A stretch of DNA of 38,882 bases from Candidatus Zambryskiibacteriota bacterium. GTDB lineage: Bacteria > Patescibacteriota > Minisyncoccia > Phycocordibacterales > DATDWN01. The translations under genes and the position numbers were made by a program. Below are positions 1 to 38,882 of the stretch, one piece after another (positions within the stretch are counted from its first letter, which is position 1; each line of letters starts with the position of its first letter). The notes below the pieces were generated by a model. It saw nothing but the letters and a program-made list of their open reading frames with translations. It ran no database searches and had not been told where the DNA came from. Location of the stretch: contig JAPLZY010000028.1 in NCBI GenBank assembly GCA_026394775.1, positions 1-38,882 of the forward strand, read 5' to 3'.

Positions 1-141
1 AACTCACGCGGATGGTGAGAGAAACTTTGTTTGTTCGACGTTCCTTGATTGATCTTCTTTCACTTTCAGAGAAGACAGTATCAAGGATTAGTGAGGGTGA
101 GGTGGTGCAGTCAGAGTTTAGATTTTAGTGGGACAGCAGTG

Positions 142-244
142 ATTTCTTGCCGATCACTTTTTGAGAAGTGTGATCTATCAGAATTTTTTTAAATTTTCTC
201 ATACAAAAAGTATACAAGTGTTCGGATTCAAATGGGATGTTAGG
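142..244 (-). mobile_element. IS30-type element, end remnant
   Basis: Positions 152-244 match 31861-31953, the right end of the complete IS30-type element, with one mismatch in 93 bases; the match extends weakly to about 142 and then stops. The remnant keeps the terminal repeat, the -10 box, the reverse ATG (200-202) and the seven-T run at 184-190 (seven A on the coding strand). Nothing left of 142 resembles the transposase, so only this end survives. It lies just upstream of the small gene that follows and may have displaced that gene's promoter. Confidence 0.85.
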
Positions 245-292
245 TTGAGTGCGAATCCTTAACCCATCGGCCAAAAGGCCGGAAGGAAATGT

Positions 293-421
293 ATGAAAAA
301 AGAAGTAAGTGTGATGCCTGAAAGAAGAGCTACTCTTGTTCAGGCTCCAATTTATCAAATCTGCTTCGACATTGAGTGGCAACAAGACGATAGATATCGG
401 CTTAAGCCCTGGTTTCGTTGA
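293..421 (+). CDS. Small ORF, possibly the true N-terminus of the next gene in another frame
   Basis: This 42-codon frame starts at an ATG preceded by a good Shine-Dalgarno (GGAAGGAA) and by a short GC hairpin (CGGCC AAAA GGCCG). It ends at a TGA inside the next reading frame, which is open from 315. The initiation signals belong to this frame, while the long downstream protein is in the other frame and has only a TTG start. Either this is a short leader peptide, or the two frames are one gene joined by a frameshift near 400-420. No family is recognised. Confidence 0.4.
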   Translation: MKKEVSVMPERRATLVQAPIYQICFDIEWQQDDRYRLKPWFR

Positions 422-836
422 GGGTTTGTGTCGACTCGACGAGGTTGTGGAGTTGATTAATAAACAGTTTGGGGTGCGCTGGACCAAGAAAGGTTTACTG
501 CAGCGATTCGCTATACCTCGCGAAGAAGGGCGAATCAAGGTGCCTAATGGTACGACGCGCTATGACCTTGATTTGATCTGGGTTGGTGACGTTGAAATCC
601 AGTACGACACCTACAACAGCAATCACGTGAAATTTGTAGATGCATGGACTATGCCAGTATATGTTTCGTCTGGTTGGGTCAAAGATGTGTTTTGGGCACT
701 CTACGTACACTGTACACGTGCAAAAAGGTCAGCAGATGGCCGGAAAATAGCGTGTTTGGAAGACGGAAGTCTTGTGTTTGACATGGTTGGTACAGGATAT
801 ACCAATTTAAAATTCAAGCCAAAATCCAGTAGCTGA
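336..836 (+). CDS. Hypothetical protein (166 aa), orphan gene before rpsL
   Basis: This 166-residue frame opens with TTG (336-338) and has no convincing Shine-Dalgarno of its own. The visible ribosome site belongs to the overlapping frame starting at 293. The protein is soluble, rich in Trp, Tyr and Val, and has no signal peptide or membrane segment. No family is recognised. It ends just before a strong hairpin terminator and is separated from rpsL by that terminator and an rpsL promoter, so it is an independent unit. The start is uncertain; a frameshift joining it to the 293 frame is possible. Confidence 0.6.
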   Translation: MFRLQFIKSASTLSGNKTIDIGLSPGFVEGLCRLDEVVELINKQFGVRWTKKGLLQRFAIPREEGRIKVPNGTTRYDLDLIWVGDVEIQYDTYNSNHVKFVDAWTMPVYVSSGWVKDVFWALYVHCTRAKRSADGRKIACLEDGSLVFDMVGTGYTNLKFKPKSSS

Positions 837-850
837 AACAAATAGTGAGT

Positions 851-883
851 AAGGGTCGCCATATGATGTGGCGGCCCTTTTTA
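851..883 (+). terminator. Intrinsic terminator after the orphan gene
   Basis: Eleven base pairs (851-861 with 869-879, one G-T pair) close a 7-nt loop and run into a T tract. It insulates the orphan gene from rpsL. Confidence 0.85.
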
Positions 884-915
884 ATATCTTTAAATAAAGG
901 CCTAGGGTTATAGTA

Positions 916-944
916 TTGCAATTTTACCCGATATGTATTAGAGT
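916..944 (+). promoter_or_regulatory. Putative rpsL promoter
   Basis: TTGCAA (916-921), a 17-nt spacer and TAGAGT (939-944) lie 8 nt before the rpsL ATG. The -10 is imperfect. If used, the leader would be 1-3 nt, so the str transcript would be nearly leaderless; no Shine-Dalgarno is present. Confidence 0.5.
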
Positions 945-952
945 AGTAGCCA

Positions 953-1384
953 ATGTCAACGATAAATCAATTGGTAAAGAAAAGCCGTTCAAGTATCAAG
1001 CGAAAAGTGCGATCTGTCGCCCTTACTCGTGGTTTTAACGTATTGAAAAACCGACCGATCTTTTATTCATCACCATTTAAACGAGGTGTATGTACAAAGG
1101 TAACTACAAAGACTCCAAAGAAGCCTAACTCAGCGATTCGAAAGATTGCCCGAGTAAGACTTTCAAACGGTATGGAAGTTACTGCATACATCCCAGGTAT
1201 GGGTCACACACTCCAGGAACACTCAGTGGTAATGCTCCGAGGTGGTAAGGTAAAGGACGTAGGACTCCGATACCAGATCGTTCGAGGAGTACTCGACGCT
1301 ACTGGTGTAGAAAAACGAGGTAAGTCACGAAGCCGATACGGTGCAAAGAAAGGTAAAGGTGGAGCAGCGGCTAAAAAAAAGTAG
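953..1384 (+). CDS. rpsL: 30S ribosomal protein uS12
   Basis: uS12 lies at the decoding centre of the small subunit and is needed for translational accuracy. The conserved core is visible: KRGVCTKV, then the TPKKPNSA loop that contacts the A site, then RVRLSNG and a Lys-rich tail. At 143 residues it is longer than the usual ~124, mostly because of extra residues between the NQL start and KRGVC. It starts the str cluster ahead of rpsG. The spacer before its ATG has no Shine-Dalgarno. Confidence 0.97.
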
Positions 1385-1462
1385 ATTAAAGATACCGGAT
1401 TAAAAGATTAAAGAATAAGAGAAATCCCATTCATTAATCCTTAATCTATAATCATCAATCCA
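1385..1462 (+). repeat. AT-rich intergenic inverted repeat, GATTAA/TTAATC type, copy 1
   Basis: The rpsL-rpsG spacer has a left half made of GATTAAA-like words and a right half made of ATTCATTAATCC-like words, so the two halves can pair. A second spacer of the same design lies at 19562-19637 before rplF. The right half ends just before the rpsG start. Confidence 0.6.
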
Positions 1463-1470
1463 AACAAAAC

Positions 1471-1941
1471 ATGCGACGAAAAGTAACAAATCGAAATATG
1501 GTGTCTGCGGACCACGTGTATAACTCAGAGAAAATCTCTAAGTTTATTAACTATGTGATGATCCGAGGTCAAAAAGAAACTGCACGAGGTATTGTGTACG
1601 GCGCACTTGAATCTATCAAGGAAAAAGCAAAAGTGGAGGACCCAATGGAAGTGTTTGATACAGCTCTTAAAAATACAGGTCCTTTGATGGAAGTACGCTC
1701 ACGACGAGTGGGAGGTGCAAACTATCAGATTCCTCGAGAAGTTCGACCAGAACGACGCAACTATCTTTCAATGAAATGGATTGTAGAAGCAGCACGAGGT
1801 AAAAAAGGTGCTCCAATGGCAAGTAAACTCGCAGAAGAAATCATGCTCGCATCTAAAAACGAAGGTGAAGCAGTGAAGAAACGAGAAAACACTCATAAGA
1901 TGGCTGAAGCCAATAAGGCCTTCGCCCACTTCGCTTGGTAA
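1471..1941 (+). CDS. rpsG: 30S ribosomal protein uS7
   Basis: uS7 binds the 3' major domain of 16S rRNA and nucleates head assembly near the E site. The 156-residue length is standard. Family features include the MRRK start, the central VGGANYQIPREV segment and a WIVEAAR helix near residue 110. It is the second gene of the str unit and lacks a Shine-Dalgarno; the ATG follows an A-rich stretch. Its last codons form the left arm of a long perfect inverted repeat that acts as terminator. Confidence 0.97.
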   Translation: MRRKVTNRNMVSADHVYNSEKISKFINYVMIRGQKETARGIVYGALESIKEKAKVEDPMEVFDTALKNTGPLMEVRSRRVGGANYQIPREVRPERRNYLSMKWIVEAARGKKGAPMASKLAEEIMLASKNEGEAVKKRENTHKMAEANKAFAHFAW

Positions 1942-1993
1942 TTTAAAAAAAATACTCCTTAGGGAGTATTTTTTTTAAATTACCAAGCGAAGT
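1928..1993 (+). terminator. 31-bp perfect inverted repeat, terminator overlapping the rpsG 3' end
   Basis: Arms 1928-1958 and 1963-1993 pair perfectly over 31 bp around TTAG. The centre (CTCC/GGAG followed by eight T) is a bidirectional intrinsic terminator. The outer 10-14 bp mirror the last rpsG codons and stop codon, which ordinary terminators do not require. Confidence 0.85.
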
Positions 1994-2055
1994 AATATAA
2001 CAGTGCCTGGCATTCCCGATAGGGAATGATTTGTGTATTTGTAATGATTTTTAAC

Positions 2056-2087
2056 AAAAAAAGCTGCCTCCCTGGTGAAGGGGAGGC
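2056..2087 (-). terminator. Intrinsic terminator of the small reverse gene
   Basis: Read on the minus strand, GCCTCCC pairs with GGGAGGC around a 7-8 nt loop and is followed by AGC and seven T. It lies 16 nt after the stop of the reverse 58-residue gene and supports that gene as real. Confidence 0.8.
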
Positions 2088-2102
2088 GTATGCAGAGAGA
2101 TG

Positions 2103-2279
2103 CTATTTGAGTTGATTTTCGGGGACTGTGAACCGCACCCCTTTCAGATCAACTTTATAATAAGGCGCTCCACGTTCCGTGGGACGAAATGCAATGATCT
2201 TTACGGTATGGTGTCCGTATGGAGCAAGCCCCCCCTCTTTATACTTAGGGGAGGTAATGGGTTTGGAAGGAACAGACAT
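2103..2279 (-). CDS. Hypothetical protein (58 aa), reverse gene between rpsG and fusA
   Basis: I chose the ATG at 2279 (58 residues) over the TTG at 2315 because the TTG lies inside a good -35 box. The protein is small, basic and soluble, with no family recognised. A sigma70-type promoter lies immediately upstream and an intrinsic terminator immediately downstream, both on this strand, which argues for a real single-gene unit running against the str cluster. The -10 ends 7 nt before the ATG, so the mRNA is predicted to be leaderless. Confidence 0.6.
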   Translation of the reverse strand: MSVPSKPITSPKYKEGGLAPYGHHTVKIIAFRPTERGAPYYKVDLKGVRFTVPENQLK

Positions 2280-2286
2280 GAAGAGT

Positions 2287-2315
2287 ATTAAACCAATTTT
2301 AAAATTATAAGTCAA
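2287..2315 (-). promoter_or_regulatory. Promoter of the 58-aa reverse gene (leaderless type)
   Basis: TTGACT (2310-2315), a 17-nt spacer and TTTAAT (2287-2292) on the minus strand, then 7 nt to the ATG. The predicted start site falls on or next to the start codon. Confidence 0.65.
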
Positions 2316-2411
2316 ACCAATTGCTTCAGCTCCTCTTTTAGTATATAGTTTTGGGTATTAAATTATCTCACGGTTTTTCGTGTTGATTTTAATTATTACA
2401 TATTATTTATC

Positions 2412-2445
2412 CCCGCCTCATCGGCGGGCCTGCCGAGGAGGCAGG
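2412..2445 (+). repeat. Tandem GC hairpins upstream of fusA
   Basis: Two hairpins abut: CCCGCC-TCATC-GGCGGG (2412-2428) and CCTGCC-GAGGA-GGCAGG (2429-2445). An alternative single longer hairpin pairs GCCTC/TCGGC with GCCGA/GAGGC. They lie 17 nt before the fusA ATG in an otherwise AT-rich region. The role is unknown; a control element or an extragenic palindrome are both possible. Confidence 0.7.
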
Positions 2446-2462
2446 TTTAATCAATTTTATAT

Positions 2463-4604
2463 ATGAATCGCGATTATCCACTAGAAAGAGTTCGTAACTT
2501 CGGTATCATTGCCCATATTGACGCGGGTAAGACCACAACATCAGAGCGTATTCTGTACTACACAGGTATGTCTCACAAGATCGGGGAAGTGCACGATGGT
2601 GCAGCAACCACTGACTGGATGGAACAAGAAAAAGAACGAGGTATCACCATTACCGCGGCGGCTATTACGTGTTTCTGGAACCCAACATACATGGGTACGG
2701 ATGTATCTAAAAAACTTCGATTCAATATTATTGACACTCCAGGTCACGTAGACTTTACGGTAGAAGTAGAGCGATCTTTGAAGGTGCTCGACGGTGGAGT
2801 AGTGGTGTTTGACGGTGTAGCAGGTGTAGAGCCTCAGTCAGAGACTGTATGGCGACAAGCAGACAAGTATCATGTGCCTCGAGTGTGCTTCATCAACAAG
2901 CTCGACCGAACAGGAGGTTCTTTTGACCGATCATTCAAGTCTATTGTTGAACGACTCAACAAAAATGCAGTACGAATGCAGCTTCCTATCGGTGAAGAAG
3001 GAGATTTTGAAGCGGTGATCGACCTTTTGAAAATGAAAGCCTACTACTTTGAAGGTGAAATGGGTATGCAGATTCGTGAAGAAGAGATCCCAGCAGCATA
3101 TCTTGCAGATGCGACTAAGTTTAGAGCAGAGCTCGTGGAAAAAGCGGTTGAATACGACGATGCAATGATGGCAGGGTATCTTGAAGGTAAAGAATTTACA
3201 ATCGATGAACTTAAGGCGGTGATCCGAAAAGCAACTATTGCAAACAAGCTTTTCCCTGTGTTTACCGGATCTGCTCTTAAAAACAAAGGAGTACAGCTCG
3301 TACTTGATGCGGTGGTAGACTATCTTCCATGTCCACTCGACATTCCACCTGTACACGGTACTGACCCAAAGACTGGAGATGAAATTACTCGTACAGCTTC
3401 TGATACAGAGCCATTTGCAGCACTTGCATTCAAACTCCAAACAGACCCATTCGTAGGACAGCTTACCTTCTTCCGAGTGTACTCAGGTACAATCGAATCA
3501 GGTTCATATATCTACAACTCAACAACAGGTGAAAAAGAACGCCTAGGACGTATCGTACGTCTCCAGGCAAACGACCGAGAAGAAGTGAAGAAGGTGTATG
3601 CAGGGGAGATTGCTGCGGCGGTAGGATTGAAAAATGCAAAAACATCGCATACATTCTGTGATGAAGCAAACCCTATCATTCTCGACCCTATTAAGTTTGC
3701 AGAACCAGTGGTGTCTTTGCGTGTTGAACCAAAAACAAAAGCTGACCAAGAAAAAATGGGTATGGCTCTTAAAAAACTCGGAGATGAAGATCCAACTTTC
3801 CGTGTATCATCAAACCCTGAAACAGGGGAGACTATTATTTCAGGTATGGGTGAACTTCACCTTGAAATCATGGTTGACCGTATGAAGCGAGAGTTTACTG
3901 TGGAAGTAAATGTTGGTAAGCCACAAGTAGCGTACCGAGAGACTATTCTTGGTTCTGCTGAAGCGGATCACAAATACGTGAAGCAGACAGGAGGTAAAGG
4001 TCAGTATGGTCACGTACGACTTACTATTAAACCAATGGAAGCGCTCGTTGAAGGTGAAAAAGTGCCTAAAAACGTCAAGCGATATGATGAATTTGAATTT
4101 ATTGACTCTATTAAAGGAGGTGTGATCCCACAAGAATTTATCCCTGCAGTAGAAAAAGGTGTGAAAGAAGCAATGGATCGAGGTATTGTTGCTGGATACA
4201 AGATGGTAAACGTATCATGTGAACTTACCTTTGGTTCATACCACGATGTGGACTCATCTGAAATCGCATACAAGATCGCGGCATCTCAGGCATTCCAGGA
4301 AGCAGCAAAGAAAGCAAAATCTGTTATTCTTGAACCTATTATGAAGGTAGAGTGTATTATGCCAGACCAGTTTATGGGAGACGTGACCGGTTCACTTTCT
4401 TCAAAACGAGGACAAATCGAAGGTATGGAAGAGCGATTTGGCCTTAAAGTGATCAAAGCAAAGGTTCCTCTTTCAGAAATGTTTGGATACACCACTGATA
4501 TTCGTTCTATGACTCAGGGTCGTGGATCGATGACGATGGAATTTGATCACTATGAAGTGGTTCCTCCTAATGTCGAGAAAACTATTGTTGATTCAAGAAA
4601 ATAA
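2463..4604 (+). CDS. fusA: Elongation factor G
   Basis: EF-G is the GTPase that drives translocation and, with RRF, ribosome recycling. The 713-residue length is typical. The P-loop AHIDAGKTT is at residues 17-25, followed by the RGITITAAA switch I region, DTPGHVDF and NKLD. Domains II-V follow, including [10 protein letters not shown] and a C-terminal region with YEVVPPNV. It has no Shine-Dalgarno; a double GC hairpin sits just upstream. A strong terminator after it separates it from the large unknown gene, so tuf is not directly downstream as it is in E. coli. Confidence 0.98.
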
Positions 4605-4630
4605 AAATCAAATAACAAGTAAAAGTTAAA

Positions 4631-4668
4631 AAACAAAACTGACATCGCTGTCAGTTTTGTTTTTTTGT
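4631..4668 (+). terminator. fusA terminator
   Basis: Fourteen base pairs (4631-4644 with 4649-4662) close a TCGC loop and continue into a T tract. It ends the rpsL-rpsG-fusA unit. Confidence 0.9.
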
Positions 4669-4690
4669 ACACATGTTATATTTTTTTTCA

Positions 4691-4720
4691 TTGCAACCAA
4701 GCTCTATACCGAGATACAAT
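4691..4720 (+). promoter_or_regulatory. Promoter of the 1276-aa gene (leaderless type)
   Basis: TTGCAA (4691-4696), an 18-nt spacer and TACAAT (4715-4720) are followed by exactly 6 nt and then the ATG at 4727, so the predicted +1 is the A of the start codon. Confidence 0.6.
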
Positions 4721-4726
4721 AGATGA

Positions 4727-7700
4727 ATGGAAGAAACTCCTGAGAAAATTTCAATAAAAAATCCAGAGACTGCCGATGCAATAGCAGAACTTCAAGAAGC
4801 GCTTGAAGGAGACCCAACAGAATTACCTGGAGGTTTTTTGAAAGTAAATAGTAGTAACATTAGTGGAGGATTAAGACCTGTAGAAGATTTGATAAAAAAT
4901 ACTAAACCTGAGCTTGGTGTTTTAGAAGAACAAAGGGTGGACACAGAACGGGAACCTGTTCCAGTCACCACTCGGAGATTACCAAAACAGTATTACGATG
5001 AAGCCAGTCATGTCCTGGATTTACATATCGAAGGTGATAAAAATAGTGAGGCTGAAGCAATAGATTTCTTCTCCCGAGGACGTAGGTCAATCGAAGAATT
5101 TTTTGAAGCAAAAAATATTAAAGGGCTCACCTTAAGAGCAAGAGACGCCCAGACGAGATGGAAAAAAGTTATTGAAAAACTCATAGATCGAGATTTGATT
5201 GGGGACTATGGAAATGGAATATATGGGGGAGCGGCATTACGAGGAGGATCAGGTGGTTCAGAAAAAGAAGCTTCTCCAATTGGAGAATCAGAGTCTTGGA
5301 TCGTACCAGATGATTTTAGGAATGAATTTGAACGGATACAAAATGCGAATCGTGATCCAGGAATACAGAAAGATCTAGATATCTTTAAGCACTTCGGTCT
5401 AGATGTTGTTCGAACAAAAGAGGATTTGATAAAAAAACTTCAAGACACCAAAGGAGCAGGGACTTTTACAGATAAGCAGTATAATTTACTTCTATCAATG
5501 ATAAATAGAGAAGAAAGAGAACCTGCTTCTAAAGTAAAGGAAGAGACAGTGCCTCTAGTAGTTGAAAATCAACCACAATCTCCTTTGGTTGTCGAAGAGG
5601 AAGAAGATTTTACCGTCAGTGAATCTTTTGTAGATGGAATTCGATCTGGTGCGGAAACTTGGAAGAATATGAACTTGGAAGATAAAGATGGTAATAAACT
5701 CCCATTAACACCAGAGAGCTATATCAGGAGTATGGGAGGTGTTTTGAGTCAAAAGAATATAAATAAAGTAGCCATAGCGTTCGATACCCTCGTAGAACAA
5801 GGTTTTGCATTTAAAACACCGCAGGGGTATGAGATTCAAAAAATATCTCGTATTACAAAAAAAGAGTCTGCTACAGAAAAAGCTTCTGAAGTCCCAGAAT
5901 CAATACTCCTCACGCTCAATAATTTAGGAGATCGTTTGAGTAACGCTGTCCCTATTAGGTTTTTGGTGGCTGACTTAAAAAAACCAGGGGTTACAAAAGA
6001 ACAGGTAGCTCAGTTGATTACCGCTTCAGGGGTTATTGATGATGAGATGAAAAAATCACTGATTGGGATGCTTACAGGTGCGTCAAGTGAAAGTGTACAA
6101 GATCAAATACCAGAAGCACCGCGTATGGAAGATTCTGTTGCACCTGAACTTCCTGAGGCTCCACCTGTATATATCCCATGGCCACAATTCCCAGAACCTG
6201 TACCACCGCCTGTGTACAGCCCTCAGACTCCTGATACTTCTCCTGAACAACAGGCTTCTTTGCGTTACAATAAAATCGCTGATTATCTTTTGAGTCTCGC
6301 TCAAGATCCGGAATCACCGCATATATTTGGGCTTGTAGCAGCATATCTTCGTCAAGAAGGTCTAAGTGAACGAGATGTGGTATTTGAACTATCAACTCTT
6401 TACAACTATGACGTATTGTTACCAGAGCAGAAAAAAAAGATTCAAGATATTCTTGATGGGAATATCGAAGAAGAAGTTCAACCTGAAATTAAAACAGACC
6501 CAGAGCTCCCTTTGCTGGAGCCAATTGAACCTGCAATAGAAAACAAAGAAGGTCTCGATACACAGTTGCGACTCGAGCTTGCATCTGCTCGTGAAAGATA
6601 TGTTGCCTTCGAAGTAGAGTACAGAAAGAAAGTAAAAGATGGGAGAAAATGGTATCAAAATGCCATGACAACGCTCGGAGCATCTGGTAAGACATACCCA
6701 ATGCCTGATAAAGATCCGGCTCACAGTGAAGCAGAGGAAGAGTATTTTAGAGCAAAATGGCATCTTAAAAACTTTATTCTTGGAAAAGACACTGATGAAG
6801 TGCCACCTGAAAATGCTGAAGATTCTGTTAATACAGAAAACGCTCAACCGCGAAAAATTAATAAAAAATTGACTGAACAGTCAGAAAGTGAACGACGTTT
6901 AGCACAAAATCTTATAGAAGATGCTCTGTCTCCAAAAGAAAAAAGTGAGTTGCGTAAAAAAATGGAAGCAGGGCTTCGTGTGTACAACAGACTTAATCCT
7001 GCTGCACGAGTTGCTTTTAATGCAGCATTTATAACAGTGGGTTTAGTTGGTTTAGGGAAAGTAACTGCAGGGGCTGCGATGGGTATTGGTACTGTGCGTC
7101 TCGCACGAGGGCTTGTATCTCTCGGAACTGCGAATGTTGCAGGAGAAGCGTTTGACGGTATAAAAAGAAAAAAACAAGAAAAAATAAAAGAAGAACGACA
7201 GGGGTTGCATGAAGCAAATGTTACTGCTGTTGAAACTCTAGCCACGGATAGTGAGAGTGATGGTAATTATACTCTGTTTAAGGAGGAGGAGCGTAAACAA
7301 ATGGATCTTGATACGGAAGCAGCAAGACAAGAAAAGATAGATAGGTTAAAAAAAGCAGCTCTTATGGCTGTAGTGGGTGGCGCGGCGGCTTTTGGTACAG
7401 GGCTTGCTATCGACAATGTAGTTCCGTCGGGTGGCGGGGCGTCAGCACTTGATAAAAATAAAACTGGTGGAAATACTCCTTCACCTGAAAACATTCCTAA
7501 AAAAACGCCAAGCTTTATGGATAGGTTTCTGAAAAAACCCCCTGAGACTCAAACGCAGGCTTCTATACCAAAAGTCACAGAAGCTCCTACTCCTAAAGTT
7601 TCTGCTCCTGAAAAAATTATAGAAGCTCCTGTAGCAGAGGTGACTAAAGCGCCAGTTGTACCCGAAGCGCTAAAAACTCTGCCCGCAGTAGAAACACCTC

Positions 7701-8557
7701 CTGTAGCAATAGATATTAAAGGAGAAGTTAATGTTCCGCTCTCAAGTAAAGGTTATATTGCAACAATTGCAGAACTCCAAGAAAAACTTAAAGGGAAACC
7801 GCTCTCAACTGAACTTACTGCACTTCTACAAGAACCTCCAGAGAAAATAGCAATAAAGCTTGGGCTCTATAAACCGGATGAACCTGCTGAAAGCGCGCTT
7901 GGTTTTAAAGGGGACCAGATCACTCTCGACACTCAAGGGAATATTTCTCTCATGCGTGGGGATACGCATCTCGATACTTTGGTAAAAGCGGATGGAACTA
8001 TTTCTGAGTATAATGGCGAAATGTTTGATGCTGACCCTGCGTCACCTGTAGAAACAGAGACTGTCACCCCTGAACCAGAAGCCCCGAAGTCTTCAGTAGT
8101 AATTGAGCAAAAAATACCTGGAACTTTGGCCCAGACTATCGAGGAGATAGCTGTTAAAGATTCTAATTTTACAAAAATTACAGATATGTTTGATGGTAAA
8201 ATGCCTCTGAAAAAGGAGTACCAATTTGGGGATCAGTTCAAGTCACAGAGGGTAGCGTACAGCAAGTTTTTCACTGGAGAATATATAAAAAATGCACTTG
8301 ACCTTTTTGATTATCAACTTGCAATTCCATATCAAGAAGGATATATTCACGCAATCCAGAAAGGTCCAGATGTTACCATTCTCTTAAATGGTGAAAAGAT
8401 AGGATCAGGTCTTATTGGAGACGGAAAGATTGGTTTTCAGTATGAAAGTAAGCTTGGAAAAGGAATATTTGGTGTAAAAAGTGAATACGAGCAAGCATTT
8501 GCAAAAGCAGTAGCAGAAGTTGAAAAAAACAAACAGTTCTTTAAAGTGAATAAATAA
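4727..8557 (+). CDS. Large hypothetical protein (1276 aa) inside the str cluster
   Basis: No family is recognised. The N-terminal 600 residues are acidic, with predicted helical segments linked by Pro/Glu-rich stretches. A coiled-coil-like segment (LELASARERYVAFEVEYRKK) lies near residues 615-645. Two Gly/Ala-rich hydrophobic stretches lie near 760-800 and 874-899, separated by a charged Lys/Glu-rich stretch. They may be membrane helices, placing the ends on the same side. A Pro/Ala/Lys-rich linker (about 910-1000) leads to a compact C-terminal region. There is no signal peptide. It has its own leaderless-type promoter and is followed after 4 nt by a small acidic gene, so the two are probably co-expressed. 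A CPR-specific envelope or scaffold role is only a guess. Confidence 0.85.
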   Translation: MEETPEKISIKNPETADAIAELQEALEGDPTELPGGFLKVNSSNISGGLRPVEDLIKNTKPELGVLEEQRVDTEREPVPVTTRRLPKQYYDEASHVLDLHIEGDKNSEAEAIDFFSRGRRSIEEFFEAKNIKGLTLRARDAQTRWKKVIEKLIDRDLIGDYGNGIYGGAALRGGSGGSEKEASPIGESESWIVPDDFRNEFERIQNANRDPGIQKDLDIFKHFGLDVVRTKEDLIKKLQDTKGAGTFTDKQYNLLLSMINREEREPASKVKEETVPLVVENQPQSPLVVEEEEDFTVSESFVDGIRSGAETWKNMNLEDKDGNKLPLTPESYIRSMGGVLSQKNINKVAIAFDTLVEQGFAFKTPQGYEIQKISRITKKESATEKASEVPESILLTLNNLGDRLSNAVPIRFLVADLKKPGVTKEQVAQLITASGVIDDEMKKSLIGMLTGASSESVQDQIPEAPRMEDSVAPELPEAPPVYIPWPQFPEPVPPPVYSPQTPDTSPEQQASLRYNKIADYLLSLAQDPESPHIFGLVAAYLRQEGLSERDVVFELSTLYNYDVLLPEQKKKIQDILDGNIEEEVQPEIKTDPELPLLEPIEPAIENKEGLDTQLRLELASARERYVAFEVEYRKKVKDGRKWYQNAMTTLGASGKTYPMPDKDPAHSEAEEEYFRAKWHLKNFILGKDTDEVPPENAEDSVNTENAQPRKINKKLTEQSESERRLAQNLIEDALSPKEKSELRKKMEAGLRVYNRLNPAARVAFNAAFITVGLVGLGKVTAGAAMGIGTVRLARGLVSLGTANVAGEAFDGIKRKKQEKIKEERQGLHEANVTAVETLATDSESDGNYTLFKEEERKQMDLDTEAARQEKIDRLKKAALMAVVGGAAAFGTGLAIDNVVPSGGGASALDKNKTGGNTPSPENIPKKTPSFMDRFLKKPPETQTQASIPKVTEAPTPKVSAPEKIIEAPVAEVTKAPVVPEALKTLPAVETPPVAIDIKGEVNVPLSSKGYIATIAELQEKLKGKPLSTELTALLQEPPEKIAIKLGLYKPDEPAESALGFKGDQITLDTQGNISLMRGDTHLDTLVKADGTISEYNGEMFDADPASPVETETVTPEPEAPKSSVVIEQKIPGTLAQTIEEIAVKDSNFTKITDMFDGKMPLKKEYQFGDQFKSQRVAYSKFFTGEYIKNALDLFDYQLAIPYQEGYIHAIQKGPDVTILLNGEKIGSGLIGDGKIGFQYESKLGKGIFGVKSEYEQAFAKAVAEVEKNKQFFKVNK

Positions 8558-8561
8558 CAAT

Positions 8562-8849
8562 ATGAATCCTTTATCAAAAGATGTAATAGTTGAGTGGGGC
8601 TTAGGTGACCTGCCTCTCGAAGAACAAATAGATATGGTAGACCGTATCGGACGCTTGATATATCAGGCGGTTTTGGTGCGTTCTCTCGATATTCTCTCTG
8701 AGGTAGAGCAAGTCGAGTTTGACTTGCTCTTGGACGAGGATACGACTACTCCACAAGAGGTGGTGGTGTTCCTCGAATCAAAAATCCCTACGTTTAAGCT
8801 CCTGCTTAAAGAGGAGATCAATAAGCTCAAAATGGATATTCTTGTATAG
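8562..8849 (+). CDS. Small acidic hypothetical protein (95 aa), DUF5663-like
   Basis: This 95-residue acidic, all-helical protein starts 4 nt after the stop of the large upstream gene, suggesting translational coupling. The pattern of an amphipathic helix with RIGRLIYQAVL, then EVEQVEFDLLLDED and a helix ending KEEINKLKMDI, recalls the small DUF5663-type proteins of CPR genomes. This is from memory, not a search. It lies between the large protein and tuf; the function is unknown. Confidence 0.7.
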   Translation: MNPLSKDVIVEWGLGDLPLEEQIDMVDRIGRLIYQAVLVRSLDILSEVEQVEFDLLLDEDTTTPQEVVVFLESKIPTFKLLLKEEINKLKMDILV

Positions 8850-8863
8850 AGACTAGGAGCAAG

Positions 8864-8926
8864 AGGTGAGTGAGTTTTTCTCATTCTCTGACTTCTAACT
8901 TCTCTCACCTAGCATCTATTCTTGCT
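8864..8926 (+). repeat. Inverted repeat between the small acidic gene and tuf
   Basis: AGGTGAG (8864-8870) pairs with CTCACCT (8904-8910), and AGCAAG (8858-8863) can pair with CTTGCT (8921-8926). It may end the upstream unit, but no clean T tract follows. Confidence 0.4.
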
Positions 8927-8954
8927 TGACTGCTGTAGCTTTTTTGTCTAATAT
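8926..8954 (+). promoter_or_regulatory. tuf promoter
   Basis: TTGACT (8926-8931), a 17-nt spacer and TAATAT (8949-8954). Unlike the leaderless genes here it lies about 120 nt before its ATG. Confidence 0.75.
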
Positions 8955-8960
8955 AAGGTC

Positions 8961-9080
8961 CATCGCTCTCGGGCGATTTTAAACCAGTGGAAGTTCCCAA
9001 AATTTGGCGTTTCTCGAGTATCAATTTTTTGGAGTTTCCAAAATGGCACATTATTTATTAGTTTTTAATTCATAAAGATT
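8961..9080 (+). promoter_or_regulatory. Structured leader of tuf
   Basis: The leader of about 120 nt contains an early small hairpin (ATCGC TCTCGG GCGAT then TTTT), a TTTTGGA-GTT-TCCAAAA hairpin and a CCCAAAATTTGG segment. No Shine-Dalgarno precedes the ATG. The fold suggests attenuation or stability control, but no known motif is recognised. Confidence 0.4.
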
Positions 9081-10277
9081 ATGGCAAATTTTGACAGATC
9101 AAAGCCTCACTTGAATGTGGGTACAATCGGACACGTTGACCACGGAAAGACAACATTAACAGCTGCTATTTTGAACACATTGAGCCGAGCGGGCAATGGG
9201 TATTCAGCGAAAATCAAAGGAGTGGGTGAAATCGACTCTGCGCCTGAAGAAAAAGCACGAGGAATCACAATTGCGCTTTCTCACAACGAGTACGAGACAC
9301 CAACTCGACACTACGCTCACATTGACGCGCCAGGACACGCTGACTACATCAAAAACATGATCACTGGTGCAGCGCAAATGGACGGTGCAGTGCTTGTGGT
9401 AGCGGCTACAGACGGTGCGATGCCTCAGACTCGAGAGCATGTACTTTTGGCAAAACAAGTGGGTGTGCCAAAGATCATCGTATTTTTGAACAAGTGTGAC
9501 ATGGTGCCTGACGTGGACCTTATCGACCTTGTGGAAGAAGAAGTGCGAGAACTCCTTACAAAGAACGGATTTGACGGTGCAAATACACCATTTATCCGAG
9601 GTTCAGCGCTTAAGGCTCTTGAATCAGCTGACAATACAGACGAATGGGCTATGAAAATCATGGATCTTGCAGCAGCGCTTGATTCATATATCCCAATGCC
9701 AGAACGAGATTTGGACAAGGCATTCCTTATGCCAGTAGAAGACATCTTCTCTATCGAAGGACGAGGAACAGTGGTAACAGGACGTATCGAACGAGGAATC
9801 ATCAAAGTAGGTGAAGAAATCGAAATCGTTGGTCTTAAGGATATCACTAAGTTTACAGTGACTGGTGTTGAAATGTTCAACAAATCACTTGAATCAGGTC
9901 AGGCAGGAGACAACGCAGGTATCTTGCTCCGAGGTGCTAAAAAAGAAGATATCTCACGAGGACAGGTTCTTGCTAAGCCAAAGTCAGTAAATCCTCACAC
10001 AGAATTCGAAGCTGAGGTTTACGTTCTCAAGAAAGAAGAAGGTGGACGACATACTCCATTCTTCTCAGGATACAAGCCACAGTTCTATATCCGAACTACA
10101 GACGTAACAGGAGATGTGACTTTGAAAGAAGGTGTTGAAATGGTTATGCCAGGAGACACAGCGACATTCAAGGTTAAATTGATTGCTCCAGTTGCGCTTG
10201 AAGACAATACACGTTTTGCGATCCGAGAGGGAGGCAAAACAGTAGGTGCGGGTGTTGTTACTAAGATAGTGGCATAA
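9081..10277 (+). CDS. tuf: Elongation factor Tu
   Basis: EF-Tu delivers aminoacyl-tRNA to the ribosome as a GTP complex. The 398-residue length is normal. The P-loop GHVDHGKT is at residues 17-24; [21 protein letters not shown] and NKCDM complete the G domain, and beta-barrel domains II and III follow, ending in a typical [16 protein letters not shown]. Of 17 arginines, 14 use CGA, two CGT and one AGA, a strong CGA preference for such a highly expressed gene. A structured repeat element starts 8 nt after the stop codon. Confidence 0.98.
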
Positions 10278-10285
10278 CCGTAGCG

Positions 10286-10402
10286 CTTCCAAATTTGGCC
10301 AATCTCATCGGCTAAAGACAAAAACCAATTCCGTCAATGTACGACATGTACACCTCCGGAATTGGTTTTTGCTTTATCCGCGACCTTGTCTCAAATTTGA
10401 AA
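10286..10402 (+). repeat. Post-stop nested-hairpin element, copy 1 (after tuf)
   Basis: The outer stem pairs CTTCCAAATTTGG with the 3' CTCAAATTTGAAA; a middle segment pairs CGGCTAAAG with CTTTATCCG; the inner stem pairs AAAAACCAATTCCG with CGGAATTGGTTTTT around a GTACGACATGTAC core. The inner stem differs in sequence from copies 2, 4 and 5 but still pairs fully. It begins 8 nt after the tuf stop and may double as its terminator. Confidence 0.85.
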
Positions 10403-10467
10403 CCGATTCTTTGTTTTTGTGCTGTATTCGCTTGCCATATTATTAAATGTTTGGTAAGCTACTCCCA

Positions 10468-10833
10468 ATGGCAACGAAAGAAACAACAACAAAAAAGGCT
10501 CCTAAAAAAGCAGTGAAAGATGAAGCGGTTTCAAAGCTCCGTATTCGCGTACGAGCATATGAATACAAAGTTCTCGACATTTCAGTAAAGCAGATCATGG
10601 ACACAGCATTGCGTTATGATGCAAAGGTGCTCGGGCCCATCCCACTTCCTACTGAGATCAAGAAATACACTGTAAACCGATCTTCATTCGTTTACAAGAA
10701 CGCTCGAGAGCAGTTTGAAATGAGAACTCATAAGAGACTGATTGATATCCTCAATCCTTCACCTAAGATTATGGAATCTCTGACAAACCTATCTCTTCCT
10801 TCTGGAGTGAATATTGACGTTAAAATCATCTAA
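10468..10833 (+). CDS. rpsJ: 30S ribosomal protein uS10
   Basis: uS10 is a head protein of the small subunit and, in other bacteria, the NusE antitermination factor. I chose the ATG at 10468 (121 residues) over the one at 10447 because a TATTAT box (10440-10445) abuts the latter. The core KLRIRVRAYEYKVLD, GPIPLPTEIKKYTV and the MRTHKRLIDI loop is clear. A Lys/Thr/Ala-rich extension of about 20 residues precedes it. A terminator overlaps the stop codon, so rpsJ is cut off from rplC, its usual operon partner. Confidence 0.95.
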   Translation: MATKETTTKKAPKKAVKDEAVSKLRIRVRAYEYKVLDISVKQIMDTALRYDAKVLGPIPLPTEIKKYTVNRSSFVYKNAREQFEMRTHKRLIDILNPSPKIMESLTNLSLPSGVNIDVKII

Positions 10834-10866
10834 AATCAAAAACCACCAATGGGTGGTTTTTGATTT
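10833..10866 (+). terminator. rpsJ terminator overlapping the stop codon
   Basis: A perfect 15-bp stem (10833-10847 with 10852-10866) closes a 4-nt loop, with an A tract on one side and a T tract on the other, so it can act in both directions. Confidence 0.9.
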
Positions 10867-10889
10867 ACATAGGAATGATATGGTATTAT
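10860..10889 (+). promoter_or_regulatory. Promoter of the small gene pair
   Basis: TTGATT (10860-10865), an 18-nt spacer and TATTAT (10884-10889), then 9 nt to the ATG at 10899. The -35 lies inside the rpsJ terminator stem. The leader would be about 3 nt. Confidence 0.55.
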
Positions 10890-10898
10890 TTGACTTAA

Positions 10899-11060
10899 AT
10901 GGTTAAAAAAACACTAAAATTAAATATTCAACCTCAGTTAAAGTCTAAAGTTATCCGTGAATTGTTGAGAGTTTCAAGAGACACTAAAGAAGGTAAAAAT
11001 CTTTCTCCTGGTTTTACAAATGTAGAAGGCGTGATTGCTTATTTGAAAAAACTAAAATGA
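10899..11060 (+). CDS. Small basic hypothetical protein (53 aa)
   Basis: A 53-residue Lys-rich protein whose stop overlaps the next start as ATGA, indicating translational coupling. It has no Shine-Dalgarno and a near-leaderless promoter. One long amphipathic region (KSKVIRELLRVSRDTKEGKN) and a C-terminal helix are visible. No family is recognised. The overlapping pair recalls toxin-antitoxin or two-subunit modules, but nothing specific supports that. Confidence 0.55.
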   Translation: MVKKTLKLNIQPQLKSKVIRELLRVSRDTKEGKNLSPGFTNVEGVIAYLKKLK

Positions 11061-11314
11061 AATTAAAGATCCAAAAGAAAATGGGAACCGCGAGGAAAAA
11101 TGGATATTGGGATGTCAGAGTTTCTCATAAAGAATCAAAAGGTAAGAAGTCGCCGAGCTATACGTTTAAATGTGGCTGTTGTTCTAAAAAAGTAGAAATA
11201 TACTACGACGAAGAAGATTTAGAGATTAATGGGGTAATTGGTTCTATTGAGAATTGGCGAGAACTCCTTCTTCCTCTCCTGAGGGTCAAAAACACAAAGA
11301 GGATAGAAAAATAA
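11057..11314 (+). CDS. Small hypothetical protein with a Cys cluster (85 aa)
   Basis: An 85-residue protein overlapping the upstream gene by 4 nt. The first half is very basic (KIQKKMGTARKNGYWD), the middle has CGCC, which could bind a metal or be redox active, and the second half is acidic and helical (YYDEEDLEINGVIGS). No family is recognised. A nucleic-acid or protein adaptor is conceivable, but there is no direct evidence. Confidence 0.6.
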   Translation: MKLKIQKKMGTARKNGYWDVRVSHKESKGKKSPSYTFKCGCCSKKVEIYYDEEDLEINGVIGSIENWRELLLPLLRVKNTKRIEK

Positions 11315-11371
11315 GGGCCTTTTGTTACAAAAGTCTCGGGATGGTGTATAAAAGAGAAAGGAGGAGTTGTT

Positions 11372-11584
11372 GTGATTATTCTGGCTTTTCAATGGTCCAA
11401 AGAGATTGGTCATATAGGTAAGGGTATCACTGATCCTTTTAGTAAACGTTACGATATGCCATGGAAAGTAATGAGGGAGGCGACTCGAGAAGAGTATACT
11501 CAGCAATACAGGAATTTAACTGGAGCAGACAAGGCCGAAATATCACCCTTATTTACACATTTTTACTTTGTATCAACCGACTGA
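11372..11584 (+). CDS. Hypothetical protein (70 aa), SD-led orphan
   Basis: It starts with GTG, chosen because a perfect AAAGGAGG lies 7 nt upstream. The 70 residues (IILAFQWSKEIGHIGKGITD at the N-terminus) are mixed in charge and soluble, with no family recognised. Its stop overlaps a hairpin. It has the initiation style of the other orphan genes and lies in the rpsJ-rplC gap. Confidence 0.6.
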   Translation: MIILAFQWSKEIGHIGKGITDPFSKRYDMPWKVMREATREEYTQQYRNLTGADKAEISPLFTHFYFVSTD

Positions 11585-11610
11585 CCCTCTCTGTCTCTAC
11601 AGGAGGGTCA
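11582..11610 (+). terminator. Hairpin at the end of the 70-aa orphan
   Basis: TGACCCTC (11582-11589, containing the stop) pairs with GAGGGTCA (11603-11610). The T tract is weak, so terminator function is probable but not certain. Confidence 0.6.
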
Positions 11611-11629
11611 TATTCGTTATTTCGAGCAC

Positions 11630-11658
11630 TTGAATAAAAAACCGTTATCTGCTAGTAT
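11630..11658 (+). promoter_or_regulatory. rplC operon promoter
   Basis: TTGAAT (11630-11635), a 17-nt spacer ending in TGC (extended -10) and TAGTAT (11653-11658). It drives rplC-rplD-rplW-rplB, which is separated from rpsJ here. Confidence 0.7.
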
Positions 11659-11659
11659 T

Positions 11660-11768
11660 GCCAAATCGCCATTTAGGCTGTTTTTTATGAAGACTAGTGA
11701 TGGGCAATGTTGAGAAAAATCTTTTCTCATTACTGTCCGAAAAATGTCTTCAAAATCAATAAAATTAC
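11660..11768 (+). promoter_or_regulatory. Structured rplC leader with an early terminator-like hairpin
   Basis: Immediately after the predicted start, GCCAAAT-CGCC-ATTTAGGC (one bulge) is followed by TGTTTTTT, an intrinsic-terminator shape. Then GAAGAC...GTCTTC encloses a long stem with GAGAAAA-ATC-TTTTCTC at its tip. The two parts together look like an attenuating autoregulatory ribosomal-protein leader, but the sequence matches no leader I know. Confidence 0.5.
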
Positions 11769-12380
11769 ATGAAATTCATTCTCGGAACAAAAGTAAATAT
11801 GACCCAAATCTTCGACGAAGCGGGGATTGTGCACCCAGTGACTGTTATCAAAACAAGTCCAAATGTGGTCACTCAAGTTAAAAACCTCTCAAAAGATGGC
11901 TATACAGCCGTACAAGTAGGGTTTGGTTCTCGAAACGCAAAGAATATCTCAAAGGCTGTAAAAGGTCACGTAAATGGTCTTGGTTCATTTGCTCATATCA
12001 AAGAATTTCGAACTGAAGGAGGTGAGTACAAAGTAGGAGACACTATCGATATCTCTACATTTGCAGCAGGAGACGGTGTGACTGTATCTTCAATCTCAAA
12101 AGGTAAAGGTTTCCAGGGTGTGGTTAAGCGACATGGTTTCCACGGAGGTCCACGATCTCACGGACAGAAGCACTCTGAACGAGAGCCTGGATCTATCGGA
12201 GGAGGAGGACGAGACGGAGGACGTGTTGCTAAAGGAAAGCGAATGGCCGGACGAACAGGTTCTGACCGTATTACTACAGGAGGACTCACTATTGCTGGTA
12301 TCGACGTAGAAGCAGGAGAGATCTTTATCCGAGGTGCTGTTGCAGGACGCCGTGGTACTCTTGTTGAAATAAAGGGATAA
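11769..12380 (+). CDS. rplC: 50S ribosomal protein uL3
   Basis: uL3 binds domain VI of 23S rRNA, reaches the peptidyl-transferase centre and starts large-subunit assembly. The 203-residue length is normal. The central loop GFQGVVKRHGFHGGPRSHG (about residues 114-132) and the following RMAGR segment are diagnostic. First gene of its unit, behind a structured leader; no Shine-Dalgarno. Confidence 0.97.
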   Translation: MKFILGTKVNMTQIFDEAGIVHPVTVIKTSPNVVTQVKNLSKDGYTAVQVGFGSRNAKNISKAVKGHVNGLGSFAHIKEFRTEGGEYKVGDTIDISTFAAGDGVTVSSISKGKGFQGVVKRHGFHGGPRSHGQKHSEREPGSIGGGGRDGGRVAKGKRMAGRTGSDRITTGGLTIAGIDVEAGEIFIRGAVAGRRGTLVEIKG

Positions 12381-12410
12381 TCACCTAAACTAAGGATTTA
12401 TTTAAATATC

Positions 12411-13142
12411 ATGGAAAAGACTATCGCAAAAAAGAATACTAAAAAAACAACATCTTCTGATGCGGTTGTTTCTCCTACTATGGAAGCTACTATTTACACA
12501 CAAGCAGGTAAAGAAAATGGCACAATCACTCTTTCTGAAGGTGTATTTGGTCTAAAATGGAACGCAGACTTGGTCCATCAGGTTGTGGTTTCAATGGAAT
12601 CTTCAGCTCGAACTTCAGTTGCTCACTCTAAAAACCGAGGTGAAGTAAGAGGAGGAGGTAAAAAGCCTTGGAAACAAAAAGGAACAGGACGCGCACGACA
12701 CGGCTCAAACCGATCACCTATTTGGGTAGGAGGAGGTGTGACACATGGTCCACGAAACGACAAAAACTATGACCGAAAGGTAAACAAGAAAATGAAGGCA
12801 AAGGCTTTGTATACTATTCTTTCTGCTAAATTTAAAAAAGGTCAGATCCTTTTCATTGACTCTCTTGCATTCAAAGCTCCAAAAACAAAAGAGGCACAGC
12901 TTACACTTTCTTCATTTTCAAAGATCGGAGGCTTTACTGACATCCTTTCAAAAAAGAGAAACTCAGCATATATTGCTATCTCAAAAGATAATGTAACAAC
13001 AAAGAAAAGTTTTGGTAACCTCGGTAACGTAGAAGTAGATGAAATCCGAAATATCAACCCAGTCGATTTGATGAAATACAAATATGTAGTGATTGAAAAC
13101 CCAGCAGAGTCTTTGGCTACTATTTCTTCTAAATTAGCATAA
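12411..13142 (+). CDS. rplD: 50S ribosomal protein uL4
   Basis: uL4 lines the exit tunnel and in E. coli represses its own S10 operon. The conserved loop is KNRGEVRGGGKKPWKQKGTG followed by RARHGSNRSPIWVGGG (about residues 75-110). At 243 residues it exceeds the usual ~205, with a Lys/Thr-rich extension of some 20-30 residues. It follows rplC in the standard order. Confidence 0.96.
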   Translation: MEKTIAKKNTKKTTSSDAVVSPTMEATIYTQAGKENGTITLSEGVFGLKWNADLVHQVVVSMESSARTSVAHSKNRGEVRGGGKKPWKQKGTGRARHGSNRSPIWVGGGVTHGPRNDKNYDRKVNKKMKAKALYTILSAKFKKGQILFIDSLAFKAPKTKEAQLTLSSFSKIGGFTDILSKKRNSAYIAISKDNVTTKKSFGNLGNVEVDEIRNINPVDLMKYKYVVIENPAESLATISSKLA

Positions 13143-13146
13143 TTAT

Positions 13147-13428
13147 ATGAAAGCAGACCTTAAAACAGTATTATTGCGACCACGAATCACAGAAAAAGCG
13201 ACTATCCAGTCAGAGTCTTCAGTGTATTCATTTGAAATCCCAAAACACGCAACAAAGACAGATATCATCAAAGCAGTCAAAGAAATATACAATGTAACTG
13301 CGGTCAAGGTAGCTACAGTGACTACACCTCAGAAAAAAGTATTTGTACGAGGTAAGGTTGGATACAAGAAAGGTTTGAAAAAAGCCTATGTGTACCTTAA
13401 GAAGGGTCAGACAATAGAAATTATATAA
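13147..13428 (+). CDS. rplW: 50S ribosomal protein uL23
   Basis: uL23 sits at the tunnel exit, where trigger factor and SRP dock. The 93-residue length is normal. LLRPRITEKAT opens the protein and VRGKVGYKKGLKKAYVYL forms the C-terminal strands. It starts 4 nt after rplD. Confidence 0.96.
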   Translation: MKADLKTVLLRPRITEKATIQSESSVYSFEIPKHATKTDIIKAVKEIYNVTAVKVATVTTPQKKVFVRGKVGYKKGLKKAYVYLKKGQTIEII

Positions 13429-13434
13429 AATACT

Positions 13435-14277
13435 ATGAAGAGATACCAACCAACAACTCCATCACGTCGAAACATGACATCTATTGACTATAGTAGTGTC
13501 TTGACCGCGTCAGAACCTGTAAAATCACTCACACACGGCTTTAAAAGAGCAGTGGGGCGAAACAACCGAGGTATCATCACTACTCGTCACAAAGGTTCTG
13601 GACACAAAAGACTTTTCCGAGAGATCGATTTTACATACGAAAAAATCAATATTCCGTATACTCTACAGACTATTGAATACGATCCAAACCGATCTGGTTT
13701 TATTGGACTTGTTGCATACAAAGATGGTGCAAAACGATACATTCTTCTTCCAAAGGGTGCAAAAGTAGGGGATGAATATATTACATCTGAAACAGCTGAG
13801 ATCAAGACCGGTAACCGACTTCCACTTAAAAATATCTCAGTTGGTACATTTATTTACAACGTAGAAGTAAAGCCACAAGGTGGAGCAAAGCTTGCTCGTT
13901 CTGGTGGTAGCTACATTGAACTTATCGCAAAAGATGCGGGATACGTAGATCTTAAAATGCCTTCATCTGAAGTGCGAAAAGTGAAAGATACTGCTTTTGC
14001 TACAGTCGGAGAAGTAGGAAACGATGAAAACCGACTCGTAAACCTCGGTAAAGCAGGACGTTCGCGATGGCTTGGTATCCGCCCTACAGTGCGAGGTACA
14101 GCACAAAACCCAGTAGACCACCCATACGGAGGTGGAGAAGGCCGACAAGGCCGAGGACGCCGCCGAGCAGTGTCTGTATACGGACGACCGACTGGTAAAG
14201 GACAGAAGACTCGAACTCCTAAGAAATATTCTAATAAGCATATCGTATCACGACGAAAAGTAGGAAAGAGAAAATAA
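13435..14277 (+). CDS. rplB: 50S ribosomal protein uL2
   Basis: uL2 is required for subunit association and peptidyl-transferase activity. The 280-residue length is typical. The C-terminal DHPYGGGEGR motif, whose His lies near the catalytic centre, is present, followed by the basic tail. It ends the rplC unit. A post-stop hairpin element begins 2 nt after its stop codon and a second terminator follows. Confidence 0.97.
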   Translation: MKRYQPTTPSRRNMTSIDYSSVLTASEPVKSLTHGFKRAVGRNNRGIITTRHKGSGHKRLFREIDFTYEKINIPYTLQTIEYDPNRSGFIGLVAYKDGAKRYILLPKGAKVGDEYITSETAEIKTGNRLPLKNISVGTFIYNVEVKPQGGAKLARSGGSYIELIAKDAGYVDLKMPSSEVRKVKDTAFATVGEVGNDENRLVNLGKAGRSRWLGIRPTVRGTAQNPVDHPYGGGEGRQGRGRRRAVSVYGRPTGKGQKTRTPKKYSNKHIVSRRKVGKRK

Positions 14278-14279
14278 AA

Positions 14280-14395
14280 CTTCCACATTTGGCCAATCTC
14301 ATCGACTAAAATCTGGAAATGGTCCTCAACGTACGACATGTACGTCTCCGGTCCCTTACCAGATTTTATCCGCGACCTTGTCTCAAATTTGAAAG
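14280..14395 (+). repeat. Post-stop nested-hairpin element, copy 2 (after rplB)
   Basis: Same plan as copy 1: outer CTTCCACATTTGG / CTCAAATTTGAAAG, middle CGACTAAAA / TTTTATCCG, inner TAAAATCTGG / CCAGATTTTA with an ACGTACGACATGTACGT core. It starts 2 nt after the rplB stop. Confidence 0.85.
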
Positions 14396-14400
14396 TTTTC

Positions 14401-14428
14401 AAAAAGCACCCGAAAGGGTGTTTTTTTT
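14401..14428 (+). terminator. Intrinsic terminator after the rplB element
   Basis: GCACCC-GAAA-GGGTGT with an A tract before and eight T after; the loop is a GNRA tetraloop. Confidence 0.9.
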
Positions 14429-14443
14429 GTTAAGTAGGAACAC

Positions 14444-14472
14444 TTGACAAAATGGTTAATAGTATGTTATGT
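14444..14472 (+). promoter_or_regulatory. Promoter of the 73-aa orphan
   Basis: TTGACA (14444-14449), a 17-nt spacer and TTATGT (14467-14472), directly after the rplB terminator and before a Shine-Dalgarno (AGGAG at 14481). Confidence 0.65.
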
Positions 14473-14496
14473 ATTAAGTTAGGAGATCGTAACACT

Positions 14497-14718
14497 ATGA
14501 ATGCATATTTTTTCGCTTCGAGCGACGGCGCCTTCTTCGAGCTAATCTTGGCTCCAAATGAAGAATCGGCAAAAGAAGTGCTGGCTAAAGTGGAGGCAGA
14601 TCCTGAGTTATTAGAGGGATGCGATCTGGCGGCCACAATCAATAGTATTGGAGAAGGGGAGGCTCGGGCTGTGGCTCTTGTCTCGGCTCATTGTCCAATT
14701 GATATAAAATTGGTCTGA
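14497..14718 (+). CDS. Small acidic hypothetical protein (73 aa), SD-led orphan
   Basis: I chose the ATG at 14497 over 14452 because AGGAG lies 11 nt upstream of it and because the promoter overlaps the earlier ATG. The 73-residue acidic protein begins MNAYFFASSDGAFFELILAP and has helical EESAKEVLAKVEADPELLEG. No family is recognised. It is a self-contained unit (promoter, ribosome site, terminator) between rplB and rpsS. Confidence 0.7.
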   Translation: MNAYFFASSDGAFFELILAPNEESAKEVLAKVEADPELLEGCDLAATINSIGEGEARAVALVSAHCPIDIKLV

Positions 14719-14733
14719 TTTTATCGGGCCATT

Positions 14734-14765
14734 GGCCCGCTTACTTCGGTAAGCGGGCCTTAAAA
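14734..14765 (+). terminator. Hairpin after the 73-aa orphan
   Basis: An 11-bp stem (14734-14744 with 14749-14759) closes a TTCG tetraloop and is followed by TTAAAATT. An overlapping alternative hairpin CGGGCC-ATT-GGCCCG competes with it. Confidence 0.75.
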
Positions 14766-14828
14766 TTACTCACAAATTCTCGATTTTACAGACTTTAAGG
14801 ACTTGGGACTTTAATGACTCTAATTCGT

Positions 14829-14857
14829 TTGACATATGCACCTATTTTGTATAGTAT
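14829..14857 (+). promoter_or_regulatory. rpsS operon promoter
   Basis: TTGACA (14829-14834), a 17-nt spacer and TAGTAT (14852-14857). It probably drives rpsS onward through the spc genes. Confidence 0.8.
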
Positions 14858-14936
14858 AGAGCCCACGTGAGAGTTTTACTCTAATCGTTTTGTTTGAGTA
14901 AGCTACAGCCTACTTTCATACAAGAAAGTTTTTTGT
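14858..14936 (+). promoter_or_regulatory. rpsS leader with attenuator-like hairpin
   Basis: ACTTTC (14912-14917) pairs with GAAAGT (14924-14929) and runs into TTTTTTG, an intrinsic-terminator shape inside the leader. Upstream, TTACTC can pair with GAGTAA. The arrangement would suit control by transcription attenuation. Confidence 0.5.
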
Positions 14937-14992
14937 TTGCTTATTCGTAACCATTCGTAAGTGTTCAATTCGCATATTCGTATATTAATCTC
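14937..14992 (+). repeat. ATTCGTA-type spacer, copy 1 (before rpsS)
   Basis: Contains ATTCGTAA, ATTCGCAT and ATTCGTATATTAAT ending 2 nt before the rpsS ATG. Only the right half of the inverted repeat seen in copies 2-4 is present. Confidence 0.65.
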
Positions 14993-14993
14993 A

Positions 14994-15338
14994 ATGACAC
15001 GATCATCAAAAAAAGGACCATACGTAGACCCACGAGTACTCCGAAAGGTAGAGGGTAAAAAGCCAATTGAAACTGGTGTTATTAAGACATGGTCTCGAGC
15101 GTGCGTTATCTCTCCTGAAATGGTTGGATTTAACTTCGGTGTTCACAACGGCAAGACTCATATTGAGGTTCTTGTATCTGAAGACATGGTAGGGCACCGA
15201 CTTGGTGAATTTTCTCCAACTAAGAAATTTATCAAACACGGAGGTAAAATGCAGAAAGAGCTTGAAGTTAAGAAGAAAGAGTCTGAAATTGCTGCTGCAA
15301 AAGCTGCAAAGACCGCTCCTGACGCTAAAAAGAAATAA
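14994..15338 (+). CDS. rpsS: 30S ribosomal protein uS19
   Basis: uS19 is a head protein that contacts the A-site tRNA finger and uS13. I start at the ATG at 14994 (114 residues); the GTG at 14961 lies inside the spacer repeat. [30 protein letters not shown] and [13 protein letters not shown] are family motifs. A Lys/Ala-rich C-terminal extension of about 25 residues is additional. Confidence 0.96.
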
Positions 15339-15360
15339 CATTGTATTTATCATCACGACC

Positions 15361-15846
15361 ATGTCTAAAGCTATCGCTACACTTTCAAATCTTCGACAAT
15401 CTCCACGAAAAGTTCGTGTAGTTGCTGACTTGGTGCGTGGTAAAAAAGTTGCCGACGCTATTGTTTCTATGCAGTTTACAGAAAAGCGAGCATCACAGCC
15501 TATTCGAAAACTCATCGAATCAGCTGTTGCAAATGCAAAAGCACAGTCTATGTCAACTGAAAATTTGATTGTTAAAACTATCGAAGTAAACGAAGGTAAG
15601 ACACTTTACCGAAGCATGCCAACAGCACGTGGTTCTGCACACCCTATTCGAAAACGAACAAGCCAGATCACACTTTCTCTTGAAGAGGGTATTATAAAAG
15701 CTAAAAAAGAAAGATTTACAGGTGAAAAAACAATCAAGAAGGTAGAGGTGAAAAAAGCTGTTTTGACTAAAAAAACAGAAAAAGTTGTAGAAGCTGTAGA
15801 AGTGCCAGTAGAAGCAGAGGTAGAAGTTTCTAATACAAACGAATAA
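15361..15846 (+). CDS. rplV: 50S ribosomal protein uL22
   Basis: uL22 forms part of the exit-tunnel constriction with uL4. I start at the ATG at 15361 (161 residues), since the frame upstream to 15202 lies within rpsS. LRQSPRKVRVVADLVRGKKV and the C-terminal hairpin (RSMPTARGSAHPIRKRTSQI) are typical. A tail of about 45 residues, first Lys-rich and then acidic, is an extension absent from E. coli. Confidence 0.96.
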   Translation: MSKAIATLSNLRQSPRKVRVVADLVRGKKVADAIVSMQFTEKRASQPIRKLIESAVANAKAQSMSTENLIVKTIEVNEGKTLYRSMPTARGSAHPIRKRTSQITLSLEEGIIKAKKERFTGEKTIKKVEVKKAVLTKKTEKVVEAVEVPVEAEVEVSNTNE

Positions 15847-15850
15847 TAAC

Positions 15851-16507
15851 ATGACGCACACCGTACATCCATATTCACATAGACTTGGGATTATCAGAGA
15901 CTGGAAGTCTCGCTGGTTTGGCGTAAAAGGCCAGTACAAAGTTTTCCTTAAGAGCGATGTTTTGATCCGAGAATACTTGGAGAAAAAAATGCGTGGTCAG
16001 TATGTTGCTGATATCTCAATGGAGAGAAGTGAAAAAACACTTCGTATTATTATCGAAACATCTCGACCAGGTGTGATTATTGGAAGAAACGGAGAGGGTG
16101 CTACAAAGCTTCGAGACGAAGTGCTTGCATTTATGGCAAAGAAGAAACTCGTTTCAGGAGGGGAGATAAAGATCGACATTAAAGAAGTTCGATCTCCAGA
16201 AACAAACTCAACTATCGTAGCTCAAATGATTGCTGAAGGTCTTGAAAAGCGTATGCCTTTCCGACGAGTTGGAAAGCAGATTATTGAAAAAGTAATGGCA
16301 AACCGAGATGTTCTCGGAGTTAAGATTGAACTTTCAGGACGTCTTGGAGGTGCTTCTATGGCACGACAAGAAAAAATGAAAAAAGGTCGAATCCCGCTTC
16401 AGACACTTCGAGCTGACGTAGACTATGCAGCGTATCCTGCACGTCTTCCATATGGAGCAATCGGAATCAAAGTGTGGATATATAAGGGTGAAATTTTCGC
16501 TAAATAA
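15851..16507 (+). CDS. rpsC: 30S ribosomal protein uS3
   Basis: uS3 forms the mRNA entry channel with uS4 and uS5. The 218-residue protein has the KH-type GRNGEGATKLRDEVL segment (about residues 78-93), followed by RRVGKQIIEKVMANRD and ELSGRLGGASMARQEKMKKG. It begins 4 nt after the rplV stop, so the two are coupled. Confidence 0.97.
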   Translation: MTHTVHPYSHRLGIIRDWKSRWFGVKGQYKVFLKSDVLIREYLEKKMRGQYVADISMERSEKTLRIIIETSRPGVIIGRNGEGATKLRDEVLAFMAKKKLVSGGEIKIDIKEVRSPETNSTIVAQMIAEGLEKRMPFRRVGKQIIEKVMANRDVLGVKIELSGRLGGASMARQEKMKKGRIPLQTLRADVDYAAYPARLPYGAIGIKVWIYKGEIFAK

Positions 16508-16527
16508 CACTATTTAATTACAGGTAT

Positions 16528-16944
16528 ATGTTGCTACCAAAAAAAGTAAAATACAGAAAATGGCATACCATGAGACGAAACACGTCTCGTATCGGTGTGG
16601 CTTCTCGTGGCGCAACACTTGCGTTTGGTTCATTTGGACTCAAAGCAATGTCCGATGCTCGTATTCTTTCAAACCAGATCGAAGCTGCCCGTAAAGTACT
16701 TTCAAGAGCTATGGGTAAGTCAGGTAAGATTTGGATTAGAATTTTCCCTGATATGCCGATCACTCGAAAGCCAGCTGAAGTAAAGCTCGGAAAAGGAAAA
16801 GGAGATTTGCATGCATACGTAGCGCCAGTGCTTCCAGGACGACTCATTTTTGAGATCGACGGAGTGACAGAGGTGGTAGCAAAAGAAGCGCTTCGAAAAG
16901 CGGGAACAAAGCTTCCGATTAAGAGTAAGGTAGTATCTCGATAA
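16528..16944 (+). CDS. rplP: 50S ribosomal protein uL16
   Basis: uL16 shapes the A-site pocket of the large subunit and is a late assembly protein. The 138-residue length matches. LPKKVKYRKWHT, AFGSFGLKAM, WIRIFPDMPITRKPAEVKLG and KGKGDLHAYVAPVLPGRLIF are characteristic. It lies in the standard rpsC-rplP-rpmC order. Confidence 0.97.
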   Translation: MLLPKKVKYRKWHTMRRNTSRIGVASRGATLAFGSFGLKAMSDARILSNQIEAARKVLSRAMGKSGKIWIRIFPDMPITRKPAEVKLGKGKGDLHAYVAPVLPGRLIFEIDGVTEVVAKEALRKAGTKLPIKSKVVSR

Positions 16945-16958
16945 TATTTCCAATATCT

Positions 16959-17147
16959 ATGAAAGATTTTATTAACAAAACAGAAAAAGAACTCAAGAGT
17001 ATGCTCGGCGAAAAACGAGTGGCTCTTCGAAACTTCCGTTTTTCTATTGCAGGAAGCAACATCAAGAACGTAAAGGAAGGGTATGTACTTCGTAAAGACA
17101 TTGCGCGCATACTTACATTGCTTACACGTGGAGTTACAACAAAATAA
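16959..17147 (+). CDS. rpmC: 50S ribosomal protein uL29
   Basis: uL29 is a small two-helix protein beside uL23 at the tunnel exit. The 62 residues fit the family (TEKELKSMLGEKRVALRNFR at the N-terminus, LRKDIARILTLL at the C-terminus). The typical internal segment varies, but the position between rplP and rpsQ settles the call. Confidence 0.93.
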   Translation: MKDFINKTEKELKSMLGEKRVALRNFRFSIAGSNIKNVKEGYVLRKDIARILTLLTRGVTTK

Positions 17148-17158
17148 TACCTATTATT

Positions 17159-17443
17159 ATGGCAACAAAAAAAACACAACCAAATACAGAAGTTAAATCT
17201 ACAGAGCTTTTGGGCCGAGTACTTTCTGGTGTGGTAGTTTCTACCAAGATGAAAGACACTGTTGTTGTGTCTGTAAACCGTTTTGTTAAACACCCAAAGT
17301 ATGATAAGTTCATGCAGAAGAGCAAGCGTTTTAAGGCGCATGATGCAGGAAACACCAAGCAGGTGGGTGACAAAGTAGAAATCAAGGAAACACGACCAAT
17401 TTCTAAGGATAAGCATTTCATCGTTCTAGCTTCTAATATCTAA
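17159..17443 (+). CDS. rpsQ: 30S ribosomal protein uS17
   Basis: uS17 is an early-binding OB-fold protein of the small-subunit body. The 94 residues contain LSGVVVSTKMKDTVVVSVNR, HPKYDKFMQKSKRFKAHD and KVEIKETRPISKDKHF, all typical. An N-terminal Thr/Gln-rich extension of about 15 residues precedes the fold. Confidence 0.96.
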   Translation: MATKKTQPNTEVKSTELLGRVLSGVVVSTKMKDTVVVSVNRFVKHPKYDKFMQKSKRFKAHDAGNTKQVGDKVEIKETRPISKDKHFIVLASNI

Positions 17444-17454
17444 ACTCTACTTAT

Positions 17455-17826
17455 ATGATCCAACCACAATCAATCGTTAAAATAGCAGACAACACAGGGG
17501 CAAAGATCGGCCGAGTGTTCAAGGTGCTTGGAAGTTCAAAAAAACGATATGCGCGGTTGGGTGAGCTTGTTGTGCTTTCTGTACAAAAAGCAGAGCCACG
17601 AAAAGGAGCAAAAAAGAAAGATGTTCTCTATGGAGTAGTGGTTAGACAAAAAGCACCTTTCCGAAGAAAAGACGGATCATACATTCGTTTTGACGAAAAT
17701 GCGGTGGTGATTGTACAAAAAGAAAAGAAGGAGCCAGTTGCAGGACGTGTGTTCGGACCTATTCCACGAGAGATTGGAGAAGCGGGGTATCAAAAGATCA
17801 TCTCTTTGGCCCCAGAAGTAGTATAG
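17455..17826 (+). CDS. rplN: 50S ribosomal protein uL14
   Basis: uL14 forms an intersubunit bridge and is the target of the silencing factor RsfS. The 123-residue length is standard. MIQPQSIVKIADNTGAKIGR opens the protein, YGVVVRQKAPFRRKDGSYIR is central and FGPIPREI lies near the end. Confidence 0.97.
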   Translation: MIQPQSIVKIADNTGAKIGRVFKVLGSSKKRYARLGELVVLSVQKAEPRKGAKKKDVLYGVVVRQKAPFRRKDGSYIRFDENAVVIVQKEKKEPVAGRVFGPIPREIGEAGYQKIISLAPEVV

Positions 17827-17831
17827 GTTAA

Positions 17832-17941
17832 CATACGAATATGCGAATCTACGAATAATGCGAATGGTTACGAATTAAGAAAATCAAAAGCATTCATTCG
17901 CAGCTATTCGTAAGTTTCCATTCGTATATTCGTATCAAAAC
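17832..17941 (+). repeat. ATTCGTA-type inverted spacer, copy 2 (before rplX)
   Basis: The left half carries TACGAAT/TGCGAAT words and the right half ATTCGCA/ATTCGTA words, so the spacer can fold into one long imperfect hairpin. It fills most of the 136-nt gap between rplN and rplX. Confidence 0.7.
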
Positions 17942-17962
17942 ATACATTATATAAAAACAAAC

Positions 17963-18268
17963 ATGAAGATAAAGAAAGACGACAAAGTAATAGTGCTCAC
18001 AGGAAAAGACAAAGGCAAAACAGGTGCTGTTGTTAAGGTTTTTGTTGCGTCAAACAAAGTCTTGGTGAGCGGAATCAATGTTTCAAAAGTCCATGTTCGA
18101 GCACGAAGAAGTGGTGAAAAAGGTCAGATTGTTGAGAAAAATTCTCCAATCCACGCATCAAACGTTTCTTTGATCGATCCTAAATCAGGTAAAGCAACTC
18201 GTATTGGCACAAAGACTATTGATGGAAAGAAAGTACGCGTGGCAAAAAAGAGCAATACGACTCTATAA
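17963..18268 (+). CDS. rplX: 50S ribosomal protein uL24
   Basis: uL24 starts large-subunit assembly and lies near the tunnel exit. The 101 residues carry the KOW motif (KKDDKVIVLTGKDKGKTGAV, residues 3-22) and the IVEKNSPIHASNVSL segment. The order rplN-rplX-rplE is the usual one. Confidence 0.97.
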   Translation: MKIKKDDKVIVLTGKDKGKTGAVVKVFVASNKVLVSGINVSKVHVRARRSGEKGQIVEKNSPIHASNVSLIDPKSGKATRIGTKTIDGKKVRVAKKSNTTL

Positions 18269-18281
18269 TTAGAATACAATC

Positions 18282-18863
18282 ATGGAACAACACATTAAAG
18301 AAAAAATCAGTAAATCGTACGACGTCTTGAAGGCAGATTTTGGTTATACAAACGTCATGCAGGCACCTAAAATACAGAAGGTGGTTATTTCTTCTGGAGT
18401 AGGGTCTTTCAAAGATAAGAAGAAAATCGAACTCGCATACAGTAGACTCACAGATATTACGGGTCAGCGACCGGTAAAGAAAGGTGCAAAACAGTCTGTA
18501 GCTGCTTTTAAGGTGCGAGAAGGGGATACTGTAGGTATCCAGATCACATTGCGAGGCAAAAGAATGTATGATTTCCTTGAGCGTCTTATCAACATCGCAC
18601 TTCCTCGAACAAAAGACTTTCGTGGGATTTCAGCAAAGGGTATCGATCAAATGGGTAACTACACACTCGGTATCAAAGAAAATAGCATCTTCCCTGAATG
18701 TTCAGATGAAGAGCTTAAGGATGTATTTGGTCTTGCAGTTACTGTAAACACAAACATCAAAAATCCTTTCGAGACCAAGGCATTTCTTACCCACCTTGGC
18801 TTTCCATTTAAGAAAGACGAAGGGTATCCTAAGGTTAAGGCTGTAAAAAATAAAGGAAAATAG
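18282..18863 (+). CDS. rplE: 50S ribosomal protein uL5
   Basis: uL5 binds 5S rRNA and contacts the P-site tRNA. The 193-residue protein shows PKIQKVVISSGVGSFKDK, LTDITGQRPVKKGAKQSVAAF, LRGKRMYDFLERLINIALPR and NYTLGIKENSIFPE, all diagnostic. A short Lys-rich tail extends the C-terminus. Confidence 0.97.
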   Translation: MEQHIKEKISKSYDVLKADFGYTNVMQAPKIQKVVISSGVGSFKDKKKIELAYSRLTDITGQRPVKKGAKQSVAAFKVREGDTVGIQITLRGKRMYDFLERLINIALPRTKDFRGISAKGIDQMGNYTLGIKENSIFPECSDEELKDVFGLAVTVNTNIKNPFETKAFLTHLGFPFKKDEGYPKVKAVKNKGK

Positions 18864-18869
18864 GTTTGA

Positions 18870-18897
18870 CTCATCCTAGTTTTATTGCTAGGATGAG
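18870..18897 (+). repeat. Hairpin between rplE and rpsN
   Basis: A perfect 10-bp stem (CTCATCCTAG / CTAGGATGAG) with an 8-nt loop and no T tract. It is more likely an RNA processing or stability element than a terminator, since the operon continues. Confidence 0.65.
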
Positions 18898-18929
18898 GCC
18901 CAAGCTTTATATAAGCAATTAATCATACA

Positions 18930-19115
18930 ATGGCAAAAACATCAGTAATAGCACGATCATTAAAGAAACCAAAGTTTGCTACAAAAGCAGTAAACCGATG
19001 TTTTAGATGTGGTCGAAAGCATGGATACATGAGAGATTTCGATCTCTGCCGTATCTGTTTCCGAGAACTTGCCAATGAGGGGAAAATCCCAGGTATTAAA
19101 AAATCATCGTGGTAA
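18930..19115 (+). CDS. rpsN: 30S ribosomal protein uS14, zinc-binding (type Z)
   Basis: uS14 is a late-assembling head protein. The 61 residues contain two CxxC pairs ([20 protein letters not shown]), marking the short zinc-ribbon form. It ends with the usual KKSSW. Position between rplE and rpsH is standard. Confidence 0.97.
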
Positions 19116-19157
19116 GTTGTTGCTCTCTTGAGCACACAATACTCCCAACGAAATAAT

Positions 19158-19550
19158 ATGACAGATCCAATCGCAGCAATGATAACTCAGATACACAATG
19201 CCGGGCAGGTCCGAAAGGAAACTGCGGTATTACCGTACTCTAAGCTTAAAATGGCAATATTAGATGTTCTTGCAAAAGCAGGATTTATCAAATCTGCCAC
19301 AAAGAAAGGTAAAAAGGTTATTAAATATATCGAAGTAACTCTTGCATATGAGGCAGATGGTACAGCTCGAATTCGAGGTGTAAAACGCCTTTCAAAAAGC
19401 TCAAAGAGATATTACTTGAAAGCAGCAGATATTCGTCCTGTAAAGAACGGATATGGTGTTATGGTGGTATCTACTCCAAAAGGGGTGATGTCAGATGAAA
19501 GTGCGCGAAAAGAAAAGGTCGGAGGAGAAGCTTTGTGTACAGTCTGGTAA
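19158..19550 (+). CDS. rpsH: 30S ribosomal protein uS8
   Basis: uS8 binds the central domain of 16S rRNA and in E. coli represses the spc operon. I start at the ATG at 19158 (130 residues); the TTG at 19128 would add a short tail with no family similarity. TDPIAAMITQIHNAGQVRKE opens the protein and the C-terminus GGEALCTVW is typical. Confidence 0.96.
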   Translation: MTDPIAAMITQIHNAGQVRKETAVLPYSKLKMAILDVLAKAGFIKSATKKGKKVIKYIEVTLAYEADGTARIRGVKRLSKSSKRYYLKAADIRPVKNGYGVMVVSTPKGVMSDESARKEKVGGEALCTVW

Positions 19551-19561
19551 GGTAGGAAACA

Positions 19562-19637
19562 AGATTAAGGATTAAAGATTAAAGAAAAAGAAAGATCCAA
19601 TTCATTAATCCAAAATCCAAAATCATTAATCCAAAAA
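19562..19637 (+). repeat. AT-rich intergenic inverted repeat, GATTAA/TTAATC type, copy 2
   Basis: The left half has GATTAAGGATTAAAGATTAA and the right half has ATTCATTAATCC words, matching the design of the spacer before rpsG (1385-1462). It ends directly before the rplF ATG. Confidence 0.6.
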
Positions 19638-19640
19638 TAT

Positions 19641-20174
19641 ATGTCACGTATCGGAAAAAAAATCATTTTAATACCAAAGAATACTGAAGTTACACTCACT
19701 TCAGGTGTCTTTACTGTAAAAGGTCCTCAGGGTACATTGTCTAAGAAGTTGAACCCTGACATCTTGGTTACTATTACACCAGAATCAATCACACTCCTCC
19801 CTAAACGAGAAACTATCGCACTTCGTTCATTGTGGGGTACTTACGGCTCACATATTACAAACATGGTATCTGGCGTAAATACTTTTTTCGTCAAAAAACT
19901 TATTCTTGAAGGTATCGGATATAAGTCAGAAGTAAAAGGAGATAAACTCGTACTGGCTCTTGGTTTCTCTCATCCTGTTATTATTGATATCCCTGCATCA
20001 TTGAAGGTGACAGCAGAAAAGAACGTGATCACTATGTCAGGTATTAATAAAGAAGAAGTTGGTGCATTTGCAGCAATGGTGAGAGACTGGAAAAAGCCAG
20101 AACCATATAAAGGAAAGGGGCTTAGATACGAAGGGGAGGTTGTTAAGCGCAAGCAAGGTAAGAAGTCAGCGTAG
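19641..20174 (+). CDS. rplF: 50S ribosomal protein uL6
   Basis: uL6 lies near the factor-binding site and is needed for late assembly. The 177-residue length is normal. MSRIGKKIILIPKN, VKGPQGTLSKKL, LEGIGYKSEVKGDKLVLALG and EPYKGKGLRYEGEVVKRKQG are family hallmarks. A post-stop hairpin element starts 2 nt after the stop codon. Confidence 0.97.
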   Translation: MSRIGKKIILIPKNTEVTLTSGVFTVKGPQGTLSKKLNPDILVTITPESITLLPKRETIALRSLWGTYGSHITNMVSGVNTFFVKKLILEGIGYKSEVKGDKLVLALGFSHPVIIDIPASLKVTAEKNVITMSGINKEEVGAFAAMVRDWKKPEPYKGKGLRYEGEVVKRKQGKKSA

Positions 20175-20176
20175 AG

Positions 20177-20291
20177 CTTCCAAATCTGGCGAACTCCTTC
20201 GTTAGACTTCAGGAGATAATTCTCACCAGCGCACTCAGGCTGGCTCAAATTATCTCCCTCGTCTGCCTCGGATTTCATCCAGATTTGAAAC
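20177..20291 (+). repeat. Post-stop nested-hairpin element, copy 3 (after rplF)
   Basis: The most diverged copy. The outer stem pairs CTTCCAAATCTGG with CCAGATTTGAAA (the C-G change is compensated relative to copies 1-2). The inner stem pairs GAGATAATT with AATTATCTC. It starts 2 nt after the rplF stop, within the operon. Confidence 0.8.
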
Positions 20292-20325
20292 CTATAAAAA
20301 TTGATGATAGTGTAATTTAAATAAA

Positions 20326-20676
20326 ATGAAAAACATTCAAAGTAAAACAGCAAAGCGAATCAGACGAAAGCTCCGAATCCGAGCGAAGATTTCTGGTACC
20401 GAAACAAAACCTCGTCTTGCTGTATTTAAATCAAACCAGTACATCTCTGCTCAGTTGATCGATGATACTAAAGGAGTCACTTTGGCTTCTGCTCATTCAA
20501 AAACAATGAAAGACAAGACACTTGCCCTCAGATCTTTTGCTGTTGGAAAACAAATCGCTGCTCTTGCGAAAGCAAAAAAAGTAGAGACTGTGGTGTTTGA
20601 CCGAGGAGGCTTTATTTACACAGGAAATATCAAAGCGGTGAGTGAAGGTGCACGTGAAGGAGGACTAATATTTTAA
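20326..20676 (+). CDS. rplR: 50S ribosomal protein uL18
   Basis: uL18 binds 5S rRNA with uL5. The 116 residues include RRKLRIRAKISGTETKPRLA, the FKSNQYISAQLIDD strand and FDRGGFIYTGNIKAVSEGAR, typical of the family. It starts about 35 nt after the copy 3 hairpin element, without a Shine-Dalgarno. Confidence 0.96.
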   Translation: MKNIQSKTAKRIRRKLRIRAKISGTETKPRLAVFKSNQYISAQLIDDTKGVTLASAHSKTMKDKTLALRSFAVGKQIAALAKAKKVETVVFDRGGFIYTGNIKAVSEGAREGGLIF

Positions 20677-20687
20677 TAAACATTTGT

Positions 20688-21242
20688 ATGACAGAAGAAA
20701 TTAAAAAACCTATAGAGGCAGTCGAAGCAGGAGGTGCTGCACAAGACTCACGCCGTGGCCCACGAAAACCAAGTCGTGACCGAAGAGACACACGAGAACC
20801 TCGCGTAAAACCAGAATTTGATCAAAAAATCATCAGTATTCGACGTGTAACTCGAGTGGTTACCGGAGGACGACGATTTAGTTTCTCTGTTGCTGTGGTG
20901 GTGGGAGATCGAAAAGGAAAGGTGGGTGTTGGTCAAGGTAAAGCAACAGATACTCCTCTCGCAATCGACAAGGCTGTACGTGACGCAAAGAAGAATATCA
21001 TTAAGATCCCTGTCACAAAAACTCACTCTATCCCACACGAAGTGTTTGCCAAATTCTCTGGCTCACAGGTAATTATTATGCGAGCGCCTGGAAAGGGTAT
21101 TATTGCAGGTTCATCTGTTCGAACAGTACTTGAGCTTGCAGGTATTAAAGAAGTGGGTTCAAAACTTTTCTCACGAAGTAAGAATAAGGTAAACAATGCA
21201 AAGGCAGCTATCAAAGCTTTGTCTCAACTTCGATCTAAATAA
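20688..21242 (+). CDS. rpsE: 30S ribosomal protein uS5
   Basis: uS5 helps form the mRNA entry site and affects accuracy. The 184 residues begin with a charged extension of about 45 residues. The family core then shows RVTRVVTGGRRFSFSVAVVV, GKVGVGQGKATDTPLAIDKA and KGIIAGSSVRTVLELAGIKE. rplO follows after 6 nt, leaving no room for rpmD (uL30). Confidence 0.96.
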   Translation: MTEEIKKPIEAVEAGGAAQDSRRGPRKPSRDRRDTREPRVKPEFDQKIISIRRVTRVVTGGRRFSFSVAVVVGDRKGKVGVGQGKATDTPLAIDKAVRDAKKNIIKIPVTKTHSIPHEVFAKFSGSQVIIMRAPGKGIIAGSSVRTVLELAGIKEVGSKLFSRSKNKVNNAKAAIKALSQLRSK

Positions 21243-21248
21243 ACCGAT

Positions 21249-21692
21249 ATGCAAACACACAATCTCAAAAGAACTCATAAAAATAAAAAATCACGACAGA
21301 TCGGTCGCGGGGGTGTTAAAGCTAAAACATCAGGACGAGGTACTAAAGGTCAAAATGCTCGTGCTGGTCACAAAAAGCGACCAGAACTCCGAGACTTCAT
21401 CAAGCGTGTTCCAAAGCTTCGAGGACGAGGTGTAAACATAAACACATCAATCCAGAAAAACGCAGTTCCTGTTACTTTGGCACAAATTCAAAATACATTT
21501 AAAGATGGAGATAAAGTAACTCAGACAACATTGATGCAAAAAGGTGTTATCTCATCTCTCTATGGTAAAAAGCCTTCTATAAAAATCCTCTCTACAGGTG
21601 ATATTACAGTTAAAGTTACTGTGTCAGGTTGCGCACTTTCAGCAGCTGCAAAAACAAAGATTGAAGCAGCTGGAGGTAAGGTGATAGTATAG
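21249..21692 (+). CDS. rplO: 50S ribosomal protein uL15
   Basis: uL15 is a late assembly protein with an extended N-terminal arm. The 147 residues contain RIGRGGVKAKTSGRGTKGQN-like sequence (seen as QIGRGGVKAKTSGRGTKGQN), the basic RAGHKKRPELRDFIKRVPKL segment and a globular C-terminus (VTVSGCALSAAAKTKIEAAG). It follows rpsE directly because uL30 is absent. Confidence 0.96.
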   Translation: MQTHNLKRTHKNKKSRQIGRGGVKAKTSGRGTKGQNARAGHKKRPELRDFIKRVPKLRGRGVNINTSIQKNAVPVTLAQIQNTFKDGDKVTQTTLMQKGVISSLYGKKPSIKILSTGDITVKVTVSGCALSAAAKTKIEAAGGKVIV

Positions 21693-21805
21693 ATATACGA
21701 ATATACGAATGAAAGACTTACGAATAGCTACGAATAAGATACATTCACAGGCATTCATTCGCATTAATTCGTAGATTCGCATTAATTCGCATATTCGTAT
21801 ATTAA
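21693..21805 (+). repeat. ATTCGTA-type inverted spacer, copy 3 (before secY)
   Basis: The left half holds four TACGAAT words and the right half two ATTCGTA and three ATTCGCA words, giving a long imperfect hairpin. It fills the rplO-secY gap and ends 3 nt before the secY ATG. Confidence 0.75.
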
Positions 21806-21808
21806 TTC

Positions 21809-23080
21809 ATGAAAAACTTTTTCTATAAATTCGGACTGATACTACAAGACAAGGCGCTTCGTACGCGTATTTTATTTACGCTCGGAGCATTGGTTATTTT
21901 TCGCTTTCTCTCTATCATCCCTATCCCTGGAGTAAACGAGGGTGCATTGTCGTCTTTGTTTGCCAACAATGAATTTCTCGGTCTTCTCAACCTCTTCTCT
22001 GGAGGTGGTCTTTCACAGCTTTCTATTGTTATGCTCGGTGTGGGTCCATATATTACCGCATCAATCATCATGCAGCTTTTGACTGTCATGTCTTCACGAC
22101 TCAAGGAGATGTACCAAGAAGCAGGGGATGCGGGACGTCAGAAGTTTGCACAGTACGGCCGAATGCTTGCTATTCCATTTGCATTGATCCAAGGTTTTAG
22201 TTTGATCAAGCTTCTTGAGTCTCAAAATGTAATTGCAGCACTTACACCTTTTGACCTTATGGTAAACCTTATTGTGATTACTGCAGGCTCAATGCTTTTA
22301 ATGTGGATTGGAGAGCTTATTACAGAATACGGTATTGGAAACGGAGTATCTCTCATCATCTTTGCGGGTATCGTATCTCAGCTTCCAACAGCGCTTTCTC
22401 AGTTTGCTTATGTATTTGATCCAGCGCAGATATTTCTCTATGCACTTTTTGTAGTAATCGCTCTTGTTGTGGTGATACTTGTTGTAGTGGTTACTGAAGC
22501 AGAACGACCAATCCCGGTCACTTATGCCAAGCAAGTGCGAGGAGCAAAAGTGTATGGTGGGTCATCAACATATCTTCCACTTCGTATGAACCAGGCAGGA
22601 GTAATGCCGATTATTTTCGGTTCATCGATTCTTCTTTTCCCACAAATAATTTCACGATTCTTGGTCAATGTTGACTATCCTGTTGTAAAAAACGTAGCAA
22701 CAGCACTCAATACATTTATTTCAAATAACTGGATATATGCAATCGCATATTTCATCCTTGTGTTTGTCTTTACGTATTTTTACACCGCAGTTACCTTTGA
22801 TCCAGATCAGATCTCAAAAAATCTTCAGAAAAATGGTGCGTTTATTCCAGGTATCAGACCAGGCCCTTCAACAGCAGATCATATTGCAAAGACGCTCACT
22901 CGACTTACTTTTGTTGGTGCGCTCTTCCTCGGTGTGATTGCAGTCCTTCCTCTTATTATTAGAGGTATTACGGGCATCACGGCTATTTCAGTGGGGGGTA
23001 CGGCTTTGCTTATCGCGGTTTCTGTAGTTATCGATCTAATCAAAAAAATCGACGCTCAGGTCTCGATTAGGGAGTACTAA
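21809..23080 (+). CDS. secY: Protein translocase subunit SecY
   Basis: SecY is the channel of the Sec translocon in the inner membrane. The 423 residues contain about ten hydrophobic segments. RFLSIIPIPGVNEGALSSLF marks the plug region after TM1, and GIGNGVSLIIFAGIVSQLP and EAERPIPVTYAKQVRGAKVY are diagnostic; PGIRPGPSTADH lies in the late cytosolic loop. It ends the spc-type run. A post-stop hairpin element begins 19 nt after its stop. Confidence 0.98.
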   Translation: MKNFFYKFGLILQDKALRTRILFTLGALVIFRFLSIIPIPGVNEGALSSLFANNEFLGLLNLFSGGGLSQLSIVMLGVGPYITASIIMQLLTVMSSRLKEMYQEAGDAGRQKFAQYGRMLAIPFALIQGFSLIKLLESQNVIAALTPFDLMVNLIVITAGSMLLMWIGELITEYGIGNGVSLIIFAGIVSQLPTALSQFAYVFDPAQIFLYALFVVIALVVVILVVVVTEAERPIPVTYAKQVRGAKVYGGSSTYLPLRMNQAGVMPIIFGSSILLFPQIISRFLVNVDYPVVKNVATALNTFISNNWIYAIAYFILVFVFTYFYTAVTFDPDQISKNLQKNGAFIPGIRPGPSTADHIAKTLTRLTFVGALFLGVIAVLPLIIRGITGITAISVGGTALLIAVSVVIDLIKKIDAQVSIREY

Positions 23081-23099
23081 ACAACGGAACTTCCAAATT

Positions 23100-23206
23100 T
23101 CACCGATCTCATCGGCTAAAATCTGGAAATGGTCCTCACCGTACCAGTAAGTACGTCTCCGGTCCCTTTCCATATTTTATCCGCGACCTCGGAGAAATTG
23201 TGAAAG
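23100..23206 (+). repeat. Post-stop nested-hairpin element, copy 4 (after secY)
   Basis: The outer stem pairs CTTCCAAATTTCACCGA with TCGGAGAAATTGTGAAAG; compared with copy 2, both sides changed together (CCGA/TCGG instead of CCAA/TTG). The inner stem TAAAATCTGGAAA / TTTCCATATTTTA carries an ACGTACCAGTAAGTACGT core. Confidence 0.85.
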
Positions 23207-23235
23207 TTTGTAACGACTTAAAGTATAATTTCAAA

Positions 23236-23269
23236 ACATAAAATTCTCTAGAAATAGGGGATTTTATGT
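23236..23269 (+). repeat. 15-bp hairpin with GAAA tetraloop
   Basis: Arms 23236-23250 and 23255-23269 pair completely (two G-T pairs) around GAAA. It follows a TATAAT box at 23224-23229 and precedes the TTGACA of the next gene. It has no T tract, so a plain terminator role is unlikely. Confidence 0.65.
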
Positions 23270-23284
23270 AGTCTAAAAAAATTA

Positions 23285-23323
23285 TTGACATAAATTTATA
23301 TAAATGCTCTAATAATATTAGAG
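23285..23323 (+). promoter_or_regulatory. Promoter and palindromic operator of the 141-aa orphan
   Basis: TTGACA (23285-23290) with a weak -10 17 nt later (TCTAAT) overlaps a perfect 17-bp palindrome CTCTAATA-A-TATTAGAG (23307-23323), positioned as a repressor site. Confidence 0.6.
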
Positions 23324-23365
23324 GTAATTTGGTGTGCCTAAAAACACTAAATAAGGAGATCCTTA

Positions 23366-23791
23366 ATGGATAGATTAATTGTTAGTACGAAAAATGCTCC
23401 AATTTCCAGTGTAAATAAGATACTGGCAACATGGGGTAAACTAGCTGAGCTACTTGAAAATAGAGCTCAGCTACAACAACGATGTTTCCTTGAGTGGGAT
23501 ATGGTCTTACAAAAGTATGATGAGGGAGTATGGGGAGCTTATGCTGGTGTAAGAATGATTTCCATAGGACAATTCGGTGGAATCAGTGATGCTACACATA
23601 AAGTCTCTGTTCCGTTGACAGAAGTCAGTGAAATCATGATTTATGAGGACGGAACTTTTTCGTGGCACAGCGAGAGATTCAAGCCAGAAAATGCGGATGC
23701 AGTTATAATTGCTCTTGAAGAGGCTGTGTGTGTTGGAAAGCATAACGGTTACTTCTATCGCAAAAATTGGTTCCCGTTTATTGAGCGTTAA
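23366..23791 (+). CDS. Hypothetical protein (141 aa), SD-led orphan
   Basis: The ATG follows AAGGAG by 7 nt. The 141-residue protein is soluble, rich in Trp and Tyr, begins MDRLIVSTKNAPISSVNKIL and has no recognised family. Promoter, operator-like palindrome and two downstream terminators make it an independent unit between secY and adk, where other bacteria keep these genes together. Confidence 0.7.
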   Translation: MDRLIVSTKNAPISSVNKILATWGKLAELLENRAQLQQRCFLEWDMVLQKYDEGVWGAYAGVRMISIGQFGGISDATHKVSVPLTEVSEIMIYEDGTFSWHSERFKPENADAVIIALEEAVCVGKHNGYFYRKNWFPFIER

Positions 23792-23807
23792 CCATTGTTT
23801 TGTCTTG

Positions 23808-23876
23808 AGAACCGCCTTGCACGCTTCTCGAGTGAGGCGGTTTTCTTTTTCCTAAAGACCTTAAGGGTCTTTTTTG
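23808..23876 (+). terminator. Two successive terminators before adk
   Basis: First, GAACCGCCT pairs with AGGCGGTTTTC and runs into TTTTT (23808-23850). Second, AAAGACC-TTAA-GGGTCTTTTTT (23854-23876). The second ends at the adk -10 box. Confidence 0.8.
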
Positions 23877-23883
23877 TTATACT
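23875..23883 (+). promoter_or_regulatory. adk promoter, extended -10 (leaderless type)
   Basis: TGT-TATACT (TATACT at 23878-23883) is followed by 6 nt and the adk ATG at 23890. No clear -35 is seen; the extended -10 may compensate. Confidence 0.6.
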
Positions 23884-23889
23884 ATTTTC

Positions 23890-24492
23890 ATGAATCCATA
23901 CACATTTATTTTTATAGGCCGATCGGGTTGTGGTAAGGGAACTCAGGTAGAGCTTTTACAAAAGTATCTTGCCGAAAAGTACCCAAGTGATGAGGTGTTC
24001 TATCTTGAGACAGGGGAGCGTTTTCGAAACTTCATAAAAGAAAACTCATATTCAAGTAAGCTTTCTCATGCGGTATATGAGGCTGGTGAACGACAGCCAT
24101 CTTTTCTAGCGATTTGGATGTGGTCGCATCTTCTGGTAGAGTCTTTCAAAGGCACTGAGCATTTGATAATCGATGGAAGTCCACGTGCCTACGGAGAAGC
24201 TCTCGCACTGGACACAGCACTTAAGTTTTATGGGAGAAAAGCCTGTGTAGTGCATCTGAATGTTTCAAGAAAATGGTCAGAAGACCGACTCCTTAATCGT
24301 GGAAGAGGGGACGACCTTGATGTAACAAAAGTAAAAAAACGACTCGACTGGTTTGATAAAGATGTTGCTCCTGCAATCGAATATTTCAGAACAAACGATG
24401 ATTACAATTTTATTGAAGTAAACGGTGAACAAGGTATAGAAGAAGTGTACGTTGAAATGATGGAAAAGTTAAACATACGAATCAACGAATAG
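23890..24492 (+). CDS. adk: Adenylate kinase-family nucleoside monophosphate kinase
   Basis: The 200-residue protein has the P-loop GRSGCGKGTQ (residues 10-19), an NMP-binding segment LETGERFR, the LIIDGSPRAYGEALAL segment in place of the usual DGFPR, and RLLNRGRGDD in the lid position. It interconverts ATP and AMP with ADP. The short lid and changed DGFPR leave CMP/UMP kinase activity possible. The position after secY and before map is the standard place for adk. The last codons form part of an inverted spacer repeat. Confidence 0.85.
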   Translation: MNPYTFIFIGRSGCGKGTQVELLQKYLAEKYPSDEVFYLETGERFRNFIKENSYSSKLSHAVYEAGERQPSFLAIWMWSHLLVESFKGTEHLIIDGSPRAYGEALALDTALKFYGRKACVVHLNVSRKWSEDRLLNRGRGDDLDVTKVKKRLDWFDKDVAPAIEYFRTNDDYNFIEVNGEQGIEEVYVEMMEKLNIRINE

Positions 24493-24529
24493 TATTCGTA
24501 TTTATTCGTAAGTTTTCAATTCGTATATT
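24474..24529 (+). repeat. ATTCGTA-type inverted spacer, copy 4 (adk-map)
   Basis: The left half (ATACGAATCAACGAAT) is the end of the adk coding sequence; the right half has ATTCGTATTTATTCGTA and AATTCGTATATTTA just before the map ATG. The repeat therefore overlaps coding DNA. Confidence 0.65.
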
Positions 24530-24534
24530 TATTT

Positions 24535-25302
24535 ATGATTAGAATCAAAAAGCCAGAAGAAATAGAGATCTTAAAGAAAGGTGGTGCACGCCATGCTTTT
24601 ATTTTGCGTACACTAAAAGACATGGTAGCACCTGGTGTCACTACACAGATGCTGGAAGATAAGGCTCGAGAGATGATTGAAGAAGAAAGGGACAGGGGTG
24701 CGTTCTTGAATTACACCCCTCGTGGAGCAAAACGGGCATTTCCCGCTGCTTTATGTGTCTCTATAAACAATGAGATTGTGCATGGTATCCCTAATGAAAA
24801 CGTAAAGACTCTTATGGAAGGAGATGTGGTTACATTGGACCTCGGACTCACTCACAAAGGACTTATCACCGACAGCGCGGTTACAGTGGCTGTAGGTGAG
24901 ACAGGAGAGCGAGAACGTAAGCTTATTGCTCATACAGAAGAAGCGTTGGCTCGAGGTATTAAAGAGGCTCGAGGAGGCAATCATATTGGCGATATTAGCT
25001 TTGCTATAGGGTCATTTGCCCGATCTCTGGGTTATGGCGTCCCAGAGGACCTTGCAGGCCATGGGGTAGGTTATGCAGTGCATGAAGACCCTTATGTACC
25101 CAATGAAGGCTTTAAAGGTCAAGGCGACCTTCTCGTGCCTGGCATGGTGCTTGCAATAGAGCCCATGCTTACCTTAGGAGGTGACCAGATCACTCTTGCT
25201 TCAGATGGATATACCTATAAAACAAGAGATGGGTCAATCGCGGCTCATGCTGAACATACCATCGTCATTACCGAAGGAGAACCTATAATTTTAACTAAAT
25301 AA
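24535..25302 (+). CDS. map: Methionine aminopeptidase, type I
   Basis: It removes the initiator Met from nascent proteins using two metal ions. The 255-residue length fits type I. Ligands are visible in order: LDLGLTHKGLITDSAVT (two Asp), GHGVGYAVHEDPYVPN (His), IEPMLT (Glu) and AEHTIVI (Glu at the start of the last strand). The substrate-pocket His lies in NEIVHGIPN. It is 42 nt after adk in one transcript. Confidence 0.97.
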   Translation: MIRIKKPEEIEILKKGGARHAFILRTLKDMVAPGVTTQMLEDKAREMIEEERDRGAFLNYTPRGAKRAFPAALCVSINNEIVHGIPNENVKTLMEGDVVTLDLGLTHKGLITDSAVTVAVGETGERERKLIAHTEEALARGIKEARGGNHIGDISFAIGSFARSLGYGVPEDLAGHGVGYAVHEDPYVPNEGFKGQGDLLVPGMVLAIEPMLTLGGDQITLASDGYTYKTRDGSIAAHAEHTIVITEGEPIILTK

Positions 25303-25309
25303 ATAAACC

Positions 25310-25915
25310 ATGAATCACCCTCAATACGAGAAGACGCTAGTTATAATAAAACCCGATGGAGTACAGCGAAGTTTGATAGGGGAGTTGATCAAACGCTATG
25401 AGCGTATCGGACTCAAACTTGTTGGCTCAAAAATGCTCATACCTAGCAAAGAAATGGTGGAGAGTCACTACACCGTAGACCCTGAATGGAAACGAAAAGC
25501 AGGAGAAAAAGTCATTAAAAATTATGAAGTAAAGGGTCTCATGCCACCTTCGCTTGATCCGCTTGTGGCAAGTGAGAAAATACTCGGGCGACTTAAAAAA
25601 TACATGTCGTCTGGGCCTGTTGTGGCTCTCGTATGGCAAGGTGCGCATTCAGTTGCTATTGTCAGAAAGATTACGGGAGGTACAGAGCCTCTGACTTCAG
25701 ATATTGGAACTATTCGAGGGGACTTTGTCCTCGACTCATATGAGCTTTCAGATACAGACACTCGCTCAGTAAGAAACCTTGTTCATGCATCAGGAACTGT
25801 AGATGAAGCAGAAAAAGAAATAAACCTATGGTTTAGACCAGAAGAAATACTCTCGTACCGACTGGTGCAGGATGAGATTCTTTATGACGTAAATTTGGAT
25901 GGGATATTGGAATAG
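25310..25915 (+). CDS. ndk: Nucleoside diphosphate kinase with insertions
   Basis: It transfers a phosphate between NTPs and NDPs through a phospho-histidine. IIKPDGVQRSLIGELIKRYE opens the fold, SGPVVALVWQG and GTIRGDF follow, and the catalytic His lies in NLVHASGTVDEAEKEI. At 201 residues it exceeds the usual ~140. About 35-40 extra residues lie between HYTVD and KKYMSSGPVV, and others follow RGDF and the end. It starts 7 nt after map. Confidence 0.93.
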   Translation: MNHPQYEKTLVIIKPDGVQRSLIGELIKRYERIGLKLVGSKMLIPSKEMVESHYTVDPEWKRKAGEKVIKNYEVKGLMPPSLDPLVASEKILGRLKKYMSSGPVVALVWQGAHSVAIVRKITGGTEPLTSDIGTIRGDFVLDSYELSDTDTRSVRNLVHASGTVDEAEKEINLWFRPEEILSYRLVQDEILYDVNLDGILE

Positions 25916-25921
25916 TTTTAC

Positions 25922-25930
25922 TGCTATAAT
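25922..25930 (+). promoter_or_regulatory. Promoter of the 635-aa gene, extended -10 (leaderless type)
   Basis: TGC-TATAAT (TATAAT at 25925-25930) is followed by 6 nt and the ATG at 25937; the predicted +1 is the start codon. It lies within the 21-nt gap after ndk. Confidence 0.65.
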
Positions 25931-25936
25931 ATAAAC

Positions 25937-27844
25937 ATGGAAAAATTCGGAGCTGATTTTCTAAAAAACAAATACGATTTACACAACGCTGAGGAAGTAA
26001 AGAGTGCGGCTGAACGCACTGAAATACAAACACAGGAGAAAGTCCCTCAAAATACAACTGACCAGATTGGTAATTATCTCGATCGATTTAACGAAATACT
26101 TGACCGAGAAGATCCAGAAAAAAGAGAGCGTGGTGTTAGAGCTTTAAAAGAATTACTTCATCGAAAATTTGTGATTAAGCCAGAAGAAGTGCCCGAGTCG
26201 GCTTTTCTGTTGGAACAGCGTATTGCCCGTGAATTAGGACATGGGACAGTTGAAATCACGGAAGAGTTCAGGGAGAAAAAAACTCAGCAGATCATTGAAG
26301 ATCAAACAGGTAGTATGGATCGTTGGATCAACTACCTTTCATCTACCGACGCGATGTATCCTGATTGGGCAAAATATTGGGCATTTCGTTCAATGCTCGA
26401 AATGGGAAAGTTACAAAAAAAAGAGGATGACGGGAAAGAGAAGATGAATTTTCAAAAAAGAACTTCGGATACCATCGCGTCTTTCGCCCCGCTTAATGAA
26501 CGTGCACTTGCTCTGACTATTGGCGTGTTAGAATCTTATTTAAAAGGGAATGAAAAATCAAAAAACGAGAATCCTATAGTAGAGAATAAAAGTATAAAAT
26601 TAAGTGATACTGAATTTCAAAAACTTCTTTCTACTGAAAATTTTTCTAAAATATACACTCAGTTTTTATCTGAAATTCCTGAATATTCTGCTGAAGGACT
26701 ACAAGAAATTAGGGGAGAGTGGGTTGTCTATCCTAAAGGGTCAGATGCAAATCCGCTCGTAAAGTCTTTGGAAGGACATCCTTTGGAATGGTGCACTGCA
26801 AACCTGAGTACAGCCCAATCTCAATTAGAAAAGAATGATTTTCATGTGTATTATTCACTCAATCAAGATGGTGAACCAATTATTCCTCGTGTAGCTATTC
26901 GTATGGTAGGTGAGGAGATTGCAGAAGTTCGTGGTATTGCGCCAAATCAAAATGTCGATCCATACATAAGTCCTGTCGTGCAAGAAAAAATGAGGGAATT
27001 TCCTGACGGTGCTTTATATGAAAAGAAAGCTCAGGATATGAAAATGCTAACCCTTATTGAAAACAAAACCAAAAAAGGGCAGGAACTTTCCAAAACAGAT
27101 CTTGCTTTTTTGTACGAAATGGATGCTTTCATTGAAGGTTTTGGGTATGAGAGAGATCCTCGAGTTGAGGAATTGAGAGTGAATAGAGACCTACAAAAAG
27201 ATATGTTAGTGTTTTTTGAATGTACTGCAGAGGAAATCGCACATACTGTGAGTGAGATTAGTCAAAATACTAAAGCATATGTTGGCAAACTTGAACCTGG
27301 TATATTTCAAAAACTGCCTGATAACCTAGAGTATATCTACACTGTATTTCCTGATAAGAAAATTTTTAGGGAATACGTTGAGATTAGTGGGAAAACTGGT
27401 GCGCAATTTATTACCGAGCTTGAACAAGCAAAAATTAAGGTAAACGCTAATAACTATATGTTCAAAAGCTCTGAGTTTACCTCAGGTTATCATGGTGTTG
27501 TAACTCTTGTTCGCCTATCTGTTGCAGACCTCGGGTTTTCAATAAAAACTACAACAGATCAAATGTACCAAAGAGTGGCTGATCTTGGTTTGGAATTATG
27601 TCCGCCTGATGTGGGACCGGAGTATTGTCTGGAATATCAGAACCTCATGCGAGTTCAAGATATGTATAAACAAATACATATAGGAATGAAGCGGATCTTC
27701 ACATCAAGAGACCATAATTCCGGTATCTTCTACATTCAGGACTTTGGTCATTTTAATTATGGTCTATTGCTTGCTTCGGATACGTCAGACAACTGGAGTC
27801 CAGATCAGGAGTTCATATTCTGTCTCCGCAAGGTTGAGGTTTAG
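25937..27844 (+). CDS. Large hypothetical protein (635 aa), possible PcfJ-like core
   Basis: No firm family is recognised. The N-terminal ~220 residues are helical and charged. A central block (about residues 250-330) reads GEWVVYPKG, HPLEWCTANLS, FHVYYSLNQDG, PRVAIRM and EVRGI; a WCTA block before a beta-rich unit recalls PcfJ-like proteins. The C-terminal ~90 residues (LGLELCPPDVGPEYCLEY, then EFIFCLRKV) resemble a tail I recall on other CPR proteins of varied architecture. It is soluble, with no signal peptide or membrane helix. It has its own leaderless-type promoter and is followed by a toxin-antitoxin pair. Confidence 0.85.
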   Translation: MEKFGADFLKNKYDLHNAEEVKSAAERTEIQTQEKVPQNTTDQIGNYLDRFNEILDREDPEKRERGVRALKELLHRKFVIKPEEVPESAFLLEQRIARELGHGTVEITEEFREKKTQQIIEDQTGSMDRWINYLSSTDAMYPDWAKYWAFRSMLEMGKLQKKEDDGKEKMNFQKRTSDTIASFAPLNERALALTIGVLESYLKGNEKSKNENPIVENKSIKLSDTEFQKLLSTENFSKIYTQFLSEIPEYSAEGLQEIRGEWVVYPKGSDANPLVKSLEGHPLEWCTANLSTAQSQLEKNDFHVYYSLNQDGEPIIPRVAIRMVGEEIAEVRGIAPNQNVDPYISPVVQEKMREFPDGALYEKKAQDMKMLTLIENKTKKGQELSKTDLAFLYEMDAFIEGFGYERDPRVEELRVNRDLQKDMLVFFECTAEEIAHTVSEISQNTKAYVGKLEPGIFQKLPDNLEYIYTVFPDKKIFREYVEISGKTGAQFITELEQAKIKVNANNYMFKSSEFTSGYHGVVTLVRLSVADLGFSIKTTTDQMYQRVADLGLELCPPDVGPEYCLEYQNLMRVQDMYKQIHIGMKRIFTSRDHNSGIFYIQDFGHFNYGLLLASDTSDNWSPDQEFIFCLRKVEV

Positions 27845-27870
27845 AACAGTACATCTCTAGTTTTGAACTC

Positions 27871-27905
27871 TTGACGAAATAATACCAAAGTATATACTTT
27901 GGTAT
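27871..27905 (+). promoter_or_regulatory. Toxin-antitoxin promoter with 24-bp palindromic operator
   Basis: TTGACG (27871-27876), a 16-nt spacer and TATACT (27893-27898) overlap a perfect 24-bp palindrome (27882-27905, half site ATACCAAAGTAT). It is well placed for autorepression by the ribbon-helix-helix antitoxin. Confidence 0.8.
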
Positions 27906-27907
27906 AT

Positions 27908-28198
27908 ATGGCTACAAAAACAAATAATACAAAAACTCTGCTTACGGTGAAGATAGATAAGACTCTTAAGGCTAGTGCTCAAAAAACCGCTGAAGAAATC
28001 GGTTTGCCACTAGGTACTTTGGTCAACTCAATGCTCCGAGGTTTTGTTCGGGATCAGGAGATTACTTTATCCGCTATATCATATCAACCTTCAAAATCCA
28101 CCATACGAGCAATTAAAGAAGCTGAAAAAGAATATGAAAAGGGTGATTATCAGGTTGCTCACAGTGTAGAAGAACTTATGACGCAACTTAATTCATAA
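27908..28198 (+). CDS. RelB/DinJ-type antitoxin
   Basis: The ATG at 27908 (96 residues) is preferred to the TTG at 27899, which lies in the operator. After a Lys/Thr-rich start, LLTVKIDKTLKASAQKTAEE, LGLPLG-like GLPLGTLVNSMLRGFVRDQE form the beta-helix-helix of RelB/DinJ antitoxins; the C-terminal part should wrap the toxin. It precedes a RelE/YafQ-type toxin and probably represses both. Confidence 0.85.
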   Translation: MATKTNNTKTLLTVKIDKTLKASAQKTAEEIGLPLGTLVNSMLRGFVRDQEITLSAISYQPSKSTIRAIKEAEKEYEKGDYQVAHSVEELMTQLNS

Positions 28199-28206
28199 GC
28201 ACATGG

Positions 28207-28461
28207 ATGTTTTTCATCAAAAAAAGTTTTAAAAAGAATTTTAAGAAACTTCCTCAGTCAGTCAAGGAATCCTTTCAAAAACGAATGATGATCTTCTTAA
28301 GAGATGAATATGACCCTTTATTAAGAACTCATAAATTAAATCCTCCATGGGTAGGATATAAGAGTATTGATATCACAGGAGATGTTCGGCTTATATATAA
28401 AATTGAAGGGGGTGTGTGTAAGTTATACAGGATCGGAACGCACGCTGAACTTTATGAGTAG
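28207..28461 (+). CDS. RelE/YafQ-family mRNA-interferase toxin
   Basis: The 84-residue basic protein begins with the Lys-rich KKSFKKNFKKLP helix and continues with RDEYDPLLRTHKLN, DITGDVRLIYKIEGG and the C-terminal LYRIGTHAELY. This fits the RelE superfamily, whose members cut mRNA in the ribosomal A site. The HKLN, DVR and GTHAELY elements favour the YafQ group. It starts 8 nt after the antitoxin. Confidence 0.85.
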   Translation: MFFIKKSFKKNFKKLPQSVKESFQKRMMIFLRDEYDPLLRTHKLNPPWVGYKSIDITGDVRLIYKIEGGVCKLYRIGTHAELYE

Positions 28462-28467
28462 TCAAGT

Positions 28468-28495
28468 TTGCGGATGGAAGTAAGAAGAGTATAAT
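28468..28495 (+). promoter_or_regulatory. Promoter of the structured RNA
   Basis: TTGCGG (28468-28473), a 16-nt spacer and TATAAT (28490-28495), about 6 nt before the paired 5' end of the RNA. Confidence 0.6.
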
Positions 28496-28500
28496 CTGGA

Positions 28501-28670
28501 TAGGGTTGCTGTATATTTTCTAGCTAACCATTTTTCAGGGAGTCTTATATTTAATGTGATTGCGAAGCGCAAGCTACAATATCTCATTGTGCGGACACCC
28601 ACCTAAGTATTTTTCTTAGGGAATATACACGTGACCCTACCAAAGAACCTCTCCCTGTGAGAGTTTTTTT
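28501..28670 (+). ncRNA. Putative structured RNA, 6S RNA-like
   Basis: The 5' end TAGGGT (28501-28506) pairs with ACCCTA (28634-28639), then TGTATATT (28510-28517) with AATATACA (28622-28629). An open central region follows, with a small hairpin CCTAAG/CTTAGG on the 3' side. A terminal arm contains TTGCG-AAG-CGCAA. A terminator (CTCTC-CCTGT-GAGAG and seven T) ends at 28670. The rod shape with a central bubble and a length of about 170 nt suit 6S RNA, which binds RNA polymerase. No conserved 6S sequence was identified, so an unknown RNA is also possible. The 371-nt gap has no credible ORF. Confidence 0.5.
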
Positions 28671-28671
28671 G

Positions 28672-28792
28672 ATGATTTCTGGATCTGAGTAAAGTTCTAG
28701 GCGGACTAGAAAAATAATTGTAGGCGTACTATTGTACGGTGGAAATTATTTTTTGACGTCCAACAACGAAATTTGCCAGATATAGAAATCAT
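28672..28792 (+). repeat. Nested hairpin, possible diverged sixth copy of the post-stop element
   Basis: The outer stem ATGATTTCTGGATCTG pairs with CAGATATAGAAATCAT (two mismatches), the inner stem AAAAATAATT with AATTATTTTT, and the tip is CGTAC-TATT-GTACG. The layout and the CGTAC tip match the post-stop family, but the sequence is diverged and it follows an RNA gene rather than a stop codon. Confidence 0.5.
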
Positions 28793-28798
28793 CTTGTT

Positions 28799-28826
28799 TT
28801 GAATTTCAGTCGGGTCACGGTATTAT
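28799..28826 (+). promoter_or_regulatory. Promoter of the 130-aa membrane protein (leaderless type)
   Basis: TTGAAT (28799-28804), a 16-nt spacer and TATTAT (28821-28826) are followed by 6 nt and the ATG at 28833. Confidence 0.65.
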
Positions 28827-28832
28827 TATCCT

Positions 28833-29225
28833 ATGCAGCAAAAGAAAATTTTTTATACAATGTTTGGAGTTCTCGTTCTTACGGGGATCTTAAATACTCT
28901 CGGAACCACTCTCTATTTGTACTGGACCGTCATTTGGTTTGATATGATTATGCACTTCCTCGGCGGTCTTTTTGTATCTCTTTTTTTCTTTTCTCTTTTT
29001 TCATTTTTCAGATCCGGACTTACGTACATTGAAAAGCTGGTACTTGGCCTTGTGTTTAGTGTATTAGTAGGACTTGTCTGGGAATATTACGAGCTTATTA
29101 TAGCAGTAACTGATTTAGCGGATGCTGCATATTGGCCTGATACAGGGATGGATATTGTTATGGATACTCTCGGAGCTCTTGTGGGTATTGTGAGCGCACA
29201 TAGACTTGAAAAAAAGAATGTCTAA
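28833..29225 (+). CDS. Small integral membrane protein (130 aa)
   Basis: Four hydrophobic segments are visible (about residues 7-27, 30-60, 67-85 and 105-122). Conserved-looking polar residues lie near membrane borders (WFDMIMHFLGG, GLVWEYYE, DTGMDIVMDTLGALVG). The pattern recalls YjdF/DUF2238 or VanZ-like membrane proteins, but I cannot assign it. The next gene overlaps its end by 8 nt, so the two are translated together. Confidence 0.8.
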   Translation: MQQKKIFYTMFGVLVLTGILNTLGTTLYLYWTVIWFDMIMHFLGGLFVSLFFFSLFSFFRSGLTYIEKLVLGLVFSVLVGLVWEYYELIIAVTDLADAAYWPDTGMDIVMDTLGALVGIVSAHRLEKKNV

Positions 29226-30585
29226 AAAACTGGAGATTACATTTTGGGGTGGAGTAGGGGCGGTCACCGGCGCTAACTTTCTTGTAAAAGGAGAGTTTTC
29301 AGCATTTATTGTTGACTGTGGTCTTTTACAGGGAGTACGTGAGGCAGACGAAGAAAACACCGCTGACTTTCAATACAACTTGGGTGAGATCGACTATGTC
29401 TTCATTACCCATGCTCATATGGACCATATTGGTAAAGTGCCAAAGCTTTTCGCCGACGGTTTCACTGGTACAGTTTTTTCAACACCTGAGACGAAAGAAA
29501 TCGCTCGAGTCATGCTTACTGATGCATTGAAGATAATGGAGCAGAACAAGCGAGCAAAAAATGAGCCTACATTGTACGAGCAAGATCATTTAGATGAAGC
29601 ACTTTCTCATTGGCGCACGATTCCGTATCATACACAAACGCTGGTCAATGATGAGTTTTCAGTGTATCTCAAAGATGCAGGGCATATCCTCGGTTCTTCC
29701 ATGTTTGAATTTACGTACGGAGGAAAAAAGATTGTATTTACCGGTGACTCAGGTAACTCACCGACACCACTTCTCAAAGACACAGAGAAGATAAAAGATG
29801 CAGACTATGTGGTGATGGATAGTGTCTATGGCGATCGAAACCATGAGTCAAAAGAAGAAAGAGATGCTAAATTTGAACGTATCCTCAGAGAAGGTATTGC
29901 CCGAGGTGGTGCTATCGTGATCCCTGCTTTTTCTTTGGAGCGTACACAGGTGATTTTGTACGAACTCAACAACTTGGTAGAAGAAAAAAAGATTCCTTCA
30001 GTACCTGTTTTTTTGGATTCACCACTTGCTCTTAAAGTGACTGACATCTACAAACGTACTGTAAAAGATTTTAACCAAGCAGTCCAAAAAGAAATCAAAG
30101 GAGGAGATGATATTTTTTCATTTCCAAAACTTCGTATAGTGCGAGATGGAAGAGAATCAAAGTCTTTAAATGAAGAGCCTAATCCAAAAATTATTATCGC
30201 TGGCTCAGGTATGTCTTCTGGTGGGCGAGTGATCTTTCATGAAATGAATTACTTACCAGATCCGAAAAGCACGATCCTTCTTATGGGCTACCAAGCAGTA
30301 GGAACACTCGGTCGAGCAATACAGGAAGCTCCAAAAGAGCTCATTATCCAGGGTGTGCGAGTGCCTGTACGTGCGCGTATCGAAATGATCTCTGGGTACT
30401 CTTCACATAAAGACTGTGACCACCTGGTGGATATGATAGCTGATACTGCAGATACGGTGAAAAAGGTCTTTGTGGTGATGGGGGAGCCTAAAGCCTCGCT
30501 CTTCTTAGTTCAACGACTTAGGGATTACTTAGATGTAGACGCCTTGTACCCCGAGCGCGGTAAAGTGTACACATTAGAATGCTAG
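29218..30585 (+). CDS. Metallo-beta-lactamase fold beta-CASP ribonuclease
   Basis: I start at the ATG at 29218 (455 residues), overlapping the membrane gene. The zinc motif THAHMDH lies near residues 64-70, further ligands in KDAGHILGSS and FTGDSGN, and beta-CASP motifs in VIPAFSLERTQ, AGSGMSSGGR and the late SGYSSHKDCD. This is the CPSF-73/YSH1-type family acting on RNA, probably as endo- or exonuclease, and cytosolic. It is distinct from RNase J, which has a longer C-terminal domain. A large post-stop hairpin element begins about 8 nt after its stop. Confidence 0.92.
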   Translation: MSKKLEITFWGGVGAVTGANFLVKGEFSAFIVDCGLLQGVREADEENTADFQYNLGEIDYVFITHAHMDHIGKVPKLFADGFTGTVFSTPETKEIARVMLTDALKIMEQNKRAKNEPTLYEQDHLDEALSHWRTIPYHTQTLVNDEFSVYLKDAGHILGSSMFEFTYGGKKIVFTGDSGNSPTPLLKDTEKIKDADYVVMDSVYGDRNHESKEERDAKFERILREGIARGGAIVIPAFSLERTQVILYELNNLVEEKKIPSVPVFLDSPLALKVTDIYKRTVKDFNQAVQKEIKGGDDIFSFPKLRIVRDGRESKSLNEEPNPKIIIAGSGMSSGGRVIFHEMNYLPDPKSTILLMGYQAVGTLGRAIQEAPKELIIQGVRVPVRARIEMISGYSSHKDCDHLVDMIADTADTVKKVFVVMGEPKASLFLVQRLRDYLDVDALYPERGKVYTLEC

Positions 30586-30593
30586 CTGCTCTG

Positions 30594-30779
30594 GTCTTTT
30601 TCCCCAATTTCATCGGCTAAAATTCAGAAAGGGTCCTCAACGTACGATATGTTCCTTACAGGAATTGTACGCCTTGTCGATCTTTTGATTACAAAAGCTC
30701 TGGCAAGGTCTTGCGAAGTGAGATTACTCACGTCTCCGGTCCCTTCCTGAATTTTATCCGGGACCTTGGCGAAAAATCC
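30594..30779 (+). repeat. Post-stop nested-hairpin element, copy 5 (after the beta-CASP gene)
   Basis: The longest copy. The outer arms TTTTTCCCCAA / TTGGCGAAAAA and CGGCTAAAATTCAG / CTGAATTTTATCCG pair. The inner stem differs from the other copies (TTCAG/CTGAA instead of TCTGG/CCAGA) but still pairs. The tip is expanded by about 70 nt between ACGTACGATATGTTCC and CACGTCTCCGG. Confidence 0.8.
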
Positions 30780-30864
30780 TCAGAGATTCTCAGTGTAGAT
30801 TTCCTTGAAGACGACGAATTGACTTTTTTAAACAGGAGTGTAGTCTTGGATTCAGGAGAAAAAC

Positions 30865-31953
30865 CCTAGAGGACGGGCTCAATCCGAACACTCACTTTTA
30901 AATATCAAAACCAAAAAGAAGCACGTCAGTGCTTCTTTTTGCGTCTGTACGCATCAAGCTTCTCTTGAGGAGTTGCATACCCCAAGCATTTCATTGGTCT
31001 GCGATTGAGTTTTGCTTCGAGGGAAGCAATGAATTCAGGAGTCAACTTGGAAAGGTTAGTACCTTTCGGTATGTCTCTCCGAATATATTTGTTCGTGTTC
31101 TCTACGGTACCTTTTTCCCATGAATGGTACGGGTGACAAAAATATATCTTGATCTTGAGAAGTTTTGCGAGCTCAACATGCTTCCGAAACAAAATATCAT
31201 TGTCGAGAGTCAGACTCTTCATTTCAGGAAATCGTTTTTGGATTCGAACAAATGCATCATGCACTGATTGGATGGATACATCCAGAATGAGTTCAAGAAA
31301 TGTCACTCGAAATCTTCGATCAACAACCACAAGAAGTATTCCATTTCCTCCTCTTCCTGATACCACGAAATCCGCTTCACAATCGCCCATACGAGATCTT
31401 GTATTGATATACAAAGGTCTTTTGTCGATGAATGCACGATCAGCGATGTTTGGATGAATGAAAATTCTCTTCTTTCTCCTCCGTCTTTTGTTTTTCCTAT
31501 GTACCTCAATCTTTCTTCCGTACACACTTTCGATATATCGATATATGCTGTTTTTTGATATACCAACAATATCTTTTTCTTTCATCTTCAATCTTCCTGC
31601 AATTGCTTGTGGTGACAAGTCATCAAGTAGTCCTGTGTCTACAAACATCTTCATCTTTTTGTCTTCCACAATGTGCATACCTTGATACTTGCTTTGCTGA
31701 CGCCTCACGTATGCCTTGTGATCCGCTTTGGAAGGGTCGTACCGACCCTTCACTGAGTTTCTTTTGATTTCATCACTGATCGTGGAGACACTTCGGTCCA
31801 CTGCGAGTGCAATATTTCTTAATGAGTATCCTTTTTCTTTCAACAGAAATATTTCTTGCTGATCACTTTTTGAGAGGTGTGATCTATCAGAATTTTTTTA
31901 AATTTTCTCATACAAAAAGTATACAAGTGTTCGGATTCAAATGGGATGTTAGG
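30865..31953 (-). mobile_element. IS30-family insertion sequence, complete
   Basis: The 1089-bp element has 28-nt ends (30865-30892 and 31926-31953) that begin CCTA and share AATCCGAACACT, flanked by a 3-bp direct repeat AAC on both sides. It contains one transposase on the minus strand. Its right end is also found as a remnant at 142-244. It separates a Shine-Dalgarno-like AGGAG (30855-30859) from the gene starting at 31983. Confidence 0.85.
30926..31911 (-). CDS. IS30-family transposase, needs a -1 shift at A7
   Basis: The long frame (up to a TTG at 31843) covers the helix-turn-helix (GYSLRNIALAVDRSVSTISD), a basic linker, and the DDE domain with GDCEADFVV, LTLDND and the final Glu in HSWEKGTVENTNKYIRR, ending LNRRPMKCLGYATPQEKL. 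The expected IS30 N-terminus (SHLSKSDQQEIFLLKE) continues upstream in this frame without a start codon. An ATG at 31911 reads MRKFKK in the other frame. A -1 slip on seven A (31893-31899) joins them. The -10 TATACT is 6 nt before this ATG. Confidence 0.85.
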
Positions 31954-31982
31954 AACATTCAATGATACATAAAGACCAGTGA

Positions 31983-32546
31983 TTGATTTACGTTGTTTCT
32001 GATAAAGTAGATAGAGCAAAGAAAATTCTAGACAATTTGAAGATGGTACTTCCTCATATGGTAGTCACACCTTCAAGTTTTGCTGCAATGATGGAACTTA
32101 TACAATTTGAATATATTCGAGACCAGGCAGAAGTTTTCGTTCTTGATATGTCTTTCGACGGAGATTCCTTAACAGGGCCTTTTGTTGGAAAATTGCGTAA
32201 AGGACAGCTCGCTGTTCTTATTGGAAACGAACGCCAGACTATTCCGATTCGGGCAAACTTGTGTTCTGAACCCGACCAACCTCGGGGGGTTGCCATTTCA
32301 CCACATGAGGTCTCTCTGGCTGAAGTGATTGCAGGGAAAGTTGCATTCCATCTTCATCGGAGAGATGTGCGTATTGCACTCGATGAGGTCAATAAAGGAC
32401 GAAGTGGTTTTAAATCGCGACTCGACAACCTCACTCATGCTGTGCAGGTAGGATGGAAATATCTTGATGAAGCAGCAAAAGAACCTGTCTTAGCTCGGTT
32501 TACAGTTGATGAGTCAGTCGAGCCCATGAACGTCCTTCTTCGTTGA
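31983..32546 (+). CDS. Hypothetical protein (187 aa), upstream region split by the IS
   Basis: It starts with TTG directly after the TGA of a six-codon ATG frame (31969-31986 region). The beginning IYVVSDKVDRAKKILDNL and the strand VFVLDMSFDGD look like a degenerate receiver-type alpha/beta fold, but key residues are not certain. The rest is mixed helix with no recognised family. The IS30 element ends 30 nt upstream, so the native promoter is probably cut off. A bidirectional terminator separates it from rplT. Confidence 0.65.
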   Translation: MIYVVSDKVDRAKKILDNLKMVLPHMVVTPSSFAAMMELIQFEYIRDQAEVFVLDMSFDGDSLTGPFVGKLRKGQLAVLIGNERQTIPIRANLCSEPDQPRGVAISPHEVSLAEVIAGKVAFHLHRRDVRIALDEVNKGRSGFKSRLDNLTHAVQVGWKYLDEAAKEPVLARFTVDESVEPMNVLLR

Positions 32547-32564
32547 CATGTGTTCATTCAAATT

Positions 32565-32599
32565 AAAATCCGCCCTGACATGATGTCGGGGCGGATTTT
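32565..32599. terminator. Bidirectional terminator between the 187-aa gene and rplT
   Basis: A 16-bp stem (32565-32580 with 32584-32599, one mismatch) with AAAATCCGCCC on one side and GGGCGGATTTT on the other serves both converging units. Confidence 0.9.
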
Positions 32600-32603
32600 C
32601 GTT

Positions 32604-32990
32604 TTAAGCAGTAACTTTTACTTTTGGAGCTTTTGCCGTTTCTTCCGTTCCAGCCATTTCTACGATTTTCTTAAATGTTTCAGGTGCTTCGAGAGCGAGT
32701 GTTGAAAGGATCTTTCGGTCGAGGAGAATGTTTTTCTTAATGAGTCCACCCATTACTTTACTGTATGAAGTCCCAAGCTCTTTTACAGCGTATGAAATTT
32801 TTACATTCCACAGTCTTCGAGCGTCACCTTTCTTGTCTTTTCGGTGTGCAAATGCATAAGTACCTGCATGCGAAATAGCTTCAAAGGCTTGCTTCTGCTT
32901 TGTTCCTCTTCCGTTTCGGTAACCCTTTACCATTCGGAGCGTATTTTTTCGTGATTTGAGAGCGTTAACTCCTTTCTTTACTCGTGTCAT
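32604..32990 (-). CDS. rplT: 50S ribosomal protein bL20
   Basis: bL20 is an early assembly protein and, in other bacteria, the repressor of the infC-rpmI-rplT operon. The 128 residues contain MTRVKKGVNALKSRKNTLRM, RRLWNVKISYAVKELGTSYS and GLIKKNILLDRKILSTLALE. Last gene of the reverse operon, with a C-terminal Lys/Ala extension. Confidence 0.97.
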   Translation of the reverse strand: MTRVKKGVNALKSRKNTLRMVKGYRNGRGTKQKQAFEAISHAGTYAFAHRKDKKGDARRLWNVKISYAVKELGTSYSKVMGGLIKKNILLDRKILSTLALEAPETFKKIVEMAGTEETAKAPKVKVTA

Positions 32991-33018
32991 ACTGGTGTTT
33001 TAGTGTGTTATTAAAATA

Positions 33019-33204
33019 TTATGCATTTGGTAGAAACCGAGTAATCTCTTTGTTCGACATAGGGAAGTTCTTTGAGCCTTTTTTTGCAAGGTTTGCTCGT
33101 CCAGAAACTTTTGCATTAAAGTGGTTTTGACCAGTAGCTCGAGCCAAGATCTTTCCGTTCTTGGTTACCTTTAGTCTTTTTGTGTATGATTTGTTTGTTT
33201 TCAT
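33019..33204 (-). CDS. rpmI: 50S ribosomal protein bL35
   Basis: bL35 is a small basic surface protein of the large subunit. The 61 residues include MKTNKSYTKRLKVTKNGKIL and the AKKGSKNFPMSNKEITRFLP tail. It lies between infC and rplT in the classic order. Confidence 0.96.
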   Translation of the reverse strand: MKTNKSYTKRLKVTKNGKILARATGQNHFNAKVSGRANLAKKGSKNFPMSNKEITRFLPNA

Positions 33205-33225
33205 TGTATTTTTGTAAACTGCGCT

Positions 33226-33735
33226 CTATGCTTTTTCTATTATGAGGGATAGGCCTTTCGGGCTTTTTTTAGCCGGATCAGCAATCTTAAACTCTACTGT
33301 CATCAGTTTGAGTACTCGGTCCATACGCTCCTGAAGAAACTTCTGATCGAGGTATTTTGCTCGTCCAGGGAGGAAGAGGTCAACTTTGATGCGGTTTCCT
33401 TCCGCGAGCCATTCTGAAGCTTTTTTAGCTTTGAGCTCCAAGTCGTGATCTCCTGTACCTATTTTGACCTGAATATTTTTTACTTCAACAGTGTGAGCCT
33501 TGGCTTTGGTAACCTTAAGCTTTTTGTTTTCAGTGTATTGAAATTTACCATAATCCATGATTTTTGCAACCGGTGGAATGGCTTTTGGTGATATTTCAAT
33601 GAGGTCAAGTCCAAGCTCCTCTGCTTTGTTTAAAGCCTCAATTCGGCTCAAAACCCCTAGGTTATCGCCATTGTCGAGCAATACTCGTAGTTCGACAGCT
33701 TGGATTTGGTGATTTATGCGTACGTGTGTGCTCAA
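33226..33735 (-). CDS. infC: Translation initiation factor IF-3
   Basis: IF-3 keeps subunits apart and checks the initiator tRNA. The 169 residues begin at TTG (STHVRINHQI), a rare start in keeping with infC, which often uses unusual start codons. The family pattern is clear: LGVLSRIEALNKAEELGLDL, LIEISPKAIPPVAKIMDYGK, and C-terminal GDHDLELKAKKASEWLAEGN and FLPGR. First gene of the reverse operon. Confidence 0.96.
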   Translation of the reverse strand: MSTHVRINHQIQAVELRVLLDNGDNLGVLSRIEALNKAEELGLDLIEISPKAIPPVAKIMDYGKFQYTENKKLKVTKAKAHTVEVKNIQVKIGTGDHDLELKAKKASEWLAEGNRIKVDLFLPGRAKYLDQKFLQERMDRVLKLMTVEFKIADPAKKSPKGLSLIIEKA

Positions 33736-33758
33736 ATGTTCAAATTTAAATTACTAAA

Positions 33759-33764
33759 ATTATA
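33759..33764 (-). promoter_or_regulatory. infC -10 box
   Basis: TATAAT on the minus strand, 23 nt before the TTG start; the -35 is weak. It is the likely start of infC-rpmI-rplT transcription with a leader of about 17 nt. Confidence 0.5.
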
Positions 33765-33800
33765 GAGTAAGAATACCATTTTTCAGGAAAAATACAAGTT

Positions 33801-34214
33801 TTAGGGGGTGCTCGTGAATTGAAGGAGAAGAAAGGTAATCCAGCTTGTTTGAGAGATAAAAGTGGCGAGAAACATAGAGAAAAGAGGGAGTTTTTGGTTT
33901 GGGTTGGTGAGGTTGAGCTTCTTTTTAGTTATCTGCAAAAATATGCCATTAAGACCCAGGATGCCGAGGAGGATGAGCTGGTAGGTGATAAGGGGTGTGA
34001 GGGGAGTAAAAGAAAGGGTGCCAAGAAGACCAACGACAATACCACTCCATCCAAGCCAGATGAGTGGTTGAGTGATTCCGGTCATGCTGTACACAAAATC
34101 CATTGAACGCTTTTTAAAAAGCCAAAAAAGCCCTGCAGTGTCGATGGTGACTACGGCACCATATCCGATAATACATGAGATAAATATGAGGGCTTGAAAT
34201 AATAGAGGGGTCAT
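33801..34214 (-). CDS. Integral membrane protein (137 aa)
   Basis: Four hydrophobic segments (about residues 5-30, 45-67, 72-92 and 110-133) and short polar loops with KKRSMD and KKKLNLTNPNQK. No family is recognised. The first segment may double as a signal anchor. The -10 TATACT is 6 nt before the ATG, so a leaderless transcript is predicted. Confidence 0.8.
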   Translation of the reverse strand: MTPLLFQALIFISCIIGYGAVVTIDTAGLFWLFKKRSMDFVYSMTGITQPLIWLGWSGIVVGLLGTLSFTPLTPLITYQLILLGILGLNGIFLQITKKKLNLTNPNQKLPLFSMFLATFISQTSWITFLLLQFTSTP

Positions 34215-34220
34215 GTATTA

Positions 34221-34226
34221 AGTATA
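34221..34226 (-). promoter_or_regulatory. -10 box of the membrane protein gene (leaderless type)
   Basis: TATACT on the minus strand, exactly 6 nt before the ATG at 34214. No good -35 is visible. Confidence 0.55.
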
Positions 34227-34244
34227 CTCTCGTTTTTATATAAG

Positions 34245-34276
34245 GAAACCACCGAAAGCTCGGCGGCTTTCGGTGG
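34245..34276 (-). terminator. Hairpin after the 127-aa gene
   Basis: CCACCGAAAG pairs with CTTTCGGTGG around an 8-nt loop, with TTTC after it on the minus strand. Terminator is likely despite the short T tract. Confidence 0.65.
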
Positions 34277-34292
34277 CGGGGGGAGGGAACGG

Positions 34293-34676
34293 TTAGCTCT
34301 CGATGTGGATTGCGAGACGAAAATCCTTTGAATGAGGTGAGATCCACCCAGGCTTTAAAGGGTTAATGTGTGTGACTGTAAAAGGTTTGCGGTAACTCCT
34401 TTTTACGGGCTCCAGTACACAATCTAAAAACTGACTCGAACAGGTTCCTCGTTCCGGGTTAACAAAGATCTTTGCGGTCTTGAATAGCTTTTTTGCCTCT
34501 GCTTCGCTGAATACTATCCATCGACACCCGTTGTCTTTCATCAGCTCTTCCTGAATCATGAAAGCGAAGGCGGGGAATGCTGGATCAAAGAAATGATTCA
34601 CAGCTTCCTTACGGTGCTTTGTTCTAAAGAGTTTTTTGTACAGCCTTCCATTTTTACCAATTTTCCAAATTTCCAT
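34293..34676 (-). CDS. Hypothetical protein (127 aa), SD-led orphan
   Basis: The ATG follows AGGAG by 7 nt (minus strand TAGGAGACCTGCATG). The 127-residue basic protein begins MEIWKIGKNGRLYKKLFRTK and ends FRLAIHIES; Cys residues lie near the middle. No family is recognised. It has a hairpin after it and belongs to the orphan set with strong ribosome sites. Confidence 0.7.
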   Translation of the reverse strand: MEIWKIGKNGRLYKKLFRTKHRKEAVNHFFDPAFPAFAFMIQEELMKDNGCRWIVFSEAEAKKLFKTAKIFVNPERGTCSSQFLDCVLEPVKRSYRKPFTVTHINPLKPGWISPHSKDFRLAIHIES

Positions 34677-34724
34677 GCAGGTCTCCTAAAAATACTATAT
34701 AGCATTTTTTAAATAAGTAAAGGG

Positions 34725-34769
34725 TGAAAAAAGAAAAGCCTCCCCCTGGTCTTGCGACCAGGGGGAGGC
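34725..34769 (-). terminator. Strong terminator after the 117-aa gene
   Basis: A perfect 14-bp GC-rich stem (34738-34751 with 34756-34769) closes a 4-nt loop and is followed on the minus strand by TTTTCTTTTTT. Confidence 0.92.
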
Positions 34770-34781
34770 TTCATTCGAATC

Positions 34782-35135
34782 TTATGCTGGAGTGGGGTGT
34801 TCTTCCTTCCACTCGATCTTTTTGCGGTTCGTAACCCAGATCGGATAACGACCTTTTGGGCAACGGCCGTGGGTGATTCGTGGTTGCTCGAGCTTGCCCT
34901 CTCGGTAAAGCTTCCGGGCAAGGCGAGCGGCTTTGTTGCGAGTGGCGGGATTGAACCAGTAGTATTTTCTGTACTCCTGGATCATTTTCTCGAACTGTTC
35001 TGGAGTTCGAGCTGACGTCCTAGTGATGATTAGTTTTACATCGTCGTACTCCACTTTGCCTTCAGCTATTTCTTCACAGCACCAACTGAGGCTTAGGCCG
35101 ATAAGTTTCGGTCTTTTAGATTCTTGGTTAGACAT
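34782..35135 (-). CDS. Hypothetical protein (117 aa), SD-led orphan
   Basis: I start at the ATG at 35135, 7 nt after AGGAG, rather than at 35174. The 117-residue basic protein contains IGLSLSWCCEEIAEGKVEYD, a helical middle with RKYYWFNPATRNKAARLARK, and a C-terminus HGRCPKGRYPIWVTNRKK. A role at RNA or the ribosome is only a guess from charge. It has a clear promoter, a leader of about 130 nt and a strong terminator. Confidence 0.75.
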   Translation of the reverse strand: MSNQESKRPKLIGLSLSWCCEEIAEGKVEYDDVKLIITRTSARTPEQFEKMIQEYRKYYWFNPATRNKAARLARKLYREGKLEQPRITHGRCPKGRYPIWVTNRKKIEWKEEHPTPA

Positions 35136-35303
35136 AACTATTCTCCTATGGTTAGGGGTTGGTGTTTCGAACACCTTCCCACTAGTCTTCAGAGACCGAT
35201 AGTTTTTTTGTGAGTGTTCGATTTCAGGTAAATTTTAGTGTGCTAGGTCATAGTGACTCCTTTTCTGGATAAAACAATAGCATACAATATGGTATTGTGT
35301 CAA
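35136..35303 (-). promoter_or_regulatory. Promoter and leader of the 117-aa gene, with a two-codon ORF
   Basis: TTGACA (35298-35303), an 18-nt spacer and TATTGT (35274-35279). The spacer contains ACAATA-CCA-TATTGT. The leader has AAAAGGAG followed by ATG ACC TAG (35243-35251), then a perfect hairpin GGTGTT-TCG-AACACC (35161-35175) before the gene's own AGGAG. Confidence 0.6.
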
Positions 35304-35328
35304 GTGCAAAATGGTGGCATCGCCCCGC

Positions 35329-35629
35329 GACTAAATTTTTTGCCGTCGCAAAAAATTTGTCTGTACCACAAGGGCACTTCTATTTTACTAGCATCGAGTA
35401 CGATGAAGTAAAATAAGTCGAGCACCGGCTCGTATTTCGCTAATGCTTTAGCGAAAATCACTCCGCCGTTTCAATGCCACTCGCAAAAAATGTTTTGGAT
35501 GGTGACATTGACCCTTCGACTTTTTCCTCGTCGTCACTCGGAAAAGTCTAGGCACCAACTCGCGGTCCCATCTGGTGATGGGAGCCCTCGCTCCGTTGGC
35601 TTCAATGCACACGCAAAGCTCCGCTTTGC
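35329..35629. repeat. Array of short perfect hairpins beside the tmRNA gene
   Basis: Seven separate hairpins lie in 300 bp without a credible gene: 35329-35361, 35381-35415, 35419-35432, 35435-35456, 35518-35548, 35567-35582 and 35613-35629. Stems are 5-14 bp with loops of 3-13 nt. Words like TTCAATGCCAC (near 35470) and GGCTTCAATGCAC (near 35598) resemble the tmRNA T-arm sequence GGCTTCGATGCCAC. Confidence 0.7.
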
Positions 35630-35630
35630 T

Positions 35631-35690
35631 CACTTCCACAAAATATTAAAAAACCGCTCAAGAGCGGTTTTTTAATATTTTGTGGAAGTG
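35631..35690. terminator. 29-bp perfect inverted repeat, tmRNA terminator
   Basis: Arms 35631-35659 and 35662-35690 pair perfectly around AA. The inner part (AACCGCTC/GAGCGGTT with six T) is the tmRNA terminator on the minus strand. The outer part duplicates the tmRNA acceptor end CACTTCCA on the opposite strand. Confidence 0.9.
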
Positions 35691-36090
35691 GTGGCATCGA
35701 AGCCACGTGCATAGAGAGAACACGTTCGGGTCTACACTACATAGGCTATGTTAACGTTTAGACTTTTTCTCTATAACATATCCAAAATAAGAAAAAGGCG
35801 AGTTTCATTTTTTAGGCTTCAATCTGAAACAGGGGAGAAGCCGGACCTCAAGGTTATATGAATGAGACACCGTATGAGATATCAAGTGTATCACCCCCTC
35901 TTTGGGACGTGGCTTAAATTAAGCTCGTGCGAAAGAGAAAGCAAAGTTTGAAGCTCCAAAATATGGAGAAACAGAGGCTTTTGCTCGTGCAACAGTATTG
36001 TTTACACGTATAGTTTCAAGCAGTTTAAAGAGTAACTTGAACTCTGTAGTGCGCGAACGCATGCGGACTATGTCAAAACCTGGCACCCCC
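35683..36090 (-). ncRNA. ssrA: Transfer-messenger RNA (tmRNA)
   Basis: The 408-nt RNA has GGGGGTG at the 5' end pairing with CACTTCC at the 3' end (seven pairs, two G-U). The third pair is G-U, the alanine identity element, and the discriminator is A. CCA is not encoded. GGTTTTGACAT matches the conserved 5' GGNTTCGAC segment, and the T-arm reads GTGGC-TTCGAT-GCCAC. It rescues stalled ribosomes with SmpB, whose gene is immediately upstream. Confidence 0.92.
35919..36005 (-). other. tmRNA tag-peptide reading frame
   Basis: The frame GTA-AAC-AAT-ACT... to TAA encodes a tag of 28 residues beginning VNNT and ending NFAFSFARA. The start at GTA (36003-36005) is inferred from the AAC-AAT pattern common after resume codons; a later GCA is possible. 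The end ARA replaces the usual LAA/VAA type. Confidence 0.7.
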
Positions 36091-36151
36091 AGTTTAAAAA
36101 TAAATTTTGTTGAGTTCGTAAGTTTTAGGGGACATTGCACAGGAGTTTAGA

Positions 36152-36290
36152 AAATTAAGACTGTATTCGGTCTATAATTTTCTTGAACGACGAGCATAGT
36201 AAAAAGTCACCAGACTTTTATACGTGTCCAATAAAACTTGCGACGAGAAAGAAATTTCTTTTTAAACTGGGAAGCAAGTTTCTCTTTTCA
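36152..36290 (-). terminator. Hairpins between smpB and tmRNA
   Basis: On the minus strand, AAACTTGC pairs with GCAAGTTT (about 36233-36290), AAAAGTC-TGGT-GACTTTTT forms a compact terminator-like hairpin near 36200-36220, and GAAAATTA-AGAC pairs with GTCT-TAATTTTC (36152-36184). They probably separate smpB from ssrA transcription. Confidence 0.5.
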
Positions 36291-36295
36291 ATGAA

Positions 36296-36739
36296 CTAAC
36301 GATCGCTAAACTCTCTTCGGGTATTGCGATCAACCTCTCGTTTCTTGGTCGTCTCACGTTTATCAAACTTCTTTTTACCGACCGCAATACCGAGATCTAC
36401 CTTCAATACCGAGCCTTTATTATACACCGAAATAGGTATAATTGTCAACCTTTTTTTTGACTCCACTTCACCCAGTCGAGCGATTTCGGCCTTGTTAAGC
36501 AAGAGCTTTCTGTTACGAAGTGGGTCGTAGTCTTTCGGAGTATTTCCTTCCTGATATGCAGGAATATTTACCCCAATCAAAAACGCCTCGCCACCTCGGA
36601 TGGTGACATATGTACCTTCCAAAGATCCTTGGCCTTTTCGAAGCGACTTTACTTCAAAACCAAAAAGCTCAATACCAGCAGGTATTGTCTCGGTGATTTC
36701 GTAATTAAAGTGGACTTTTCGGTTTGTAATGAGGCTCAT
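36296..36739 (-). CDS. smpB: SsrA-binding protein SmpB
   Basis: SmpB binds tmRNA and mimics the codon-anticodon arm in the decoding centre. The 147 residues contain ITNRKVHFNYEITETIPAGI, ELFGFEVKSLRKGQGSLEGT and the basic tail KKKFDKRETTKKREVDRNTR, all typical. An extended -10 (TGC-TAAACT) lies 6 nt before the ATG. It is divergent from ftsH across 57 bp and 206 nt upstream of ssrA. Confidence 0.97.
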   Translation of the reverse strand: MSLITNRKVHFNYEITETIPAGIELFGFEVKSLRKGQGSLEGTYVTIRGGEAFLIGVNIPAYQEGNTPKDYDPLRNRKLLLNKAEIARLGEVESKKRLTIIPISVYNKGSVLKVDLGIAVGKKKFDKRETTKKREVDRNTRREFSDR

Positions 36740-36796
36740 GAGTCTAGTTTAGCAGAAATGATGTATTTTGACATTCAAATGCGCTATAATGCCCCT
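36740..36796. promoter_or_regulatory. Divergent smpB/ftsH promoters, both leaderless type
   Basis: Reverse: TAAACT (36746-36751), 6 nt before the smpB ATG, with an extended TGC. Forward: TATAAT (36785-36790), 6 nt before the ftsH ATG at 36797. The 57-bp gap leaves no room for separate leaders. Confidence 0.65.
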
Positions 36797-38737
36797 ATGA
36801 ATCCAAACAAAAAGAACGACAAAAATCAGAATAAGAAAAATTCTTTCAAAAAAGTACTACCTCCAAAGGGTCCAGGAGAAGTGTCTGTATTTAATTATGT
36901 TGCAACAACACTTATTATTTTCCTCGTGCTTTCCGGAATATATTCTTTTATCAGTGGGCGACAGGTGGCGAAAACAGAAATCCCGCTTTCACAGCTCGCA
37001 CTCGATATAAAAGGAGGTCTCGTTTCAGAGATTGTCGTAAAGGGCGAAAGACTTGATATGGTGTATGTGACAGGGGACAAGAAGTTTACAAAAAAAGAAG
37101 AAGGTACTGCTCTTACAGACACACTCTCAAATTACGGCACAACTCCAGAAGAGCTCGGAAAAGTAAAAGTAGATATACAAAATCAGTCGGGTCTTGGATA
37201 TTGGCTTTTGAACCTGGCTCCACTGTTGGCTCCCGTTATTTTCATTCTACTTTTCATCTGGTACATGACTCGACAAGTTAAAGGTGCGGGGGCGCAGGCA
37301 TTTACCTTTGGACAGTCAAAGGCACGTATGATCGACCCAAACGACAGCTCTCAACGAGTGACCTTTAAAGATGTGGCTGGTGCAAAAGAAGCAAAAGAAG
37401 AACTTTCTGAAATTGTAGACTTTTTGAAAAATCCAAAAAAGTTTCTAGAGATCGGTGCGCGTATTCCAAAAGGAATTTTGCTTATGGGTAGTCCTGGAAC
37501 AGGAAAAACTTTGCTCGCACGAGCTGTGGCGGGGGAAGCGGGTGTAGCATTCTTCTCAATTTCTGGTTCTGAATTTGTAGAAATGTTTGTGGGTGTGGGA
37601 GCATCTCGTGTTCGAGACCTCTTTATGATGGCAAAGAAAAATTCTCCCGCTATTATTTTCGTAGATGAGATCGACGCAGTAGGACGTGTGCGAGGAGTAG
37701 GTGCAGGAGGAGGAAACGATGAACGAGAGCAGACACTAAACCAGATCTTGGTGGAGATGGATGGATTTGAACCAAATGAAAAGGTGATCGTGATGGCAGC
37801 AACCAACAGACCAGACGTACTCGACCCAGCTCTTTTGCGTCCAGGTCGCTTTGACCGACGAGTGACACTGGATCTTCCTGACCGACATGACCGAGAAGCA
37901 ATCCTTAAAGTACATTCAACCAAAAAACCTTTTGCTGAAGATGTGAGACTGGAAGTGATAGCTGAGCGAACACCAGGGTTTTCTGGTGCCGACCTGTACT
38001 CTCTTATGAACGAAGGGGCGATCTTGGCTGCACGTGAAAACCGCACCAAAATTGCTCAGTATGACCTGATCCGCTCGATTGAAAAAGTAATGCTTGGTCC
38101 TGAACGAAAAAGTCATATTCTTTCAAAGAAAGAAAAAGAAATCACGGCATACCATGAAGCAGGACACGCTGTGCTTGCATCACTTCTTCCATATGCAGAT
38201 CCAGTGCACAAGATCTCGATCATTTCTCGAGGACGAGCCGCAGGATATGTACTCAAACTTCCAGTCGAAGATCGCAAGCTTCAGTCACGAAAAGAATTTC
38301 TTGACGACATCGCAATGTCTTTAGGTGGATATGTAACAGAGAAAATGATGTTTGATGACCTCACTACAGGCCCCTCAAACGATCTTCAAGTATCAACAGC
38401 TCTTGCGCGAGATATGGTGACCAAATACGGAATGTCAGACAAGCTTGGTCCGGTAGCACTTGAAAGTGCAGGTGGGAAAGCCCTCTTTGGTAGAGGAGTG
38501 GAGGGCGAAGGCTTTTCAGACAAAGTAGCTGCACTTGTTGACGAAGAAGTTTCTCGCATCATGTCGGAAGCTGAGACAAAAGCAAAGACTACAATAGAGG
38601 CAAACAAAGGGCTTCTAGATGCTATTGCAAAACAGCTCATGGAAACAGAGACAATGGAGCGAGAAGAATTTGAAACGATGCTCAAGGCTCATGGAGTTAC
38701 TCCAAAAAGAAAGTTGGATATCGAGCATCAGGTTTAG
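36797..38737 (+). CDS. ftsH: ATP-dependent zinc metalloprotease FtsH
   Basis: FtsH is a membrane-anchored AAA+ protease that degrades membrane and tagged proteins. I start at the ATG at 36797 (646 residues), because the longer frame from 36629 runs through smpB on the other strand and the -10 box. Two transmembrane segments (about 34-56 and 130-157) flank a periplasmic region. Walker A GSPGTGKT is near 230-237, Walker B IIFVDEID near 286, the second region of homology reads [20 protein letters not shown], and the zinc site HEAGH is near 453. It stands beside smpB and ssrA. Confidence 0.97.
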
Positions 38738-38790
38738 TTGACAAGCTAAGAAGATAATGTAATCCTAAAGACAGGAGGGTTATCCTCTAG

Positions 38791-38882
38791 TTACCCCTCA
38801 AGTAGGACAGATTGAATATTTACATAATAACTCATTGGAGTTCTAAACCCAAGCACTTCTCTCGGTCGGTCATTGAGAAAGG
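38791..38882 (-). CDS. Partial IS30-type transposase, C-terminal end
   Basis: The reverse frame enters from the window edge and reads FLNDRPREVLGFRTPMSYYV before ending at TAA (38791-38793). LNxRPRxxLGxxTP is the C-terminal hallmark of IS30-type transposases. It differs from the element at 30865-31953 (LNRRPMKCLGYATP), so it is a second kind. The remainder lies outside the window. Confidence 0.8.
   Translation of the reverse strand, partial: FLNDRPREVLGFRTPMSYYVNIQSVLLEG

Follow-up and report, generated by a model that had tools for sequence, protein, structure and literature searches.

Results

A hairpin array adjoins the tmRNA gene

The window (the whole stretch of DNA analysed here, 38,882 nucleotides long) carries a tmRNA gene on its minus strand, which was identified with Rfam and missed by ARAGORN; beyond it lie genes for SmpB and an FtsH-like protein. 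The open reading frames listed for the window include none of at least 80 amino acids from 35175 to 35680, and the DNA on this side of the gene has the following features.

35309-35322, plus strand: 14-nt far-side direct repeat of the tmRNA 3' end (13/14 nt identical to 35686-35699)
35315-35479, plus strand: module 1, far from the tmRNA; degraded core with an inserted extra hairpin (model R1, 42.7 bits)
35329-35361, plus strand: hairpin hp1 of module 1 (the 35-nt stretch 35328-35362 is identical in a tRNA-Lys unit, G000:C1:18006-18040)
35364-35420, plus strand: 57-bp hairpin repeat within module 1 (96% identical to G000:C3:4437-4493)
35433-35458, plus strand: hairpin hp2 of module 1
35469-35480, plus strand: sense T-loop/T-stem-like word of module 1 (P1 3' arm)
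35502-35610, plus strand: module 2, adjoining the tmRNA; three-way-junction core with stems P1, P2/hp1 and P3/hp2 (model R1, 70.9 bits)
35518-35548, plus strand: hairpin hp1 (P2) of module 2
35555-35599, plus strand: stem P3 with hairpin hp2 of module 2
35600-35610, plus strand: inverted-orientation copy of the tmRNA T-loop/T-stem (P1 3' arm)
35613-35629, plus strand: hairpin hp3, separating the T-arm copy from the acceptor copy
35631-35690, no strand: 29-bp palindrome, a hairpin like a bidirectional intrinsic terminator, with the tmRNA acceptor 3' strand contained in its arms
35680-36090, minus strand: tmRNA gene, the target (RF00023, 75 bits)

Four non-overlapping strict hairpins (perfect stem of at least 7 bp, loop of 3-12 nt) were counted in 35310-35630; this number was reached by none of 500 dinucleotide shuffles, which averaged 0.16, and by none of the 118 other 321-nt windows in the 38.9 kb. 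With imperfect and nested stems included the array holds seven or eight hairpins, in agreement with the first-pass annotation, which had reported dense hairpins without a gene. Folded as single-stranded DNA, 35310-35700 (palindrome included) yielded z = -12.5, and RNA folding of 35310-35660 yielded z = -5.3. Two further elements of that annotation were also recovered: a 29-bp perfect inverted repeat with a tmRNA-end arm (35631-35659/35662-35690, spacer 2 nt), the right arm of which overlaps the tmRNA 3' end, and T-arm-like words at 35470-35480 and 35598-35610 on the plus strand, opposite to the tmRNA. The palindrome is a bidirectional terminator that has been lengthened to take in the tmRNA 3' end.

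The array consists of two copies of one unit, as both modules are matched by the covariance model R1 described below; neither this duplication nor the far-side direct repeat had been noted in the first-pass annotation. Module 2 is intact, while module 1 is degraded and contains the extra 57-bp hairpin repeat, which occurs once there and once alone, without tRNA context, at its second site (G000:C3:4437-4493, equivalent to L003:1501-1557). Beside the array are three small minus-strand open reading frames (33801-34214, 34293-34676 and 34782-35174) with no matches in Pfam, PHROGs or NCBIfam, and at 30926-31843 the window encodes a transposase-like protein with an HTH_38 domain (PHROG 4646).

The units form a repeated family

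When the genome to which the window belongs (753 kb, 32 contigs) was searched at the DNA level, pieces of the array turned up elsewhere, one of them beside tRNA-Lys with the layout seen at the tmRNA. Three copies defined the motif GCACCRRCTCG..CTCCG, which occurs at 14 places in 7 of the 17 family genomes, with no occurrence of the backwards control. Model R1, built from alignment A3 of 13 units (110 positions, 35 pairs, representing a core of about 110 nt), matched in 15 of the 17 family genomes, with up to 13 matches per genome, in at least 52 of 285 class genomes, and in at least 20 of 379 genomes of the phylum (Patescibacteria), at least eight of these outside the class; the class and phylum counts are lower bounds, with 13 and 10 candidates, respectively, scored per genome. 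The window's genome has nine R1 matches and three more in further stretches, and the single-contig genome G120 has at least 10.

Among wider genome contigs, 36 stretches carried the motif pattern, and 11 of these were scored with R1, the other 25 not being counted. Clear matches were obtained in five (L170, L173, L174, L177, which is from an uncultured bacterium, and L186), one Stenotrophomonas stretch was borderline (15.7 bits, E 0.08), and the rest of the 11 had no match. Named sequences with confirmed units are labelled Patescibacteria, Taylorbacteria or Yanofskybacteria, and one is labelled uncultured bacterium. Annotated phages and plasmids yielded no unit match, and an origin in such elements was rejected: the four pattern hits on viral contigs had neither an R1 match nor a tRNA on the DNA examined. 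These four are near-identical to each other and to a Stenotrophomonas hit over the whole stretch compared, suggesting that they are one unrelated sequence, probably coding. Rfam has no family for the units, the only matches above the gathering threshold being tmRNA in the window and tRNA or tmRNA in six unit loci. Searches of open-access literature, read at the level of titles and abstract openings, yielded no description of such elements.

Unit anatomy and target site

On its plus strand, a unit begins with an arm that is antisense to the tRNA 3' end, followed by CYTCGACT, hp1 with its CGTC-type loop, GGGCACCGACTCGCG, hp2 with its TGCT-type loop, CGCTCCGTCG, and a sense copy of the T-loop and T-stem. 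After this T-arm copy there is often hp3 and often a sense copy of the acceptor, then the terminator, and finally, in antisense, the tRNA proper. Together the arms close off a three-way junction, and one common plan holds across several core subfamilies. A second type of core, CGCAAGACCTTGCYAGAGCTTTTGTANTCAAAAGATCRACAAGGTGTAC at tRNA-Pro and tRNA-Thr, where its orientations are opposite, was seen within T-arm copies or close to them in the same genome as the window (L122, a tRNA-Pro trailer; L126:320-430, tRNA-Thr; L123, tRNA-Ile).

We examined the surroundings of 86 units, 36 from the family set and 50 from the class set; before this count, four matches at doubly represented loci and one cut match were dropped from a group of 55, and two weak matches and one at a contig end from a group of five. 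A tRNA or tmRNA 3' end faces 72 of the 86 within 450 nt, with median gaps of 61 and 58 nt. The 14 units without a facing tRNA (4/36 and 10/50) include some at contig ends or N stretches, one beside a decayed tRNA, and a few that are unexplained. At L083:1378-1482 (G000:C8), a unit without an intact tRNA has arms that fit tRNA-Leu(gag), and its flank resembles a decayed tRNA-Leu. Contigs C2, C5, C12 and C26 of G000 end near modules or similar extended terminator palindromes beside tRNA genes. The hosts comprise tRNAs for Lys, Tyr, Trp, Ser, Arg, Gly, Leu, Thr, Gln, Asn, Met, Glu, Ile, Phe, Asp and Ala, in addition to tmRNA; nothing sets the tmRNA apart as a site, and it is one case of a general tRNA-targeting family.

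The arms follow the local tRNA. The right arm matches its own tRNA at 10.25 of 12 nt, compared with 8.24 for the tRNAs of other units (300 partner permutations, maximum 8.54), and the left arm at 10.6 of 13, compared with 7.0. The left-arm match exceeds the 95th percentile in 52 of 72 units, with 20 of 72 failing to match their own tRNA at that level. One unit, at C2:13820 (L084), could be taken for a flipped copy beside tRNA-Phe; since its arms fit tRNA-Arg(cct), we read it as displaced rather than inverted. Some units occupy the same tRNA (Gly) in two genera, so part of the unit set may be old.

Direct repeats, tandem copies and empty sites

At the far edge of the unit lies a direct repeat of the tRNA 3' end, with a median score of 17.25 versus 7.0 when partners are swapped, and a score above the highest swapped one in 20 of 72 units. 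The repeat extends beyond the tRNA by at least 10 nt in 31 of 72 units and into the trailer or terminator (at least 25 nt) in 19 of 72, a trailer figure that counts neighbouring-module sequence for a few tandem units. Perfect direct repeats reach 73 (73/73), 70, 61 and 57 bp, and at tRNA-Leu(caa) of the window's genome the repeat is 48 nt at 98%, terminator included. Most of the 26 repeats listed have one end at a common place, the T-loop near C56-R57, and a variable other end; the duplicated target differs in length from case to case, unlike a standard target-site duplication. In the cases measured, direct repeats recur at 166-184 bp, and the insert is about 170-190 bp.

Tandem copies occur at other loci as well. 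In L202, modules with a 173-bp period and 99% identity start at the T-loop, and L170 has two different cores, between which lies a segment, containing hp3, the acceptor copy, the terminator and the tRNA end, that is identical to the one before the tRNA. Relatives with the same array in the same position were not seen: the window's tmRNA locus is the only one of 14 in the family with a unit, one of the other 13 being cut by a contig end. Downstream of tRNA-Pro, a second T-arm copy is uninterrupted in G016, whereas in G000 the T-loop at this place is occupied by a different hairpin core; the two loci resemble an empty and a filled site of another core type. The initial suggestion that the array may be a scar of repeated insertion or template switching came close, as related units lie at the T-loops of many different tRNA genes, carry target-derived direct and inverted repeats, occur in tandem, and are found at one of 14 tmRNA loci.

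Cores are more alike within genomes than at the same tRNA elsewhere

Core similarity was compared among 71 units, one core longer than 110 nt having been left out. Cores of one genome averaged 0.542, those of different genomes 0.511 when the anticodon was shared and 0.509 when it was not, so that the within-genome gap is small. The nearest core was in the same genome for 19 of 71 units (4.5 expected, 95% limit 9), a count that includes tandem pairs at one tRNA, and for 11 of 71 it lay in another genome at a tRNA for the same amino acid (6.4 expected, 95% limit 11), so that some inheritance with the tRNA may have occurred. A tRNA-Ser core of G016 and a tRNA-Thr core of G007 have a similarity of 0.90. 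As cores resemble others in their genome more than those at the same tRNA elsewhere, we conclude that cores move, although the within-genome likeness could also reflect gene conversion between resident units and not fresh insertion. For the most part, then, the core is not passed down with a single tRNA type, while the arms derive from the local tRNA; this combination of a mobile core with locally matched arms is the main puzzle.

The fold is maintained as DNA

Across 51 distinct class-wide units, changes on both sides were found at all 35 predicted pairs, and 92.6% of cells were pairing, compared with 64% after shuffling and 34-45% when slid. G·U pairs are tolerated by an RNA in its own strand and appear as A·C when the opposite strand is read. 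Unit stems contained 38 G·T and 34 A·C (p = 0.72; 1691 cells), and P2 and P3 together 15 and 20, while the acceptor and T stems of tRNAs from the family-genome stretches (99 of 101 tRNAs) contained 69 and 6 (Fisher p = 8e-8). Because G·T is no commoner than A·C, unlike in tRNAs of the same genomes, the unit fold is kept as DNA and not as RNA; the alignment was fitted to an RNA model and should if anything favour G·U, a bias that runs against this result. Selection for a DNA hairpin and correction of palindromes by template switching would leave the same wobble pattern.

No promoter-like signal was detected before 28 of the 31 R1 matches (5.46 vs 5.52 shuffled, p = 0.39), whereas 99 tRNAs did show one (5.88 vs 5.65, p = 3e-4). 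The other initial suggestion, an untranslated structured RNA, was accordingly rejected, mainly on the wobble comparison and in addition on the missing promoter signal.

Candidate partner enzymes

Among Y1 transposases, reverse transcriptases and tyrosine recombinases in the 285 class genomes, we found no dedicated mobilizing enzyme. Y1 transposases show no association with units: 35 of the 52 unit-positive genomes have them, 17 lack them, and they are found in 152 of the 233 other class genomes (p = 0.87). Reverse transcriptases are weakly associated with units (32/52 vs 106/233 unit-negative genomes, p = 0.046); they are not required, however, because PF00078 is absent from 20 of 52 unit-positive genomes, several of them rich in units, such as G030 with at least six. 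Both sets of counts assume that the unit, Y1 and reverse transcriptase searches covered the identical 285 genomes, the identifiers of which agree. Tyrosine recombinases are present in 265 of 285 genomes, mostly as one copy, and none was found at the threshold used in the unit-positive genomes G285, G021 and G051. The single such protein of the window's genome is XerD/XerA-like and scores 118 bits against the integron-integrase model TIGR02249, for which the cut-off is 265.

Discussion

The array probably represents a DNA hairpin module, mobile and devoid of genes, that is present in two tandem copies and has the T-loops of tRNA and tmRNA genes as its insertion site. We observe a repeated family with a T-loop breakpoint, in which the end of the local tRNA is copied in both direct and inverted orientation, and we likewise observe selection or correction at the level of DNA rather than RNA, cores common to different tRNA genes, and tandem copies. 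A filled site, read on the tRNA strand, would consist of the tRNA 5' part, the T-loop, the tRNA 3' end and terminator, then the acceptor and T-arm copied in inverted orientation, frequently with hp3 between them, the conserved two-hairpin core, and lastly the original tRNA 3' end and terminator. The tRNA would stay functional because the duplicated 3' end restores it.

How such a site might arise can be proposed only tentatively. One possibility is that the module is a previously unknown form of mobile DNA, a self-folding single strand for which the T-loop of any tRNA gene serves as landing site, and that the closing stem is rebuilt by copying the T-arm, acceptor end and terminator of the target, so that one core fits every tRNA gene harmlessly and can be added in tandem. 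Single-stranded DNA, exposed on the lagging strand or during repair or transfer, would fold into the module, the core forming a three-way junction closed by the target-derived T-arm copies, and joining at the T-loop may be accomplished by an enzyme acting in trans or by the replication fork. The arms and terminator may be copied from the target by fold-back and template switching, the route running from fold-back at the terminator hairpin through copying of the acceptor and T-arm to a switch at the T-loop into the core, and then a switch back.

Among the alternatives, it is rather unlikely that the units are purely scars of replication template switching at tRNA terminators, with no dedicated element and with the core spread by microhomology at the universal T-loop sequence. 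The palindromes do extend outward from terminator hairpins, the terminator is included in the repeats, the T-loop sequence is common to all tRNAs, and palindromes can self-correct at the DNA level. Scars alone, however, would not keep the invariant positions and covarying stems of the core in different classes of the phylum.

We also judge it unlikely that the units are folded single-strand attachment sites like those of integrons or CTX phage, that is, T-loop cassettes recombined by a tyrosine recombinase such as the resident Xer. Integrases with T-loop crossovers in tRNA genes are known, and the DNA-level hairpins with bulges and internal loops, the T-loop breakpoint, and the tandem arrays with identical repeats between different cores would all suit such a system. 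However, the window's genome has no tyrosine recombinase beyond its XerD/XerA-like protein, three unit-positive genomes have none at the threshold used, and plain cassette integration leaves the match of arms and terminator to each target tRNA unexplained.

A structured regulatory RNA, antisense to and convergent with each tRNA and sharing its terminator, is improbable. The strong covariation, the conserved hairpin loops, the bidirectional terminator in common and the RNA folding score of the array fit such a transcript; set against these are stems in which G·T is no commoner than A·C, a promoter-like signal that is absent before the units and present for tRNAs, the lack of an Rfam match, and cores that are not tied to one tRNA type. 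Inverted chimeras from assembly or amplification scarcely merit consideration: several units do lie at contig ends and palindromes are hard to assemble, but the same structure recurs in independent genomes, including the single contig of G120, and chimeras cannot yield compensatory changes across genomes, a conservation that excludes artefact.

We compared the proposed T-loop module with attC sites, CTX attP, REP sequences, MITEs, casposons and tRNA-integrating elements, taking the features of these systems from general knowledge. Like REP/REPIN and MITE-type repeats, the units are short, gene-less, palindromic, intergenic, present in many copies per genome and presumably moved in trans; they differ in their specificity for tRNA T-loops, their target-copied arms and their three-way-junction core, and, unlike REP/RAYT or IS200/IS605 repeats, in having no association with Y1 transposases. 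A target duplication around a short gene-less insert is shared with MITEs, but the repeats of the units reach 73/73 bp and vary in length, and their inverted arms follow the local tRNA, whereas a MITE carries terminal inverted repeats of its own. Integron cassettes and the folded attP of CTX phage likewise have a conserved DNA hairpin and arrays of modules at one site; the units lack cargo genes, an R-box sequence and an integron integrase, and their arms are target-derived. The core boxes of integron attC sites, GTTRRRY/RYYYAAC, are absent from the units, in which the conserved right-hand word is mostly GTYC (alignments A2 and A3).

Prophages and integrative conjugative elements at tRNA 3' ends share the T-loop or 3'-end target, the direct repeat of the tRNA end and the restored tRNA. 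In contrast to them, the unit insert, where its length was determined, spans only about 170-190 bp, and it has no integrase gene, and units add an inverted copy and a second terminator and use many different tRNAs per genome. Casposon- and CRISPR-type integration also duplicates the target and lets arrays grow; by description, the units are set apart by a duplication that is variable in length and includes the terminator, and by a core that is one conserved family. A retroelement using tRNA 3' ends would be at odds with the 20 of 52 unit-positive genomes that lack a PF00078 match.

The ends of a small mobile repeat normally belong to the repeat itself. In this family the core travels but the arms are target-derived, so an insertion route that copies the target is needed, and the layout points to an undescribed way of inserting DNA. 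The defined structure, the breakpoint and the strand-neutral wobble count make its mechanism testable, and the comparison of G·T with A·C is a simple, general way to separate DNA-level from RNA-level folds. Units may break assemblies and confuse the annotation of tRNA and tmRNA genes. For the organism itself, a dozen copies in a 753-kb genome are a considerable burden, placed as they are at the small RNA genes that it can least do without.
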